NCBI GenBank assembly: GCA_937989665.1
Contig: CALKRN010000011.1
Coordinates: 1-64,000, forward strand
Origin: an uncultured Desulfomicrobiaceae bacterium
Lineage (GTDB): Bacteria; Desulfobacterota; Desulfovibrionia; Desulfovibrionales; Desulfomicrobiaceae
Reading direction: 5' to 3'
Length of the DNA: 64,000 nt
Numbering within the stretch: the first letter of the stretch is position 1; every line of letters begins with the position of its first letter. The notes below the pieces were generated by a model that did not search any database, was not told where the DNA came from, and saw only the letters and a program-made list of their open reading frames with translations. Made by a program: the position numbers and the translations under genes. This document shows positions 1-64,000 of this stretch, piece after piece.

Positions 1-40
1 TGCCTACCCAATCACCACATAAACAGCTGAGGGGGCGAAC

Positions 41-463
41 ATGAACGATGTCATGAAAAGTCGGCTGCCGACGCTGCCGCCAACGCTGCCGAACCTGCCG
101 ACGACGCAGGTGCTCTCGGCCGTCTCATGGATCGAATCCTACCTGCAATACAAGCAGGTCCAGGCGCGTGAAGAGACCCGACGGGAGGAGATACGCGCTC
201 AGGCTAAACTCGAAATCGAGCGCATACGTGCTCAAGCCGAGGTGATCCGCGAGTACCTTGCACAAGTCTTTGCCGAGCGGCGCGAGATCTATCTCAAAGG
301 CTTTGAGATTTTGGATGCAGCCATCGAAAACAAAGACACGCAGGCTATCCAGGCAGGGTTGGGGATTGTCCTTACCGTGATCAGGACCTCGCCCTTACAG
401 CAGGCTCTCGAAGTCATGCAGCAGGTGAAAAACCGCAAGCCTGGAGAGCTCATCGAGCTGTAG
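41..463 (+). CDS. hypothetical coiled-coil protein, 140 aa
   Basis: I do not recognise this protein. A Shine-Dalgarno stretch (gaggggg, 29-35) lies 5 bases before the ATG. The N-terminus is Pro/Thr/Leu-rich (about residues 8-22). It is followed by one long charged helix (about 38-80) rich in Arg, Glu and Ala with heptad-like spacing, then a shorter helical C-terminal part with a TSPL motif. No signal peptide or membrane segment is visible. The next 420 bases hold REP-like repeats best known from gammaproteobacteria, so this end of the window may be acquired DNA; that is inference. Nothing nearby suggests a function. Confidence 0.7.
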   Translation: MNDVMKSRLPTLPPTLPNLPTTQVLSAVSWIESYLQYKQVQAREETRREEIRAQAKLEIERIRAQAEVIREYLAQVFAERREIYLKGFEILDAAIENKDTQAIQAGLGIVLTVIRTSPLQQALEVMQQVKNRKPGELIEL

Positions 464-513
464 AAGCGTTCCTGCGCGTTGCCGCGAGCGAAGTGTCGGA
501 TCACTGATGGACG

Positions 514-544
514 GGTAGGCCATGGCTAATGCCATGGGCCTACC
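514..544. repeat. inverted repeat / hairpin
   Basis: The arms ggtaggc-catggc (514-526) and gccatgggcctacc (531-544) pair around a taat loop with one bulged base. No T-tract follows, so it is not a typical intrinsic terminator. It may be another mobile-type palindrome next to the REP units, or processing signal for the upstream transcript. Confidence 0.5.
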
Positions 545-646
545 GCGTCGGAGGGCGAGTTGGCAGCGCAGATGAGAAAGGCGCGAAGAACGCGTCACGG
601 AAACGCTGAGCGCTCAAGAAGCGCTGAAAAATCGGCAAGCAGCATT

Positions 647-732
647 GATCGCCGGCAAGCCGGCCTCAAGATTGTAGGAGCCTGCTTGCGGGCGAAAATG
701 AAGAACGATTGTAGGAGCCCGCTTGCGGGCGA
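647..732. repeat. cluster of three REP-like palindromic units
   Basis: Two direct units at 670-695 and 707-732 differ at one base. Each has the head gattgtaggag, a short GC stem around TT (perfect GCCCGC/GCGGGC in the second unit) and the tail gcga. A diverged third unit at 647-669 lies in inverted orientation, with its head facing the first direct unit. The GTAGGAG head, CTTG centre and GCGA tail match REP sequences known mainly from Pseudomonas and related gammaproteobacteria, which are moved by RAYT transposases. No RAYT gene lies in this window. Confidence 0.75.
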
Positions 733-857
733 TGGGAGGGGCGATGGTCAGCCCGCGCGTGAACGCCGCGCGCCCTCGCAGGCATTTATTCAGTGTTTCC
801 TTAAGTAACGGCCCTGAAGGTTGTAGGGACCTTGATCGTGCCAAGAGGTGGAGAGAT

Positions 858-888
858 ACGGCCCCCCATTGCAGGGGGGCCGTTTTTT
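858..888 (+). terminator. intrinsic terminator
   Basis: The arms acggcccccc and ggggggccgt flank a short loop and are followed by six T on the plus strand. The T-tract overlaps the stop codon of the convergent HDOD gene. The hairpin lies directly downstream of that gene as well, but the minus-strand tail is not T-rich, so it serves mainly plus-strand transcripts from the left. Confidence 0.8.
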
Positions 889-1732
889 AGTGCATTTGGC
901 TCAGCAAGGCGTCGGTCTTGAGAGTCACTTCTTGAAGCACAGGTCCAAAATCCACACTGAAATATTGTTCGGGAATGGTAGCCCGCTTTTGGAAGAGGCT
1001 GATGGCAGAGTTAAAAACAGCGCCGCTTTCCGTGGCAAGGTAATCCGCGAGTTTGAGCAGAAAGATGAGGCCTAGGGCATCGTCGCGCACAAGGCGATGG
1101 TGCCCATAGACCGCCAGCTGGATATCCTTGGCAAATCCCCAAAGTTTGAGTGCCTTGGCGCTGACCACCGGGTGGGTCATGCCAAAGAGTCGTTCTTCTG
1201 CGTCCAAAGGAGATTCCTCAGCGGTGATCCACGTGGTCATGAGTTCGGCAAAGGCGTCGGGGGCGAGCTTGGCCATGATCAAATAGCCGATGTCGTGAAG
1301 AAGTCCGGTAATATAGGCGCTCTCCCGTTCTTCGTCGATCAAAGGAAATAGATGGGGAAAATACACGGGAATATACTGGCAAAGATAGGCAGTTGTCAGG
1401 CTATGTTTCCACAGTTTCCGCAGGGCAAATCCTTTGGGGAGCGTGGTTTCGGCGAAGGACTGGGTGAGGCTGAGGTAGTACACGATGCCCCGGACTTCCT
1501 GCAGGCCGAGACGTACGAGGGCTTTGAGTGGAGACGTCACCTTTTCCACTCCGCGGTACATGGGCGAGTTGGCCGTTGCCATGATACGGGCACAGAGCAC
1601 AGGTTCGGCGCTCATGGCCTCGGCGATCTCCGCAAGTGTAGCGTTGCGGGAGCCGAGAAGTTGCCATAAGCGGAGCACTGCGGGTTTGATGGGAGGCAGA
1701 TCGTGGTCGGTGAGGGAGTCGAGTTGGAGCAT
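887..1732 (-). CDS. HDOD domain protein
   Basis: This 281-residue protein is a single HDOD domain, a degenerate relative of HD phosphohydrolases found in bacterial signal-transduction proteins. An HD pair is present in LLHDIGYL (residues 144-151), but the full catalytic HD-GYP set is absent, so a scaffolding or regulatory role is more likely than catalysis. No signal peptide, membrane segment or partner output domain is attached. It is transcribed divergently from the beta-CASP RNase operon at 1828. The ATG has no clear Shine-Dalgarno sequence, and I kept it because the protein begins right at the domain. The partner and signal cannot be read from sequence. Confidence 0.85.
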   Translation of the reverse strand: MLQLDSLTDHDLPPIKPAVLRLWQLLGSRNATLAEIAEAMSAEPVLCARIMATANSPMYRGVEKVTSPLKALVRLGLQEVRGIVYYLSLTQSFAETTLPKGFALRKLWKHSLTTAYLCQYIPVYFPHLFPLIDEERESAYITGLLHDIGYLIMAKLAPDAFAELMTTWITAEESPLDAEERLFGMTHPVVSAKALKLWGFAKDIQLAVYGHHRLVRDDALGLIFLLKLADYLATESGAVFNSAISLFQKRATIPEQYFSVDFGPVLQEVTLKTDALLSQMH

Positions 1733-1827
1733 ACGTTCGCACAGCTAGAATACGAGAATTCATCTCTCTTTAGACATCCAAGCCAGGAAACTCAAGAGAT
1801 AAATTTGCGACAACGAGGAGAAGAGGA

Positions 1828-3468
1828 GTGCACGTCACTTTTTTAGGGGCCGCGCGGACAGTAGCGGGGTCATGCTATGTTGTACAAAGTGAGGGGCTTC
1901 GTTTTGCGGTGGATTGCGGCCTACATCAAGGCAATCGGGCGATTGAGCTTCGTAATTGGGATGAGGGCAACGTGTACCGTCCTCAAGAGATCGATTTTAT
2001 CCTTCTCACTCACGCCCACGTGGACCATTGCGGCCTTTTACCCCGTTTGGTGCGCCGTGGTTTCGCGGGACCGGTGTACACCACGGCCCCCAGTCGAGAC
2101 TTGGTGGAGATCCTCCTCGAAGACAGTGCCCATATTCAAGAAATGGAAGCACGCTGGCGGAGCATGAAAAAGCAGCGCTCCGGCGGCTTGCCGGAACCAC
2201 CCCTGTACACCGTGGAGGATGCCCAAGCGGCCGTACGGCAGCTGCGTGTGGTGGCCTATGGTGAGGAGTTTTCTCCTGCCCCGCGGGTTCGGGTGGTGTT
2301 TCGAGACGCTGGCCACATTTTAGGCTCGGCCTTTCTTGAAATTTGGGTGCAGGAAGGCCCTCGCGAGACCAAGCTCGTTTTTTCTGGCGACTTGGGACGA
2401 ACCAACCAACTCTTAGTCCCAGACCCGTGGGTCATCGATGCTGCGGATTTTCTCTTTTTGGAATCTACCTACGGGAATCGCGATCACAAAAACGAGGCCA
2501 CAAGCCGCGACGAGCTCGCGGAAGCCATCCAGTACAGCTACCGTCACGGCGAGAAAGTCATCATCCCGAGTTTTGCTGTCGAGCGTACCCAGGAGCTTCT
2601 GTACTCCCTCTACCTGCTCGCCAAAGAAGGCCGCTTGCCAGCAGACATGCCGGTGTTTTTGGATAGTCCCCTCGCCATTAAGGCAACGAAGATCTACCGC
2701 GAGCACACGCGTTTTTACGATGCAGACGCCCAAGCGATTTTGGCGGCGGGTGAGGACCCGCTTGCCGTCCCTGGGTTGCGCTTGGCCCAGAGTGTGGAGG
2801 AATCTCGCGCCATCAACGAATATCGGGGGCCGGCCATCGTCATTGCAGGCAGCGGCATGGCCAATGCCGGGCGCATCAAGCACCATTTGCGCCACAACAT
2901 CTGGCGTCCTGGGGCGGCCGTCGTGTTCGTGGGGTTTCAAGCGCAGGGAACGCCCGGCCGGCGTATTGTCGATGGCGCGCAAACCATCCGCCTTTTGGGG
3001 GAGAACTTGGCGGTACGAGCGAGGGTGTTTACCATCGGCGGCTTTTCCGGGCACGCGGGCCGCAGCCAACTGCTTCAATGGCTTGGACATTTTCGCTCTC
3101 GGCAGATGGAGGTGTACTTAATCCACGGGGAGTACAGCGCCCAACAGGAATTGGCCCAAGTTATTAGTGAACGTTTTGGGTATGCGGTGCACATCCCTGA
3201 CTATCTCGATGAGTGTACTTTGGAGGTCGGCGGTGCCTTCCAGCTGACCTCTCGCCAAAAGTTGGCCCCGCGCATCGATTGGGAGTTTTTGTTGGACGAG
3301 GTGCAGGGCAAATTGGGGCAAGTGCACGAACGAATCCGCTATTTGGAGCAGCTCGAGGCCACAAGTCAGGTGGAGATCCGGGGGTCGATTCTCGATATCC
3401 ATTCCAAGCTTTTGGAAATTCTTTCGGAATTACGGGCCGCGGAGCCTACGCCCCTCCAGGATAAGTAA
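1828..3468 (+). CDS. MBL-fold beta-CASP ribonuclease-type metallohydrolase
   Basis: This 546-residue metallo-beta-lactamase-fold hydrolase carries the metal-binding motif HAHVDH (62-67) and a further metal Asp in SGDLGR. The beta-CASP insert motifs are visible as AGSGMANAGR and GFSGHAGR. The family contains RNA-processing nucleases such as Thermus TTHA0252, so an RNase is the best guess. The last 70 residues look like a charged helical extension. Translation starts at a GTG preceded by gaggagaagaggag. Its TAA shares one base with the rsmD ATG, so it heads an rsmD-coaD-miaA run that deals largely with RNA maturation. The substrate is unknown. Confidence 0.88.
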   Translation: MHVTFLGAARTVAGSCYVVQSEGLRFAVDCGLHQGNRAIELRNWDEGNVYRPQEIDFILLTHAHVDHCGLLPRLVRRGFAGPVYTTAPSRDLVEILLEDSAHIQEMEARWRSMKKQRSGGLPEPPLYTVEDAQAAVRQLRVVAYGEEFSPAPRVRVVFRDAGHILGSAFLEIWVQEGPRETKLVFSGDLGRTNQLLVPDPWVIDAADFLFLESTYGNRDHKNEATSRDELAEAIQYSYRHGEKVIIPSFAVERTQELLYSLYLLAKEGRLPADMPVFLDSPLAIKATKIYREHTRFYDADAQAILAAGEDPLAVPGLRLAQSVEESRAINEYRGPAIVIAGSGMANAGRIKHHLRHNIWRPGAAVVFVGFQAQGTPGRRIVDGAQTIRLLGENLAVRARVFTIGGFSGHAGRSQLLQWLGHFRSRQMEVYLIHGEYSAQQELAQVISERFGYAVHIPDYLDECTLEVGGAFQLTSRQKLAPRIDWEFLLDEVQGKLGQVHERIRYLEQLEATSQVEIRGSILDIHSKLLEILSELRAAEPTPLQDK

Positions 3469-4010
3469 TGCGGATCATCGCCGGGAAATTGAAGGGACGC
3501 GTCTTGCAGTCCGCCCATGGTCCTGGCTACCGGCCGGCCACCGGCCGAGTCCGCGAGGCATTGTTTTCCTCCTTGGGATCGCTGGGAGTGGTGTGGGAGG
3601 GTGCCCGGGTGCTTGATTTATTTGCTGGCAGCGGCTCCCTAGGTCTGGAAGCGGCAAGCCGGGGGGCGGGTCGGGTGTTGTTGGTGGAGCGTGCGGCAGC
3701 CGCAGTGCGCGTTCTCTTCGCCAATGTGAAGGCGCTGGGCATTGCTCGGGATCAGGTCCAGGTAGTACGCATGGACGTTCGGCGGTGGGTTGCCCAGGCA
3801 GAGGGAACGTGGGACGTGGTCTTTGTTGACCCTCCGTATGGCCAAGGACTCTTGGCCCCGGTGCTGGCTGAAATACCCCGCCTCTTGGCCCCAGGGGCCA
3901 TGGTCGTTGCAGAAATGGAGGCATCCCTTCCACCGCCTCCCACTTTTTTGATGTTAGTTCGTAATGTTCTCTATGGACAGACAAGGATTTGTATATGGCA
4001 GAACGAATAG
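3468..4010 (+). CDS. rsmD: 16S rRNA (guanine966-N2)-methyltransferase
   Basis: RsmD methylates G966 of 16S rRNA using S-adenosylmethionine. The 180-residue protein shows the SAM-binding motif DLFAGSGSLGLEA (50-62) and the catalytic DPPYG (121-125). The N-terminus MRIIAGKLKGR is typical of the family. The start codon overlaps the preceding stop by one base. The end overlaps the coaD start by 16 bases, an rsmD-coaD arrangement common in bacteria. Confidence 0.93.
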   Translation: MRIIAGKLKGRVLQSAHGPGYRPATGRVREALFSSLGSLGVVWEGARVLDLFAGSGSLGLEAASRGAGRVLLVERAAAAVRVLFANVKALGIARDQVQVVRMDVRRWVAQAEGTWDVVFVDPPYGQGLLAPVLAEIPRLLAPGAMVVAEMEASLPPPPTFLMLVRNVLYGQTRICIWQNE

Positions 4011-4483
4011 CTATTTATCCGGGGACGTTTGATCCCATGACCAATGGACACGTGAGCATCGTACGTCGTAGTCTTGATATTTTTGATCGTGTTATTGTTG
4101 CTGTAGCAAAATATTCTGGAAAAAATCCTCTTTTTTCTTTAGAAGAACGAGTCAAAATGATTAAAGAAGTATTTCATGCTGATAATAGAATTATTGTTGA
4201 ATCTTTTTCTGGTTTATTAGTTGAATACGTTGAAAGTCGTAAAGTAAACACAATAATACGTGGTTTACGAGCTGTTTCTGATTTTGAATATGAATTTCAA
4301 ATGGCTCTTATGAATAGAAAACTAAATCCTAAAATACATACAGTTTTTATGATGACAGATTATAAGTGGTTATATATTAGTTCAACTATTATCAAAGAAG
4401 TTGCAAGGCTTAATGGAAGTATTGATGGATTAGTTCCTGATCCGATATTGAGATGGATACGTAATAAATTGCTCGAGATATGA
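3995..4483 (+). CDS. coaD: pantetheine-phosphate adenylyltransferase
   Basis: CoaD adds AMP to 4'-phosphopantetheine, the penultimate step of coenzyme A synthesis. The 162-residue protein has the nucleotidyltransferase motif TNGH (16-19) and ISST (128-131). I chose the ATG at 3995, which has aagga upstream, over an in-frame TTG six bases earlier. It overlaps rsmD and shares ATGA with miaA. The gene is odd in composition: from about 4081 to 4480 the G+C falls to roughly 25-30%, against over 60% in both neighbours, while the protein stays a normal CoaD. Confidence 0.95.
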   Translation: MAERIAIYPGTFDPMTNGHVSIVRRSLDIFDRVIVAVAKYSGKNPLFSLEERVKMIKEVFHADNRIIVESFSGLLVEYVESRKVNTIIRGLRAVSDFEYEFQMALMNRKLNPKIHTVFMMTDYKWLYISSTIIKEVARLNGSIDGLVPDPILRWIRNKLLEI

Positions 4484-5400
4484 ATGCATCTAGAGTTATT
4501 TGCGTCGTTGGAGCGACGGGTACAGGGAAGAGTGCTGCTGCATTGCATTTGGCCAAGGTCTTCAACGGCGCAATCATCAATTGTGACTCACGCCAGGTCT
4601 ATGCCCACGTGCCTATTGTCACCGCCCAGCCGACGGCGGAGGAGCGGGCTCGGTGTCCGCATCTGCTCTACGGCTACCTGCCCTTGGAGGTTCCGGTGCA
4701 GGCGGGATCGTTTGCCCAAGAACTCGCTGAGGCGGTGGACCAGGTGCGGGCGATGGGGCGATTGCCGATAGTGGTGGGGGGGACAGGGTTGTACTTGCGG
4801 GCCTTTATCAAGGGAATCGCCCCGGTGCCCCCTATCCCCTCTGCGGTGCGCGCGGATGTCCTTGCCCGATGTGCTGCCTACGGCCCCGTCGTCCTGCATC
4901 AGCGTTTAGCTGAGGTTGACCCGGTCAGTGCCGCGCGCATCCACCCCCATGATGCCCAACGGATTTGCCGTGCCTTAGAGGTGGTTGAGGCTACTGGAGA
5001 ACCCCTTTCCCGATGGCATGAGCGCACGCGGCCCGCAGGACAGGTCCAGCCGCTACTCCTTGGCCTTGCCACGACCTTGAATAGGCTCACCCCGCATTTG
5101 GAGCGGCGCATTGAGGCCATGCTCCAGGCTGGGGCTTTCGAAGAGGTCGCGCGGGCATGGACCCTTTGCCCGCGGCGGGATGCCCCTGGTTTTTCTGGAA
5201 TTGGTTGTGCAGAACTTTTGGCTGTCCTGCACGGGGAAATGGACCTGAAAACCGCTCAAGCGCTCTGGTTGGCTAATACCCGTGCCTATGCCAAGCGGCA
5301 GCTGACGTGGTTCCGGAAGGAGGAGGTCACCTGGTTTGCCCCTGATGACCTCGCCGGGATGGTGGCGTGGCTTCAGATGTCGTTAGGAAGGGCAGCATGA
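4480..5400 (+). CDS. miaA: tRNA dimethylallyltransferase
   Basis: MiaA transfers a dimethylallyl group to the N6 of A37 in tRNAs that read UNN codons. The 306-residue protein has the P-loop GATGTGKS (11-18), the conserved DSRQVY segment and the GGTGLYLRA motif that bounds the active site. The usual AIGY(K/R)E motif appears as GIGCAEL, a modest variant. It starts inside the last codons of coaD (ATGA overlap), so it is probably translationally coupled. It ends 135 bases before the convergent tatA stop, and no strong terminator is visible there. Confidence 0.95.
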   Translation: MNASRVICVVGATGTGKSAAALHLAKVFNGAIINCDSRQVYAHVPIVTAQPTAEERARCPHLLYGYLPLEVPVQAGSFAQELAEAVDQVRAMGRLPIVVGGTGLYLRAFIKGIAPVPPIPSAVRADVLARCAAYGPVVLHQRLAEVDPVSAARIHPHDAQRICRALEVVEATGEPLSRWHERTRPAGQVQPLLLGLATTLNRLTPHLERRIEAMLQAGAFEEVARAWTLCPRRDAPGFSGIGCAELLAVLHGEMDLKTAQALWLANTRAYAKRQLTWFRKEEVTWFAPDDLAGMVAWLQMSLGRAA

Positions 5401-5535
5401 GCACGCCGTTGCGCTTTGCCCACAGGGCGTTTGTTACGCCCATGCGCAGTGGGCATTGGGAGCCCCAAATTCCAAGAGCATGAACAAATCGTGCCCTTGT
5501 TTTGGCCAAACTTGGTTTGTGGGAGCCCTCCTGGG

Positions 5536-5739
5536 TCACGAGGAGGAGTGATCGGCTTGCTTGGTTTCGGCGTCTTTTTTGGGACTGACGTCGATTTCTT
5601 CTGGTTCGCTCGTGGCTTTCTTGAAATTTTTGATGGCCTTACCCATGCCAGCGCCAATTTCCGGCAGCCGATTAGCGCCAAAAATGATGAGGACAATAAC
5701 CAAAATGATGATGAGCTCCGGAATGCCGATGCCGAACAT
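5536..5739 (-). CDS. tatA: Sec-independent protein translocase TatA/E family
   Basis: TatA multimerises in the inner membrane to form the channel for folded twin-arginine substrates. This 67-residue protein has one N-terminal membrane helix (about 5-22), the FG hinge ([10 protein letters not shown]), an amphipathic helix ([10 protein letters not shown]) and a charged tail. An aaggaggt site stands 4 bases from the ATG. No tatB or tatC is adjacent, so the gene stands alone, as is often seen outside enterics. It could formally be named TatE or TatB; the short tail favours TatA. Confidence 0.92.
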
Positions 5740-5840
5740 GCCTACCTCCTTGGGGTGGATGGCCCTCCCCTAGTGCGGCGACCGGGAGTGGTCAAGCTGA
5801 GGCAGGTTCCACCTGAGTTGTTCGGGGCTTGTTTTCTGGC

Positions 5841-5869
5841 TTGGTTTTTGTGCGCAGGAGCTATAGAAT
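5841..5869 (+). promoter_or_regulatory. sigma-70-type promoter for the 5890-9933 gene run
   Basis: TTGGTT at 5841-5846 and TAGAAT at 5864-5869 are separated by 17 bases. The -10 box matches consensus at five of six positions. The start codon of the next gene lies about 20 bases downstream, giving a short leader. Confidence 0.55.
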
Positions 5870-5889
5870 CGATTATTGCGAGGCGCGCC

Positions 5890-6246
5890 ATGAAAGATGT
5901 ACCACTTCGTTTGCCCGGACAGGGCTGCCGTCATTGGGTGTGGGGGCATTGCTGGTGGACTGAAGCCGAGAACCCTGGCTGGGATGAACGTCGAGTGTGT
6001 CGGGTCTTAGCGGCACTCTTCCGGACCTATGATGGTGCCTTGGCAGCGCAGGAGGCCGGAGTATCAGGGGCTTTGGCTGCTTGGGCCCGATGGGGGGATG
6101 GGGTACTTTTGTCGCCCTGGGAGTGTCCGGACTTCCAAGAGGGGGAGGAAACGGTGACCTGCGTATTTTTGCGGGGGGCGGTGTGTGTGCTCCGCCTGCC
6201 GCTCTGTGGCGGCCGCTGCGCACAGTATCAACGAGAGCGTTTCTGA
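5890..6246 (+). CDS. hypothetical protein, 118 aa
   Basis: I do not recognise this 118-residue protein. The start was placed at the ATG that follows the promoter at 5841-5869; a longer in-frame reading upstream would run antisense through tatA and is not credible. It is rich in Trp, Cys and Gly, with no signal peptide or membrane helix. The end lies 8 bases before the next gene, which also encodes an unknown protein, so the two are likely co-expressed and precede an XRE-cupin regulator. The ribosome binding site is weak. Confidence 0.65.
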   Translation: MKDVPLRLPGQGCRHWVWGHCWWTEAENPGWDERRVCRVLAALFRTYDGALAAQEAGVSGALAAWARWGDGVLLSPWECPDFQEGEETVTCVFLRGAVCVLRLPLCGGRCAQYQRERF

Positions 6247-6254
6247 GGGGGTAT

Positions 6255-7016
6255 ATGCATCTTCCTGCCTTCATTCATTTTCCGTGGCTTCACCCTCGTT
6301 TGGCCCCTCCCCGTCTCCCGGTAGAGTGCGCTTTTTTGGACCCGGGGATGTCGGTGGCTGGGGGGCAGTACCGTACCTGGCGTCCTCAGTGGCCGTACAC
6401 CGATGCCCAGGTGCAGCGTATCGTGGAAGAATATCTGCGCCGGGCCACAGAGTCAGCCCATCCGAGCGATCTTGTGGCTCACCTGGCGATGGGCGTGGAT
6501 GATTTGTACTCGGATTCGAGCATGGAGATTCGTGCCCAGCTTACAGGATGGGTCGTGCCAGGGGATGCCGAGGAAAACCACCTCCGCCAGGCCCAGGTAT
6601 TCTTGGCCTTAGAACTTACTCGAGAACGGGCAATGGTGGACCTCATGGAGCAGCAGCAGCGTTTGGATCAGGCCCAACACCAGTGGCGAGAAACCCTCGG
6701 ACTCGAGGGCAACGACCTTCTCGCCCCGGAAGCGGTAGGGCTTGCCGTGGCGAGTCCAGCGAAGGAGTGGGACTGGCGCCCTCTGCTTGGGATTGTGGAT
6801 TCGGTGCTGCCGCCATCCGTGCCCCTGCTGGTGGCAGATCCGGAGGTTGTCGCGCAGTGGCGCGCAGCTGGAGTTGGAGAGACGCCGGCGGATGAACCAG
6901 GCCTGGCCTGGTGTCGATTAGAGGGAACCGTGGTTCGTGCCTTGGGCATTGCTCCCCGTGGGGAGATGTCCGGGAGGAACGTGGCACTGGTCATTTCAAG
7001 AGGAGAGGCAGAATGA
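6255..7016 (+). CDS. hypothetical protein, 253 aa
   Basis: No known domain is recognisable. A gaggggg stretch precedes the ATG at 6255. The protein seems soluble, with a mixed N-terminal region, a helical charged centre around residues 100-150 with a run of Gln, and an acidic mixed C-terminus. It shares ATGA with the XRE-cupin gene that follows, which implies translational coupling. Position in an operon with a regulator and an acyl-CoA ligase suggests a shared cellular role, but no function can be assigned. Confidence 0.75.
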   Translation: MHLPAFIHFPWLHPRLAPPRLPVECAFLDPGMSVAGGQYRTWRPQWPYTDAQVQRIVEEYLRRATESAHPSDLVAHLAMGVDDLYSDSSMEIRAQLTGWVVPGDAEENHLRQAQVFLALELTRERAMVDLMEQQQRLDQAQHQWRETLGLEGNDLLAPEAVGLAVASPAKEWDWRPLLGIVDSVLPPSVPLLVADPEVVAQWRAAGVGETPADEPGLAWCRLEGTVVRALGIAPRGEMSGRNVALVISRGEAE

Positions 7017-7582
7017 ACACAGAGCAATTAGGCGTGCGGATTCAGCGATTTCGGGAACTGGCGGAAATGACACGAGAGACATTGGCCGAACGCAGTGGAC
7101 TCTCAGTTGAATTTATTCGACGCCTTGAAGAAGAATCTATTTATCCTTCTTTGGGTCCATTGCTGAAGATAGCGAGAGCATTGGGACTTCGATTGGGGAC
7201 CTTTCTCGACGATGAATTTGGTCACGATCCATTGATCGTGCGCATCAACGAACGACGCCAAGAACTCCACATGCGGGGTGCAGATTGTTCTGTGGGGATG
7301 ACCTTCTATTCTTTGGGGAAGGGAAAGAAAGATAGACATATGGAACCATTTTTTATCGAGCTCGTGCCACAAAAGTCTTCGTGCGATACAACGCTCTCCA
7401 GTCATGAAGGAGAAGAATTTTTGGTGGTTACAGAAGGCCAAGTGGAAATTATTTATGGCCAGGAGAGATATGTTCTTGGGGCGGGAGATTCTATCTATCT
7501 CAATTCCATTGTGCCCCACTTGGTACGCTGTCAAGGCAATACCCCCGCGTCGATGTATGCGGTATTGTACTTACCGGAATAG
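7013..7582 (+). CDS. XRE-family transcriptional regulator with cupin domain
   Basis: The 189-residue protein has an N-terminal helix-turn-helix of the XRE type (about 5-60, with TLAERSGLSVEFIRRLE) and a C-terminal cupin barrel (about 110-185, with SSHEGEEFLVV and a histidine in IVPHLVR). XRE-cupin proteins are DNA-binding sensors of small ligands. The gene is followed 9 bases later by an acyl-CoA ligase, so local control of acyl-CoA activation is plausible. Codon usage becomes clearly more A+T-rich here than in the preceding genes. Confidence 0.9.
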   Translation: MNTEQLGVRIQRFRELAEMTRETLAERSGLSVEFIRRLEEESIYPSLGPLLKIARALGLRLGTFLDDEFGHDPLIVRINERRQELHMRGADCSVGMTFYSLGKGKKDRHMEPFFIELVPQKSSCDTTLSSHEGEEFLVVTEGQVEIIYGQERYVLGAGDSIYLNSIVPHLVRCQGNTPASMYAVLYLPE

Positions 7583-7591
7583 GAGTATGCC

Positions 7592-9244
7592 ATGGATCGT
7601 CCTGCACTGCGTGCCATCACACTTGGTCAGATGCTTGATGAAGCTATTGCTCAGTACCCTGATAATGAGGCTGTTGTTTATGTGGATCGCAATTTCCGGC
7701 TTACCTATCGGGAGTTTGGTAAACTCGTCGATGAAGTAGCGAAGGGCCTTATGGCCCTTGGGGTACAAAAAGGAGAAAAAGTCGCCATTTGGGCCTCCAA
7801 CGTCCCCTATTGGGTGGTATTCCAATTCGCCACCGCGAAAATTGGGGCGATTTTGCTTACGGTCAATACCTTCTATAAATCTGCAGAGCTTGAATACCTG
7901 CTGAAGCAATCGGAGTCAGAAAATCTTGTCCTCATCGATTCGTTCCGTGATACGGATTATATCCAGATCGTGTACGATCTCGTGCCCGAGCTCAAAACCC
8001 AACAACGGGGATATCTCCGCAGTGGGCGATTCCCGGACCTCAAGCGCGTCATCTTTCTTGGGCCGGAAAAACATCGCGGTATGTATTCTATTCCAGAAAT
8101 TTTCAGTATGTCCCGGATGGTAAGCGAAGAAGAATATCAAGCCAGACAAGCAAGTTTGGACCCTCATGATGTCGTTAATATGCAATACACCTCTGGTACA
8201 ACAGGATTTCCAAAAGGGGTTATGCTCACACACTACAATATTGGAAATAACGGATATTGGATTGGTGAAAATCAGCGCTTTACCCATCGAGATCGAATTT
8301 GCTTGCCTGTACCACTTTTTCATTGTTTTGGATGTGTCCTTGGAGTACTGGCAGCAGTCAGCCATGGAGCAACATTGGTCATTCTCGAGAGTTTTAATCC
8401 ATTGTTGGTTCTATCTTCAATAGAAGAAGAACGTTGCACTGCCCTATACGGTGTTCCAACTATGTTTATTGCTGTTCTCGAACATCGCTCCTTTGAGCGT
8501 TATGATCTTTCCTCGTTGCGCACAGGTATTATGGCGGGAGCTCCTTGTCCGGTTCCAGTCATGGAGAAGGTTATTGAGAAAATGCATATGCGCGAGATCA
8601 CCATCTGCTATGGACTCACGGAGGCCTCGCCAGTGATGACCCAAACTCGGGTGAATGATACCATTGAGCAACGCACCCAGACTGTAGGACGGGCGATGCC
8701 TGAAATTGAGGTCACCATTCGCGACCCTGAAACCAACCAGCCGCTCCCACCGGGTGTCCAGGGCGAGGTGTGCTGCCGGGGCTACAATGTCATGAAGGGG
8801 TACTACAATAATCCTGATGCTACGGCCGCGGCCATCGATGCCGAGGGTTGGCTTCATTCTGGAGATCTCGGCACGATGGATGAACAGGGATATGTGCGGA
8901 TTACAGGCCGGCTCAAAGATATGATCATCCGCGGAGGAGAAAATATTTATCCTCGTGAGATTGAGGAATTCCTCTATCGCATGGAAGGCATCAAAGATGT
9001 CCAGGTTGTAGGGGTCCCCAGCCGAAAATATGGTGAGGAAGTCGGCGCTTTTATTATTCTTAAAGATGGTTTTGATTACGCTCCTGAAGATATCAAAGAT
9101 TTTTGTCGAGGCAAAATTGCTCGCTACAAAATACCTAAATACATCGCTTTTGTAGATGAGTACCCCATGACCGCGAGTGGTAAAATCCAGAAGTACAAAT
9201 TGCGAGAGCTGGCTGCGAAGATGTTTCCGGAGGCAATGCAATGA
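7592..9244 (+). CDS. AMP-dependent acyl-CoA synthetase (long-chain type)
   Basis: This 550-residue member of the ANL superfamily activates a carboxylic acid to acyl-AMP and then acyl-CoA. The P-loop-like motif [11 protein letters not shown] spans 199-209, GWLHSGDLG lies near residue 430, and the catalytic lysine is in TASGKIQK near the C-terminus. Length and motifs fit medium- or long-chain fatty acyl-CoA ligases, but the substrate cannot be fixed. An aggag that overlaps the previous stop serves the ATG at 7592. The region 8080-8560 is more A+T-rich than the ends of the gene. It shares ATGA with the HAD gene downstream. Confidence 0.92.
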
Positions 9245-9933
9245 ACCCAACGTCAGCCCAGCCTCCAAGGCAGGTGCTTGATATATTGTGCCGGATACGA
9301 GGTCTTATTTTTGACTGTGACGGTGTGTTGTTTGACTCGCGAGCGGTCAATCGGGTGTATTACAATTTTATTCTAGAACAGCTAGGACTTCCTCCTATGG
9401 ATGCTGAAGCTGAGGCGTATGCCTATATGCATACTGTAGATCAAGCTTTGGCTTATCTTGTGCCAGAAGAACAGCTGCCCCAGGCTCAGTCATTACGTGA
9501 TCATATGAGTTATAGTGAGTTTATTGATCGCATGATTCCAGAGCCTGGGGTACATGCACTCCTTGAGCTCCTCCATGACCAAGGCATACGGCTTGCTATC
9601 AATACGAATCGCAAAAGTTCTATGGAAATGGTCTTGGAACGCTTTGGCATGGACCACTTGTTCCATCCCGTCGTCACGGCGGCCCTGGTGGCTCGTCCTA
9701 AACCTGACCCAGAAGGATTGCGCTTCATTCTTTCGGTCTGGGCGATCCCGCTTGAGGCTGTGGCCTATGTGGGCGATTCGGAGGTGGACGCCCAGACCGC
9801 CCACGCGGCCGGAGTGCCGTTTTGGGCCTATCGTAACCCTGGGCTTCCTGCCCAGCTTCATGTGGACAGTTTCCACGAACTGCGGCATTGGTTTCTCTAC
9901 ATTACAGGTAATGCCTCTGGGGCGAGACCCTGA
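9241..9933 (+). CDS. HAD-superfamily hydrolase
   Basis: The 230-residue protein is a haloacid dehalogenase-type phosphatase. Motif I is [10 protein letters not shown] (nucleophile and acid Asp 25 and 27), a Thr in the INTNRKSS segment fits motif II, and the C-terminal [12 protein letters not shown] gives motifs III/IV. The helical cap is between motifs I and II, as in the phosphoglycolate phosphatase-like group, so a small phosphorylated metabolite is likely; which one is unknown. It overlaps the acyl-CoA ligase by 4 bases and precedes a YggT gene. Confidence 0.88.
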
Positions 9934-9958
9934 ATCCAACCGATGGCAAGGAGATGCC

Positions 9959-10255
9959 ATGGCTTTTCTCACGAGTTTGGTGAGTGCATTGTATGCGGTG
10001 GTGGATACGGTGCTCTCTTTGTATTTTTGGATTGTTTTGGCTGCTGTTGTACTCTCTTGGGTTAATCCTGATCCGTATAACCCAATTGTTCGAGGGATTC
10101 GTTCTCTGACTGATCCTGTTTTTTATCGTATCCGCAAGTGGATGCCATTTACGTACCTGAGTGGTATTGATTTTTCTCCTATTGTTATCATATTGGTTAT
10201 CAAATTTGTGCAAATTTTTTTGGCTCAACTCATTGGAAGGATGATATATTTTTAG
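9959..10255 (+). CDS. YggT family membrane protein
   Basis: The 98-residue protein has two hydrophobic segments (about 8-32 and 68-95) around a conserved polar section with NPDPYNPIVRGIRSLTDP, the hallmark of the YggT family. Members are inner-membrane proteins of poorly defined role, linked in some bacteria to osmotic tolerance or cell division. A caaggag motif sits 5 bases before the ATG. It lies between the HAD phosphatase and a YdcH-like gene in an A+T-rich stretch. Confidence 0.88.
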   Translation: MAFLTSLVSALYAVVDTVLSLYFWIVLAAVVLSWVNPDPYNPIVRGIRSLTDPVFYRIRKWMPFTYLSGIDFSPIVIILVIKFVQIFLAQLIGRMIYF

Positions 10256-10326
10256 ATATACACGGCTAGAATGGCCGAGATGTTGTATAAAGATTGGTCG
10301 AGTACACATCAACTAAGGAGAACACT

Positions 10327-10554
10327 ATGGAACAGCAAGAACTCGAACTTATAGAATTGCATATCGCTACAGATCCAGAACTTAAGAAATTATGGGAAGA
10401 GCATGTTATGTTCGAGAAAATCCTCGAAAAATATGCTAGTAAAACAGTTCTTACTCCTTCGGAAGAAATGGAGATGAAGGAATATAAAAAGAAAAAATTA
10501 GCAGGAAAGACCAAAATTCAAGAGCTGCTGAAGAAATATAAACGTAAGGAGTAG
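10327..10554 (+). CDS. YdcH/DUF465-like small helical protein
   Basis: This 75-residue, highly charged protein is almost entirely helical. It contains the [11 protein letters not shown] segment that resembles YdcH/DUF465 proteins, which form helical hairpins and have no established function. The ATG at 10327 has aaggag 8 bases upstream. Its last codons contain the Shine-Dalgarno sequence (aaggag) used by ilvB, so translation of the two may be linked. Base composition is A+T-rich compared with ilvB. Confidence 0.8.
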
Positions 10555-10559
10555 ATACG

Positions 10560-12248
10560 ATGGCTTACACCGGCGCCCAAATTCTTTTAGAATGTTTACT
10601 GCAAGAAGGGGTGGACCTCATTTTCGGCTACCCCGGGGGAGCGATCATCGACATCTATGACGAGCTTCCCAAGTACCCCATTCGGCATATCCTCGTGCGC
10701 CATGAGCAAGGGGCTGTCCATGCCGCGGATGGATATGCCCGGGCGTCGGGTAAAGTAGGTGTATGTTTGGTCACTTCCGGTCCTGGGGCCACCAATACGG
10801 TAACTGGCATTGCCACTGCCTATATGGATTCGGTCCCCATCGTTGTCTTCACCGGGCAGGTGCCCACGCATCTTATCGGCAACGACGCCTTTCAAGAAGC
10901 CGATATTGTGGGCATTACCCGCCCGTGCACCAAGCATAATTATTTGGTTAAGGACGTACGCCAGCTTGCCTTCACCATCAAGCAGGCCTTTTATTTGGCG
11001 CGCACTGGTCGCCCTGGTCCCGTACTGGTGGATCTGCCGAAAGATGTCATTCGGGCCACGACAGAATTGGAGTACCCTGCGACCATGACGATGCGCAGCT
11101 ACAATCCCAACTACTCCCCGAATCGCAAACAACTGCGGCGGGCAGCAGAGCTCATCGCCGCAAGCTCCCGCCCGGTGGTCTATGCAGGTGGCGGGGTAGT
11201 GGCTGCGGACAGCGCGGCAGAGCTTACCCAGATGGCCCGGACATACCAGCTGCCGGTCACAACGACCCTCATGGGATTAGGGGCCTTTCCCGGCACGGAT
11301 CCGTTGTGGCTTGGGATGCTCGGTATGCATGGGACCTACACGGCCAATATGGCAATACACAACTCGGATTTACTTATCTCTGTTGGGGCCCGCTTCGATG
11401 ATCGTGTTACCGGCCGCGTAGATGCCTTTGCCCCAAAAGCGAAGATCATCCATTTTGACATTGACCCTACTTCTATTAGTAAAAACGTCGGCGTAGATGT
11501 CCCCATCGTGGCCGATTGCCGGCAAGGACTTTTGGGTCTTATGGAAGAATTGGCCCGTATTCCTGGAGTAGATTGGCGGGCGAAGCATGCGGCATGGATT
11601 GAAGAGCTCACAGCCATGCAGCAAGCACATCCGCTCACCTATTCGCAAGAAGGACAGTACATTAAACCACAATGGGTGGTGGAAAAGATCTATAGCATCA
11701 CGCAAGGCGAGGCCATCATTGCGACGGAAGTGGGGCAAAATCAGATGTGGGCCGCCCAATTTTACCGCTACACGAAGCCGCGAACCTTCTTGTCTTCCGG
11801 TGGGTTGGGGACCATGGGCTATGGATTCCCAGCCGCCATTGGAGCACAGCTGGCCTTTCCTGATCGCCTTGTCATCGATATTGCGGGGGATGGCTCTATC
11901 CAGATGAATATCCAGGAGCTCGCCACGGCCGTGAGCTACCAGATCCCGGTCAAGGTAGTGATCCTCAACAACGGCTATCTCGGTATGGTACGGCAGTGGC
12001 AGGAGCTCTTTTACAACAAAAATTACTGCGCCACCTGTCTCCACACCAATCCGGATTTTGTCGCGTTGGCGCGGGCTTACGGCGCCGAGGGATTCTTGGT
12101 GGAGCGTCCTGAGGAGGTGGAGCCGACACTTCGCCAGGCCTTTGCCCATCCTGGTCCGGTGTTCGTGGACGTCCGTGTGGAGCCTGAGGAAAACGTTGCT
12201 CCCATGGTGCCCGCTGGTGCGGCCTTGTCCGAAATGCTTTTGGTGTAG
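10560..12248 (+). CDS. ilvB: acetolactate synthase large subunit
   Basis: IlvB condenses pyruvate with pyruvate or 2-oxobutyrate in the first common step of branched-chain amino acid synthesis. The 562-residue catalytic subunit has the thiamine-diphosphate glutamate in [14 protein letters not shown], the GDGSIQMN...NN cofactor motif near residue 435, and the central FAD-type domain. The ATG lies 5 bases after the previous stop. The regulatory subunit ilvN and ilvC follow directly, giving a compact ilvBNC operon that ends in a terminator. Confidence 0.96.
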
Positions 12249-12257
12249 GAGGCAGTC

Positions 12258-12746
12258 ATGCGGCATGTCCTTTCGATTTTGGTGGAAAACGAACCAGGAG
12301 TCCTTTCCCGCGTGGCTGGGCTCTTTAGTGGTCGGGGTTTTAACATTGAATCTCTCAATGTCGGCCCGACCTTGGACCCAACGGTCTCGCACATGACGAT
12401 TGTCACTGTGGGTGATGACCAAATTATCGAACAAATTATCAAACAACTCCATAAACTTATTTCAGTCATCAAGGTGGTAGACCTTTCGCAAGAACAGGCG
12501 GTGGAGCGCGAAATTGTGTTAGTGAAGGTCAACGCCGATGATAGCCGTCGGGCTGATGTGTTACGGATTGTGGATATTTTTCGCTGCAAGGTGGTGGACG
12601 TCAGTGTTGATGAATTGACGGTAGAAATCACTGGCGATGGAAAGAAAATCAAAGCTATCGTCACGCTTCTCCAGCGCTTTGGCGTCAAAGAGCTCGTGCG
12701 CAGTGGTCCTATTGCCATGCGTCGCAGCATGCAGCTTGTCGATTAA
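12258..12746 (+). CDS. ilvN: acetolactate synthase small (regulatory) subunit
   Basis: The 162-residue subunit carries an N-terminal ACT domain (4-75; [18 protein letters not shown]) that binds valine and mediates feedback inhibition of IlvB, and a C-terminal ACT-like domain. Length is normal for the family (IlvN/IlvH). An aggag site stands before the ATG, 9 bases after ilvB. Confidence 0.95.
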
Positions 12747-12765
12747 CTTCACCAAGGAGCATTCC

Positions 12766-13755
12766 ATGAAGATGTATTACGAAAATGATGCTGATTTGCA
12801 TATCCTGCATGACAAGACGGTGGCCATTATCGGATATGGAAGTCAGGGCCATGCCCATGCCCAAAACTTGCGTGATTCGGGGGTCCGCGTAGTGATCGGA
12901 CAGCGTCCAGGCGGGGCCAATTGGCGTTTGGCCCAAGAACATGGGTTTAGCCCCATCAGTGCTGCCGAAGCTGCGGCCCAGGCGGACCTCATTATGATCC
13001 TTGTCCAAGATCAGTATCAGCCTCAGGTCTATGCCGAGGAAATCCGCCCGCAGTTGACGGCTGGGAAGATGCTCCTTTTTGGGCATGGTTTTAATATCCA
13101 CTACCATCAAATTATCCCTCCTGCAGACGTGGATGTGGCCCTGGTGGCGCCCAAGGGCCCGGGGCATCTGGTGCGTCGAGAATTTGAGAAAGGGGGCGGG
13201 GTGCCGTGTCTGGTCGCTGTGCATCAGGATGCCAGCGGCCAGGCCCTGGCCAAGGCCTTGGCCTATGCGGCGGGTATTGGAGGGACCCGTTCGGGGGTTA
13301 TCGAGACCACGTTTGCCGAGGAGACGGAAACCGATCTCTTTGGCGAACAGGCAGTGCTGTGTGGCGGGGTCAGTGAGCTGATCCGTGCCGGTTTCGAGAC
13401 CTTGGTGGAGGCGGGCTACCAGCCCGAAATCGCCTTTTTTGAGTGCATGCATGAACTTAAACTCATTGTAGATTTGCTCTACGAGGGCGGCTTTAAGAAA
13501 ATGCATCACTCCATCAGTGATACGGCCGAATTTGGCGATTACTGTACCGGGCCCCGGGTCATCGGTGAGGCCTCACGTCAGGCAATGCGCCAAGTATTGC
13601 GGGAAATTCAAGACGGCACCTTTGCCCGCACTTGGATTCTCGAGAATAAGGCCGGGCTGCCGTCATTTTTCGCAAAGCGGCGTCAGGCCCATGCCCATTC
13701 CATCGAGCAGGTGGGCGACCGACTGCGGGCAATGATGGGCTGGCTCGGTAAGTAG
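12766..13755 (+). CDS. ilvC: ketol-acid reductoisomerase (class I)
   Basis: IlvC isomerises and reduces acetolactate to dihydroxyisovalerate. At about 330 residues it is a class I enzyme with a Rossmann domain (GYGSQG, 23-28) and a knotted C-terminal domain with the metal-binding acids in [12 protein letters not shown] and FFECMHELK. The ATG at 12766 has aaggag upstream; a longer reading would overlap ilvN. The loop after the second strand reads GQRPGGANW (45-53). It lacks the Ser pair that usually holds the NADPH 2'-phosphate, so cofactor preference is open. Confidence 0.95.
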
Positions 13756-13762
13756 GTTGCTG

Positions 13763-13796
13763 CCCGCCCCAGCCGGTCTGGGGCGGGATTTCGTTT
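13763..13796 (+). terminator. intrinsic terminator of ilvBNC
   Basis: The arms cccgcccca (13763-13771) and tggggcggg (13779-13787) form a 9-bp GC stem followed by atttcgttt. It lies 8 bases after the ilvC stop. Confidence 0.8.
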
Positions 13797-13839
13797 GCAT
13801 GGGTGCTCCCTTTGCGTTAGGAGTTCTCCAATCGTAGGC

Positions 13840-15945
13840 ATGGCCATGGAAGTCCCCAGCACCGAGACTCAGATCCTCACCAAGGCCTGGAATCTGTTCT
13901 CCCAAGAGAACTTTGCCGGCGCGTATGACCTCTGTTTGGCTGGATATGAGCGAGGCTTCCGCAGCTATGGCCTTGTGCGACTCATGCTCGATAGCCTCAA
14001 CAAGCTGGGGCGCATCACGGACCAAGCCGAACTCACCATAAAGATTGTCGAGGAGAACGAATATCCTCCGGCGATCGCGGCTAAACTCTACTTTCGTGCT
14101 GGGCTTATCTTCCAGCACCAGCACAAACACGATGAGGCCCGTGGATTATTCGAAAAGGTCTTGGCGTTAGACCCGGCCTTTCCGGGGATTGAGCAACGCA
14201 TCAAAGCGTTGGCCCCGAAACCGGCGGTGGCCAGCAGCCGCTACTCGTACCTGGTAGAGCGCGGCTTCGTCACTCCAGCAGCCCTCACCAAGGCCCTCGA
14301 AGCCAAAGACCCGGATGCAGTGCTTTTGAACGAAATGGGCGTTCCCAAAGTTGAATTGGGCGAGAGCCTGGCGCGTTTTTATAAAACCGAGTTCGTACCC
14401 TTTAGCGCTACCAAAGAGCCACCCTTTGACCTCTTTGAAAAACGCCGTCTTGATCCAGACTTTCTCAAACGTTTCGGTTGGGTCCCGTTTGAGCAACAGG
14501 GCAACCAGATCGTGGTCCTTATGCTCAACCCCTACGATTTAGGGCGGCTCGACGAGATCCGCTTTATTTATGGGACCTCGAGCATCGTCCCGAAGGTCAC
14601 GCTCTCCCAAGACCTCGAACAATATATCGAGCATTTTTATCGCCAGCTCACTGGTGGCGAAGACTTGGCTTCAGCCTTCGATGAGGAGGTTGCGGGAGAT
14701 GATGCCGTGGTTGACGCCACCATGGAGGCAGACCTCTCAGAGCAAGACAGCGAAGTCGTGCGCATGGTCAATGCCCTTTTAGTGGAAGCCTGGCGCAAGA
14801 ATGTCTCGGACATCCATATCGAGCCCAACCCCTTTTCCCGGTATTGTCTCATTCGTTTCCGCATCGATGGAACCTGCCATGAGTTTCGCAAAATACGTCT
14901 GGCCCTCGCTCGACCCATTGTCTCGCGCCTCAAGATCATGGCCCATCTCGACATCGCGGAACGTCGGTTGCCGCAAGATGGCAAGATCAAGATCAAACTG
15001 CCGGACCGCAATCAGGTGGTAGAGTACCGCATGGCCACCGTCCCGACCATCGAAAACCAAGAAGATGTCGTTCTTCGTGTGCTTGCCTCAGGAAAGCCTT
15101 TGCCTTTGGATAAGCTGGGACTGTTGCCGAATAACAAGAAGGCTTTTGAGGCCATGATCCGCAAGCCCTATGGTTTGATCCTCGTGGTTGGTCCTACCGG
15201 ATCCGGCAAGACGACAACGCTCCATTCAGCGGTGAGCTATATCAACACCCCGGAGCGCAAAATCTGGACGGCCGAGGATCCGGTGGAGATCACGCAGGAG
15301 GGGTTGCGTCAAGTGCAGGTCCAACCGAAGATCGGCCTCACCTTTGCCGCGGTACTGCGTTCCTTTCTTCGTGCTGATCCGGACGTGATCATGATCGGCG
15401 AGATGCGCGATAAAGAAACCGCCCATATTGGCGTGGAGGCATCCCTCACCGGCCATTTGGTCTTCTCCACCTTGCACACCAACTCCGCCCCGGAGACGGT
15501 CACGCGTTTGCTCGATATGGATCTAGATCCCTTTAATTTCGCCGACTCACTCCTGTGCGTCCTCGCCCAACGGCTGGTCAAAACGCTATGCTCCAATTGT
15601 AAGGAGGCCTATACGGCAACAGACCAGGAGATCGAGGAGCTCCGCATGGAGTTTGGCCCGGGTTTCGAAACCCATGCAGCAGAATTTCTCGCTTCAGAGC
15701 GGATTTTGTACCGCAAAGTGGGCTGTGCGCAGTGTATGGGGAGCGGCTATAAGGGTCGGGTTGGCATTCATGAGCTTATGCTTAATTCCGAAGGCATCAA
15801 AACCTCCATCAAATACCGGAAGCCCACCGAAGAAATTCGTGCCCAGGCTGTGGCGGACGGGATGCTTTCCCTCAAACAGGACGGCATCCTTAAGGTCCTT
15901 CAAGGACGTACAGACATCGACCAAGTACGGGCCGTTGCGGGATGA
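13840..15945 (+). CDS. GspE/PilB-type secretion or pilus assembly ATPase
   Basis: This 701-residue ATPase drives type II secretion or type IV pilus extension. The first 130 residues resemble TPR repeats, which is unusual. A GspE N-terminal domain follows. The ATPase has Walker A GPTGSGKTT near 451, the Walker B/His-box region with MIGEMRD near 520, and a tetra-cysteine zinc site (CSNC...CAQC) near 585-630. The start is uncertain: ATGs at 13840 and 13846 are both weakly served. No other pilus or secretion genes are nearby, so the choice between GspE and PilB stays open. It shares ATGA with the next gene. Confidence 0.9.
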   Translation: MAMEVPSTETQILTKAWNLFSQENFAGAYDLCLAGYERGFRSYGLVRLMLDSLNKLGRITDQAELTIKIVEENEYPPAIAAKLYFRAGLIFQHQHKHDEARGLFEKVLALDPAFPGIEQRIKALAPKPAVASSRYSYLVERGFVTPAALTKALEAKDPDAVLLNEMGVPKVELGESLARFYKTEFVPFSATKEPPFDLFEKRRLDPDFLKRFGWVPFEQQGNQIVVLMLNPYDLGRLDEIRFIYGTSSIVPKVTLSQDLEQYIEHFYRQLTGGEDLASAFDEEVAGDDAVVDATMEADLSEQDSEVVRMVNALLVEAWRKNVSDIHIEPNPFSRYCLIRFRIDGTCHEFRKIRLALARPIVSRLKIMAHLDIAERRLPQDGKIKIKLPDRNQVVEYRMATVPTIENQEDVVLRVLASGKPLPLDKLGLLPNNKKAFEAMIRKPYGLILVVGPTGSGKTTTLHSAVSYINTPERKIWTAEDPVEITQEGLRQVQVQPKIGLTFAAVLRSFLRADPDVIMIGEMRDKETAHIGVEASLTGHLVFSTLHTNSAPETVTRLLDMDLDPFNFADSLLCVLAQRLVKTLCSNCKEAYTATDQEIEELRMEFGPGFETHAAEFLASERILYRKVGCAQCMGSGYKGRVGIHELMLNSEGIKTSIKYRKPTEEIRAQAVADGMLSLKQDGILKVLQGRTDIDQVRAVAG

Positions 15946-16214
15946 TCCTTTCAGCCACTCAGCTGCGGGCCATCAAGGAGCGCAACGACGAAGAACTGCG
16001 CAAAGGGCGTTATGCCAAACATGGCTACCCGGCCCACACCATCCAAGACCTGCTCCACACCATCGAAGCCCTCAAGAAAGAAAAGAAAAAATGGCAGCAC
16101 CTTGCTCAGGAGCGCGGGGAAGCCTTGCGACGCATTCGGGAGCTCACCCGCTGTGTGGAGGCCGGGCGGGAGGAAGAGAGTGCCTTGCCGCCACCAAGCA
16201 CGATTTTGGATTAG
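15942..16214 (+). CDS. hypothetical coiled-coil protein, 90 aa
   Basis: I do not recognise this protein. It starts within the stop codon of the ATPase gene (ATGA), so it is probably co-translated with it. It is basic and helical, with a Lys/Glu-rich coiled-coil segment (about 40-65, ALKKEKKKW) and no membrane segment. A role linked to the preceding ATPase is possible but rests only on position. Confidence 0.7.
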   Translation: MILSATQLRAIKERNDEELRKGRYAKHGYPAHTIQDLLHTIEALKKEKKKWQHLAQERGEALRRIRELTRCVEAGREEESALPPPSTILD

Positions 16215-16636
16215 AGGATACAGTTCGCCCAATGCCGCACAAAGAGTAGGGCAAAGGAAAGACCGTTCACGAACTCAGGGTTGCCTGGCCAGCGAAGCTC
16301 CTCTCTTTTGGGCGAATGACGAAGGCGCACCGAGGCGATTGGAAGCTCCGAAGACATCGAATTCGGCTCCTGAGGGCGCGGGGACGAATCTTCCGCTCTT
16401 CTTCCCATATGGGGGGTGTGCCCACCACAACCATCGGCCCATGGCATGGAGTGAGGCGGTTTGAGGGCGCTTTGGGACTGGCGGGGAAAGAAAAATCGTT
16501 TTTTGGCGCTAGCCTCTGCTGCAGGCCGGAGAAAAAGACGCTTTTTGGATTCGCCAGGGGAGAAAAAACCGCCTAGGCTCTCTCTCGGCGTTGCACGCCA
16601 AGCTCTTGTGTCCAAGGCAAGACTTCCGGCGCAGAG
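16215..16636. other. gene-free stretch with two related A/T-cored segments
   Basis: No credible gene is seen on either strand. Two similar short segments, gaaaaatcgttttttgg (16490-16506) and gaaaaagacgctttttgg (16531-16548), lie about 40 bases apart in GC-rich flanks and look like diverged copies of one unit. The stretch ends at the shared convergent terminator. Confidence 0.45.
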
Positions 16637-16670
16637 ACAAACCGCCTCGGTCATCCCTCGGCGGTTTGTT
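16637..16670. terminator. bidirectional terminator between the ATPase run and ppaC
   Basis: The arms acaaaccgcc and ggcggtttgt form a perfect 10-bp stem around a 13-base loop. T-rich tails are present on both strands (tttcat on plus, ctctg after tttgt on minus). It lies between two convergent genes and can serve both. Confidence 0.7.
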
Positions 16671-16690
16671 TCATGGTCGGGGCTGGTATC

Positions 16691-17614
16691 TTAGCTCGCA
16701 AAGGCCTTTTCAAAGTTCGGCACGACCTGTTTCTTGCGGGACATAACCCCGGGCAGCCAGGCACGGCCGTTTTGAGGTTTGACGCCAAATGCCTTCTCTA
16801 CCACGGATTCATCGTCCGAGACAATGAGCATTTCCGAGCCTTCTTTCATGATATCCGTCAGGAGCAGGAACACCGAATGGTTGCCCTTCTCTTCCTTCAG
16901 TTTCTTAATGTCGGCCTCGAGATCCGCCTTCACAGCATCGAGGATGGAGAGGTCCACGACTTCCAACTGGCCGATGCCAACCATCTTGCCGCTCATGTTG
17001 AAGTCTTTGTAGTCCCGCATGACGAGGTCACGGGCCGGTGTGCCCTCCACCGCGGACTTGACCTTGAACATAGCCAGACCCAGAGCGTTGAGGTCGGTCT
17101 CGCCAGCGATCTTGGCCAGGGCTTCGGCGGCCTTTTTGTCCGTATCCGTGCAGGTGGCGGATTTGAAGATAACGGTATCGCTTAGGATGGAGCACAACAT
17201 GATGCCGGCAATGGGCTTAGGAATCTCCACTCCATAGAAATCATACATCGATTTGATGACCGTGGCGGTACAGCCCACTGGCCAAATCCAACATTCCAGC
17301 GGATTGGGGGTGGTGACATCACCCAGTTTGTGGTGGTCGACAATGCCGAGGATCTCCGCCTGCTTGATGTCATCGGGCAGTTGGGTGAGGTCTGACGTGT
17401 CCACTAAAAAGACCTTCTCGCCGGCAAAAGAGGTCTTGATAGTCGGGGCAGGGACACCAAATTTTTCGAGGATGAACTTGGTCTCAGGATTGAGCTCGCC
17501 CAAAGCCGCAGGGGTGCAGGGCAGGCCAAGTTTGGTTTTGAGATCGGCCAGGGCGATGGCGCTGCAGACGGTATCGGAATCAGGACTCTTGTGGCCAAAC
17601 ACATACACGGACAT
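16691..17614 (-). CDS. ppaC: manganese-dependent inorganic pyrophosphatase
   Basis: This family II (DHH-type) pyrophosphatase hydrolyses PPi to phosphate. The 307-residue protein has the metal ligands H8, D12 and D14 in GHKSPDSD, D75 in VDTSD, and the DHH motif at 93-95 (VDHHKLGD), followed by a DHHA2-type C-terminal domain. The ATG at 17614 has ggaggagg upstream; 26 extra in-frame residues further upstream do not resemble the family. Many sulfate reducers use this soluble enzyme to pull sulfate activation, but that role here is inference. Confidence 0.95.
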   Translation of the reverse strand: MSVYVFGHKSPDSDTVCSAIALADLKTKLGLPCTPAALGELNPETKFILEKFGVPAPTIKTSFAGEKVFLVDTSDLTQLPDDIKQAEILGIVDHHKLGDVTTPNPLECWIWPVGCTATVIKSMYDFYGVEIPKPIAGIMLCSILSDTVIFKSATCTDTDKKAAEALAKIAGETDLNALGLAMFKVKSAVEGTPARDLVMRDYKDFNMSGKMVGIGQLEVVDLSILDAVKADLEADIKKLKEEKGNHSVFLLLTDIMKEGSEMLIVSDDESVVEKAFGVKPQNGRAWLPGVMSRKKQVVPNFEKAFAS

Positions 17615-17680
17615 GGGGTTTCCTCCTCCAAGGTTTGGGATTGGTGTGGAATTAGTCCACGACTTTGTTCTAAATATCAC

Positions 17681-17704
17681 AACCCTTGGCATCTGCCAAG
17701 GGTT
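17681..17704 (-). terminator. probable terminator after the PTS genes
   Basis: A perfect 10-bp inverted repeat, aacccttggc and gccaagggtt with a 4-base loop, lies about 40 bases after the EIIC stop. The minus-strand tail gtgatattt is only moderately T-rich. It could instead act as an operator in the ppaC leader region. Confidence 0.5.
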
Positions 17705-17740
17705 TGCAGGGGGGATTTAGAAATTTTGGGAGGGCAGAGT

Positions 17741-18420
17741 TCATGGTCCTGCAAGATGGAGGAAAGCCAACGCCATAAGGGTGGCGGCGGCAGTGGCGAT
17801 GGCGCGGCGGGTGCGAAGGGAGAGCACGCCGCCCACCAAGGCTGGGGCAAGGAGGGCTGGCCACACAAGGGGGGTATGGGGGAGGGGGAGATGGGAGGTC
17901 AGGAGGACCCCTACGCGTAGGAGCTGGGCGAAGCCCACAAAGAGGAGCCATCCAATGACCCATTGCTCGGTCACGGCCCGAAGAACCAACGCGTCTGGGC
18001 TGAATTTTGAGAGCTGAGAGCGCCAATTGGCCTTGGTGAGACGCATGAGGATGCGGTCTTGGCGCTTACGATAGAGGAGCTCGAGGTTAGCGGCGCCATG
18101 GCCGCAGAGGGCGGCTCCTATCAAGATGAGCGTGGTGACGAGGTGCGTTGGCTCTGGTACTTGGGCCAGGGTCACGATGGCAAGACAGGTGGCGAGAAGA
18201 CTGTTAGGCGGGAGATACGCCCCAGCAGGGAAAAGGTCGAGCCAAAGGAGTTCAAAAAAGATGCCTATCCCAATGGCGTGAGTATCTTTGCTGAGTAGTG
18301 CCCAAAGGAGTGCCGCCGTTGCGGGACGGTGCAGGAGTGTGGTGTCGATGCAAAAGCGCGAAAGATTGAGGAGGGCAAAAAAAAAGCGCCGACAACCACC
18401 TCGAAGGATCCGATTACCAT
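17741..18420 (-). CDS. mannose-family PTS EIIC component, interrupted by a T9 frameshift
   Basis: The reading frame from about 18382 to 17741 encodes a hydrophobic protein with EIIC-Man features (RFCIDTTLLHRP, then GIGIFFELLWLDLFPAGAYLPP split by no stop). It has no start codon of its own near the N-terminus. An ATG at 18420, overlapping the EIIB stop, reads MVIGSFEVVVGAFF in another frame. It joins the EIIC frame only if one extra T is read in a run of nine T (18377-18385); without that it stops after about 50 codons. With slippage the protein is about 226 residues, near normal for EIIC. No EIID follows. A decayed gene or a sequencing homopolymer error is equally possible. Confidence 0.75.
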
Positions 18421-18881
18421 AGATGCACCGTTACAGATTTGGTCGGGACACAGCGAAAGTCCAATGTTATCCCTTGTTCATGGAGGAAGACCAAACAGGA
18501 ATGTTCCTCCTCAGTGAGGCAAATATGGGCACAAACTTGGAACTTGCCCGGCCCATCATGGAGATTGCCGATGTTGACGCTCTCGATGGCACAGCCGCTG
18601 GTGTAGGCTAGTCGGGCATCGGCACAGGAGGCAAAGAGGACCATGATACGGGCCTCGGGATTGCGGTGCTCAATGTCTGCAAGCACAGGGGCCAGTTCGG
18701 TTATCGAGCAGCAGAGGAAGTCCACGTCGTCCGGGATAGCCAAGCGCATGATTTCTTGACGTAAGGGGTCGGCCGCCAGGGCATCATTGGCCACAAGGAG
18801 CATCGTGGCGCCAATATAAGGCATCCAGGCTTCAATGACCTGACCGTGGACGAGGCGATTGTCGATGCGAAACCAGCGCAT
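18414..18881 (-). CDS. PTS system mannose/sorbose-family EIIB component
   Basis: The 155-residue protein begins MRWFRIDNRLVHGQV, with the phosphorylated histidine at position 12. EIIB takes phosphate from EIIA and passes it to the sugar bound by EIIC/EIID. Its first base is shared with the stop of the EIIA gene, and its stop overlaps the EIIC start, so the three are tightly coupled. With no intact EIIC and no EIID nearby, a regulatory use of the phosphate relay is plausible. Confidence 0.9.
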   Translation of the reverse strand: MRWFRIDNRLVHGQVIEAWMPYIGATMLLVANDALAADPLRQEIMRLAIPDDVDFLCCSITELAPVLADIEHRNPEARIMVLFASCADARLAYTSGCAIESVNIGNLHDGPGKFQVCAHICLTEEEHSCLVFLHEQGITLDFRCVPTKSVTVHLW

Positions 18882-19288
18882 TATTCTCCCACCTTGCGCC
18901 GCAGGACTTCTCCGGCCACCAATATCCCTTGTTTACCAGCGGACTTTGCTTCCAAAGCAACTTGGTTGAGGTTGCCGCTGCGGTTGGTGAGGACCTTCAG
19001 CAAAAGGGGCAGATTGACGCCAGAGATGACCTCGACCTTGCCCTGCAAGAGGAGCGAAAGACTGAGGTTGGACGGTGTGCCGCCAAACATATCCGTGAGG
19101 ATGAGCACCCCGTTGCCGTGGTCAAGACGGCGGGCTTGGGTCTTGATGTCGTCTAGGATGGCATCCATGGAGCGGGACTCATCCACAGCGACCACGGCAC
19201 AGCCCTCTTGAGGACCGAGGATAGTCTGGGCCGCGTCCAATAAGTATTGCCCAAAAAGACCATGGGTGACGAGAAGCACACCGATCAT
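18881..19288 (-). CDS. PTS system mannose-family EIIA component
   Basis: The 135-residue protein has the EIIA-Man fold signature, with the phospho-histidine at position 9 (VTHG) and the LTDMFGGTPSN segment. It receives phosphate from HPr. It lies 70 bases downstream of rapZ in the rpoN-hpf-ptsN-rapZ block. This arrangement is known from Desulfovibrio-type genomes and from other proteobacteria where the PTS is mainly regulatory. No HPr or enzyme I gene lies in the window. Confidence 0.92.
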   Translation of the reverse strand: MIGVLLVTHGLFGQYLLDAAQTILGPQEGCAVVAVDESRSMDAILDDIKTQARRLDHGNGVLILTDMFGGTPSNLSLSLLLQGKVEVISGVNLPLLLKVLTNRSGNLNQVALEAKSAGKQGILVAGEVLRRKVGE

Positions 19289-19358
19289 GGTTCCTCCCCG
19301 ATTTTTTCGCGCGACTGCACTCCCATGTCGCTAGAACCATCGTAGTGGTTCAGCGCCT

Positions 19359-20231
19359 TTATGGCAACGTCCAATGACGATGCTCCACAGTCACGGTACG
19401 ACCTTGGTGGCGGAAATGCGAGGCTACTTGTTCAGCTACAGCTACCGAGCGATGCCGCCCTCCAGTACAACCAATGGCGAGGGTGAAGCGGTAGCGGCCC
19501 TCGCCCTCAAGGAGGGGGACGATGGTGTCCAAAAAATCGAGGAGTTTCGGGAGAAAGGCCTGTCCCGTGGGATTATCGAGGACATAAGTCGCCACGGCGA
19601 GGTCTTGACCTGTCTTTGGGCGCAGTTCCGGTTCGAAGTACGGGTTGGGGAGAAAGCGCACATCGATGAGGGTATCGGCCTCAGCAGGAATGGCATGCTT
19701 GAATCCAAAGGTGATGATGTGCAGCCGCATCCCTCGAGGCGCGGCACTGAGGGCCTCCCAGCGATCCTGGATGGCGCGGCGCAGGTCATGGACGGAATAG
19801 TGGGTGGTATCAATCACCAGATCAGCATGTTGGCGGATAGGGACAAGGAGGGCGCGCTCGGTTTCGATGGCCTGCTCGAGGCCAGGGGTGGTGGTACACA
19901 GCGGGTGGGGGCGGCGGGTCGTTGCGTAACGCCGCACGAGTTCCTGGGAAGCGGCTTCCGTGAAGAGAATGATAGGCTGGCGTTGGAGTTTGGCGAGGAC
20001 CTCGTGCCACTCTTGAGCCAGGGAGGGCTGGCGGAGGTCCATCCCTAAGGCTAGGCCTGCGTAGCAATGGCTTGAGGAGCGAAAAAAGAGCTCCACGAGG
20101 TCCGGGGCCATGGCGGCCGGGAGATTATCCACACAAAAGAGGCCCATATCTTCAAGAATATCAAGGACTGTGCTTTTGCCGGATCCCGACAGGCCAGAGA
20201 CAATAACGAGGGGAAGGGGGCTGGTCTCCAT
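19359..20231 (-). CDS. rapZ: RNase adapter / nucleotide-binding protein RapZ
   Basis: The 290-residue protein has Walker A GLSGSGKS (13-20) and the conserved C-terminal segment GCTGGRHRSV. In Escherichia coli RapZ binds glucosamine-6-phosphate and steers RNase E to the sRNA GlmZ, thereby setting GlmS levels. Outside enterics its target is less clear, but the link with PTS genes is conserved. It follows ptsN by 5 bases and starts with an ATG immediately before the P-loop domain. Confidence 0.94.
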   Translation of the reverse strand: METSPLPLVIVSGLSGSGKSTVLDILEDMGLFCVDNLPAAMAPDLVELFFRSSSHCYAGLALGMDLRQPSLAQEWHEVLAKLQRQPIILFTEAASQELVRRYATTRRPHPLCTTTPGLEQAIETERALLVPIRQHADLVIDTTHYSVHDLRRAIQDRWEALSAAPRGMRLHIITFGFKHAIPAEADTLIDVRFLPNPYFEPELRPKTGQDLAVATYVLDNPTGQAFLPKLLDFLDTIVPLLEGEGRYRFTLAIGCTGGRHRSVAVAEQVASHFRHQGRTVTVEHRHWTLP

Positions 20232-20236
20232 GTCCG

Positions 20237-20689
20237 TTAAATGGGGTAGGTAGCGATAAGGTCCGCCAATTGATCCGCTGGGGCATCGAGAAAGGCTTGG
20301 CGGAAGCCCGGGTCGCGGAAGAGTCGGGCGAGGGCCGCCAGGAGCTTGAGGTGCAGGCCCGCGCCTCCTGCGGGAGCGAGCACGAGGGCGATCATGTGCA
20401 CGGGCCGACCGTCAAGGCTGGCAAAATCCACCCCAGCGTGGCTGCGGCCGACCGCCACAAGCATCTGATTAAGCCCGGCCACCTTGCCATGGGGGATGGC
20501 CACGCCATCGCCAATGGCGGTACTCCCGAGACGCTCGCGCTCAAGAAGGACACTGAGGACCTCGTGGGAATCGAGCAGAGGGTATTGGGCAACAATTCGC
20601 CCCACGAGTTCGGCCAGGACCTCGGTTTTGGTCCCGGCCGTCAACTCGGGGACGATACGATCTGGATGGAGAAATGCCCTGAGGTCCAT
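20237..20689 (-). CDS. ptsN: nitrogen-regulatory PTS EIIA (EIIA-Ntr)
   Basis: The 150-residue protein has the fructose-type EIIA fold and the active histidine at 67 in AIPHGK. EIIA-Ntr does not transport sugar; it is phosphorylated through PTS-Ntr and regulates potassium, nitrogen and stress functions. It sits 3 bases from hpf and 5 from rapZ, the classical rpoN-hpf-ptsN-rapZ order. Confidence 0.94.
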   Translation of the reverse strand: MDLRAFLHPDRIVPELTAGTKTEVLAELVGRIVAQYPLLDSHEVLSVLLERERLGSTAIGDGVAIPHGKVAGLNQMLVAVGRSHAGVDFASLDGRPVHMIALVLAPAGGAGLHLKLLAALARLFRDPGFRQAFLDAPADQLADLIATYPI

Positions 20690-20692
20690 ACG

Positions 20693-21226
20693 TTAGACGC
20701 CAGGATCGATGAGGCCGAATCCTTCACCATCCCGACGATGGACGACGTTTACCCGTTCGGTCTCTGCGTTGAGGAAGACGAGGAAAAAGTCGTTCGTGGC
20801 TTCCAGCTGGAGCACAGCCTCGGCCACCGTCATGGGTTTGGGGTCAAAATGGTCAGTACTCTCCACCACAGTGCGGGGGGTGCCGGTCGTTTGCTCCAGA
20901 CGCAGGACGTCCATACGTACCGGCGTGCCTTTGCGACGGGCTTTGTCTTTGTCTCGGATCTTTCGAAGTTGCGTCTCCAATTTGTCCCATACGAGATCCA
21001 CAGTCGCGTACATATCGTTGCTCTCTTCTTGAGCAGAAACATGAAGGTCTCGCCCAGTGAGAACGACTTCGGCAATATGGCGATATTTTTCTACTTCGAG
21101 ATTGACCTGCAGCTCCGTATCCTCTCGCTGGCCGATATATTTGGTGAGCTTAGCAAAACGGTCTCGGGCATACTTGCGCAAGTGGTCTGATGGTTCAAAG
21201 TTCTTGAAGTTGAAAGTGATGTTCAT
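20693..21226 (-). CDS. hpf: ribosome hibernation promoting factor (long form)
   Basis: The 177-residue protein has an N-terminal ribosome-binding domain (about 1-100, MNITFNFKNFEPSDHL) and a C-terminal dimerisation domain (about 120-175). Long HPF alone forms inactive 100S ribosome dimers in stationary phase. A ggaggg site precedes the ATG. It lies between rpoN and ptsN, 41 bases after rpoN. Confidence 0.94.
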   Translation of the reverse strand: MNITFNFKNFEPSDHLRKYARDRFAKLTKYIGQREDTELQVNLEVEKYRHIAEVVLTGRDLHVSAQEESNDMYATVDLVWDKLETQLRKIRDKDKARRKGTPVRMDVLRLEQTTGTPRTVVESTDHFDPKPMTVAEAVLQLEATNDFFLVFLNAETERVNVVHRRDGEGFGLIDPGV

Positions 21227-21267
21227 AATGCCCTCCTTGCGTTGGTGAAAAATTGAGCAGCATATTC

Positions 21268-22707
21268 CTAGAGGATACGACGTCTCCGAGATGAAGATTC
21301 AATGCCGAGCATCGTGCGATATTTTGCCACGGTCCGGCGAGCAATGTTGATATCCAGCCGTTCTTTGAGGATCGCAACGATTTTTTCATCGCTCAGCGGG
21401 TGGGCGGGGTCCTCCTCGCTCACGAGTTGTTTGATGATCGCCTTCACACTTTCGGAACCGACCTCCGAGCCATCATCGAGGGAGAGACCGGAGTTGAAGA
21501 AAAACTTTAATTCGAAGACTCCGTGTGGAGTGGCGACATATTTGTTGCTCGTAATACGACTCACGGTGGATTCGTGCATCCCAATATCTTCAGCCACATC
21601 CTTGAGGACAAGGGGTTTGAGTTTGGTGACCCCGTAGCGGAAAAAGTCTTTTTGGAATCGCACGATACTTTCCATAACTTTGTACAACGTCTTTTGCCGC
21701 TGGTGCAGACTCTTGATGAGCCATTGGGCAGAACGGGCTTTTTCCTGGATGTATTCTTTCTCCGCCCCGGCGCCACGAGCGAGGATTGCCTCATAGTGGG
21801 GGGAGAGCTGCAGGCGGGGGATTTCTTCGTCGTTGAGGCTAACGACAAACTCACCATCAAATTCATGCACAAAGACATCTGGGCTCACATACGCGGTGGC
21901 TTCGCTGCCGAAGCTGGCCCCAGGCAGGGGCTCCAAGCGTTGGATGATGTCCAGGTAGGCGCGCAGGTCCTCAAGCTCAATCTTGAATTTGCGCGCTAAT
22001 GGTTTGAATCGTTTGCGTTCTATGTCTTCGAGGTGATCGCGCACTAAGGCAAGAAGGATGGGGTCGTCCTGCCCGAGGACCTCCAGTTGGATGAGAAGGC
22101 ATTCCTGAAGGGTGCGCGCCGCCACCCCCACAGGGTCAAAGCGTTGGATGCAGCAGAGGACCGCTTCAACGGCTTCGGGAGTGGCGCCTGTCTGCTGGGC
22201 GATTTCTTCCACCGTCGCCGCGAGGTAGCCACGGGAGTCGAGATTGCCGATGATGGCCTCGCCGATGGCCTGGGCCGTTTCGTCCAGGTCCGAGAGCCGT
22301 AGCTGCCAGAGCAGATGCCCTTCGAGGGAAGGTTTGCCGGCGATGCGTCCCTCAAGCGGGGTCATCTCTTCGTGGATCTCTGTTTCTTTGACGACTTGTT
22401 TGCCGGTACTGGCAAAATCGCCGAGGTAGGACTCCCAGTCGGCATTGCGCATGAGGTCGCGCTCATTGCACGATAACGCTGCAGTGGCGAGCTCGGCAGG
22501 GGCCGAAGATGCGTCTCGATCCTCGGGACCTTCGGCCTTCGTGAACTCCACTGCCTCCTCGAGCACCGGATTTTCGAGGAGTTCTTGTTGAATCGCCTCG
22601 ATAAGTTCCTGGCGCGAGAGTTGAAGGAGCTTGATAGCTTGTTGGAGCTGGGGAGTCATCACCAGCTGTTGGGTGAGCTTGAGATGTTGCCGCAGTTCCA
22701 GTCCCAT
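21268..22707 (-). CDS. rpoN: RNA polymerase sigma-54 factor
   Basis: The 479-residue protein has the Gln/Leu-rich activator-interacting region I at the N-terminus (LKLTQQLVMTPQLQQAIKLL), an acidic linker (about 50-110), the core-binding domain, a helix-turn-helix and the RpoN box ARRTVAKYRT near residue 460. Sigma-54 needs enhancer-binding ATPases, none of which are in this window. It lies 107 bases downstream of lptB, an association conserved across proteobacteria. Confidence 0.96.
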   Translation of the reverse strand: MGLELRQHLKLTQQLVMTPQLQQAIKLLQLSRQELIEAIQQELLENPVLEEAVEFTKAEGPEDRDASSAPAELATAALSCNERDLMRNADWESYLGDFASTGKQVVKETEIHEEMTPLEGRIAGKPSLEGHLLWQLRLSDLDETAQAIGEAIIGNLDSRGYLAATVEEIAQQTGATPEAVEAVLCCIQRFDPVGVAARTLQECLLIQLEVLGQDDPILLALVRDHLEDIERKRFKPLARKFKIELEDLRAYLDIIQRLEPLPGASFGSEATAYVSPDVFVHEFDGEFVVSLNDEEIPRLQLSPHYEAILARGAGAEKEYIQEKARSAQWLIKSLHQRQKTLYKVMESIVRFQKDFFRYGVTKLKPLVLKDVAEDIGMHESTVSRITSNKYVATPHGVFELKFFFNSGLSLDDGSEVGSESVKAIIKQLVSEEDPAHPLSDEKIVAILKERLDINIARRTVAKYRTMLGIESSSRRRRIL

Positions 22708-22814
22708 AGTCCTTCCTGATGGTGCAAACGACGTCCTTCATGGTCTGAAGGCCGTCTGCCACAGAAGCCTTTCTTCTGGCAATGGCTTGATTTTTGCCTG
22801 ATTTTCCTTTTCGA

Positions 22815-23534
22815 CTACAAAGAAAAACCCTCTCCCAAATACACGGCTCGGGCCATGGGGTTGGCGACGATCTCTGCCGGGGTCCCGCCGAGGACCACCT
22901 GGCCGTCGTGCACGAGATAGGCCCGGGTACAGATGGACAGGGTCTCGCGGACGTTATGGTCCGAGATGAGAATCCCAATCCCCTGGACGGCCAACTGCCT
23001 GACAATCCCCTGGATGTCGGCCACAGCCAGTGGATCGATGCCAGCAAAAGGCTCATCGAGAAGCAAAAAACGCGGTTGGCGGATAAGGGCGCGGGCGATC
23101 TCAAGGCGGCGGCGCTCGCCACCGGAGAGCAAGGAAGCGGGCTGATCCGCGAGGCGGGCAATGCCGAGCTCTTCCAGGAGGCGGGCAGCAGTGCGCTCTT
23201 GTTCCTCAGGCGGCATACCGGTGTGCTCGAGGACAATGCGGAGATTGTCAGCCACGGAGAGGGAGCGGAACACGGAACTTTCTTGCGGGAGATACGAAAG
23301 GCCCAGCAGGGCCCGGCGGTGGAGGGGCAAACGGGTGATGTCGTGGTGGCCGAGATGGACGCTCCCTGCCGAGGGCGCGGTGAGCCCGGCGAGCATGTAG
23401 AACGTTGTCGTCTTGCCTGCGCCATTGGGACCAAGTACGCCGACAATTTCTCCTTCTCGAACCTCGATATCGACCCCCCGTACGACTTCTCGTCGGCGGT
23501 AACGTTTGACGAGGCCTTGGCCGCGCAGGCTCAT
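22815..23534 (-). CDS. lptB: LPS export ABC transporter ATP-binding protein
   Basis: LptB powers extraction of lipopolysaccharide from the inner membrane with LptF/LptG. The 239-residue ATPase has Walker A GPNGAGKTT (35-43), the signature LSGGERRR and Walker B LLLDEPFAGID, a PFAGID segment typical of LptB. It overlaps lptA by 4 bases (ATGA). LptF and LptG are not in the window. Confidence 0.95.
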   Translation of the reverse strand: MSLRGQGLVKRYRRREVVRGVDIEVREGEIVGVLGPNGAGKTTTFYMLAGLTAPSAGSVHLGHHDITRLPLHRRALLGLSYLPQESSVFRSLSVADNLRIVLEHTGMPPEEQERTAARLLEELGIARLADQPASLLSGGERRRLEIARALIRQPRFLLLDEPFAGIDPLAVADIQGIVRQLAVQGIGILISDHNVRETLSICTRAYLVHDGQVVLGGTPAEIVANPMARAVYLGEGFSL

Positions 23535-24055
23535 GGTTTGCGCTCCAAGGCAGGGAGGGTCTCTGGGGCGAGGAAAATGGCTTCAACCCGCTGTTTGGGG
23601 CCGCCGCGTACCTCGCTCGTGCCGTCGCTCAGATGAAAGATGATAACCTCGCCGCGGATGCTGTTGTCTCCCTCGCGCACCACTGGGTCCCCTTCAAGGG
23701 TGACCTTTTCCGTGCGGGCGTCGTACACTGCCCGCTTTGCCTGGCCCGTTCGATTTTGGGCTGCCTGGAGACGGACATTGCCTTCGGCAGTGATCGTGCG
23801 CACGTTGCCTGAGGCCGCCTTCGTGGCGTTTTTTGCTGCCTCCTCGAGTTGCACGATGATGCGGTCTGCCCAGAGTTCCATGTCCTGGCGGGTGACGTGG
23901 ACCTGTCCATGAAACAGGATACGGCCGGCTTTGTGCAAATATTCCATGGAGTCGGCTTCAATCGCCACTGGGACCTGGCCGGCAAGAGGTGCGGCCAGGA
24001 GGGGAAGGGCGGCGGAAAGCGCGAGGATCGCGGCCAAGAGGATGCGAGTTGGCAT
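23531..24055 (-). CDS. lptA: LPS transport periplasmic protein LptA
   Basis: The 174-residue protein has a signal peptide (about 1-21, ending LLAAPLA) and an OstA-like beta-jellyroll domain (about 28-150, VAIEADSMEYLHKAGRILFHG) that forms the periplasmic bridge for lipopolysaccharide. I chose the ATG at 24055, 2 bases after the lptC stop; longer in-frame readings lack a signal peptide. It is between lptC and lptB as usual. Confidence 0.92.
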   Translation of the reverse strand: MPTRILLAAILALSAALPLLAAPLAGQVPVAIEADSMEYLHKAGRILFHGQVHVTRQDMELWADRIIVQLEEAAKNATKAASGNVRTITAEGNVRLQAAQNRTGQAKRAVYDARTEKVTLEGDPVVREGDNSIRGEVIIFHLSDGTSEVRGGPKQRVEAIFLAPETLPALERKP

Positions 24056-24057
24056 GG

Positions 24058-24615
24058 CTAGTTTCCTGAAGGGTGGAGGGTGGCCTGGACCCCGCCTGTG
24101 GCGAGGATGCGTTCGTCTCGAAGGTAAATTTCCGCCGCGGGCGCCGTAAGGTCGAGGCGAGGACCGCGGACCGTAACCGGCCCGAGGAAGGTGAACTGCG
24201 CCTCGGACTCGTGGTAGCGCACGGCCATGGCCTCGATGGTGGAGTCGCCAAACCAGGCCGTGAGGTTCCCCATGAGTTCGGCAGTCCCCTGGCGTTGGTG
24301 GACCGTGCCGTGCTGCGCCTGGGCGGTGATGGGTGTGGGGCCAAAATAGCGAATGCGAGGAGCGGCCATGCGCAGGGTATCGGTTTCTTGGTCGTATAAG
24401 GCCTCGTCGCCTTCTACCTCCCAAAGCACGGTGCCGTTGGTGCCATGGGTAAGGTGGGGGTGAGTCAGCCGCATGGTGGCGGGCAGAGGGGGAAGGGGCG
24501 AAGAAGGTTCTGGGGCCCAGAGACGGACAGCAAGCCATCCCAGACCTGTGGCGGTGATGAGCCCTACAGCGAGGAACAGGGACCACCAGACTACTCGCTG
24601 GTCCAACGAGCGCAT
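24058..24615 (-). CDS. lptC: LPS export system protein LptC
   Basis: The 185-residue protein has one N-terminal membrane anchor (about 8-30, WWSLFLAVGLITATGLGWL) and a periplasmic jellyroll domain that hands lipopolysaccharide from LptB2FG to LptA. The family is divergent, and the assignment rests on topology, length and position between kdsC and lptA. Its start lies 25 bases inside the kdsC coding region. Confidence 0.88.
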   Translation of the reverse strand: MRSLDQRVVWWSLFLAVGLITATGLGWLAVRLWAPEPSSPLPPLPATMRLTHPHLTHGTNGTVLWEVEGDEALYDQETDTLRMAAPRIRYFGPTPITAQAQHGTVHQRQGTAELMGNLTAWFGDSTIEAMAVRYHESEAQFTFLGPVTVRGPRLDLTAPAAEIYLRDERILATGGVQATLHPSGN

Positions 24616-25136
24616 AGCGGCTCCCACAGGTCTTGCGCACGTAAGATGCCTTCTAGGGCATCGCGGACAGCACCGTGGCCACCGGGATGGGGGGTGACCC
24701 ATAAGGCCTGGGCGATCACTTCTGGTCGGGCATTGGCCACGGCCATGGGCAGCGCGACAGCGCGCATGGGGGCGAGGTCCACCAGGTCATCGCCAAGGTA
24801 GGCGGTTTCCGCAAAGGTAAGGGCTTCACTTTCGAGGATACGCCGCAATGGGGCCATTTTGCGATGATGCCCAGGATAATAGTGGACAATCCCCAACTCT
24901 TGTATTCGGGCTCGCACTGCCGGGGCATCGAGGCCAGTGATGACGGCAAGCCGAAGCCCCGCGCTCATGGCCATTTTCATTCCCAGGCCGTCGTGGACGT
25001 GGAAGCGCTTTTGGATTTGGCCATGGGCATCGTAGATGAGCCCGCCGTCCGTGAGGACACCATCCACGTCGAGGACCACGAGACGGATCCCCCTCGCCAC
25101 GACTCGGACGTGTTCAGGAAGAGAGGTAGCAGTCAT
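24591..25136 (-). CDS. kdsC: 3-deoxy-D-manno-octulosonate 8-phosphate phosphatase
   Basis: KdsC removes the phosphate from Kdo-8-phosphate. The 181-residue HAD protein has the motif DVDGVLTDGG (D23, D25), the VITG motif II and YLGDDLVDLAPM motif IV, with the short cap-less C1-type architecture typical of tetrameric KdsC. The ATG at 25136 overlaps kdsA by 23 bases. Confidence 0.94.
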   Translation of the reverse strand: MTATSLPEHVRVVARGIRLVVLDVDGVLTDGGLIYDAHGQIQKRFHVHDGLGMKMAMSAGLRLAVITGLDAPAVRARIQELGIVHYYPGHHRKMAPLRRILESEALTFAETAYLGDDLVDLAPMRAVALPMAVANARPEVIAQALWVTPHPGGHGAVRDALEGILRAQDLWEPLCARWTSE

Positions 25137-25932
25137 GGGGAAGACTCCAAATGGCCAGGACCTCGCGCAGAAGGGGTTCCAACTGGGCCAAAGGCCACGA
25201 GTTGGGGCCGTCACAGCGGGCGTGATCCGGGTCGGGATGGGTTTCAAGAAAGAGCCCCTGACAGCCGCAGGCCGCCGCTGCGCGGGCAAGATAGGGCACA
25301 AAGCGGCGCTCGCCCCCTGAGCACGAGCCTTGGCTGCCTGGCAGCTGGACGGAGTGGGTGGCGTCGAGAACCACCGGATAGCCGAAGCCAGCGAGGATGG
25401 GTAGGGCGCGGAAGTCCACGACAAGGTTGTTGTAGCCAAACGATGTGCCACGTTCGGTGAGCCACAGGCGCCGGCCACCGGCTGCCTCCACCTTGGCAAT
25501 GGCCCCCGCCATGTCCCAGGGAGCGAGGAATTGACCTTTTTTGATGTTGACAATGCGGCCGGTGCGCGCCGCCGCCTGGAGGATGTCGGTTTGCCGGCAA
25601 AGAAAGGCCGGAATTTGGAGGACGTCAGCCACTTCGGCGGTAGGGGCGGCCTGGGATGGTTCGTGGATATCGGTGAGCACTGGCAGACCAGCCGTTTGCC
25701 GCACCTCGGCAAGCCACTGCAGCCCTTGGCTAAGGCCTGGGCCTCGGAAGCCTGTCTCTGCGCTGCGGTTGGCTTTGTCAAAGGAGCTTTTGAAAATCAC
25801 AGGCACCCCAAGCCGCTGGCCGATGGCCGCTACCTCGGTGGCGACCTCCATGGCGAGCTCTCGGCTCTCTAAGACACAGGGGCCGACGATGATGAAGTGC
25901 GTATGGCGGAGACGGTCAAAGAGGTCGGTCAT
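25114..25932 (-). CDS. kdsA: 2-dehydro-3-deoxyphosphooctonate aldolase (Kdo-8-phosphate synthase)
   Basis: KdsA condenses phosphoenolpyruvate and arabinose-5-phosphate to Kdo-8-phosphate for lipopolysaccharide. The 272-residue TIM-barrel protein has the conserved GPCVLESRE start, FKSSFDKANR and LTDIHEP segments, and NIKKGQFLAPWDM. The Cys in GPCVLE is consistent with a metal-dependent form, but other ligands would have to be checked. It follows pyrG by 3 bases. Confidence 0.95.
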   Translation of the reverse strand: MTDLFDRLRHTHFIIVGPCVLESRELAMEVATEVAAIGQRLGVPVIFKSSFDKANRSAETGFRGPGLSQGLQWLAEVRQTAGLPVLTDIHEPSQAAPTAEVADVLQIPAFLCRQTDILQAAARTGRIVNIKKGQFLAPWDMAGAIAKVEAAGGRRLWLTERGTSFGYNNLVVDFRALPILAGFGYPVVLDATHSVQLPGSQGSCSGGERRFVPYLARAAAACGCQGLFLETHPDPDHARCDGPNSWPLAQLEPLLREVLAIWSLPHDCYLSS

Positions 25933-25935
25933 GGA

Positions 25936-27588
<1,653 letters not shown>

Positions 27589-27661
27589 CTATGGCTTGGA
27601 AAAAATTCAAAAAAATAGGCTACCTGCGGCAGCCCAGGAACCATCTCGCATGGTACAGTTC

Positions 27662-27692
27662 GCTCTAGGAGAAGGTGCGGGGGGTTGTCAAT
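27662..27692 (-). promoter_or_regulatory. possible promoter for the pyrG-kdsA-lpt block
   Basis: On the minus strand TTGACA (27692-27687) is a perfect -35 box. TAGAGC (27667-27662) follows after 19 bases at a weak -10 position. It lies about 90 bases upstream of the pyrG ATG. The poor -10 box keeps confidence low. Confidence 0.35.
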
Positions 27693-28074
27693 TGGTCTCG
27701 GTTTCAATCGTGAGCGGGATGCGATGTATGGTTCGCGAGATCTCTTGAGTAGCGCCGATGCGCCAGGACTTGAGGCGTACCCCCCTTTGGGCACAGAGCT
27801 CTTCAACCAGTCGCGGCAAGGCGATGACCGGATGGCGAGCAAAAACCTGGGGCAGGCCATAGGTCAGGTTGCAGGCCAGGCATTTGCCTGGACGTTGGAT
27901 GAGGTGAAAGAAAAAATGCCAAGTCTTGTCTTCGGCCTTGTGGAAACGCAGGCGGATATCGTAGGCACCTTCCTCGGCGTCCCCGAAAAGGGCGTCGAAA
28001 AAGGCAATGGTTCGCTCCGGGGGGAAGATGGTGTCCAGGGTGGCGTCAGTAAATACGGCGGCCAAATTGGTCAT
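27688..28074 (-). CDS. conserved-looking hypothetical protein, 128 aa
   Basis: I cannot assign a domain. The protein is soluble, with an acidic N-terminal half (MTNLAAVFTDATLDTIFPPE) and a RPGKCLACNLTYGLPQVF segment whose CLAC pair could bind metal or be redox-active. I chose the second of two nearby ATGs (28074), because ggagga stands at the proper distance from it. It is divergent from slyX, with 75 bases between. Confidence 0.75.
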   Translation of the reverse strand: MTNLAAVFTDATLDTIFPPERTIAFFDALFGDAEEGAYDIRLRFHKAEDKTWHFFFHLIQRPGKCLACNLTYGLPQVFARHPVIALPRLVEELCAQRGVRLKSWRIGATQEISRTIHRIPLTIETETN

Positions 28075-28149
28075 AATCATTCCTCCGAGTAGGTGTGGTA
28101 ACCCGTCCCTCCCTAGAGAGGGGGGGGCTGTTCGGTCAAGGAGGAGACT

Positions 28150-28353
28150 GTGGAGAAGCGTATAGAGAACCTGGAAATGCACGTGGGCTATTTGCAAAAG
28201 AGCGTGGATGACCTCAACCACGTGGTCTTGGAGCAAGCGCGCCAAATACGGGAGATTGTCGAGCTCATTGCCGCCTTGCAGCGGGTGTTGGCCGATGTGG
28301 TGGCCACGGTACAGGAAAGTGGTGAGCAGGAAGATACGAGTCGGAAAGGATAG
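28150..28353 (+). CDS. slyX: SlyX family protein
   Basis: The 67-residue protein is one long coiled coil (LEMHVGYLQKSVDDLNHVV) of the SlyX type; the function of SlyX is not established. It starts with GTG after aaggaggag. It ends 9 bases before the convergent response regulator gene. Confidence 0.8.
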   Translation: MEKRIENLEMHVGYLQKSVDDLNHVVLEQARQIREIVELIAALQRVLADVVATVQESGEQEDTSRKG

Positions 28354-28362
28354 GAACTCCTT

Positions 28363-29028
28363 CTATTCCTCGTCCAGGTCGATGAGGCCAAGGCGAGCGG
28401 CGTAGCGCAAAAAGGCAAGAGGTGTGGGAGTTCCAAGTTTTTGCATGATAGAGTAGCGATGATTAAGGACAGTTTTTTTAGAGATATAGAGTTTAGCGGC
28501 TATTTCTTCTACGGAAAGCCCCTGGGCAAGGAGACGCATGATCTGCTGCTCGCGCAAGGAGAGGGTGTTGTAGGTGGCATCGATGGTGGGAATTTGTCGG
28601 CTTTTGGGAGACTGAATAGCGCTGAGGATGGCCGGAGAAAGAGAGCCATCGATGTACTGTTTGCCTGCTAAAATTTGCACTATAGCTTGAAGGATGCTAG
28701 CCCCTCCGCTGCTTTTGGAGATATAGCCTGAGGCCCCTGCTTGGAAAGCTGCCGCTATCAGGTCAATGTGGTTGTGCATACTGATGATGGCAACCTGGGC
28801 TGTTGGGTGCTGGCGTTTAATTTCTCGAGTCAAATCGAGGCCAGAGCCGTCGGGCAAGGTGATGTCCACGAGGGCAAGAACCAGGGGTGGGTGTTGAGGG
28901 AGCAGACGCAAGGCCTCGGCTACAGTGTGGGCCTCTTGGACGAGAGCAGACTCCGGCAATTGTTCGAGTTGGGCTTTTAGTCCCAATCGAAAGAGGGGGT
29001 GGTCATCGACTACAAGAACCCGGATCAT
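28363..29028 (-). CDS. NarL/FixJ-family response regulator
   Basis: The 221-residue regulator has a receiver domain (phospho-Asp 55 in LVDITLPDG, acidic pair DD at 8-9, Lys in SGYISKSS) and a LuxR-type helix-turn-helix (LSLREQQIMRLLAQGLSVEEIAAKL) near the C-terminus. The ATG at 29028 lies within the 3' end of the histidine kinase gene (26-base overlap), so the two form a coupled pair. Targets are unknown. Confidence 0.92.
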   Translation of the reverse strand: MIRVLVVDDHPLFRLGLKAQLEQLPESALVQEAHTVAEALRLLPQHPPLVLALVDITLPDGSGLDLTREIKRQHPTAQVAIISMHNHIDLIAAAFQAGASGYISKSSGGASILQAIVQILAGKQYIDGSLSPAILSAIQSPKSRQIPTIDATYNTLSLREQQIMRLLAQGLSVEEIAAKLYISKKTVLNHRYSIMQKLGTPTPLAFLRYAARLGLIDLDEE

Positions 29029-30130
29029 AGGAATGTTCTCCCACAGGGACTTCGACGACAATGCGCATGCCCTTTCCAGGTTGAGAACGGAAGCGAATGG
29101 CGCCGTGCATAAGACGGACCCGTTCCTGCATACTCCATAGTCCCATGCGCCGCTCGCGCACCGCTTGAATAACCCGGTTGTCAAGGTCCATGCCTTGGCC
29201 GTTGTCCTCAATGCGCAAGAGCAACGAGGGATAAGCCCCGATCAGACGAACTGAAGCGCGGGTGGCGCGAGAATGTTTGCGGATATTGGTCAATGCCTCT
29301 TGGGTAAGGCGATAGAGGTTGATTTGGGTGTCAAAGGGTATGTTGAACCCACTGACCCCATCAGCGGAAAAAGCCACCGGGATGGCGAAGCGTACTGTCA
29401 TTTCCTCACAAAGATAGGCCAAGGCCTGTACAAGGCCGAGCTCTAAAATCCCAGGTGGAAGTAAGCCATACGCCAGGTCACGCAAAGAGGCGATGGCTGT
29501 TTCGAGGGTAGTTTGTACGGGGCGAAGGGCCTCGGGATGGGGCAAGGCAGCGGCTATTTTTGAGAGTTCATGAACTGCAAGGGAGAGTTCCTGGGCGAGA
29601 TGGTCGTGGAGCTCGCGCGCGATGCGTTGGCGCTCATTTTCTTGTGCCCTGATGAGTTCTCGGGACAAAGCCCCCATGAGCTCATCAGTCCAGCGTTGTT
29701 CTACAATTTGGGCCACCAATTCGGCCACGGCATCAATGAGATTACGTTCTTCTGCAAGAAAAGGGCCCTCATCGCACGCAGGTCGCCTTTCTAGATAACT
29801 TACTTCTATCTCTCCTACGATTTCGCCACGGATGCGTAAGGGGGCCTGCTGGCGCCACGGGGTGGGCCGGTAATTGACAGTCGTGTATTCGTGTTTGCCA
29901 AGACAGATGCGAGCGCAGGTAATCTCTGGATATTGCCATGAGGCGCAAATGCGTTGGGCAATGCGTTTGAGAAGCTCGGGCAAAGGAGTGGAACGATCCT
30001 GGGCGAGGCGGGTGATCGCGTAGAGGCAGTGGAGCTCTTTGATGCGCTCTCGCAAGGCATGCTCAACAGTATGTCGGTCCTCCATGAGGGATTTTGGGGG
30101 CTCATCCGGATAAGACGAAGATGTTGGCAT
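29003..30130 (-). CDS. soluble sensor histidine kinase, NarX/DegS type (HisKA_3)
   Basis: The 375-residue kinase has no membrane segment. Residues 30-145 form a GAF-like sensor region with several Cys (CASWQYPEITCARICLG). The HisKA_3 box ERQRIARELHDHLAQEL carries the phospho-acceptor H175. The ATPase domain has NIRKHSRA and DNGQGMD. It pairs with the overlapping response regulator. The Cys-containing sensor region could sense redox or bind a cofactor; that is inference. The gene lies 71 bases downstream of the glutamate synthase-like gene, with a terminator between. Confidence 0.9.
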   Translation of the reverse strand: MPTSSSYPDEPPKSLMEDRHTVEHALRERIKELHCLYAITRLAQDRSTPLPELLKRIAQRICASWQYPEITCARICLGKHEYTTVNYRPTPWRQQAPLRIRGEIVGEIEVSYLERRPACDEGPFLAEERNLIDAVAELVAQIVEQRWTDELMGALSRELIRAQENERQRIARELHDHLAQELSLAVHELSKIAAALPHPEALRPVQTTLETAIASLRDLAYGLLPPGILELGLVQALAYLCEEMTVRFAIPVAFSADGVSGFNIPFDTQINLYRLTQEALTNIRKHSRATRASVRLIGAYPSLLLRIEDNGQGMDLDNRVIQAVRERRMGLWSMQERVRLMHGAIRFRSQPGKGMRIVVEVPVGEHSYDPGSCSR

Positions 30131-30167
30131 GCACCAATGATAGCAACAACGAGGGCAAAAGACGAGA

Positions 30168-30193
30168 GGGCCCCTGGGGATGCCCCGGGGCCC
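30168..30193 (-). terminator. intrinsic terminator of the glutamate synthase-like gene
   Basis: On the minus strand the arms gggcccc and ggggccc close a long GC hairpin whose loop region is itself self-complementary. It is followed by tctcgtctttt. It lies 9 bases after the stop codon. Confidence 0.6.
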
Positions 30194-30201
30194 ATTTGGT
30201 T

Positions 30202-31842
30202 TTAGGCAAGCAGGATCTTGCGAGCGCTCTCGTCGAGGACTTCCGTGATGAAAGGCAGGCCAGTTTCTCGAGCTGTTTCGCGGTTGGCCGCTGCTAAATC
30301 TTGCCGTGCGATTTGGGTGACAGAGAATTTTCGGGCGCCAGCCAAAAGCTGCTGGATGCCAGCGCCTAACTTGTCTGCCAACGTCCAGGCGGCGATGGCG
30401 CCAAAGGGCATGGTTTCCATGGCCTTGGCCCCGACCTTGGCTTTAAGGGTTTCATAGCCAGCAAAAATTTGATCCACAGTGGTGCCTATGTCAGAGACGG
30501 TCTTGGGCAGGGAATCCCAATTGCCATTCACAATCTCCCGACGTTCCGGCTTGAGGACGCCTTCGATATTGGCCCCAAGGAAGCCGGGGATCATAAGCGC
30601 CCGTCCCATGCACACTAGTTTTGTATATGGGGCACCGAGGGCCAGGGCTTTGAAGATATGGTCCTCACGAGCAAACCCGCCGGCAAAGGACATGTCCACA
30701 ATCCGTTTTCCACGGGAGGCCAACAGCGCCGCGTACTCGTAGGCCTTGGCATGGAGCAGGATTGAAGGCACGCCCCAATGTTGCATCATATTCCAGGGGC
30801 TCATGCCTGTGCCGCCGCCAGAACCATCTATGGTCAGGAGATCGAGCTCTGCTTCGCTGGCATACTTGATGGCCATGGCCAGGGCTTCCATTCCATAGGA
30901 TCCGGTTTTGAGCGAAATACGGGAAAAACCGAGCTTGCGCAGGTAGTCGACGGTCTCCATGAAGTTTTCGCGCACAGCGTCCACAGAGGGGAGGTCAGTA
31001 TAGCCAAGGCGGCTATGGCGAGCAAAACCCTTGATGCCACCTGCTTGGAAGGCGGCCTGGACCTCGGGGAGCTCTGGGTCTGGGTCTACGAGATAGCCGC
31101 GCTTTTTAAGAAACAAGGCATAGTCAAGGCTTTTTACTTCGATTTCGCCACCAATATTCTTTGCCCCTTGCCCCCATTTAAGCTCAATACAAATATCATC
31201 GCCGTATTTGTCAATGACGTACTCAGCAACACCGTTGCGGGCGTCCTCAACATTGAGCTGGACAATAATAGCCCCGTAGCCATCGTAATAGCGTTTGTAG
31301 ATCTCAATGCGACGATCAAGCTCCGGAGAAATGGTAATCTTCCCCCCTTCGAGCATCGATTGCCGATCCACACCAACGACATTTTCTCCTACAACAATGG
31401 GAATCCCAATGAGTGCGCAGCCCGTAGCAAAAGATTCCCAGTACTTGGCCGCAATAAAGGTGGACCCCAAGGCTCCTGTCATAAAAGGCATGCGGCAACG
31501 AATCGGTTTGCGTACGCCAAAGGAAGTCTCCAAGCGGACGTTAGTGAACAGGCAGTCATCAGGATCAGTGGTTTTGCCAGGAGCAACACCGATGGCTCCA
31601 TAGTTGTATCCCTGGATACGGAGGGCATTGTAGTTGACGCCGATTTGCGTCGTATTGCTTGCACCGGCTGTGACGAACCCAAAATCGCGGGGATAGAGCA
31701 TGTGACGCCCTTTGAGACAGGACATCCAGGTCTCACATTTGCCAGCACAATCGCAGCGGCACAAGGTGCAGAGTCCGGATTCAGCAGGATTGCCACGGTT
31801 CACGGTGCCAAGCACGTCATTGTTCTTAGGCCATTCAAACAT
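30202..31842 (-). CDS. FMN-binding glutamate synthase-like protein
   Basis: The 546-residue protein consists of an N-terminal Cys-rich segment (C25, C28, C30, C32, C36, C42) and a glutamate synthase FMN/central barrel domain (GSGGGTGMSPWNMMQHWG, the flavin region, and FAGGFAREDHIFKALALGA). It has no glutaminase domain and no small-subunit gene nearby, so it is a stand-alone domain like archaeal-type GltB. The Cys segment may hold an iron-sulfur cluster for electron input. The ATG at 31842 follows aaggag. A perfect dyad 80 bases upstream may control it. Glutamate synthase activity itself is not proven for such short forms. Confidence 0.88.
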   Translation of the reverse strand: MFEWPKNNDVLGTVNRGNPAESGLCTLCRCDCAGKCETWMSCLKGRHMLYPRDFGFVTAGASNTTQIGVNYNALRIQGYNYGAIGVAPGKTTDPDDCLFTNVRLETSFGVRKPIRCRMPFMTGALGSTFIAAKYWESFATGCALIGIPIVVGENVVGVDRQSMLEGGKITISPELDRRIEIYKRYYDGYGAIIVQLNVEDARNGVAEYVIDKYGDDICIELKWGQGAKNIGGEIEVKSLDYALFLKKRGYLVDPDPELPEVQAAFQAGGIKGFARHSRLGYTDLPSVDAVRENFMETVDYLRKLGFSRISLKTGSYGMEALAMAIKYASEAELDLLTIDGSGGGTGMSPWNMMQHWGVPSILLHAKAYEYAALLASRGKRIVDMSFAGGFAREDHIFKALALGAPYTKLVCMGRALMIPGFLGANIEGVLKPERREIVNGNWDSLPKTVSDIGTTVDQIFAGYETLKAKVGAKAMETMPFGAIAAWTLADKLGAGIQQLLAGARKFSVTQIARQDLAAANRETARETGLPFITEVLDESARKILLA

Positions 31843-31921
31843 GGAGCCAGCTCCTTGAAGAAACATTGAAGTTACACCAACAACGCATCCTGAAGTACAG
31901 TTCGGCGCGTTTCCTCCCCAA

Positions 31922-31944
31922 TTTTCATAGATTATCTATGAAAA
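31922..31944. promoter_or_regulatory. perfect 10-bp dyad, probable operator
   Basis: The half-sites ttttcataga (31922-31931) and tctatgaaaa (31935-31944) are exact inverted copies with a 3-base centre. It lies 80 bases upstream of the glutamate synthase-like ATG. On the minus strand GATAAT, a good -10 box, lies within it, so a bound protein would block polymerase. It does not match the Rex, Fur or HcpR consensus I know. No T-tract follows, so it is not a terminator. The rest of the 31843-32091 gap is A+T-rich with no gene. Confidence 0.6.
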
Positions 31945-32091
31945 GACTCGCTCCCCCTGTCGATAGGAATTTTGCCCAAAAAACCAGGAAAAAAAAACAA
32001 TATCTAGGAAATATTCCTTGTCATGGACAAAAAAGAAAACTCCGCACGGGAGACGGGACCTCTGAGGAAGTGGAGTTCTGGGAAGGAGAGT

Positions 32092-32126
32092 GAGGGCCCC
32101 ATCTTTTGTGAAAAAATGGGGCCCTC
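32092..32126 (-). terminator. intrinsic terminator after the small Cys protein gene
   Basis: The arms gagggccccat and atggggccctc form a perfect 11-bp stem around a 13-base A/T-rich loop. It lies 14 bases after the stop of the minus-strand gene at 32140. The tail is C/T-rich. Confidence 0.75.
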
Positions 32127-32139
32127 AAGTTGGTTCGAG

Positions 32140-32520
32140 TTAGCCGCCAAAGCTGCCCGCGCCGATGACGCTCATGGCCTTGGTGTAATGGACCCGGATC
32201 TGGTTGAGTTTATCGCCAATTTCTTTTTCCACTGGAGCGACGTCCAACGGACATTCGGCCTCGAGCTGTTTGGCCTTTTCTTCAATAGTGGTGACGAGTG
32301 ATTTGATTTCCATGATGGCATCTTTGATCGCCGCTTGGTCTTTGCCATCCATGGATATAAACTTGGCCATAACGTCATAAAGGGCTGCCTTCCATGCATC
32401 CATTTCGCGTTCAATACCTTTGCAGTAGGTTTGCACTGCAGCCTTACGCATAGCTTCCGATGCGCATCCAGAAATGGCATCACACGACATGCACGGGCCA
32501 GGATAATCCATGTTGACCAT
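32140..32520 (-). CDS. hypothetical small Cys-containing helical protein, 126 aa
   Basis: I do not recognise this protein. The N-terminus carries CMSCDAISGC (C10, C13, C19) and a further Cys at 33, which could bind a metal or cluster. The rest is mainly helical with a charged amphipathic centre (AAIKDAIMEIKSLVTTIEEKA) and a flexible Gly-rich end. No signal peptide is seen. aaggag precedes the ATG at 32520. It has its own promoter and terminator, so it is a monocistronic unit and probably well expressed. Confidence 0.8.
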   Translation of the reverse strand: MVNMDYPGPCMSCDAISGCASEAMRKAAVQTYCKGIEREMDAWKAALYDVMAKFISMDGKDQAAIKDAIMEIKSLVTTIEEKAKQLEAECPLDVAPVEKEIGDKLNQIRVHYTKAMSVIGAGSFGG

Positions 32521-32561
32521 AACAAACTCCTTACATTGAGGTTGAGAGAAAGACTGGAGTT

Positions 32562-32590
32562 TGTATGCCAGGAAGGAGTCCACTCGTCAA
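32562..32590 (-). promoter_or_regulatory. promoter for the small Cys protein gene
   Basis: On the minus strand TTGACG (32590-32585) and CATACA (32567-32562) are 17 bases apart, about 40 bases upstream of the ATG at 32520. Confidence 0.5.
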
Positions 32591-32614
32591 GGGGGTGGAG
32601 GAAAAAACAGGGAG

Positions 32615-33424
32615 TTATCCAAGGGCCACATCCAAGATCATCATGACAGTAAAACCAGCGAGACACCCAAGGGTGGCGAGATCGGTATTTTTGGCCAATT
32701 GAGACTCAGGGATGAGCTCTTCGACGACAACGTAGATCATCGCCCCGGCGGCAAAGGCCAGGGCGTAGGGCAAAAGAGGACGCATGGTGAGGACCGCCGT
32801 GGCGCCAAGCACGCCGGCAAGAGGCTCCACGATGCCTGAGGCCTGTCCATAGACGAAGCTCTTCCAACGGGAGAAGCCTTCTCGCCGCAGCGGGATGGCG
32901 ACGGCCGCGCCTTCGGGGAAATTCTGCAGACCAATGCCAATGGCTAGGGCTATGGCACCACCCAAGTCGGCAGAGGGGATGCCGGCGGCAACAGCGCCGA
33001 AGGCAACCCCCACCGCCAAGCCTTCGGGGATATTGTGCAAGGTGATGGCAAGGACCAAGAGCACACTGCGGTGCCAGCTGGTCGATACCCCCTCGGCCTC
33101 GCTCCTTGGAAAACCGAGGTGCAAGTGGGGCAACAAGCGGTCCACGAGATACAGAAAAAAACCTCCTCCAAGGAATCCGATGGCAGCAACGCGCCAGGCG
33201 ACAAACCCCATGGCTTCGGCAAGGTCGATGGCTGGGGCCAAGAGGGACCAAAAACTCGCGGCGATCATGACTCCTGCCGCAAAGCCCAACATGGCATCAA
33301 GGACGCTGCGACGGATTCGTTTGAAAAAAAAGACCATGCTCGCCCCCAACGCAGTGACCCCCCAAGTGAAGAGTGTCGCCATGAGGGCTTGGAGGAGAGG
33401 AGAGAGTTGCGAGAATGCATTCAT
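32615..33424 (-). CDS. ZIP family metal transporter
   Basis: The 269-residue membrane protein has eight hydrophobic segments and the ZIP metal-site motifs HNIPEG and QNFPEG in helices IV and V. ZIP proteins import zinc, iron or manganese. The loop after helix III is short and has few His. It shares ATGA with the EamA gene upstream, so it is the last gene of a three-gene minus-strand operon. The exact metal cannot be told. Confidence 0.92.
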
Positions 33425-34317
33425 AGGGCCTCCTTGGGTTGGAGATGGCGATCAGAGAACCGTTGGAGTGCCGTACCGGCAAGGATGCACCCAAGGCCAA
33501 TGAGGGTAGATTTGCGGATAGTCTCACCGACAAACAGGGTAATCCAGAGCATGGAGAGGAGGGGAGACAAGTAGATAAGATTGGAAATTTGAGCCGTGGT
33601 GCGCGAGAGGCGCAAGGCCGTGCTCCAGAGGGCAAAGGTGATGCCCATTTCAAAAAGTCCCACATACGTAGCGCCAAGTATCCCTGGCAATGAGGGTAGA
33701 GTCAGCTCACCGCGTATGGCGAGCCAAAAAAAGGCATAGCCGGCGCCGCAAGCAAAGTTGGCGGCCAGGCGGAGGATGGGATCCATGGTGTCGCGCAGCC
33801 CAAGAATCCAGAAAGCCCCCCAAATGAGGGTACTGCCAAGGGCCAAAACAACGCCCCAGGGATTATGGAAGTGTAAGGCCATGAGATCGCCGTGGGTAGC
33901 GATGATGAGCACGCCCAAATAGGAGATAAGGCTGGCAACCAATTGCAGAGGTGTCACTTTTTGGCCAAGCCAGAAGACGGCCATGATAGTCATGGTGATG
34001 GCCCAGGTGTAGTTGATGGCCTGCGCCTCCTGGGCCGGAAGGAGGTCATAGGCGCGCAGCAAGACGAGGTAATACAGGAATGGGTTAAGGGCCCCGTACA
34101 CTAGGGATGGAGCGAGGTCCTTCCACAAAGAGGCGAGGTTGGGCCATTTGTGGCGACGCACGACCCCGGCGAGGATGGCAGCGGACACGAGGCTCGACCA
34201 GGCCACGAGGGCATCGGGAGAGAGGTGGCGTAAGGAAAGCTTGAAGGCCGAGGCCACAGTGGACCAGATGAGAACAGCCCCAAGGCCATAGAGGTAGGCA
34301 CGGTTTTGCTGGGTCAT
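33421..34317 (-). CDS. EamA/DMT superfamily transporter
   Basis: The 298-residue protein has ten membrane helices arranged as two EamA repeats (about 8-140 and 155-290), with the conserved GALNPFLYY and [10 protein letters not shown] segments. The family exports metabolites such as amino acids; the substrate is unknown. It overlaps its neighbours on both sides by 4 bases (ATGA), which ties it to the ZIP and MFS-acyltransferase genes. Confidence 0.9.
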
Positions 34318-36140
34318 GGAGAGGGTTCCTCGTGGGTTGGGTCATGGAGAAGGGCCGCGACGGTCTCACGGAGCTGGTGGGCTGGGGTGGAGGCAGGCTG
34401 CGGATGGCCAAAACGCACCGTGAGGGGCCGGCGCCAGACCCAGCGCCACGGGCGAGCGCGAGACCAAAAACTGCCCCAGAGTCCAATGAGGGCGGTGGGT
34501 AGGATGGCCACCGGAAGCCCTCGGCAAGCGAGCTCGAGGCCGCGGTGGAAGGGGCCAAGTTCCGGTGTGCGGGCAATACCACCTTCGGGAAAAATGGCGA
34601 CCACTTCGCCGCGAAGGAAGGCTTGGCGCATGGCACGGATTGCGCTGTGGGCCCGACGCGAGTCCACTGGGATACCTCCAAAAGCCCGCAGGATGGGAGC
34701 CAGCAGGGGGTGCTCCATATAGCCACGATAGATGACAAAATGCACGGGCCGAGGGATGAAGGCAAAGAGCACGGCCCAGTCGATCCAACTTCCATGGTTG
34801 GCGGTGATCAGAAGCGCTCCTTCCTGGGGGAGACGGTCCGCGCCGTGGACATGGATGCGGTAAAAAAGCTTGAGAATGGCTTGGAGAATGAGTCGGGCGG
34901 TTTCGAAGCGCAAAGTCCAAAGGCTGACCACCGCCACGGCTCCCACAATGACGGCTAAGGATATGAGCATTGGCGTCGGTGGCAGGGAGAAACTTGCCGC
35001 CAGTACCGTGAAGAGCAGAAAAGCGAGCATCGCGGCATTTTGGAGAAAATTGGTGGCAGCGAGGATGATGCCACGCTCATGGGTGGGGGCACGCAGCTGG
35101 ATTAGAGTGTTGAGAGGGACAATGAAGAACCCAGCGCAAGTCCCATACACCACGAGGATGGCGGCAAGGACAGAAGGTGCGGTCTGCCAGGGCACCACGG
35201 CGAGGCAGATGGCCATACCCAAAGCCCCTATGGCGGCCAGGCCAAGCTCCAAATGACGGCGGCACACAAGGGCCGTCAGGGCAGACCCCAGGACAATCCC
35301 GAATCCGCCGATGGCCAGAAGCCCTTGGGCAACGACCGTGGAGGTCACTCCAGCCACGGCCTTAAGATGCGCTCCAAAGGCCGCGAAAAGGACCTGGTTT
35401 ACGGCCCAAAAGAGGGCGAGGCCCGCCATGGCGGCCCAGAGACTGGGATGGGCTCGAATCGTTGCCAGCACCTGACCCAGGGGAACGGCTTCCGCAGTGG
35501 GTTGGTATGAGGTGGCGGGGATACGCCAGGCCAGAAGGGTCTGGAGCACCGCGCCAGTGACGAGCACTATCCCTGCCGGGGCAATCGCCTGGAGGATGGT
35601 GTTGGGAGTCGTCGCCCCCTCGAACCAGGCCTCGAAGAGGACCGAAAAGGCAATTGTCCCCAAGAGAATGGCAACAATAGTGACTGCTTGCACTGCACCA
35701 TTGGCAGCAGCAAGGCGCTCCTCTCCACACATCTCCCGAATAATTCCGTATTTTGCAGGAGAATAAAAAGCCGATTGGGAAGCTAGAATTAATGTCAAAG
35801 CAAATGACGTACCAAAGGCACCCTCTTGATAGGTCCACCAAATACAAAGAGTGACAGGAATAGAGAATGCAATCGTAGTTTGGATAACCCGATGCTTTGG
35901 AAATCTGTCCGCAATGCGCCCTGCAGGGACGAAAAAAATCAGAAAAGGGAGAAGAATGCAGGCGTTCACGAGGGCTGTAAGTCCCATCTGTTCGGCGCCA
36001 ACGGTCGTTTTAAAGACAGTATTCTGGATAAGGATCTTGTGCCCAAGATCGAGCATGGCGTTGATAACCACTACGGCAAGATAGGAAACAAAACCAGGGA
36101 TGGAAACGAGGGAAGCGATGGGGCGTGGCGATGCGTCCAT
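34314..36140 (-). CDS. MFS transporter fused to a PlsC-type acyltransferase
   Basis: The 608-residue protein joins a twelve-helix MFS domain (about 10-405) to a 1-acylglycerol-3-phosphate acyltransferase domain (about 415-600) with the catalytic NHGSWIDW (HX4D) and FPEGGI motifs. The layout resembles the LplT-Aas lysophospholipid recycling system, in which LplT flips lysophospholipid and Aas re-acylates it, but the acyl-ACP synthetase domain of Aas is absent. Phospholipid repair in one polypeptide is therefore a fair inference. The ribosome binding site is weak. Bases 35700-35990 are A+T-rich. Confidence 0.9.
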   Translation of the reverse strand: MDASPRPIASLVSIPGFVSYLAVVVINAMLDLGHKILIQNTVFKTTVGAEQMGLTALVNACILLPFLIFFVPAGRIADRFPKHRVIQTTIAFSIPVTLCIWWTYQEGAFGTSFALTLILASQSAFYSPAKYGIIREMCGEERLAAANGAVQAVTIVAILLGTIAFSVLFEAWFEGATTPNTILQAIAPAGIVLVTGAVLQTLLAWRIPATSYQPTAEAVPLGQVLATIRAHPSLWAAMAGLALFWAVNQVLFAAFGAHLKAVAGVTSTVVAQGLLAIGGFGIVLGSALTALVCRRHLELGLAAIGALGMAICLAVVPWQTAPSVLAAILVVYGTCAGFFIVPLNTLIQLRAPTHERGIILAATNFLQNAAMLAFLLFTVLAASFSLPPTPMLISLAVIVGAVAVVSLWTLRFETARLILQAILKLFYRIHVHGADRLPQEGALLITANHGSWIDWAVLFAFIPRPVHFVIYRGYMEHPLLAPILRAFGGIPVDSRRAHSAIRAMRQAFLRGEVVAIFPEGGIARTPELGPFHRGLELACRGLPVAILPTALIGLWGSFWSRARPWRWVWRRPLTVRFGHPQPASTPAHQLRETVAALLHDPTHEEPSP

Positions 36141-36356
36141 GGTGGCTGCCTACACAACGGAGGCGCGCTCGACAATTGTCTGTCTCTGGCCCTGGGTGGT
36201 GGGAATGCGCCGGTTCTCGGCGCTGTCGAGGCGTTGTTGGAATAACGAGCGGATTCTTGACCAGACGGCATCGTGGGAAGAGCTGCTCGGAGGGGTGCTC
36301 TTCATTGAGGGTGAACGGCCCATGTGAACAGCGGTTGGATGGGGACATGGTAGGAG

Positions 36357-36383
36357 CCAAGGAGCCCCAGGGAGGCTCCTTGG
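36357..36383 (-). terminator. probable feoB terminator
   Basis: The arms ccaaggagcc and ggctccttgg form a perfect 10-bp stem with a 7-base loop, 25 bases after the feoB stop on the minus strand. The tail is C/T-rich rather than a pure T-run. Confidence 0.6.
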
Positions 36384-36407
36384 ATGGCCAAGAGGATGTC
36401 TCGAGGA

Positions 36408-38558
36408 TTAGCCAAGAAGGAGGCGGCTCAGACGGAAGATGACTGTGGCCACGGTAAAAGCCAAGACCGTGTTGAAGGCCATGGAAAAGAACGCCCATCT
36501 CCAGCCAATTTCTCGACCAATGACCGTCACAGTGACCAGGCAGGGGGCATAGAGCAAGACAAAGGCAATAAGGCTGATGGCAACGCCGCGGTCCCAGGCG
36601 GGGTCGCGGGCAAGCCGTTCGGCCAAGGGCGTTGCTGCGTCCGGATCGATTTCCCCCAGGGAGTAGGCCGTGCCAAGGCTGGCCACGATGACTTCTTTGG
36701 CCGCAAAACCGCCGATGAGAGCGATATTGGTGCGCCAGTCAAAGCCTGCCCATTGTGAGATAGGCTCAAGGGCCGTACCGAAGCGGCCGGCAAAGGAATA
36801 GCGCAATTCCTCCTGTCGTTGGGCTGCCTCCATTTCCTGGAGAGCGGCTTCCATTGCCTCTGAAGATTCCCAGGTTTGGGTTTGGAGGCTCTGCCGTTGG
36901 GCCTCCCAATAGTCCACGCGTTCCTCGGGCAAACCGGGAAAGGTCATGGCCGCCCAGACGAGGATAGAAATGGCGAGGATGACGGTGCCGGCCTTTTTAA
37001 TGTACTGCCAGACCCGCTCCCAGGTATGGAGGAGCATGCCGCGTAGCGTGGGCATGCGGTACGGAGGAAGTTCCATGACAAAGGGGGTGGATGCGCCGCG
37101 AATGATAGTAGAGCGAAGAATACGGGCGGTAATGAGGGCGATAGTCCAACCCGCGAGAGTGATCCAAAAGAGGGCGGCACCTCCAGATTCGGGGAAAAAA
37201 GCCCCTGCTAACAATAAAAATACCGGCACCTTAGCTCCACAGACCAAAAAAGGAGCCGTGAGGACGGTGGCAACTTTCTCTTTGGGACTGCGTAAGGTGC
37301 GGGCGGCCATGACCCCGGGCACAGCACAGCCTCCGGGGATGCCTCCGGAGACGATGAATGGCACCACCGAGCAGCCATGAAGGCCAAAGGTGCGAAAAAC
37401 CCGGTCGAGCATGTAGGCCATGCGTGCCATATAGCCGCTGTCTTCCAGAAAGGCGAGGAAGAAAAACATAATAAGGATGAGGGGGACAAAACTGAGGACC
37501 CCGCCAACGCCGTCAATCATGCCGGAGACCAATAAAGAGGCCAGCAACCCTTCCGGCAAAAGTTCGGAGAGACTATCGCCGATCCATCGAAAAAAGGCTT
37601 CCATCCACTCCATGGGAGTCTCACCAAGGCGAAAAGTCACCTCGAACATCCCATAGATGACCCCCAACATGATGATGGGCCCAACGAATTTGTTGGTGAG
37701 GAGCTTGTCCAGTTTGTCCGAGAAGTCATAGCGATTTTCTACTGGCCAGGAGAGGATGCCGCGCAGGGCCGAGGCGATGTAGCCATAGCGGTAGTCGGCC
37801 ACGAGGGCTTCCGGGTCTGCGCCGAGGGTCTGGGTTGTGTGGGTGGCCAGGGTGTGCACAGCTTCGAGGAGTTGGGCATGGAGCTTAGGGTAGCGCTCGC
37901 CCAAGGAGAGGATGTGCGCATCTTGTTCGAGGTACTTTATGGCCAGCCAGCGCGGCGGGATCCGTCCGTCTGCCAGAGGCGAAGAAGCGATATGGGCCTC
38001 CATGCGGGCCAAGGTTTCGTCGAGATCCGGTCCATAGGAGATGAACAGGGGTTTGGGGGCAGGAGGATGGTCCAGGGCTTGGGTGATGGCCGAGAGCAGA
38101 TCCGCCTTGCCTTCGCCATTGCGGGCACTCATGCCGACTACCGGTACGCCCAGGGTGCGGGAGAGGCCGGGGAGGTCGATGCCAATCCCTTTTTTTCGGA
38201 CTTCGTCCATCATGTTGAGAACCACAATGATGGGCATGCCGAGTTCCATGACCTGGGTGACGAGGTAGAGAGAGCGCTCTAGATTGGTGGCATCGAGGAC
38301 GATGACGACAAGGTTGGGACGTTCGTTGATAAGAAAATTGCGCGCTACCAGCTCATCGGCAGTGTAGGCGGTGAGGGAATAGGTGCCGGGAAGGTCCACG
38401 ACCACGAGCTCTCGCCCGTCAAGGGATAGGATGCCTTCGTGTTTTTCCACCGTGATACCAGGGTAATTCCCCACATGCTGCCGGGCCCCGGTTAGGAGGT
38501 TAAAGAGTGTTGACTTGCCAGAATTGGGATTGCCCATCAGGGCGATGGTGGTGCTCAT
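36408..38558 (-). CDS. feoB: ferrous iron transport protein B
   Basis: FeoB imports Fe(II) across the inner membrane. The 716-residue protein has the G domain (G1 GNPNSGKS at 9-16, G3 DLPG, G4 NMMD), a helical GDI-like region and a membrane domain with two Gate repeats (GGIPGGCAVPGVMAART). A gggagg site lies 8 bases before the ATG. No feoA is found in the 243-base gap upstream (38559-38801) or beyond. A small Cys-rich FeoB-associated protein is encoded upstream on the same strand. GATAAT near 38581 hints at a Fur site but is too weak to call. Confidence 0.95.
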   Translation of the reverse strand: MSTTIALMGNPNSGKSTLFNLLTGARQHVGNYPGITVEKHEGILSLDGRELVVVDLPGTYSLTAYTADELVARNFLINERPNLVVIVLDATNLERSLYLVTQVMELGMPIIVVLNMMDEVRKKGIGIDLPGLSRTLGVPVVGMSARNGEGKADLLSAITQALDHPPAPKPLFISYGPDLDETLARMEAHIASSPLADGRIPPRWLAIKYLEQDAHILSLGERYPKLHAQLLEAVHTLATHTTQTLGADPEALVADYRYGYIASALRGILSWPVENRYDFSDKLDKLLTNKFVGPIIMLGVIYGMFEVTFRLGETPMEWMEAFFRWIGDSLSELLPEGLLASLLVSGMIDGVGGVLSFVPLILIMFFFLAFLEDSGYMARMAYMLDRVFRTFGLHGCSVVPFIVSGGIPGGCAVPGVMAARTLRSPKEKVATVLTAPFLVCGAKVPVFLLLAGAFFPESGGAALFWITLAGWTIALITARILRSTIIRGASTPFVMELPPYRMPTLRGMLLHTWERVWQYIKKAGTVILAISILVWAAMTFPGLPEERVDYWEAQRQSLQTQTWESSEAMEAALQEMEAAQRQEELRYSFAGRFGTALEPISQWAGFDWRTNIALIGGFAAKEVIVASLGTAYSLGEIDPDAATPLAERLARDPAWDRGVAISLIAFVLLYAPCLVTVTVIGREIGWRWAFFSMAFNTVLAFTVATVIFRLSRLLLG

Positions 38559-38801
38559 TCAAAAGGCCTCCCTCGGTGATGATAATGGCATTGGTCGTGA
38601 TCCTTGGGATCAAGATGTCTATTTCAAGGAGCAAGACAACAGGGGCGGACAATACGACGCAACCCAGCGTTTCTTCGTGGCGCCTTGGGGTATTTTTTCG
38701 TGTTCCGCGGCCTGCCGCTCGTTCCTTTGTGGGGCAGGGTCTCGACTCCGGCGGTCTTTGGAGTCAGAGAACAGGGGCAGCACTGGACCCACGACATGTG
38801 T

Positions 38802-38996
38802 TCACGCTTGCACCCTTTGCTTTTCTGGAGAAGGGCCAGGGTTTTCTTCCTTGGCGCAAAGAGAACATGGGCTTCTGTGCAATGGAGTCTCGCGAAGGCA
38901 CGACTCGCAGCTGCATCCCCGCCGCATAAGGATACGACAGGCTCCTATCAGGGCAAGAAAAACGATGCTGGAAACGACGACCATTTGCCAATCCAT
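38802..38996 (-). CDS. FeoB-associated Cys-rich membrane protein
   Basis: The 64-residue protein has one N-terminal membrane helix (about 5-22, VVSSIVFLALIGACRILM), then CSCESC and CSLC cysteine clusters in a short soluble tail. This matches the small Cys-rich proteins encoded next to feoB in many anaerobes, which may dock or chaperone iron at the FeoB exit; the role is unproven. A ggagg site lies before the ATG. Confidence 0.85.
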   Translation of the reverse strand: MDWQMVVVSSIVFLALIGACRILMRRGCSCESCLRETPLHRSPCSLCAKEENPGPSPEKQRVQA

Positions 38997-39032
38997 AGGT
39001 ATGCCTCCACAACAAGGTTTGTTTCTTCTAAT

Positions 39033-39061
39033 CGTCTAAGGGATAATCGAGGGTGAGTCAA
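39033..39061 (-). promoter_or_regulatory. probable promoter for the feo genes
   Basis: On the minus strand TTGACT (39061-39056) and TAGACG (39038-39033) are 17 bases apart, about 37 bases upstream of the small Cys-rich gene. The region between this gene and the divergent amidohydrolase is A+T-rich. Confidence 0.45.
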
Positions 39062-39127
39062 GAAAAAAAATTAATCACAACAAACTTTATTTCCCTTGTC
39101 CGCCACCTTGAGAGAAGTAGGGCATGT

Positions 39128-40168
39128 GTGCGTATCCAGCGGCTTTGGACTGGAGAAATATGGATAGATGACGCTGCTCTTCTCGTCAAAGCAGGCCGTA
39201 TCGAGGCCGTTGGGGCGTGGCGAGAGGTGAGAAAAAAATTAGATGCACCTTTATTGGAATGGGATGGCTGGCTCCTCCCCGGCTTGGTCAATGCCCATAC
39301 CCATCTTGAGCTCGCCGGTCTCGCCGGCCGGGTCCCTCTTGCCGCAGGATTTGCGGCGTGGGGGCAGGCCGTAGCACGAGCTGATTTTTGGGATGAAAAG
39401 GCCGTTCGGGCGGCGATGGCGGCCGTGGGTCTGGCGGCATATCGGCTTGTTGTCGATGTGGCAACGCGCGCCGTACGGCCCATGGCTCACCTTTGGGAAG
39501 AAAGCCCAGGATGGGAGTATGGCTTGTTGGTGGAGAGTTTGACGGACCGAATTCCTCGCGCTTGGGTGCCGACGCTTCACCTGAGACGAGGATGGATGGC
39601 GCCTGCGGCCCACAGCCTCTATGGCAGCGCACCGTCAGTGCTTCTGGGGGCCAAGGCCTGGTGCCAGGCGCAGGGGCGGATCTTTTCCCTTCATGCCGCC
39701 GAGCGACCAGAGGAATTGGACCTTGCTCAGCAGCGCTGGGGGGCGTTTGGTGGGGCCAATTCCGTGGTCGAGGCCCTGGACCAACTGGGGGTGCTCGACC
39801 CGCACACCCTCCTTGTCCACGGTGTTCATCTCACCAGGAGCGACGTGGAGAGACTCGCTGCTCGCCGCACACTGGTGTGTCTGTGTCCCCGCTCCAACGC
39901 GGCGTTAGGAATAGGGCAGGCACCGTGGGGGATGCTCCGTCGTGCCGGGGTACGGCTTGTGCTTGGCACCGACTCCCTCGCCTCGGTCCCGGACCTCGAC
40001 CTGTGGCAGGAGCTCGCCTTCTTGCAGGAGACCCTCGCCCCAGGGCTTTGTCTCGAGGAAGGATTGGCCCTGGTGACCGGCCAGGCCCTCGGGTTGGGGC
40101 GCCTTTGTCCCAACGCGGTTGCATCGCTTGCCCCGCTGCCTGGCTGGCTGGTGGAACGCTTCCGCTAG
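39128..40168 (+). CDS. amidohydrolase family protein (possible futalosine-pathway deaminase)
   Basis: The 346-residue metal-dependent amidohydrolase has NAHTHLEL (H57, H59), a metal His in HAAE, VHGVHL and the catalytic Asp in LGTDSLAS. This pattern fits cytosine/adenosine-type deaminases, including aminodeoxyfutalosine deaminase (MqnF) of the menaquinone pathway. That assignment is likely but not certain. I prefer the GTG at 39128, preceded by gtaggg; the upstream GTG at 39053 would add 25 residues encoded by promoter-like A+T-rich DNA. It overlaps the convergent marC end by 4 bases. Confidence 0.82.
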   Translation: MRIQRLWTGEIWIDDAALLVKAGRIEAVGAWREVRKKLDAPLLEWDGWLLPGLVNAHTHLELAGLAGRVPLAAGFAAWGQAVARADFWDEKAVRAAMAAVGLAAYRLVVDVATRAVRPMAHLWEESPGWEYGLLVESLTDRIPRAWVPTLHLRRGWMAPAAHSLYGSAPSVLLGAKAWCQAQGRIFSLHAAERPEELDLAQQRWGAFGGANSVVEALDQLGVLDPHTLLVHGVHLTRSDVERLAARRTLVCLCPRSNAALGIGQAPWGMLRRAGVRLVLGTDSLASVPDLDLWQELAFLQETLAPGLCLEEGLALVTGQALGLGRLCPNAVASLAPLPGWLVERFR

Positions 40169-40758
40169 TTCAGCAAATTCTTGACCCCGGTGAAGACAAT
40201 CTGCCCCGCCATGGAAGCCAACACCAGGCCCGTGATCTTGGTCATGATGGCGAGCCCCATGGGCCCGAGGATCTGGCCAATGCCTCGGGCCGCACCAAGA
40301 ATGATGCCAACGCCAGCGCAGGCCGTCAGCAGGGCCGCTGCCCCAGTAAGGCGTTCGGCCGTGCCGCCAAGCTCCGCCCCAAGGACCAAGAGGGTACCAA
40401 TGGTGGCCGGCCCCACGGTAATTGGGATTGCCAGAGGCACAACAGCGATGTCCGTACCTTCCTTGCCGTGGCTTTTGCCGTTGGGACCAGAGACCAGGGC
40501 TACGGCAGAGAGAAAGAGCAAACTGCCCGCGCCAACGCGAAATCCATCCACCGTGACGCCCAAGGTATGAAAAATCGGGTTTCCTACCCAGTAGAGGACC
40601 ATGCCAATGACTGTGATGGCAATGGTGGTACGCAAGGCCAGGGCGCGCTGGGTGGCGCGGTCCATGCCCTCGGTCAAGGAGAGAAATACACTGAGCACAA
40701 AAAAAGGCGTCAGCAGGAAGAAAAGCTGCATGGTCAGGTTGATGTAAAGGTTAAACAT
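40165..40758 (-). CDS. MarC family membrane protein
   Basis: The 197-residue protein has six hydrophobic helices and the MarC signature AIPITVGPATIGTLLVLG. MarC/UPF0056 proteins are inner-membrane proteins of unknown function, once wrongly linked to multiple antibiotic resistance. Its end overlaps the convergent amidohydrolase gene by 4 bases. The upstream gap to ftsY is 413 bases. Confidence 0.9.
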   Translation of the reverse strand: MFNLYINLTMQLFFLLTPFFVLSVFLSLTEGMDRATQRALALRTTIAITVIGMVLYWVGNPIFHTLGVTVDGFRVGAGSLLFLSAVALVSGPNGKSHGKEGTDIAVVPLAIPITVGPATIGTLLVLGAELGGTAERLTGAAALLTACAGVGIILGAARGIGQILGPMGLAIMTKITGLVLASMAGQIVFTGVKNLLN

Positions 40759-41001
40759 GGCCTTTGGAGTGGTGTGGTTTAGGACAAAAGGGAGAATGCA
40801 CGTGCCGTTGCCACGGAGATCGCCGAGCTGGCCACCGTCTCCTGTCAGGTGGATTGCAAGCGCTGCGGCAGTCCCCGGTGAGCATCATCCTTAAGGCAGA
40901 TTGCAGCGCTGCCCACCGCCTGGGAGGAGGAATGCGCTGCCGATGGGCCTTGAGGAGGAGGTACTCCCGCTAAGGAGAACCTGCAGGGAAAGGACGCAGG
41001 T
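40759..41001. other. gene-free stretch with a start-less Cys-rich reading frame
   Basis: I see no gene that can be supported. A protein-like plus-strand frame without start codon runs 40783-40953 and is broken by one TGA (see findings). Two similar segments, attgcaagcgctgc near 40853 and attgcagcgctgcc near 40900, form a short imperfect direct repeat. The marC promoter should be here but is not clear. Confidence 0.4.
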
Positions 41002-41037
41002 AAAGATGAAAGCGCCCCTCTTTCGGGTTTGGGGCGT
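41002..41037 (-). terminator. intrinsic terminator downstream of ftsY
   Basis: On the minus strand the arms acgcccc and ggggcgc pair around a 12-base loop and are followed by tttcatcttt. It lies about 135 bases after the ftsY stop. Confidence 0.6.
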
Positions 41038-41171
41038 GGTATGGTGAAAAAAGCAGGAGTAGGAGGCATGTTCAGGATGGCTTTGGGTGAGGGGGAACCT
41101 CGCGCAACACGACCGTGGTGTTGGCGGGGTGGTTTTTCGGTGGGGCTGCGTTCTCCTCTGTCCTTCGAGGT

Positions 41172-42653
41172 TCACCCCGAGCTTCCCACCAGGGCGGCCG
41201 CGAATTCTTCGGCATGGAAGGGCCGCAGGTCTTCCATCTTTTCTCCAAGGCCGACAAAACTGATGGGAATACTGAATTCCAAAGCGATGCCAACGATGAT
41301 TCCCCCTTTGGCCGTTCCGTCGAGTTTTGTGAGGATGATCTCGCTAACTGGGGTGGCTTGGGAAAACAGCCGTGCCTGGGACAGGGCATTTTGGCCAGTA
41401 GTGGCATCGAGCACCAAGACAGTGCGGTGGGGAGCGCCTGGGAGTTTTTTGCCAAGCACGCGGGCGATCTTGGCGAGTTCGTCCATGAGGTTGTGCTTAG
41501 TCTGCAACCGGCCCGCGGTATCCACGAGCACGAGATCAAAGCCCTCGGCCTGGGCCCGCTCCACGGCTTCAAAGGCCACAGCAGCCGGGTCCGCTCCGCT
41601 CGCTTTGGCGTGGAAGCCGGCGCCCACCCGGCGGGCCCAGATCTCAAGCTGTTCAATGGCCGCGGCACGGAAGGTATCGCCGGCAGCCACAAGGACCCGA
41701 CGGCCTTGCATCTGGGCACGGTAGGCCAGTTTAGCAATGGTCGTTGTCTTGCCTGCACCATTGACCCCCACCATGAGGACGACCTCCGGCCGGGCCGCCA
41801 CTGCTGCAGGGGAGGGCGGAAAGACACTGGCAATTTCCTGGCGCAGGAGGTTTTTGAAATCTGCCGTAGTGGTCAGGCCTTCGTGACGGACCCGTTTTTG
41901 GAGGCGTTGGAGGAGCTTGGTGGTGGCCGCAACCCCCACGTCAGCAGTGAGGAGGATCTCTTCGAGCTCTTCCCAAAAGGCCGCATCATACCCGCCGCCG
42001 CGGGCAAGCAGGGCCTCGATGCGGGCGGTCAGCTGGCTGCGGGTCTTGGCCAGTCCTTGGGAGAGTTTGAGGATGAGCCGGCTGCGCTCGTCCTCTTCGT
42101 CTTCGAGGTCCAGGGCGAGGGCCAGGCGGTATTGGAGTTCGGAACGAAAGTCGTCCACCGCCTCGTAGCCCATGTCCTGGAGCCAGGTAGCAAAGCGCTG
42201 GATAAAATCCTCGGCTTCCTCGGCTGGGGCCTCCAGTTGGGAGAAGAGAAAACGTAGCCGTTCCCACAGAGCTGGGCCTTGGCGTTCCACCCCGGCAAGC
42301 AGGTGCCCCATCCAGACCGAGAGGCGCGGTTCGGCAGCGCGCAGGGCCTGGGTAAGCTCCTCTTGCCACGAAGAGGCCGTGGGTTTGTCCTGAAAATCCC
42401 GGGCTGGGGGTACAGGGGCAGCTGGAGGCTGTGTTGGGGTCTCCGTGCGCCCGAGGATCCGCTGCCACAGGGAAGGACGGGATGGCTCCGCTGGAGCGGA
42501 GGGTTCTGGGCGGGTTGCCCTGCGCGCAGGGGGTGTTGCGGTTGGAGGAGTGGTTTCGGGCGCAGGAGATAGTTCTTCGGATGCCGGGGGTAAGGAGGGG
42601 GCTGGCGCGTCGCTTTTGCCCCAGAGTTTTGTGATGCGCGAGAAAAAGCCCAT
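41172..42653 (-). CDS. ftsY: signal recognition particle receptor FtsY
   Basis: FtsY docks SRP-ribosome complexes at the membrane. The 493-residue GTPase has a Pro/Ala-rich acidic N-terminal region (about 15-100), an N domain, and a G domain with GVNGAGKTTT, DTAGRLQTKHN and TKLDGTAKGG. The end FVGLGEKMEDLRPF is typical. An aagga precedes the ATG. It is divergent from the MBL-GAF-HD-GYP gene. Confidence 0.95.
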   Translation of the reverse strand: MGFFSRITKLWGKSDAPAPSLPPASEELSPAPETTPPTATPPARRATRPEPSAPAEPSRPSLWQRILGRTETPTQPPAAPVPPARDFQDKPTASSWQEELTQALRAAEPRLSVWMGHLLAGVERQGPALWERLRFLFSQLEAPAEEAEDFIQRFATWLQDMGYEAVDDFRSELQYRLALALDLEDEEDERSRLILKLSQGLAKTRSQLTARIEALLARGGGYDAAFWEELEEILLTADVGVAATTKLLQRLQKRVRHEGLTTTADFKNLLRQEIASVFPPSPAAVAARPEVVLMVGVNGAGKTTTIAKLAYRAQMQGRRVLVAAGDTFRAAAIEQLEIWARRVGAGFHAKASGADPAAVAFEAVERAQAEGFDLVLVDTAGRLQTKHNLMDELAKIARVLGKKLPGAPHRTVLVLDATTGQNALSQARLFSQATPVSEIILTKLDGTAKGGIIVGIALEFSIPISFVGLGEKMEDLRPFHAEEFAAALVGSSG

Positions 42654-43053
42654 GGGGATGTCCTTAGTGAACGTAGAGTCGGGAACGAAGCCAGCAGCGC
42701 TCTGGCACAGCTGATATGCTGCCTTAGCCCTAGGGCGATTGTCTAGGGATCGGCATGCTTTTGCTCAAGACAAGGGAACGGGATCCAAAGCGGCTGCTTT
42801 GTTGAGGATGCCTCCAGCTGCGTGTGTTTGGCGTGGTAAGCCATTCTTCCAGAACCCGGAAAGGATTTTGCCCATCCAACGAAGGCGATGGGTGGGTTGC
42901 GGCCATGGACTGCCTTGGGCGGTATGCGGCGTGCACGAGTGGGTTAGGGTCGTGGGCGGGGTTGGGGAGTCTCTTTGTAGGATGGGCCATTGCCCTAGGC
43001 ATAAAATCCCAGTAGAGGAGAGCAGCAGCACTTCGTTTCGCTCAGGAGGGGTC
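42654..43053. other. gene-free divergent intergenic region
   Basis: This 400-base region separates ftsY (minus) and the MBL-GAF-HD-GYP gene (plus). An in-frame upstream extension of the latter is possible from 42739, but its composition is not protein-like and it has no ribosome binding site. No clear promoter, RNA gene or repeat stands out. Confidence 0.5.
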
Positions 43054-45129
43054 ATGGAAGTTTATTTGCGGGGCCTGCGCGGCTCTATCCCCGTGGCTTC
43101 GGTGGCCACACAACGCTATGGAGGGAATACCACCTGCGTGGAGGTGCGCCTCGGAGAGGAACGCCTGGTCATCGATGCCGGGTCTGGGCTGCGGTCCCTG
43201 GGGGAGGAGCTCATGGTGCAAGGTCCGGTGCGACTTCACCTCTGTTTTACCCACGCCCACTGGGATCACCTTCTTGGTTTCCCCATGTTTGCCCCGATTT
43301 TCTCTCCGCATACCGAGCTTATTATCCATGCCCCCTCCACCATTGGCGGGTCTGGCATTCGGGCTGTCCTCGCGGGCATCATGGACCGCCGTTATTTTCC
43401 AGTGAAATTCGAGCACCTGCCCGCGCACATCCATATCCACGAATTCGAACCGGGGGAAAGCTTTGCGGTTGGCGAGGCCAAAGTGGCCACGTGCCCGACG
43501 GTCCATCCTGGCGGCAACGTGGCCTACGCCATCACCCATGATGGTTGGACCTTCCTCTTTACAGGGGACCATGAATGGCGGCCTCAGGCCACGGACCCCT
43601 TGAGCCTTGGAGTCGAGCGATTCCTCCGTGGGGTCACGGTGGCGGTGGTGGATGCCCAGTACACGGACGATGAATACGCGGTTCGCCAGGGGTGGGGGCA
43701 TTCGGCCATGAGTGCCTGGCCTGAGCGCGCGGTGCGGGCCGGGGTGCAGATCCTACTCCTCTCCCATCATGATCCGGCACGCAGCGATGAGGATGTGGAC
43801 GCCTTGGAGGGCCTTATTCGCCAGCGCTTTGGAGATTTGCCCCTGGACATCCGTATGGCAGCGGAGGGGATGGAGATCCGGCGAGAGGACAATGGAGTCG
43901 TTGGCATCCGCCAACAGCCTATGATTCCCCAGGAGTGCAGTATCCTTCCCCCGAACAATACCGCCCAAGGCGTGCTTACCTGGCTCAATGCCCTCACCCA
44001 GGAATTGACCCGCTACGCGGATATGGGGACGCTCTTGGATCGCATCCTTCTCGAGGGGCGACGGATCACCCATGCCGATGCCGGGACCATTTTTCTGGTA
44101 GAATCCGAAGGGCTCTCCTTTGCCTATACCCACAATGATACCCTTTTTCCCGGTTCAGCGGCAAGTAAATACGTGTATAGTAGCGCCATCTTGCCCATGA
44201 ATCATACATCTGTAGCGGGATATGTCGCTTGTACTGGAAAAACTGTCAACATTCCAGACATGTATCGTATTCCAGATACTGAACCGTATCGCTTCAACGA
44301 TGCTTTTGATAAAAAGACAGGTTACCGCACTGTATCCACACTAACTGTGCCTTTATTTGGAAATAAAACTTCTATCCTTGGCGTTATGCAGCTCATCAAC
44401 AGTATGGAGGATGGCAAAGCTCGACCGTTTACTTCCGACATGCAGATGCGGGTCAGTTTGCTTGCCTCCCAGGCTGGTGCGGCCTTGGAGCGCGGCAAAA
44501 TGACCCAAGCCCTCCTTTTGCGGATGCTCAAAATGGCCGAGCTCCGTGACCCGCGGGAGACCGGGGCCCATGTGCAGCGCGTGGGCTCTTATGCCGCGGA
44601 GATTTACCACCGTTGGGCGGAGCGTCACGGGGTAGACCTGGACCAGTTGCGCTACACCAAGGGCATGATCCGGATGGCCGCTATGCTCCATGACGTCGGC
44701 AAAGTGGGCATCCCGGATGCCATCCTCAAGAAGCCAGGGCCGCTCAATGACGACGAGCTCAAGATCATGCGCTCCCATTGCATCCTTGGTGCGGCCCTGT
44801 TTGCCGATGGGACCTGGGATGTCGATGGATTGGTACGGGATGTCGTGCTCCACCATCATCAGAAGTGGGATGGTACGGGCTATACTGGCACTGACGATCC
44901 ACCGTTGGCTGGGGAGGCCATTCCGCTGGTGGCGCGCATCGTGGCCGTGGCCGACGTCTACGATGCCTTGTGTTCGCGGCGCAGTTACAAAAGTGCCTGG
45001 AAACCAGAAGATGCCCTCGAGACCTTGCGCCAAAGTGCAGGCACCCATTTTGATCCTGAAATTGTCCAGTGTTTCGAGGAGATATTTGATACCATCGAGG
45101 CCATCCGCGCCCGGTATCCCGACCAATGA
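43054..45129 (+). CDS. MBL-fold hydrolase - GAF - HD-GYP fusion protein
   Basis: The 691-residue protein has three parts: a metallo-beta-lactamase domain (1 to about 270) with HAHWDH (67-72) and further ligands in TVHPGG, TGDHEW and LSHHDP; a GAF domain (about 310-475); and an HD-GYP domain (about 480-685) with HDVGKVG (HD at 546-547) and HHHQKWDGTGYTG. HD-GYP domains hydrolyse cyclic di-GMP; here GYP is GYT. No membrane segment is seen. caggagggg precedes the ATG. The GAF part (44160-44400) is A+T-rich. A cyclic-nucleotide-controlled hydrolase is an attractive but unproven idea. Confidence 0.9.
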   Translation: MEVYLRGLRGSIPVASVATQRYGGNTTCVEVRLGEERLVIDAGSGLRSLGEELMVQGPVRLHLCFTHAHWDHLLGFPMFAPIFSPHTELIIHAPSTIGGSGIRAVLAGIMDRRYFPVKFEHLPAHIHIHEFEPGESFAVGEAKVATCPTVHPGGNVAYAITHDGWTFLFTGDHEWRPQATDPLSLGVERFLRGVTVAVVDAQYTDDEYAVRQGWGHSAMSAWPERAVRAGVQILLLSHHDPARSDEDVDALEGLIRQRFGDLPLDIRMAAEGMEIRREDNGVVGIRQQPMIPQECSILPPNNTAQGVLTWLNALTQELTRYADMGTLLDRILLEGRRITHADAGTIFLVESEGLSFAYTHNDTLFPGSAASKYVYSSAILPMNHTSVAGYVACTGKTVNIPDMYRIPDTEPYRFNDAFDKKTGYRTVSTLTVPLFGNKTSILGVMQLINSMEDGKARPFTSDMQMRVSLLASQAGAALERGKMTQALLLRMLKMAELRDPRETGAHVQRVGSYAAEIYHRWAERHGVDLDQLRYTKGMIRMAAMLHDVGKVGIPDAILKKPGPLNDDELKIMRSHCILGAALFADGTWDVDGLVRDVVLHHHQKWDGTGYTGTDDPPLAGEAIPLVARIVAVADVYDALCSRRSYKSAWKPEDALETLRQSAGTHFDPEIVQCFEEIFDTIEAIRARYPDQ

Positions 45130-45172
45130 CAAGCAACTGACGGGGCGAAATGCGCACCCTTGGCTGAGGTCT

Positions 45173-45197
45173 GCGCCACGCCGTACAGGGCGCTTTT
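45173..45197 (+). terminator. intrinsic terminator of the MBL-GAF-HD-GYP gene
   Basis: The arms gcgcc (45173-45177) and ggcgc (45189-45193) are followed by four T and a C-run. It lies 44 bases after the stop codon. The stem is short. Confidence 0.5.
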
Positions 45198-45412
45198 CCC
45201 CCAACGGCTAGACCCCTTTCCCGAGGACCCTTCCCTTGGGGTTAAAGCCCCCACGGGAGTGCCTCGGTGAAGAAAAATGGGGCCGCCAGAAGCGGTGCGC
45301 CAAGAGGCACCGCCCACGGTACCTCCAACGGGCGAAGAGAAGTGGTGCCCAGGCCTTCGAGGGTGAAAAGACAGGGACTGCGAGCAGGGCGCGAACGACG
45401 CCATTTTGCCCC
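45198..45412. other. structured non-coding region before ftsH
   Basis: No gene is visible. Several inverted repeats are present: ggggttaaagcccc near 45238, and the arms gcggtgc and gcaccgc around 45294-45316. Together with the upstream terminator and downstream promoter this may be an independent small RNA or just spacer. Confidence 0.4.
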
Positions 45413-45440
45413 TTGTCTTTCCTGGGAGCGCACATAAAAG
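45413..45440 (+). promoter_or_regulatory. possible ftsH promoter
   Basis: TTGTCT (45413-45418) and TAAAAG (45435-45440) are 16 bases apart, about 60 bases before the ftsH start. No heat-shock sigma consensus is recognised. Confidence 0.4.
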
Positions 45441-45499
45441 ATGGGCTTTCGATGTCCCTTTGGTCTTGCAGTGCTTGATTTCTCCTAAGGAGTCCACGT

Positions 45500-47350
45500 T
45501 TGAACAGTTTCTCTAAAAATCTCGCCCTGTGGGCTATCATCTGTCTGGTGATGGTAGTCCTTTTCAATCTCTTCCAGCAGCCTCCAGCACCTGCCAACGA
45601 ACTTACCTATACCGAGTTTCTCGCCAAAGTGCGCGCTGGCGAGGTGGTGACCGTCCGTATCCAAGGCCCGAAAATTTCAGGGATATTGAGTAGCGACAGC
45701 AAGTTTACCACCTATGCCCCAGATGACCCCAATTTGGTGGCAACCCTTGTGGCCGCTGGCGTCCAGGTCAAGGCCGAGCCCCAGGAGGAGGCGCCGTGGT
45801 ACATGACGGTGCTTGTCTCCTGGTTTCCGATGCTCCTTCTCATTGGTGTGTGGATTTTTTTCATGCGCCAGATGCAGGGCGGTGGCGGCAAGGCCATGTC
45901 CTTTGGCCGCTCTCGGGCGCGCATGGTATCCCAAGAGGATACGAAGGTGACCTTTGCCGACGTGGCCGGAGTGGACGAGGCGAAAGAAGAACTTCAAGAA
46001 GTGGTTGATTTTCTCAAGGACCCGAAAAAATTCACCCGTCTTGGCGGCCGTATTCCCAAGGGTGTGCTCCTTGTGGGTTCTCCTGGCACTGGTAAGACCT
46101 TGCTTGCTCGCGCGGTGGCTGGTGAGGCTGGTGTGCCGTTTTTTTCCATCTCGGGCTCGGACTTTGTGGAGATGTTCGTAGGCGTTGGCGCGGCCCGGGT
46201 GCGCGACCTTTTTGTGCAGGGCAAAAAGAATGCCCCCTGTCTCATTTTTATCGATGAGATCGACGCCGTCGGGCGGCAACGTGGTGCAGGGTTGGGAGGC
46301 GGTCATGACGAGCGAGAACAAACCCTCAATGCCCTCCTTGTGGAGATGGATGGTTTTGAGTCCAATGAGGGGGTCATCTTGATTGCGGCCACCAACCGGC
46401 CAGATGTGCTCGACCCGGCCCTCTTGCGGCCTGGTCGTTTCGATCGCCAGGTCGTCGTCCCGAATCCGGATCTAGGGGGGCGGCTCAAGATCCTTCAGGT
46501 CCACACCCGCCGCACCCCCCTTGCCCCAGATGTGGACCTCGAGACCTTGGCGCGAGGCACTCCGGGGTTCTCCGGCGCGGATATCGAAAATCTCGTCAAC
46601 GAGGCGGCCCTCCACGCGGCCAAACTTGGCCAGGACAGGGTGGCCATGCACAACTTCGAGGAAGCCAAGGACAAGGTGCTCATGGGCAAGGAGCGGCGCT
46701 CCATGATCCTCTCAGAAGAAGAAAAGCGCACAACGGCCTACCACGAAGCGGGCCACACCCTGGTGGCTAAGTCTTTGCCAGGGACGGATCCGGTACACAA
46801 GGTGACCATCATCCCGCGGGGTCGGGCCCTTGGGGTCACCATGCAGCTGCCTGGCGAAGATCGGCACACCTATTCGAAGGCCTATCTGCAAAACAATTTG
46901 GCCGTACTCTTCGGCGGTCGGGCGGCAGAAGAGCTGGTGTGCGGGACCATTACCACGGGCGCGGGCAACGACATCGATCGGGCCACGGCCCTTGCCAAAC
47001 GCATGGTGTGTGAGTGGGGTATGAGTGATGAATTCGGCCCCATGGCCCTGGGCAAAAAGGAAGAGCAGATCTTTCTTGGCCGCGATATCACCCACATCAA
47101 GGACTATAGCGAAGAGACGGCTCGGCTCATCGATCAGGAGGTGCGCCGTATCCTGGCCGAAGCCTACACAACGGCCCGCCGCATCTTGGAGGAAAAACGC
47201 TCCGTACTGGAAGCCCTGGCTCAGGCCCTGGTGGAGCGCGAGACCCTCACCGGCCAGGAAGTGGACCTTATTGTTGCAGGGCAACCCCTGCCTCCGGAAA
47301 AGAGGACGCAAGATGACTTCACCCTTGAGGAGGAGGGACGCGCGGCGTGA
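45500..47350 (+). CDS. ftsH: ATP-dependent zinc metalloprotease FtsH
   Basis: FtsH degrades unassembled membrane proteins and regulators. The 616-residue protein has two N-terminal membrane helices (about 5-24 and 103-121) around a periplasmic domain, an AAA domain with GSPGTGKT (193-200; the usual GPPG is GSPG) and IDEIDAVG, and the zinc site HEAGH (415-419). It starts with TTG, with aaggag 7 bases upstream; part of this site is itself palindromic (ctcct-a-aggag). In enterics FtsH and folP are also neighbours. GTGA overlap couples it to folP. Confidence 0.96.
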
Positions 47351-48192
47351 AGGAGTCGGTATGGGCCCTCATGGGGGGGAGGCAAGTGGTCGCGGCCCCG
47401 CATGCTGTTGTGGGCATTGTCAACGCCACTCCGGATTCGTTTTATGACGGTGGGCGATGGGATACGCCCGAGAAGGCCGTGGCCCATGGATGCCGTCTGG
47501 CCGCCGAGGGGGCGGCCATGCTCGATGTGGGCGGTGAGAGTACGCGCCCGTTTGCTCAGCCCGTACCGCTGGAGGAAGAGCTCCGTCGGGTCGTGCCGGT
47601 GGTGGCAGGCCTCGTGGCGGCCTGCCCCGAGGTGCCAGTGGCCGTGGATACGACCAAGGCCGCAGTGGCCCAAGCAGCCCTGGAGGCTGGGGCGGTGGCG
47701 GTCAACGATGTCTCGGCCATGGAGGCGGACCCCGCCTTGGCCGAGGTCCTTGCCCATTACCAACCCGGCTACGTCCTTATGCATGCCCAGGGGACACCGC
47801 AGACCATGCAGCTGGCCCCCCACTATACCGACGTGGTGGCCGAGGTCCTCGCCTTTTTCGAGGCCAAACTGGCGGCGATGACGCGCTTTCTTCCAGAGGA
47901 CCACATTGTCCTCGATCTGGGAATTGGTTTTGGCAAAACCCTGGAGCACAACCTGGCCCTGCTGCGCGCCATCCCGCGCTTTACCGCCTTAGGCCGACCG
48001 CTGTACATCGGCATCTCCCACAAATCCCTGTGGCAAGGGCTGCTTGGTCGAGGCATCGGGGAGCGAGGGGCGGCCACCGTGGCCGCCACAGCAATCTTGG
48101 GCGGCATGGGTATCGCCTTCCACCGCGTGCACGAAGTGCGCGAGGCCCATGATGCCCTTGCTGTGGTCCAAGCATTACAGGGATGGACATGA
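47347..48192 (+). CDS. folP: dihydropteroate synthase
   Basis: FolP joins p-aminobenzoate to the pterin pyrophosphate in folate synthesis and is the target of sulfonamides. The 281-residue TIM barrel has [24 protein letters not shown] and DLGIGFGKT. It begins with GTG inside the ftsH stop and overlaps cdaA by 10 bases. Confidence 0.95.
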
Positions 48193-48947
48193 CGTGGAGT
48201 TTTGCCATCGGCAACCTCCAGGTCACCTGGCGGGATATCCTCGACATCTTGATCGTCGGGTATATCTTTTTCCGCCTCATCCTCATGATCAAAGGGACGC
48301 GGGCGGTGAGCGTCGTCTATGGGCTCATGCTCGTGGTGGCGCTCTATTTTGCCGCTGGAAAACTTGGGCTGTACACGCTGCATTGGTTGCTCGGCAACTT
48401 CTTGAGTTCTTTGTTTTTAATCGTCATCATTTTGTTTCGCCGCGATATCCGCAAGGCCTTGGCTGTCATGGGGGCGACCACCATTTTTCGCCGGGAGGCC
48501 ATGGAAGAGAGCCACATGGACGAACTTATTCTCGCCTTGGTGGCCATGGCCAAAAAGCGGGTAGGGGCACTGGTGGTCCTCGAACGCAATATCCCGCTGG
48601 GCGACGTGGTGTCCGGTGGCGTGGAAATCGGCGCCCGCCTAAGCCGGGACCTCCTTCTCACTATTTTTCATCCAGATACCCCGCTCCACGACGGCGCTGT
48701 CCTGGTGCGTGCTGGCCGCATTGAGATGGCGGCCTGCATTTTACCCTTGGCCACGGGGCTCAAGCACGAGGCCACCCTCGGTACCCGGCACCGTGCCGCC
48801 ATCGGGGTGACAGAAGAAACAGATGCTGTGGCCTTGGTGGTCTCCGAAGAACGAGGGACGATCTCCATGGCTGTGGGTGGCCGAATCACCAGTAGTCTCA
48901 ACGAAGTGCGGCTCAAAAAAGTCCTGACGGCGGCGATGCGGCGATGA
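48183..48947 (+). CDS. cdaA: diadenylate cyclase CdaA
   Basis: CdaA makes cyclic di-AMP from two ATP. The 254-residue protein has three N-terminal membrane helices (about 15-85) and a DAC domain with HDGAVLVRAGRI and GTRHRAAIG, the two catalytic motifs. It is followed by a YbbR-domain gene and glmM, the cdaA-cdaR-glmM order known from Firmicutes and found in Desulfovibrio-type genomes, where CdaR and GlmM modulate the cyclase. Confidence 0.95.
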   Translation: MDMTWSFAIGNLQVTWRDILDILIVGYIFFRLILMIKGTRAVSVVYGLMLVVALYFAAGKLGLYTLHWLLGNFLSSLFLIVIILFRRDIRKALAVMGATTIFRREAMEESHMDELILALVAMAKKRVGALVVLERNIPLGDVVSGGVEIGARLSRDLLLTIFHPDTPLHDGAVLVRAGRIEMAACILPLATGLKHEATLGTRHRAAIGVTEETDAVALVVSEERGTISMAVGGRITSSLNEVRLKKVLTAAMRR

Positions 48948-49849
48948 TGCGGGAATGGATGTATCGCTTTTTGGCCTTGGTGATGGCCATTTTTTGCTGG
49001 TATCTTGTCTCAGGCCAAGAAAAAGTCGAGACCTGGCTTGATGTGGCTGTGGAGTTTGTCAATCTGCCCCCACGGATGGAAGTGATCTCCGGATTCCCCA
49101 CCAAGGTTCAAGCCCGGGTGCGAGGCACAAGCAATCAGGTGCGCACCCTCAGTGATGCTCGGCTGGCCTACAAGATCGATCTCTCCCATGTGCGACCGGG
49201 GAAAAACGTGGTACCCCTTACCCCAGAAAATATGCCGGTGACCTCGGCGGTGGAAATCGTGGAATTCAATCCTGCGCGTCTGGAGTTCGAGGCTGATGTG
49301 CAGGAGCGTAAGGAGGTGCCGGTGCGTCTTGACTGGAGCGGACAGCCCGGGGCGGATATGCGGGTGGTCAACGCCACCGTGACCCCGGAGCGGGTGGTTG
49401 TGACCGGTCTGGCCAGCGCCTTGAACAACCTCAAAACCGTACGCACCGAGACGGTAGTGGTGGAAGGCGGCGAAGATCGCACCGTGGAAGGCCGGGTGCG
49501 CTTGGTGCTCCCCACCGGTGTGCGCGCCGAGGTCGGGTCCGTGGCCTATAGCATCACCTTTGCCCCCATTAGCCAGGAGGTATGGATCAAGTTTACCCTT
49601 GATCCAGTACCACAAACTTATGCTTTTACTTTTGAGCCCAAGGCCGTTCGTGCCCGGCTCGATGTGCCGGTGACCTTGCTCAAGGAGAAGGACTGGCGCG
49701 AGCGATTGCACTTGCGCCTCGATCCTGGCGAGAGACTTGCCCCTGGAGAATACACCGTGGCCCCTGTCCTCGATGCCCCAGCAGACGTCCGAATCTTGGA
49801 ATTGCGTCCGGAAACAGTTAAAGTGATGGTGAAAGAGGAACTTCCATGA
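48944..49849 (+). CDS. YbbR/CdaR-like domain protein
   Basis: The 301-residue protein has one N-terminal membrane helix (about 5-24, [14 protein letters not shown]) and YbbR-type repeats outside the membrane (segments such as [15 protein letters not shown] and [13 protein letters not shown]). In Gram-positive bacteria CdaR binds CdaA and alters cyclic di-AMP synthesis. It shares ATGA with both cdaA and glmM. Confidence 0.88.
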
Positions 49850-51207
49850 CCCAACGCTTATTTGGCACTGACGGTATCCGCGGTCGGGTCAACGAATACC
49901 CCATGCAACCCGAGCTGGTAGTTCGCCTTGGTCTTGCTGCTGGCGAGTACTTCCGCAATGGCCGCAAACGCCACCGTGTGGTCATTGGCAAAGACACGCG
50001 TCTTTCGGGCTACGTCTTTGAGACTGCCCTGACCTCGGGGCTGTGCGCTGCCGGCATGGACGTATATTTGGTCGGCCCGCTTCCTACGCCGGCCATTAGC
50101 TTTCTTACCCGCAATATGCGCGCCGATTTAGGTGTGGTCATCTCGGCTTCGCATAATCCTTACCAAGACAATGGCATCAAGTTTTTTGACCAAGATGGCT
50201 TCAAGCTCCCCGACGAGGTGGAAGACGAACTTTCGGCCATGGTCCTCGATCCCCATCACACCTGGAAAACTCCAGCCCATGACGCCGTTGGCCGGGCGCG
50301 GAAGATCGAGGATAGCCCTGGTCGCTACATCGTCCACCTCAAGAACTCGCTGCCGCCCGGCATGACATTGGATGGTTTGCGCATTGTTCTCGATTGTGCC
50401 AATGGGGCGGCGTACCGAGTGGCACCTTTGGTACTCCAAGAATTGGGGGCCACGGTGGTTGCCTTGGGTGTGGAGCCCAATGGGACGAATATCAATGCTG
50501 GCTGCGGCTCCCTCCATCCAGAGAACATGGTGGCTGCGGTGCGGGACCATGGTGCGGATCTCGGGATCGCCCTCGATGGTGATGCGGATCGGGTCATTGT
50601 TGTGGATGAGCGTGGCGGGGTTTTGGACGGGGACCAGATCCTCGCCATTTGTGCGGATGCGATGCTGGAACAAGGAGAGTTGGCCGGCAACACGGTGGTG
50701 GCCACGGTAATGAGCAACATGGCCCTGGAAGTCTTTTTGGCTTCCCGGGGGGTGAAGCTGGTGCGAACTCGGGTGGGAGACCGCTATGTGGTGGAGGCCA
50801 TGCGCCAAAGTGGCGTTGTTTTGGGCGGCGAGCAATCCGGACACATTATCTTCTTGCGTTATGCCACTACGGGAGATGGACTCCTTGCGGCCTTGCAGCT
50901 GATACGGATCATGGTATCTCGGGGCCGGCCTCTGTCGGAGCTCGCCCAGTTGCTGACGCCGTTTCCGCAGCGTCTCCAGAACGTGCCCGTGATGCGCAAG
51001 GTGCCGCTTGAGGAAATCACCTCGGTGGCCCAGGTTATGGCCGCTGCTGAGGCGGACCTCAAAGGGCGGGGACGGGTCCTGGTCCGCTATTCGGGAACCG
51101 AGCCTGTGGCCCGGGTTATGGTGGAGGCTGAAGACCCCGCCGCCGTGGAGCGTTGGTGCCAGGAGCTGTGTGCTGCCGTGGCCCAGGGACTCGGCGAAAA
51201 TGTCTGA
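49846..51207 (+). CDS. glmM: phosphoglucosamine mutase
   Basis: GlmM converts glucosamine-6-phosphate to glucosamine-1-phosphate for peptidoglycan and lipopolysaccharide. The 453-residue protein has the phosphoserine loop [12 protein letters not shown] near 101, the metal loop DGDADRV and the sugar-binding GGEQSGH, with RYSGTEP at the C-terminus. Neighbouring cdaA and rapZ (elsewhere in this window) both concern control of the glucosamine pathway. Confidence 0.96.
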
Positions 51208-51285
51208 TCTTTTGCCGTACCCTGCTGTTTTGCGGTGCGGTTACTGGCCGTAGTCGGGTGCTGCGGCGCAACCAAGGAGTGTGCC

Positions 51286-52158
51286 ATGCACGTGCGCAAG
51301 GTGATCATCCCAGTGGCTGGATGGGGGACACGCTCCCTGCCTGCCACCAAGAACGTCCCCAAGGAAATCCTTCCGGTATTCCGGAAACCCGCCATCCAGT
51401 ACATCGTGGAAGAGGCCATCGCTTCGGGCTTGTCCGATGTCGTGTTTGTCAACCAGCAAAACAAGCGCATTATCGAAGACCATTTTGACCATAATCTTTC
51501 CCTGGAACAGTACTTGGAGCGAACGGGGAAGACCGACCTCCTTGAGGAGGTGCGTCGGGTGGCTGAAATGGCCAATGTCATCGTCGTGCGCCAGAAAGAG
51601 CTGCGTGGGCTGGGTCATGCGGTGGCCTGTGCTCGAGAGGTCATCAAAAACGAGCCTTTTGCCGTTATGGTGGGCGACGATCTCATGTTCCATCGCAATC
51701 CTGGCATCCATCAGCTCTTGGAAGTCTTTCATAGCGAGCACATGCCCGTAGTGGGAGTCATGGAAGTGCCCCGGGATAAGGTCTCGCGCTACGGGATCAT
51801 CGATGCCGAGGAGTACGCCCCGGGTCTTTTTCGTATCCGGGGGGTGCTTGAGAAACCTTCCCCGCAGGCAGCGCCGTCGCGCTTGGCCATTGTGGGCCGC
51901 TACGTCCTCACCCCCGAGATCTTTGCCCATCTCGAGGCGACGCCCCCAGACACCAGCGGGGAGATCCAGCTCACCGATGCCCTGCAATCCCTGGCCCGCC
52001 AAAACCGCCTCCTCGCCGTCAAACTCCATGGCCAGCGCTTCGATATCGGCGACTGGGTAGATTACCTGGCCGCCAACATCTATTTTGCGCTGCAAGATGA
52101 CGAACTCCACGACGACCTTTCGGCCCGGCTGCGGGATTTTCTGCCACCGGCCTGCTAA
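51286..52158 (+). CDS. galU: UTP-glucose-1-phosphate uridylyltransferase
   Basis: GalU makes UDP-glucose. The 290-residue protein has the nucleotide-binding start VIIPVAGWGTRSLPATKNVPKE as adjoining motifs, VGDDLMF and EKPSP. I chose the ATG at 51286 with aaggag upstream. It follows glmM by 78 bases and ends at a terminator. Confidence 0.95.
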   Translation: MHVRKVIIPVAGWGTRSLPATKNVPKEILPVFRKPAIQYIVEEAIASGLSDVVFVNQQNKRIIEDHFDHNLSLEQYLERTGKTDLLEEVRRVAEMANVIVVRQKELRGLGHAVACAREVIKNEPFAVMVGDDLMFHRNPGIHQLLEVFHSEHMPVVGVMEVPRDKVSRYGIIDAEEYAPGLFRIRGVLEKPSPQAAPSRLAIVGRYVLTPEIFAHLEATPPDTSGEIQLTDALQSLARQNRLLAVKLHGQRFDIGDWVDYLAANIYFALQDDELHDDLSARLRDFLPPAC

Positions 52159-52160
52159 GG

Positions 52161-52191
52161 GGAGGGGCGGGTTCCCTGCCCCTCCTTTGTT
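52161..52191 (+). terminator. intrinsic terminator after galU
   Basis: The arms ggaggggc (52161-52168) and gcccctcc (52178-52185) are followed by tttgttct. It ends 3 bases before the priA ATG, so transcription of priA either reads through or starts within the hairpin region. Confidence 0.75.
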
Positions 52192-52193
52192 CT

Positions 52194-54497
52194 ATGCCCC
52201 CATCCCCGCTCTGCTCGGTCTATCTGCTCAGTCCACCCTACGGGTGCTATACGTATGTCCTGCCGCCAGAATTTCCCCAGGAGGCGTGGCAGGTGGGAGG
52301 ACGCGTCCTTGTCCCGGTGGGGCGGCGTTTGGCGGTAGGGGTGCTGGGGGGGCTTGATGCTGACCCACCGCGCGCTGCACTGCGCCCCCTTCTGCTGCCC
52401 TTGGAGCGCGAGCCCTTCCTCGATGCTGCTTATCTTCGCATGGTGGAAGAGTTGGCGGTACGCCAGCTCCGCCTACCCGGAGAGGTCCTTGCCCGCCTTG
52501 TTCCCTCGCCATTACGCCACGTGCCGCAGGTTCGCTTGGAGGGAAAAGCGGTCTCTTTGCGCCAACTCCTGGATGACCCGCAGCGGATCACGAGCCTTGC
52601 CTTGGGGTGGAAGGAAGGGAAGGTCGAGATCCAGCTCTCCTTACGGCCGCCGGAGCCGATGCTGGAGGTGGCGGTACCACCGCCATGGCCGCTGCGGCCT
52701 GGTGCCGAGCGCCAGCGAGCAGTACTCCGCCATTTGGACCTTCATGGACCATGCTCGCGTCAGGCCCTGCGCCAGGCCTTGGGGGCTGAAGCCGTGGCCG
52801 CGGTACCGGCCTTGCTGCGGCGAGGTTTGGTGCGCCTGGGAGTTGAGCCCATGCAAGTCTCGCCGCTTGCCATTGGCAGCGGACAGCGCCAGGCCCTCAA
52901 CGAGGACCAAACCCGCGCTGTGGCCGAGCTGCTCCACCTCCTCGATAGCCCACGCCCAGCCACCGCCCTGCTTTTTGGAGTGACCGGCAGCGGCAAGACT
53001 GCAGTATACCTGCATCTAGTGGAGGCAGTCCTCCACCACGGGGGCTGCGCCATGCTCCTGGCCCCGGAAATCGCCTTGGCCCTGAAGCTGGCCGCTGAAG
53101 TACGGGGAGCGTTTCCTCAGCTGCCAGTGCTTCTCTATCATGGTTCCCTCTCTGCCGCTCAGCGTGCCCAGATTTTTTTGGAGGCGCGCCACAGGCGTAG
53201 TCCGCTCGTGGTAGTGGGCACGCGTTCGGCCCTCTTTGTGCCCGTGATCCCGCAGTTGATCGTCCTTGACGAAGAGCACGATGCCTCCTTCAAGCAGGAA
53301 GAAGGCCTCGGGTATCAGGCGAAAGAAGTGGCCTATGCGCGAGTCCAGGCGACTAACGGCCTCCTCGTGTTGGGTTCAGCCACACCGGATATTAAAGTCT
53401 ATCATGCCGCCCAAGAGGGGCGCATCCACCTGGTACACTTACCCCGTCGGGCCACGCCGCATCCGGTGCCGCAAGTGGAGCTTGTGGACCTGCGCCCCCA
53501 TGGCGACTGCGTCATCGCCCCCCAGGCACGATTGGCAATAGAAACAGCCCTGGGCCGTGACGAGCAGGTCATCATCCTCCATAACCGCCGTGGCTATGCC
53601 CCCATCCTTGTGTGCCGTGGATGTCAGGAACCCCTGCGCTGTCCACACTGCCAGATTTCCCTCACCTGGCACAAAGGGCGGAGTGTCGCCCTGTGCCATT
53701 ACTGTGGCTTTTATCGAGAGCTTCCATTGCTTTGCCCCCAATGCCGGGCAGCAGAGTTTGATCCCCTTGGTGAGGGCACCGAACGCTTGGAAGAATGGTT
53801 GCATCAGGAATTCCCGGATGTGGGGGTGGCTCGCCTCGATCGCGATACGGCCCGAAGGCCTGAGGCCATTCAAGCAACCCTCGAGGCCTTTGCCCGCGGA
53901 CAGACCCAAATGTTGGTGGGGACGCAGATGCTCTGCAAGGGGCACGATTTCCCCGGGGTGACGGTGGTGGTTGTGGTGGATGGCGATTTGGGGCTCAATC
54001 TCCCCGACTATCGCGCCGTGGAGCGTTCCTTTCAGATGCTCGTCCAAGTAGCGGGCCGTGCCGGGCGGGGCGAGGCCCCGGGCCGAGTGTTGATTCAAAC
54101 CCGCAACCCAGGGCACCTTTGTTGGGATTTTGTGACGCGGGCCGACTTCCACGGCCTATACCAGGCCGAACTTGCCCTGCGCCAGGCCATGGCCTATCCG
54201 CCTTTCAGCAAACTCGCCCTGGTGCGTCTTTCTATCCCCAAAGAGGGGGGGGATGTGGCTGCTGTGGGTCGTGTGGGAGCGGCATTGCGGGAGGCCGCGC
54301 GTTCATACGCCGTCACAGTGCTTGGCCCGGCCCCGGCCCCATTGGCCACGCTCCGGGGGCGCAAGCGCTTCCATTGTCTGCTCAAAGGCCAGGACTGGTC
54401 CCGGCTGCGCCAAGTGTGTCAGGCCGGGCTGGAACAGGCTCGTCGCGAACACCATATTCGCATGAGCGTGGATTTTGACCCTATCGATATGCTCTAG
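52194..54497 (+). CDS. priA: primosomal protein N' (replication restart helicase)
   Basis: PriA reloads the replication machinery at stalled forks. The 767-residue helicase has a DNA-binding N-terminal domain, Walker A GVTGSGKT near 262, DEEHDASFK near 358, and a zinc region with paired Cys (CRGC, CPHC, CHYC, CPQC). The ATG has no Shine-Dalgarno sequence and lies right after the galU terminator, so the start is the least certain part. Confidence 0.95.
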   Translation: MPPSPLCSVYLLSPPYGCYTYVLPPEFPQEAWQVGGRVLVPVGRRLAVGVLGGLDADPPRAALRPLLLPLEREPFLDAAYLRMVEELAVRQLRLPGEVLARLVPSPLRHVPQVRLEGKAVSLRQLLDDPQRITSLALGWKEGKVEIQLSLRPPEPMLEVAVPPPWPLRPGAERQRAVLRHLDLHGPCSRQALRQALGAEAVAAVPALLRRGLVRLGVEPMQVSPLAIGSGQRQALNEDQTRAVAELLHLLDSPRPATALLFGVTGSGKTAVYLHLVEAVLHHGGCAMLLAPEIALALKLAAEVRGAFPQLPVLLYHGSLSAAQRAQIFLEARHRRSPLVVVGTRSALFVPVIPQLIVLDEEHDASFKQEEGLGYQAKEVAYARVQATNGLLVLGSATPDIKVYHAAQEGRIHLVHLPRRATPHPVPQVELVDLRPHGDCVIAPQARLAIETALGRDEQVIILHNRRGYAPILVCRGCQEPLRCPHCQISLTWHKGRSVALCHYCGFYRELPLLCPQCRAAEFDPLGEGTERLEEWLHQEFPDVGVARLDRDTARRPEAIQATLEAFARGQTQMLVGTQMLCKGHDFPGVTVVVVVDGDLGLNLPDYRAVERSFQMLVQVAGRAGRGEAPGRVLIQTRNPGHLCWDFVTRADFHGLYQAELALRQAMAYPPFSKLALVRLSIPKEGGDVAAVGRVGAALREAARSYAVTVLGPAPAPLATLRGRKRFHCLLKGQDWSRLRQVCQAGLEQARREHHIRMSVDFDPIDML

Positions 54498-54509
54498 GAG
54501 AATTCTCGT

Positions 54510-55892
54510 ATGCAACGAGTACGTATTACCAACATCCTCCATGCAGATACACCCATGGGAGAGGTGACGGTCATGGGATGGGTGCGGACAAAACGCGAAA
54601 GTAAAGACTTTGCTTTTGTCGAAATCAATGATGGCTCCTGTCTTCATAATCTGCAGATCATCCTCGATGCTGGCACTTCGGGATGGGAAGACCTTGCACA
54701 ACTTCTTACTGGCACCTCAGTTCGGATTAATGGCAGTGTTGTCCCTTCCCCAGGAAAAGGCCAACGCTGGGAGGTCAAGGCTCACCGACTGGAGATCATC
54801 GGCACCGCCGGTCCAGAATATCCGTTACAAAAAAAACGGCATACGGATGAATTCCTGCGGACCATTGCCCATCTGCGGCCGCGCACAAACAAATACGGCG
54901 CCCTGTTCCGCATCCGTGCCGAGCTCAGCTTCGCTGTGCACCGATATTTTCATGAGCGGGGGTTTTATCTCGTGCATGCCCCCATCCTCACCGGCTCTGA
55001 CTGCGAAGGCGCAGGGGAGATGTTCCAGGTGACGACCTTGCCCTTGGACGCAGTGCCGATGGAGGGCGGTGTTGTGCGCTATGACGAGGACTTTTTTGGC
55101 CGGCCCGCATCCCTCACCGTCTCCGGGCAGCTTGCCGCAGAAAACCTCGCCTGTGCCTTGGGGCAAGTGTACACCTTTGGCCCCACCTTCCGGGCCGAAA
55201 ACTCCAATACCCCGAAGCACGCTGCTGAGTTTTGGATGGTTGAGCCAGAGATGGCCTTTGCCACCTTGGCAGACGATATGGACTTGGCCGAAGACCTCGT
55301 CCGGGAGCTAGTGCGCTATGCCATGGACTGCTGTCGCGAGGACTTGGCCCTTTTTGCCCAGTTTGTGGATCCAGGACTCATGGCGACGCTGGAAACCGTG
55401 GCCACGCGTCCGTTTGTTCGTCTGCCGTATGCAGAGGCCATGGATATCCTTGTCCGTAGTGGCAAATCCTTTCAATTTCCCGTGGGCTTTGGACATGACC
55501 TGCAGACCGAACACGAGCGCTTCCTGACGGAAGAATACTGCCAGGCTCCGGTCATCGTCTATGATTATCCCAAGGAAATCAAAGCGTTCTATATGCGGCA
55601 CAATGATGATGGCCGCACCGTGGCCGCCATGGACCTTTTGGTGCCGCGCATTGGGGAGCTTGTGGGCGGCAGTGCCCGCGAGGAACGCCTGGATGTCCTC
55701 GCGGCCCGCATGGCCGAGCTTGGGATGCGGCAGGAAGATTATTGGTGGTACCTTGACCTGCGCCGCTTTGGCACGGTGCCTCATGCCGGCTTTGGCATGG
55801 GGTTCGAGCGCTTCCTCATGCTCGTGACTGGGGTGAGCAATATCCGCGACGTCATTCCTTTTCCGCGGACCCCGAAACATCTTGAGTTCTGA
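54510..55892 (+). CDS. asnS: asparagine-tRNA ligase
   Basis: The 460-residue class IIb synthetase has an OB-fold anticodon domain (about 15-110), motif 2 (FRAENSNTPKHAAEFWMVE) and motif 3 (GFGMGFERFLM). The PKHAAEFW segment marks AsnS rather than AspS. taggag precedes the ATG, 12 bases after priA. The last 41 bases overlap the convergent ttuA-like gene. Confidence 0.95.
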   Translation: MQRVRITNILHADTPMGEVTVMGWVRTKRESKDFAFVEINDGSCLHNLQIILDAGTSGWEDLAQLLTGTSVRINGSVVPSPGKGQRWEVKAHRLEIIGTAGPEYPLQKKRHTDEFLRTIAHLRPRTNKYGALFRIRAELSFAVHRYFHERGFYLVHAPILTGSDCEGAGEMFQVTTLPLDAVPMEGGVVRYDEDFFGRPASLTVSGQLAAENLACALGQVYTFGPTFRAENSNTPKHAAEFWMVEPEMAFATLADDMDLAEDLVRELVRYAMDCCREDLALFAQFVDPGLMATLETVATRPFVRLPYAEAMDILVRSGKSFQFPVGFGHDLQTEHERFLTEEYCQAPVIVYDYPKEIKAFYMRHNDDGRTVAAMDLLVPRIGELVGGSAREERLDVLAARMAELGMRQEDYWWYLDLRRFGTVPHAGFGMGFERFLMLVTGVSNIRDVIPFPRTPKHLEF

Positions 55893-56820
55893 GGACTGCC
55901 GGGCTTGAGATAGCAATCATCACTTCCGCAGGGGCCCCCATCATCTCCCGCAGTCGGCACACCCCGCATATTTCGGTAGAGGTTGGCGAACCGCAGCGAC
56001 GGCAGAAAGAAAGCGGGGTTTTCCCTTGGGCGGCAAAATGCTGGCGCCCATGTTTGAGAAAGCCCTCGTAGAACTGGAGTTTGCGACCGGGTTGGCGGTC
56101 TTCCAGGTCGGCGAGGAGGGCTTTGTATACGGGGAACGTGGCCTTGGCACTGTAGGGGCAGGGTGCGGATGCGGTCTCGATGCCGAGCAAAAAGCTAAGG
56201 TTAGCGGTCTCGAATTCGGAGAGCCGATACAAGGGCTTGATTTTGCGCACAAACCCTTCTTGGGCCGAGAGCACTGGGCCTTGGTCCGCGAGGAACGCCG
56301 TGTCCCAGCGCAAAAGGTTGGCCAGCAGGCGCGAGGTCTCGTCGTCGAGGTTATGGCCCGTAGCAAGAACGGTGAAGCCGTTGTCCAGGGCAAAGCGATT
56401 AAAGAAGTAGCGTTTGGTTTGACCGCAAACCGAGCAGATGGGGCGCCGGATGCGCTGGCGCACCTCGACCATGCCAAGACCCAGGGGCTCCATTTCAAGG
56501 ACCGAGAGGGGAATGCCATGGCGGGAACAAAAGGATTCGGTTATCCTCCGGGCAACAGGCGATGCGCCCGGGATACCGAGGTCGATGTGGAGCCCAGCGA
56601 TGGTATAGCCCAGTTCCTTCAGTAGCCACGCCAAGGACAGGGAGTCTTTGCCGCCGGAGAGGGCGACAAGAACGCGGTCCTCAGAAGTGCACATGGCGTG
56701 GTCATGGATGGCTCGCTCCACCATGCGCCGGCAAAAGAGGAGAAAACACTCCGGACAAAAGGCCGAATGGTGGCTGGGGAGGGCCACCGCCGCTTCCGCA
56801 CGACAGCGAGTACACTTCAT
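55852..56820 (-). CDS. TtuA/TtcA-family tRNA sulfurtransferase (TtuA-like)
   Basis: The 322-residue PP-loop protein has an N-terminal Cys zinc site (CTRC...CPEC), SGGKDS, the cluster cysteines in ICSVCGQTKR and APCPYS, and a C-terminal zinc site (CRRC...CGVC). This full set is that of TtuA, which thiolates m5U54 of tRNA and uses a [4Fe-4S] cluster and the sulfur carrier TtuB. Thiolation at position 54 is best known from thermophiles. A TtuB-like gene lies 2 bases upstream. The 3' end overlaps asnS by 41 bases. Confidence 0.88.
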   Translation of the reverse strand: MKCTRCRAEAAVALPSHHSAFCPECFLLFCRRMVERAIHDHAMCTSEDRVLVALSGGKDSLSLAWLLKELGYTIAGLHIDLGIPGASPVARRITESFCSRHGIPLSVLEMEPLGLGMVEVRQRIRRPICSVCGQTKRYFFNRFALDNGFTVLATGHNLDDETSRLLANLLRWDTAFLADQGPVLSAQEGFVRKIKPLYRLSEFETANLSFLLGIETASAPCPYSAKATFPVYKALLADLEDRQPGRKLQFYEGFLKHGRQHFAAQGKTPLSFCRRCGSPTSTEICGVCRLREMMGAPAEVMIAISSPAVLRTQDVSGSAEKE

Positions 56821-56822
56821 GA

Positions 56823-57020
56823 TTACCCCCGAGAACCAACGTCGCGCAGGATGATGGAGTCCCCCGGAGTCAGGCGCCGGTCCGGGGTGAGGAGTTCGCC
56901 GTTTCGAATGACCAAGGCGCGGCCCGGTTTGCGGCCGGTTTGGTGAAGAAGCTGGAGCACGGTGGTGCACCGCGGCAGGGAGATGCTGGTCCCTTCCGGT
57001 TCAAAGAAAACGGTGATCAT
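56823..57020 (-). CDS. MoaD/ThiS-family ubiquitin-like sulfur carrier (TtuB-like)
   Basis: The 65-residue protein has the beta-grasp fold signature (MITVFFEPEG..., LVIRNGELLTPDRRLTPGD). It stands directly before the TtuA-like gene, so it is the probable sulfur donor. I chose the second ATG at 57020; one at 57041 would add seven residues. The C-terminus reads DVGSRG, not the Gly-Gly that MoaD, ThiS and TtuB need for adenylation and thiocarboxylate formation. Confidence 0.8.
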   Translation of the reverse strand: MITVFFEPEGTSISLPRCTTVLQLLHQTGRKPGRALVIRNGELLTPDRRLTPGDSIILRDVGSRG

Positions 57021-57097
57021 ACGGCATTCTCGAACGTTCATTTGGGGCTTGGGTCTTGGGAAAATGGGTGGTAAGGGAAAGCCAAAGGAGGCTGCCT

Positions 57098-57469
57098 ATG
57101 TCCACTGTGTTAATCATCGACGATGAGCCTGTGATTCGCATGCTCTACACCACGGAACTGCGTCGTCTTGGGCATCGGGTCGAGGCTGTTGACGGTACTT
57201 CCGAAGACATCGAACCTATCTTGGATCGTCTTGTGCCCGACCTTGTGGTCCTCGATATCCGCCTCGGTGAAGGGGCGTGCGGGCTCGATCTTCTTCAAAA
57301 AATCCGCTCCCGTCATCCGCAGCTGCCGGTGGTCCTGTGCACAGCCTATGACTGTTTTCGGCATGACCTCAAATCCATTGCTGCGGATGCCTACGTGGTC
57401 AAGTCCTCGGATACAGCGCCGCTGTTGCGTACCATAGAAGACCTCCTTGCTCGTCGGGCCAAGGCCTAA
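57098..57469 (+). CDS. single-domain response regulator
   Basis: The 123-residue protein is a lone receiver domain with the acidic pair in IIDDEP, phospho-Asp in LVVLDIRLGE and Lys in VVKSSD. No output domain or adjacent kinase exists, so it should act in a phosphorelay or by protein contact. aaaggag precedes the ATG. It overlaps the next convergent gene by 4 bases. Confidence 0.9.
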   Translation: MSTVLIIDDEPVIRMLYTTELRRLGHRVEAVDGTSEDIEPILDRLVPDLVVLDIRLGEGACGLDLLQKIRSRHPQLPVVLCTAYDCFRHDLKSIAADAYVVKSSDTAPLLRTIEDLLARRAKA

Positions 57470-58173
57470 CGGAGGATAAAGCCGAGGACGCGAAGCCTTT
57501 TGGCCCAGGAGGCCCATGGCCCTGTCTCAAACGAGGCTGTCATGGTGCGAGGGTCAAAAGACACCCGTGCGTTCGCGTCAAGGTGGCATTGCCGGTCATA
57601 GTTGGTATGGCTAATGGTAAGCTGCCACGTGCCATCGCCGTGCCGGCAGGCCTTTTCCACGTACACTGGATGTCCGGTGTACATTTTTCTTTTTGTGTTG
57701 GCGGCAAAGACCATGACGCTTCCCGCCTGTGGCGTCGCCGTTGTGCCGCCTGCTTTTTGGGCACAGGCAAACCACCCCTCCGGGCTTGTGTTGCCAAGCT
57801 TGCAGGTCTGGATGCCAGAACGGCAGCGCGCATAAATGAGGCTTTGGGGCTGGCACATGCGCCCCGGGCGGATGATCTTGCCGGTCTTTGGGTTCTTGAG
57901 GGGTGGGCTCCCCGGAGTGAGGTGATAGCAGGCCGCGGTACTTGCAGCACTTTGTGCCTCTGCGCAGGGCATCGGCCCTTGGGAAAGGGCAGGTCCCTCG
58001 GCGTTTCTTTCTGCCCGCTGTTGTTCTTCGCCCTCTTTGCCCGGTGTTTCTGGCCGTTTCTTGTGCTCGAAGGATGTTGAGTCTGTCCCAGGCGATGGCG
58101 GGGAGATCGCACCTCGCAAAGAGGTACAGGCGACACAAAGAAGGACAAGGCCAATACAAAGGAATCGAGACAT
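57466..58173 (-). CDS. lipoprotein with possible CHAP-like region
   Basis: The 235-residue protein has a lipoprotein signal with lipobox CVAC (about 13-16), a disordered Lys/Glu-rich linker (35-65) and a Cys-containing C-terminal domain. A GHPVYVEK segment followed by ISHTNYDRQC recalls CHAP-type peptidoglycan hydrolases, but the catalytic Cys is not certain. No other family is recognised. It lies 9 bases upstream of znuB on... the same strand order znuA-znuC-znuB and then this gene, so it may be the last gene of that operon. Confidence 0.7.
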   Translation of the reverse strand: MSRFLCIGLVLLCVACTSLRGAISPPSPGTDSTSFEHKKRPETPGKEGEEQQRAERNAEGPALSQGPMPCAEAQSAASTAACYHLTPGSPPLKNPKTGKIIRPGRMCQPQSLIYARCRSGIQTCKLGNTSPEGWFACAQKAGGTTATPQAGSVMVFAANTKRKMYTGHPVYVEKACRHGDGTWQLTISHTNYDRQCHLDANARVSFDPRTMTASFETGPWASWAKRLRVLGFILR

Positions 58174-58182
58174 GGGAGCTCC

Positions 58183-59001
58183 TTAGGAGGAAAACAAACG
58201 GCGACCCCAGACGAGGGCTGCGGCGTTGAGAAGATAGGCCCCCACGGCCACAGCCACAATGGCTGCACCAGAGGTGAGATCCGCCCGCACGGCGAGGAAG
58301 AGTCCAGCAAGGCTGACCATCAAGGCCAGCAGGCAGGCCAAGGCCATGGTCCCCCCCAAGGAACGGGCGCGGGTTTCGGCGATCATGGGCGGGATGGTGA
58401 GCAGCGCCATGACCAAGATTAAGCCCACCAATTGGATGAGAAGGACAATGGCCAAGGCGATGAGTCCCTGAAGCAGACTATGGAGGCGCTCCACGGGCAC
58501 GCCCAGGGCTTGGGCAAATTCCGGGTCAAAGGACATGGCCAAAAAATCTTTGTAGTACCAGAGCACGACCCCGAGCATGACGAGGTCTGCAGCAGCCATG
58601 AGGGTGAGATCCCGAGCAGAGACAGCGAGGATGCTACCAAAAAGATAGCTCATGAGGTCGGCGTTGTAGCCACCAGAAAAATCAAGAAGCAGGATACCCA
58701 AGGACATGCCGGCAGCCCAAAGCACGCCGATGAGGCTATCTGCCCGGGCGGGCAGGCGCCGGACAACCTGGGCCATAAGGAGAGCGGCGGCGAGGGTAAA
58801 AAGCACGGTCACAGGGAAGACAGGCAGGCCCAGGAACATGGCCAAGCCCACCCCGCCATAGGCGGCATGGGACACCGCACCGGCCAAAAAGGTCTGGCGG
58901 TTGACGGTCACCAAGGTCCCGACCACGCCACAGGCGAGACTCGCGAGGAGGGCTGCCAAAAGAGCATGCTGCATGAACTGGAGCTGAAGGAGATCGATCA
59001 T
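58183..59001 (-). CDS. znuB: zinc/manganese ABC transporter permease (ZnuB-like)
   Basis: The 272-residue membrane protein has eight or more hydrophobic helices and the ABC-3 family segment SHAAYGGVGLAMFLGLP. It shares ATGA with znuC. Together with the His-rich binding protein it forms a complete znuACB transporter. Zinc is the likely substrate, manganese the alternative. Confidence 0.9.
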   Translation of the reverse strand: MIDLLQLQFMQHALLAALLASLACGVVGTLVTVNRQTFLAGAVSHAAYGGVGLAMFLGLPVFPVTVLFTLAAALLMAQVVRRLPARADSLIGVLWAAGMSLGILLLDFSGGYNADLMSYLFGSILAVSARDLTLMAAADLVMLGVVLWYYKDFLAMSFDPEFAQALGVPVERLHSLLQGLIALAIVLLIQLVGLILVMALLTIPPMIAETRARSLGGTMALACLLALMVSLAGLFLAVRADLTSGAAIVAVAVGAYLLNAAALVWGRRLFSS

Positions 59002-59819
59002 CCTTCGTCCCGATGGGTGCGCCGCAAGCGGTGGAGATAGGGGGAGATGGGACAACTTGGGGAGTGCTCGCCGTACATCAGGGTGAGCATGGCCTCATCG
59101 ATGGTGTGGTGCTGCAGAAGGCGGCGGTTGACGACGGCCACACTGGTGACGTGGCTCGCCGTCGCGATGAGGTCATGGCTGACTACAATGATGGTGCGTT
59201 GCGGGATAAGGCGGGCAAAGAGGTCAAAAAGGCATACCTTGCCTTGGGGATCGATGTTGGCCGTGGGTTCGTCAAAGAGGAGGAGTTGGGGGTCAGTCAT
59301 GAGGGCGCGGGCCACGAGGGCACGCTGCTTTTGGCCGCCGGAAAGGGTATCGAGGCGGCGGTGGGCCATAGAGGCTAAGTCCACGTCGTCTAGCATGGCG
59401 AGGGCCTTGGCCCGTTCGTCCTTGCGGTAGCCAGGAGTGCGGCGGCCGTGGCGCGGCAGCCCCATGAGGACGGTCTCAAGAACCGTAATGGGAAAATCGC
59501 CTTGAAAGGCCGCATGCTGGGGAACGTATCCGATGGGCGCGTGGCGATGGCGGGGGTCTTGTCCGCAGACGAGGACCTGGCCGCGTTGCGGCCGAAGGAG
59601 GCCGAGGATGAGTTTGATCAGGGTGGTTTTCCCCCCACCGTTTGGGCCAACGACCGCCACATAGTCTCCGGGGTACACGGTGAAATGGATGTCTTCGAGG
59701 GCAGGTTCACCGTTGTAGGCAAAGGTAACTCCGTGGATGAAGACAACCGGTTGGGGGGTACGAGGCTGGGACATGGCCGCTCGCCTAGTCGTTTCACCTA
59801 TGGCTGGCAAGCGGGCCAT
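58998..59819 (-). CDS. znuC: zinc/manganese ABC transporter ATP-binding protein (ZnuC-like)
   Basis: The 273-residue ATPase has Walker A GPNGGGKTT, signature LSGGQKQR and Walker B LLLFDEPTANID. Two starts are possible: the ATG at 59819, with gaagg 4 bases upstream, or the one at 59774, which removes 15 residues outside the ABC domain. It follows znuA by 6 bases. Confidence 0.92.
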   Translation of the reverse strand: MARLPAIGETTRRAAMSQPRTPQPVVFIHGVTFAYNGEPALEDIHFTVYPGDYVAVVGPNGGGKTTLIKLILGLLRPQRGQVLVCGQDPRHRHAPIGYVPQHAAFQGDFPITVLETVLMGLPRHGRRTPGYRKDERAKALAMLDDVDLASMAHRRLDTLSGGQKQRALVARALMTDPQLLLFDEPTANIDPQGKVCLFDLFARLIPQRTIIVVSHDLIATASHVTSVAVVNRRLLQHHTIDEAMLTLMYGEHSPSCPISPYLHRLRRTHRDEG

Positions 59820-59825
59820 AGACCT

Positions 59826-60722
59826 TCATTGCAGGGCCTCAGCCATGGCTTGAGCGGCACGGCGGAGGTTGTCCACAAGGTCCGGGGCAAGGGGGTCGAG
59901 GGTGGCAATCCGCGCCCCGATCTCTCGGGCCACGGCGTGCGCCGTTTTGGTGGACACTTGAGGTTGGACGAAAATCACCTTCGCCCCTGTTTGCCGGGCA
60001 GCGTGGATGGTGGCCGCCAGTTGCTTGGGGCTGGGCTCTTTGCCGTGGACCTCCATGGGAATTTGCCGCAGGTCATAGGCGTGGGCAAAATAGCCCCAGG
60101 CCGGATGGAAGACGAGAAAGGCCCGCCGTTGGGCAGGAATGGGGGCAAGGAGGGCGCGGATGTCGCGATCCAGCCCTTCCAGGCGTTGCGCGTAGGCGGC
60201 CTGGTTGCGGAAAAATTCTTCAACCTGGCTGGGGGCTAGTTGGGCCAGGACTTGGGCCACGGCGTGGCTCATGTGGATGACGAGCTTGGGGTCAAGCCAG
60301 ATGTGCGGATCAGGTCGCCCCTGTTCATGGTGATGGTCATCTTTCCTGCCGTGCCGGGCGTGGTCGTCTTCGTGGGTATGAGCGGTCATGGGCAGGCGCT
60401 CGATGCCGGCGTGGAGTTCCACAATCTGGAGTTTGGGATTGGCGGAGCGAAACCGCGGCACCCATACCGCATCAAAGACGTCCCCCACACTGAAGTAGGC
60501 CTGAGCGCTTGCCATTTCTTTCATTTGCCCCGGCTTCGGTTCGTAGGTATGCATCGAGGCACCCGGGGGGACCAGGACCGTTACCTTGACCTGTTCCCCT
60601 CCCACCGTCTGCACGATGTCTGCCAATGGGGCGATGGAAACAGCAACGTGGATCGCTGCCTGGGCGATGGAAGACAAAAAAGGAATAAGGGTAAAAATCA
60701 GAAGAATCCGTCCGTAAACCAT
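59826..60722 (-). CDS. znuA: zinc/manganese ABC transporter substrate-binding protein (ZnuA-like)
   Basis: The 298-residue periplasmic protein has a signal peptide (about 1-22, ending SIAQA) and a cluster A-I fold with metal His in GASMHTYEP and PDPHIWLDP. A His/Asp-rich loop (about residues 114-134) separates them, a feature of zinc-binding ZnuA. The ATG at 60722 has ggaggag upstream; 24 more in-frame residues spoil the signal peptide. Confidence 0.93.
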   Translation of the reverse strand: MVYGRILLIFTLIPFLSSIAQAAIHVAVSIAPLADIVQTVGGEQVKVTVLVPPGASMHTYEPKPGQMKEMASAQAYFSVGDVFDAVWVPRFRSANPKLQIVELHAGIERLPMTAHTHEDDHARHGRKDDHHHEQGRPDPHIWLDPKLVIHMSHAVAQVLAQLAPSQVEEFFRNQAAYAQRLEGLDRDIRALLAPIPAQRRAFLVFHPAWGYFAHAYDLRQIPMEVHGKEPSPKQLAATIHAARQTGAKVIFVQPQVSTKTAHAVAREIGARIATLDPLAPDLVDNLRRAAQAMAEALQ

Positions 60723-60757
60723 AACTCCTCCCTGGCATGACGTTAAAAACAAGACCA

Positions 60758-60786
60758 CATATATTCTCAGCGTTTTTTTGAAGCAA
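60758..60786 (-). promoter_or_regulatory. promoter for the znuACB operon
   Basis: On the minus strand TTGCTT (60786-60781) and TATATG (60763-60758) are 17 bases apart, about 40 bases upstream of the znuA ATG. No clear Zur site is recognised. Confidence 0.55.
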
Positions 60787-60817
60787 GGGGCCAAACAACG
60801 AAGAAGGAGGACTACAG

Positions 60818-61699
60818 ATGCTCCACTGGCAAGTAGACCCCCTGCGCTGTGTCGGGTGCGGTGAATGCACCCGCGAGTGTCCGGTGGGGATTATCATCCT
60901 GCGCGATGGGGTGGCTGGCATTTTGCCCCATCGCCACAAGGCGTGTCTGCGTTGCCAGCATTGCCTGGCGGTATGTCCCACCGGTGCGTTCTCGGTAGAT
61001 GGAGTCCACCCTGATGCGTGCAATCCGGTGGGAGAATTGCCATCGCCGCAGACCGTGGAGCGTTTGCTGCGCCAACGCCGCTCCTGCCGCCGCTTTCGCC
61101 CGGAAAAGGTCGATACTGCCATCTTTGATCGCTTGATGCGAGCGTTGGCCTACGCACCAACAGGAAAAAACCAACGGCAGACCCGCTTCACTGTCGTTGA
61201 TGACCCCGAGGTCATGGCCAAGTTACGGCAACAGGTCATGGAGGGCGTTACCCAGGCTGCAGCCAACGACGCCCTGCCCGATGGACTCCAATTTTTTGCG
61301 GCCCTCGCACGGCGCTACGGTGATGGCCAAGACATCGTGTTTCGTGGCGCCCCGCACATGGTGATTGCCTCAAGCCCTCACGATGGGCCCTCGCCTGAGG
61401 CCGATGTGTTTATCGCCCTAAGCCAACTGGAGATATTGGCCCAAAGTTTTGGATTGGGGACCTTATGGGCTGGATTTGCTGCCTGGGCGCTACGTGCCAT
61501 CGTCCCCTCCGTTGCGCGAGGCCTGGGTATCCCAGGGGAGCACCGCGCCCTTTATGTCCTTCTTTTGGGCTATCCTGCAGTGCGCTTTCATCGTGAGGTG
61601 CAGCGAGCGCCACGTTTTGTCTTTCGGGTAACTTCGGATTTGGCGGCAGAACCATGGCAGAGTCCGCATCCACCGACCATTGCAAAGGGCAGCGAATAA
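60818..61699 (+). CDS. ferredoxin-nitroreductase fusion protein
   Basis: The 293-residue protein joins two [4Fe-4S] motifs (CVGCGECTRECP and CLRCQHCLAVCP, about 11-55) to a nitroreductase-type FMN domain (about 78-270, RRSCRRFRPEKV and YAPTGKNQ). Such proteins are common in strict anaerobes; the acceptor is unknown. aaggagg precedes the ATG. It is divergent from znuA, with 95 bases between. Confidence 0.9.
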   Translation: MLHWQVDPLRCVGCGECTRECPVGIIILRDGVAGILPHRHKACLRCQHCLAVCPTGAFSVDGVHPDACNPVGELPSPQTVERLLRQRRSCRRFRPEKVDTAIFDRLMRALAYAPTGKNQRQTRFTVVDDPEVMAKLRQQVMEGVTQAAANDALPDGLQFFAALARRYGDGQDIVFRGAPHMVIASSPHDGPSPEADVFIALSQLEILAQSFGLGTLWAGFAAWALRAIVPSVARGLGIPGEHRALYVLLLGYPAVRFHREVQRAPRFVFRVTSDLAAEPWQSPHPPTIAKGSE

Positions 61700-62160
61700 C
61701 AAAAATCCCACCCCGGACTCATTTCCAGTGGGCGTGCACGGCCTGGAGGAGCAAGCATCACTGCCAGCTCGGAGCAATACCTCGTGCGGATTTTTTTAGA
61801 TTGGGCAGGCACGGCCCCTGTACGTGTCGTCTCCCGCAGGCCTATAGGCAGGGCAAATCACTATAAAGAGACAGAACGATGCTTCTGGAGTCGTTTCGTG
61901 CGCGCAGGCCTTGCGGGAGGAAGATGAAGAAAGCCCACGGCCTTGATCCAACTAGAAGCGTGCCGCTGGGCTCCCTCTTCGAGGTAGAGGCCACGCGATG
62001 AATCGGGTGCTCCTGGGCTCCCTCTTCGAGGTGGAGGCTACAGCCTCCCTCTCGAGTCTGAGTCAGGGAAATCTTCTAAAAAAGATATCCCCCCTTGGAG
62101 TTCGAGAGACGGCCCGCCTGCTTCCGTGGGGTGGGTGCTGCGTGACGGTAGCCATGGTCG
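61700..62160. other. gene-free stretch between nitroreductase and mlaA
   Basis: No gene can be supported here. It holds a pair of direct repeats (61966-62040) and, at 62069-62092, an imperfect hairpin (ggaaatctt and aagatatcc) that could end mlaA transcription. Confidence 0.5.
61966..62040 (+). repeat. pair of 28-bp near-identical direct repeats
   Basis: Units at 61966-61993 and 62013-62040 share gggctccctcttcgagg and differ at two bases, with a 19-base spacer. The inner cctcttcgagg is itself partly palindromic. Confidence 0.6.
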
Positions 62161-62880
62161 CTATTGGCGTACCAAACCTTCGCGGTATTGGGTGTAGATG
62201 TCCTTGAAGCTGAGGTAAGGATCGAAGGCCTCCTTTTTGGTGCGCTGGTACTCCTCAAAATACTGGGCCAGGGCATTGCCACGGTCATGGATGCGCAGCG
62301 GCACTGCCGCTTCATAAAGAGGGGCGTACCAGAACAGCGGGTGGGCGACCGAATCGGCAACCAAACCGCCCAGGTCACGAAGACTCGAGGGGCCCAAGAA
62401 GGGGAGGACGAGGTAGACCCCATGGCCGGCACCCGCTTGGCCGAGGGTTTGGCCAAAGTCCTCGGGGGAGGGGTTGAGCCAGGCAATGTCCCGGGTGACG
62501 TTCGCAAGACCGAAGGAGCCAAAGACCGTATTGAGGGCAAAACGGACGATCTCCGCGAAGGCTTTGTCCACCTTGAGTTGGAGGAGACTGTTGGCCACCC
62601 GCACTGGCGTGGCTAGATTGTAATAGAAATTGCTAAAACCTCGACGGGCGTCCGGTGGAAAAGCGCCCACATACACGGTGCGCACTGGGGCGAAGATACT
62701 GGTGATAAACCAGTCGTTGAAACGGAACATGGCGCGATTGAAGGGTTCGAGAGGATCGGGGATGACGTAATCCTCTTGGGCAAGGGGGGAGCTTGGCGCC
62801 GGTGCGTGTTTGGCAGCGCAGGCGCCAAGGGTCAGCATCAGGGTGCATACCAACACGATGGACTTAGCGATTCGGGCCAT
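62161..62880 (-). CDS. mlaA: MlaA/VacJ outer-membrane lipoprotein
   Basis: MlaA removes phospholipids from the outer leaflet of the outer membrane. The 239-residue protein has a lipobox (LGAC, ending at residue 21), then DPLEPFNRAMFRFND and the SFGLANVTRDIAWL segments typical of VacJ. The ATG at 62880 has ggaga upstream. Its start overlaps the mlaC end by 17 bases. Confidence 0.93.
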   Translation of the reverse strand: MARIAKSIVLVCTLMLTLGACAAKHAPAPSSPLAQEDYVIPDPLEPFNRAMFRFNDWFITSIFAPVRTVYVGAFPPDARRGFSNFYYNLATPVRVANSLLQLKVDKAFAEIVRFALNTVFGSFGLANVTRDIAWLNPSPEDFGQTLGQAGAGHGVYLVLPFLGPSSLRDLGGLVADSVAHPLFWYAPLYEAAVPLRIHDRGNALAQYFEEYQRTKKEAFDPYLSFKDIYTQYREGLVRQ

Positions 62881-63457
62881 GGATTCTCTCCTTGAGGATA
62901 GCGATGAGATGCTGCGGAGGATGAGACTGGAGGATACTTTGGAATTGGGTCCGAAAGTTACGGACCAAACTGACGTTTTCCACTGTAATATCAAAAGCCC
63001 GCCAACCTGTAGGACCGGAGATGAGGTTTATTTCGACGCGGAGCGGACCTTTATCGGTCGCTACGCTAAACCGCACAACGGCCTGGGTGGGCGATTGCAT
63101 GATTTCCTCTTCATAGCGGATGCCCTGATTGTTATAGACATCCAATTTATCGAGGTAGGTCTGTTTGATGAGTTCTACAAAGAGGGCCGCAAACTCTGTT
63201 TGCTCTCCTGGCGATAAAGCTCGCCAATACTGGCCAAGGGAGCGACGGGCCAGCTCCTGAGTATCAAAAAAATCCTCAGTAATGCGCTCGAGTTGTGCAC
63301 GGCGCTCTCGCTTGTGGGTCTCGCCACGCAAATCTGGATTCTCCAAGATCGCAACCACCCGTTCCACATTACTGCGCACAAAGGTCAGGGGAGAAGTATC
63401 TGCCCAGACAATATCTCCAAGCAAAAGCCAACTGAGGGCGAACAGGAGGTGCTTCAT
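62864..63457 (-). CDS. mlaC: MlaC phospholipid-binding periplasmic protein
   Basis: The 197-residue protein has a signal peptide (about 1-19, ending WADT region) and the MlaC/Ttg2D fold (RRSLGQYWRALSPGEQTEF). MlaC shuttles phospholipid between MlaA and the MlaFEDB complex. It shares ATGA with mlaD. Confidence 0.92.
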   Translation of the reverse strand: MKHLLFALSWLLLGDIVWADTSPLTFVRSNVERVVAILENPDLRGETHKRERRAQLERITEDFFDTQELARRSLGQYWRALSPGEQTEFAALFVELIKQTYLDKLDVYNNQGIRYEEEIMQSPTQAVVRFSVATDKGPLRVEINLISGPTGWRAFDITVENVSLVRNFRTQFQSILQSHPPQHLIAILKERIHGPNR

Positions 63458-63909
63458 TGTTTGACGCTCCCAAAGAGGTATTTGGAGACCATTTCTTCAA
63501 TATCGAAGGCCGCTTTGGTGTCTAAAACGGCCCCGCCGTCACCAAGAAAGGCCTCGTCAGCACCAGGGATGATTTGGATATATTTATCGCCAATGAGCCC
63601 ACTCGTCTTGATGGCCGCGGCGGAGTCCGTAGGGATGCGTACCCCGTCGTGGATGTGCATGAGGACTTTGGCTTGATAGAAACGTTCCTGGTCGAGCTGG
63701 ATGCCGATGACCTTCCCCACGGTGACCCCAGAAATCTCGACGCTGCTGCCTACCCGCAGGCCACTGACCGAAGGGAAATGGGCCTGGACCGTGTACACTC
63801 CCCGGGCGAGCAAGGGAGTGTTGGCTAACGTCAAGGTAAGATACCCAGCAGCCAAAAGGCCAAGCAAAACAAAGGCACCAACGGATGCCAACAGAGCAGA
63901 TGCTTTCAT
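63454..63909 (-). CDS. mlaD: MlaD MCE-domain protein
   Basis: The 151-residue protein has an N-terminal membrane helix (about 7-28) and one MCE domain (about 38-118, GLRVGSSVEISGVTVGKV and SGLIGDKYIQI). It forms the hexameric ring of the Mla inner-membrane complex. It overlaps an upstream partial gene by ATGA. Confidence 0.93.
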   Translation of the reverse strand: MKASALLASVGAFVLLGLLAAGYLTLTLANTPLLARGVYTVQAHFPSVSGLRVGSSVEISGVTVGKVIGIQLDQERFYQAKVLMHIHDGVRIPTDSAAAIKTSGLIGDKYIQIIPGADEAFLGDGGAVLDTKAAFDIEEMVSKYLFGSVKQ

Positions 63910-64000
63910 AGCGGTATGCCTCGTGCCGATGTAAGGAGGGCATGGACTTGGTGCAGCGGTGGGACGTGTGGCTGCAACGGCGCCGCGCCGGCCACGAACG
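63906..64000 (-). CDS. partial gene, C-terminal end, probably mlaF
   Basis: An open frame without stop runs from the window edge to a TGA that overlaps the mlaD ATG. It encodes about 31 C-terminal residues ending LTSARGIPL. Order in related operons (mlaE-mlaF-mlaD-mlaC-mlaA) suggests the MlaF ATPase, but the visible part is not diagnostic. Confidence 0.5.
   Translation of the reverse strand, partial: FVAGAAPLQPHVPPLHQVHALLTSARGIPL

Follow-up and report, generated by a model that had tools for sequence, protein, structure and literature searches.

We analyzed a 64,000-nucleotide stretch of contig 11 (the window) from a metagenome-derived genome of an uncultured Desulfomicrobiaceae bacterium, an assembly of 2.13 Mb in 26 contigs that is 85.7% complete. 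The minus strand of the window encodes, in this order, the PTS components EIIA, EIIB and EIIC, followed by a DHH/DHHA2 phosphatase. All features relevant here lie on this strand:

20237–20689, minus strand: upstream PTS EIIA-2, ptsN-like (PF00359, E 1.1e-28)
18881–19288, minus strand: PTS EIIA, mannose family (PF03610, E 5.1e-22)
18414–18881, minus strand: PTS EIIB, sorbose/mannose family (PF03830, E 1.9e-40), its stop codon overlapping the EIIC start
18265–18420, minus strand: zero-frame ORF of 51 codons, its ATG overlapping the EIIB stop; 14 codons correspond to the first half of EIIC transmembrane helix 1, followed by an unconserved tail of 37 codons and a stop
18377–18385, minus strand: putative slippage site of nine T, minus-strand letters TTTTTTTTT, followed by G (a run of A on the window strand)
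17741–18379, minus strand: EIIC body, mannose/sorbose-family PTS IIC, in the −1 frame relative to the ATG and entered solely via the nine-T run
16691–17617, minus strand: DHH/DHHA2 protein (PF01368 and PF02833), the next gene downstream

The downstream gene probably codes for a manganese-dependent inorganic pyrophosphatase (putative ppaC). The ptsN-like EIIA-2 gene clusters with rapZ-, hpf- and rpoN-like ORFs, neighbors which we named by inspection from the ORF order. Genes for EIID and enzyme I (EI) adjoin each other on contig 6 of the same genome (172413–175029), apart from the EIIA-EIIB-EIIC genes. The mannose-family PTS hence has its EII parts and EI, distributed over two loci.

The EIIB reading frame ends with ...CTA TGG TAA and overlaps an ATG at 18420–18418. 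From this ATG, translation reads 14 codons, MVIGSFEVVVGAFF, into the run of nine T, continues with LPSS... and stops after 51 codons if nothing slips. The EIIC frame, in contrast, lies at −1 relative to the ATG frame, i.e., it runs from 18379 (FALLNLSRF...) over 212 amino acids and is open to 17741. Reading of the minus strand thus bore out the original prediction that the ATG overlapping the EIIB stop leads 14 codons into the run, and that one extra T is needed to enter the EIIC frame, a product of about 50 codons being made otherwise. Likewise, the EIIC frame has no usable start near its N-terminus, as had been stated: we found no ATG, GTG or TTG between its upstream stop codon and the nine-T run. 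The first in-frame start past the run in the window is a GTG, and its use would lose the conserved FFELLWLDLFPAGTFIPP motif. The predicted −1 slippery pattern is present as well, since GCU UUU UUU holds U_UUU_UUU in the zero frame.

Next to this junction, we found both frames to behave as coding sequence. Upstream of the run, third codon positions in the zero frame take up the largest share of the substitutions among related loci (113.5:78.8:32.6), and downstream of it third codon positions in the EIIC frame do so (1626:815:465). Over the 12 codons before the run, a stop codon occurs in the zero frame at just one of 139 loci, compared with 26 loci for the EIIC frame and 58 for the third frame. 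The mean Kyte-Doolittle hydropathy of the same 12 codons is +1.16 in the zero frame versus −0.36 in the EIIC frame. An AlphaFold2 model of a naturally continuous orthologue (L042; pLDDT 87.1, pTM 0.83) has a single helix at residues 4–26, with the junction residues 15–17 in mid-helix. From the coding constraint, the hydrophobic zero-frame peptide and the helix across the junction, we conclude that transmembrane helix 1 has its first half encoded in the zero frame.

The PF03609 profile (EII-Sor) matched the window fragment weakly (E 8.5e-5; 22.5 bits, under the cut-off of 26.3) and was matched by 29 of 34 family members, with a best E of 4.4e-15. In a Foldseek search with the L042 model, man-PTS structures filled the first eleven rows, the nearest with a probability of 1.00 at moderate TM-scores of 0.50–0.58, and a profile search of PDB sequences returned mannose EIIC chains (best E 3.5e-4). 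By profile match, fold and its partners EIIA, EIIB, EIID and EI, the gene is a mannose/sorbose-family PTS EIIC.

Of 348 genomes belonging to the order Desulfovibrionales, we located EIIC in 252. After de-duplication, 170 loci with the N-terminal region present remained; some counts refer to a set of 139 nine-T loci. A search at class level gained nothing beyond the order, as the class held Desulfovibrionales alone. Comparison of the run length in relatives, the check proposed with the original prediction, showed that 158 of the 170 distinct orthologues have a run of exactly nine T and an EIIC frame displaced in the same direction, and in 157 of the 170 the run ends at the same codon; these loci share descent, i.e., the counts are not counts of independent events. 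The arrangement extends over six families and 37 of 38 sampled genera, and a further sample of 30 genomes from 19 genera mostly carried nine T. Among the 139 loci with the run at the same codon, all nine T positions are invariant (139/139) and the next base is G in 138. A zero-frame start lies upstream of the run at 138 of these 139 loci and at 157 of 158 in the full set. The zero-frame tail past the run varies between 1 and 76 codons among relatives, the short zero-frame product is hence probably a by-product. At five loci, a stop codon of the EIIC frame directly precedes the run.

In other Desulfobacterota families, we found 25 orthologues that are in frame, with a normal start about 10–24 codons upstream and no run. 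The split gene therefore looks like an innovation of the Desulfovibrionales. We infer from these sequences that the device would have a single origin in the ancestor of the order, with few lineages having gone back to a continuous frame.

The exceptions were inspected individually. Nine loci are in frame without nine T: six have a continuous EIIC and have lost the run (L029, L047, L073, L191, L247 and L266), and three are in frame, yet have kept eight T (L019, L254 and L272). One locus (L061 in genome G072, the same locus as L173) has kept nine T and has EIIC in frame via an extra A before the run. At this locus (L061:3001–3414) we also observed an open frame of about 650 codons, as though EIIC and the PTS genes upstream of it had become one gene. 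Ten-T runs occur at two loci in all. In Salidesulfovibrio brasiliensis (L087), the gene is in frame with ten T. The other locus (L262) stems from a single-contig genome (G314) and has a second frame break at model positions 22–33, near G7 and T8 homopolymers; it looks like decay or a homopolymer error in the assembly. Finally, one locus (L265 in G181) has nine T in a different codon phase and still requires the same one-base shift; it is an independent re-phasing of the nine-T site.

Long A/T runs are rare in this genome, with about ten separate runs of at least nine in 2.13 Mb. In 349 kb of sequence from relatives, 47 of 53 A9/T9 runs are the EIIC junction and six lie elsewhere. Given this rarity, and as 157 of 170 distinct orthologues carry the run at the same codon, the split at the run exceeds what chance would give. 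When we read the ORFs around the remaining runs of the same genome (seven regions), a second out-of-frame A/T run of at least nine was not evident. Two of these runs are apparently in frame within genes (L280 and L282), and the others apparently intergenic or outside likely genes. One of the former (L282:1485; G000 contig 15, 86184) is a nine-T run in frame within a gene of about 450 codons for a predicted membrane protein, which slippage would truncate. The sole other A/T nine-run in the window, nine A at 31989–31997, lies between ORFs.

Since the full protein can arise solely via a slip, be it of the polymerase or the ribosome, the apparent error would be a built-in device of gene expression. 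We consider it quite likely that EIIC is a programmed-recoding gene and that its synthesis would depend on obligatory RNA polymerase slippage at the nine-T run, of the type found in Shigella mxiE. Translation would start at the ATG overlapping the EIIB stop, and the zero frame would provide the N-terminal half of transmembrane helix 1. At the run, RNA polymerase would add one U, or drop two, in a fraction of the transcripts. In such slipped transcripts, the zero frame would continue into EIIC to give ...VVGAFFFALLNLSRF..., and unslipped transcripts would yield a short dead-end peptide. Slippage may in this way keep the amount of EIIC at a fixed, minor share of the EIIA and EIIB level, a putative stoichiometric role. 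At known sites (mxiE, mxiA, spa33 and tssM), slippage efficiency is 15–30% (PMC4256274). According to PMC1088944, selection against slippage becomes visible in many bacteria once an A/T run reaches nine. The EIIC junction has two of the features expected of a transcriptional slippage gene, an A/T run of at least about nine, and conservation of the run and the split frames under selection.

The shift could also be made by the ribosome. Slippery −1 heptamers of the U_UUU_UUU kind are used in some bacterial genes, and in GCU UUU UUU UUG this heptamer, of the form X_XXY_YYZ in the zero frame, stands in the right phase. A programmed −1 ribosomal frameshift would here lead to exactly FFFALL and give nearly the same EIIC protein with the polymerase uninvolved. 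This is the main alternative, and we regard it as rather unlikely on several grounds. Constraint is not limited to the heptamer: the eighth and ninth T are invariant (139/139) though they lie outside of it, and the ninth is a synonymous Phe wobble base. Elsewhere in the same genes, TTT makes up 52% of Phe codons, and about 36% in loci with more than 60% G+C. Moreover, none of the 170 orthologues is out of frame with just seven or eight T, which again favors transcription over translation. A stimulatory RNA structure, sought among pseudoknot-free folds of the 60 nt downstream of the run, was not conserved, and this region is less structured than other EIIC windows (mean −11.3 versus −14.0 kcal/mol). 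An SD-like element upstream of the run was present in only 15 of 139 loci and was not conserved; the weak downstream structure and the scarcity of this element both point to the polymerase. In E. coli, heptamers without a stimulator shift at most about tenfold above a background of 0.055% (PMC4066793), and U_UUU_UUU ranks among the less shifty heptamers (PMC5009743). Most continuous orthologues, finally, lack the run, as would be expected if it is kept for slippage. At odds with the slippage reading, nine T persist at L061, and eight T at L019, L254 and L272, where EIIC is already in frame. The sequence evidence hence favors RNA polymerase as the slipping machine, and a mixed mechanism of polymerase and ribosome is possible, as U_UUU_UUU also fits a −1 site.

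Homopolymer runs are typical contingency loci, and the original prediction had offered a phase-variable switch, in which run length would differ between cells and toggle EIIC on and off. The ten-T runs of S. brasiliensis and G314 are what such a switch could produce. However, 158 loci stand at nine T, the OFF length, versus two at ten, where a switching locus would give many ON lengths; the former of the ten-T loci seems to have reverted permanently to a single frame, and the latter has a second break. ON/OFF variation of the run length among related genomes, with a mix of eight, nine and ten T, was absent, and we hence judge phase variation very improbable.

We give even less credit to decay of EIIC into a pseudogene, or to its independent initiation in its own frame. 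An ATG, GTG or TTG does occur upstream in the EIIC frame at 44 of 157 nine-T loci, but the other 113 have no such codon, and in the window use of the next GTG would cost the protein its conserved motif. Against decay, which the original prediction had also considered, relatives keep one run length, the EIIC frame downstream is open with a third-position substitution bias throughout the order, and FFELLWLDLFPAGTFIPP is nearly invariant.

A homopolymer error in a single metagenome-derived genome, the plainest of the earlier suggestions and a natural one as homopolymers are prone to sequencing error and the assembly is in 26 contigs at 85.7% completeness, is practically negligible, for the identical nine T recur in 158 distinct loci, including isolates (Nitratidesulfovibrio oxamicus NCIMB 9442, N. 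liaohensis XJ01, Halodesulfovibrio spirochaetisodalis JC271, Pseudodesulfovibrio pelocollis SB368 and Desulfovibrio sp. A2) and single-contig genomes (G002, G009, G012, G013, G096 and others). The order-wide conservation of the split, in isolates and closed genomes alike, speaks against error and decay together. What stands of the original prediction is the slippage or frameshift device: its programmed recoding is strongly supported by this conservation, with the polymerase apparently favored over the ribosome.

Polymerase slippage at EIIC would resemble several known systems. In Shigella flexneri mxiE, slippage at a U run adds one nucleotide and fuses mxiEa and mxiEb (PMC1088944) with an efficiency of 20–30% (PMC4256274). 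In both genes a U run, with an extra nucleotide in some transcripts as proposed here for EIIC, links a pair of overlapping ORFs, and the long product is the functional one. In contrast to EIIC, a chromosomal transporter subunit found order-wide with its junction inside the first membrane helix, mxiE is a plasmid-borne regulator of one lineage. Thermus thermophilus dnaX, with slippage at nine A, shares with EIIC the nine-base A/T run in a chromosomal housekeeping gene; there, however, the in-frame product is long and slippage gives the short subunit (PMC1088944), whereas here slippage would be required for the sole product that contains the EIIC body. In Citrobacter rodentium tssM1, slippage restores a membrane-protein frame broken after a homopolymer (PMC4256274), as would be the case in EIIC, but the tssM1 run is eleven A long, lies close to the 3′ end and occurs in one species, where both products are required. 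Genes with −1 ribosomal frameshifting, i.e., E. coli dnaX and IS3-family elements, share the shift direction and the slippery heptamer with EIIC; unlike EIIC, where we found none, they depend on stimulators such as structure or an SD-like element.

To our knowledge, few chromosomal, non-mobile bacterial genes have a main product that depends on programmed slippage. Those in the literature we examined are limited to one or few species, compared with the order-wide EIIC. A search of the open literature for Desulfovibrio together with slippage, frameshifting and PTS found no report of slippage at EIIC, and a term search of the main texts of the reviews and genome-wide surveys PMC3711429, PMC5009743 and PMC1088944 did not return the gene. 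Clade-wide EIIC slippage thus provisionally appears unreported in the open literature; the mechanism class itself is known. Judged by the sequence comparisons, the EIIC site is a real case of clade-wide programmed recoding, with an unusually wide spread for a chromosomal gene of the housekeeping type. With more than 150 natural nine-T alleles and about ten that have naturally gone back to a single frame, it makes the length rule of slippage directly testable.

In annotations of Desulfovibrionales genomes, EIIC likely figures as a truncated or start-less gene or as a pseudogene, and the PTS of sulfate reducers may therefore have been judged incomplete. As a more speculative reading, which we hold to be doubtful, slippage efficiency might respond to polymerase speed or UTP level and so tune the EIIC:EIIB ratio or sense the cell state through it, as an obligatory device of the whole clade. 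If this were true, the sugar or regulatory PTS in sulfate reducers would be controlled through the fidelity of RNA polymerase.
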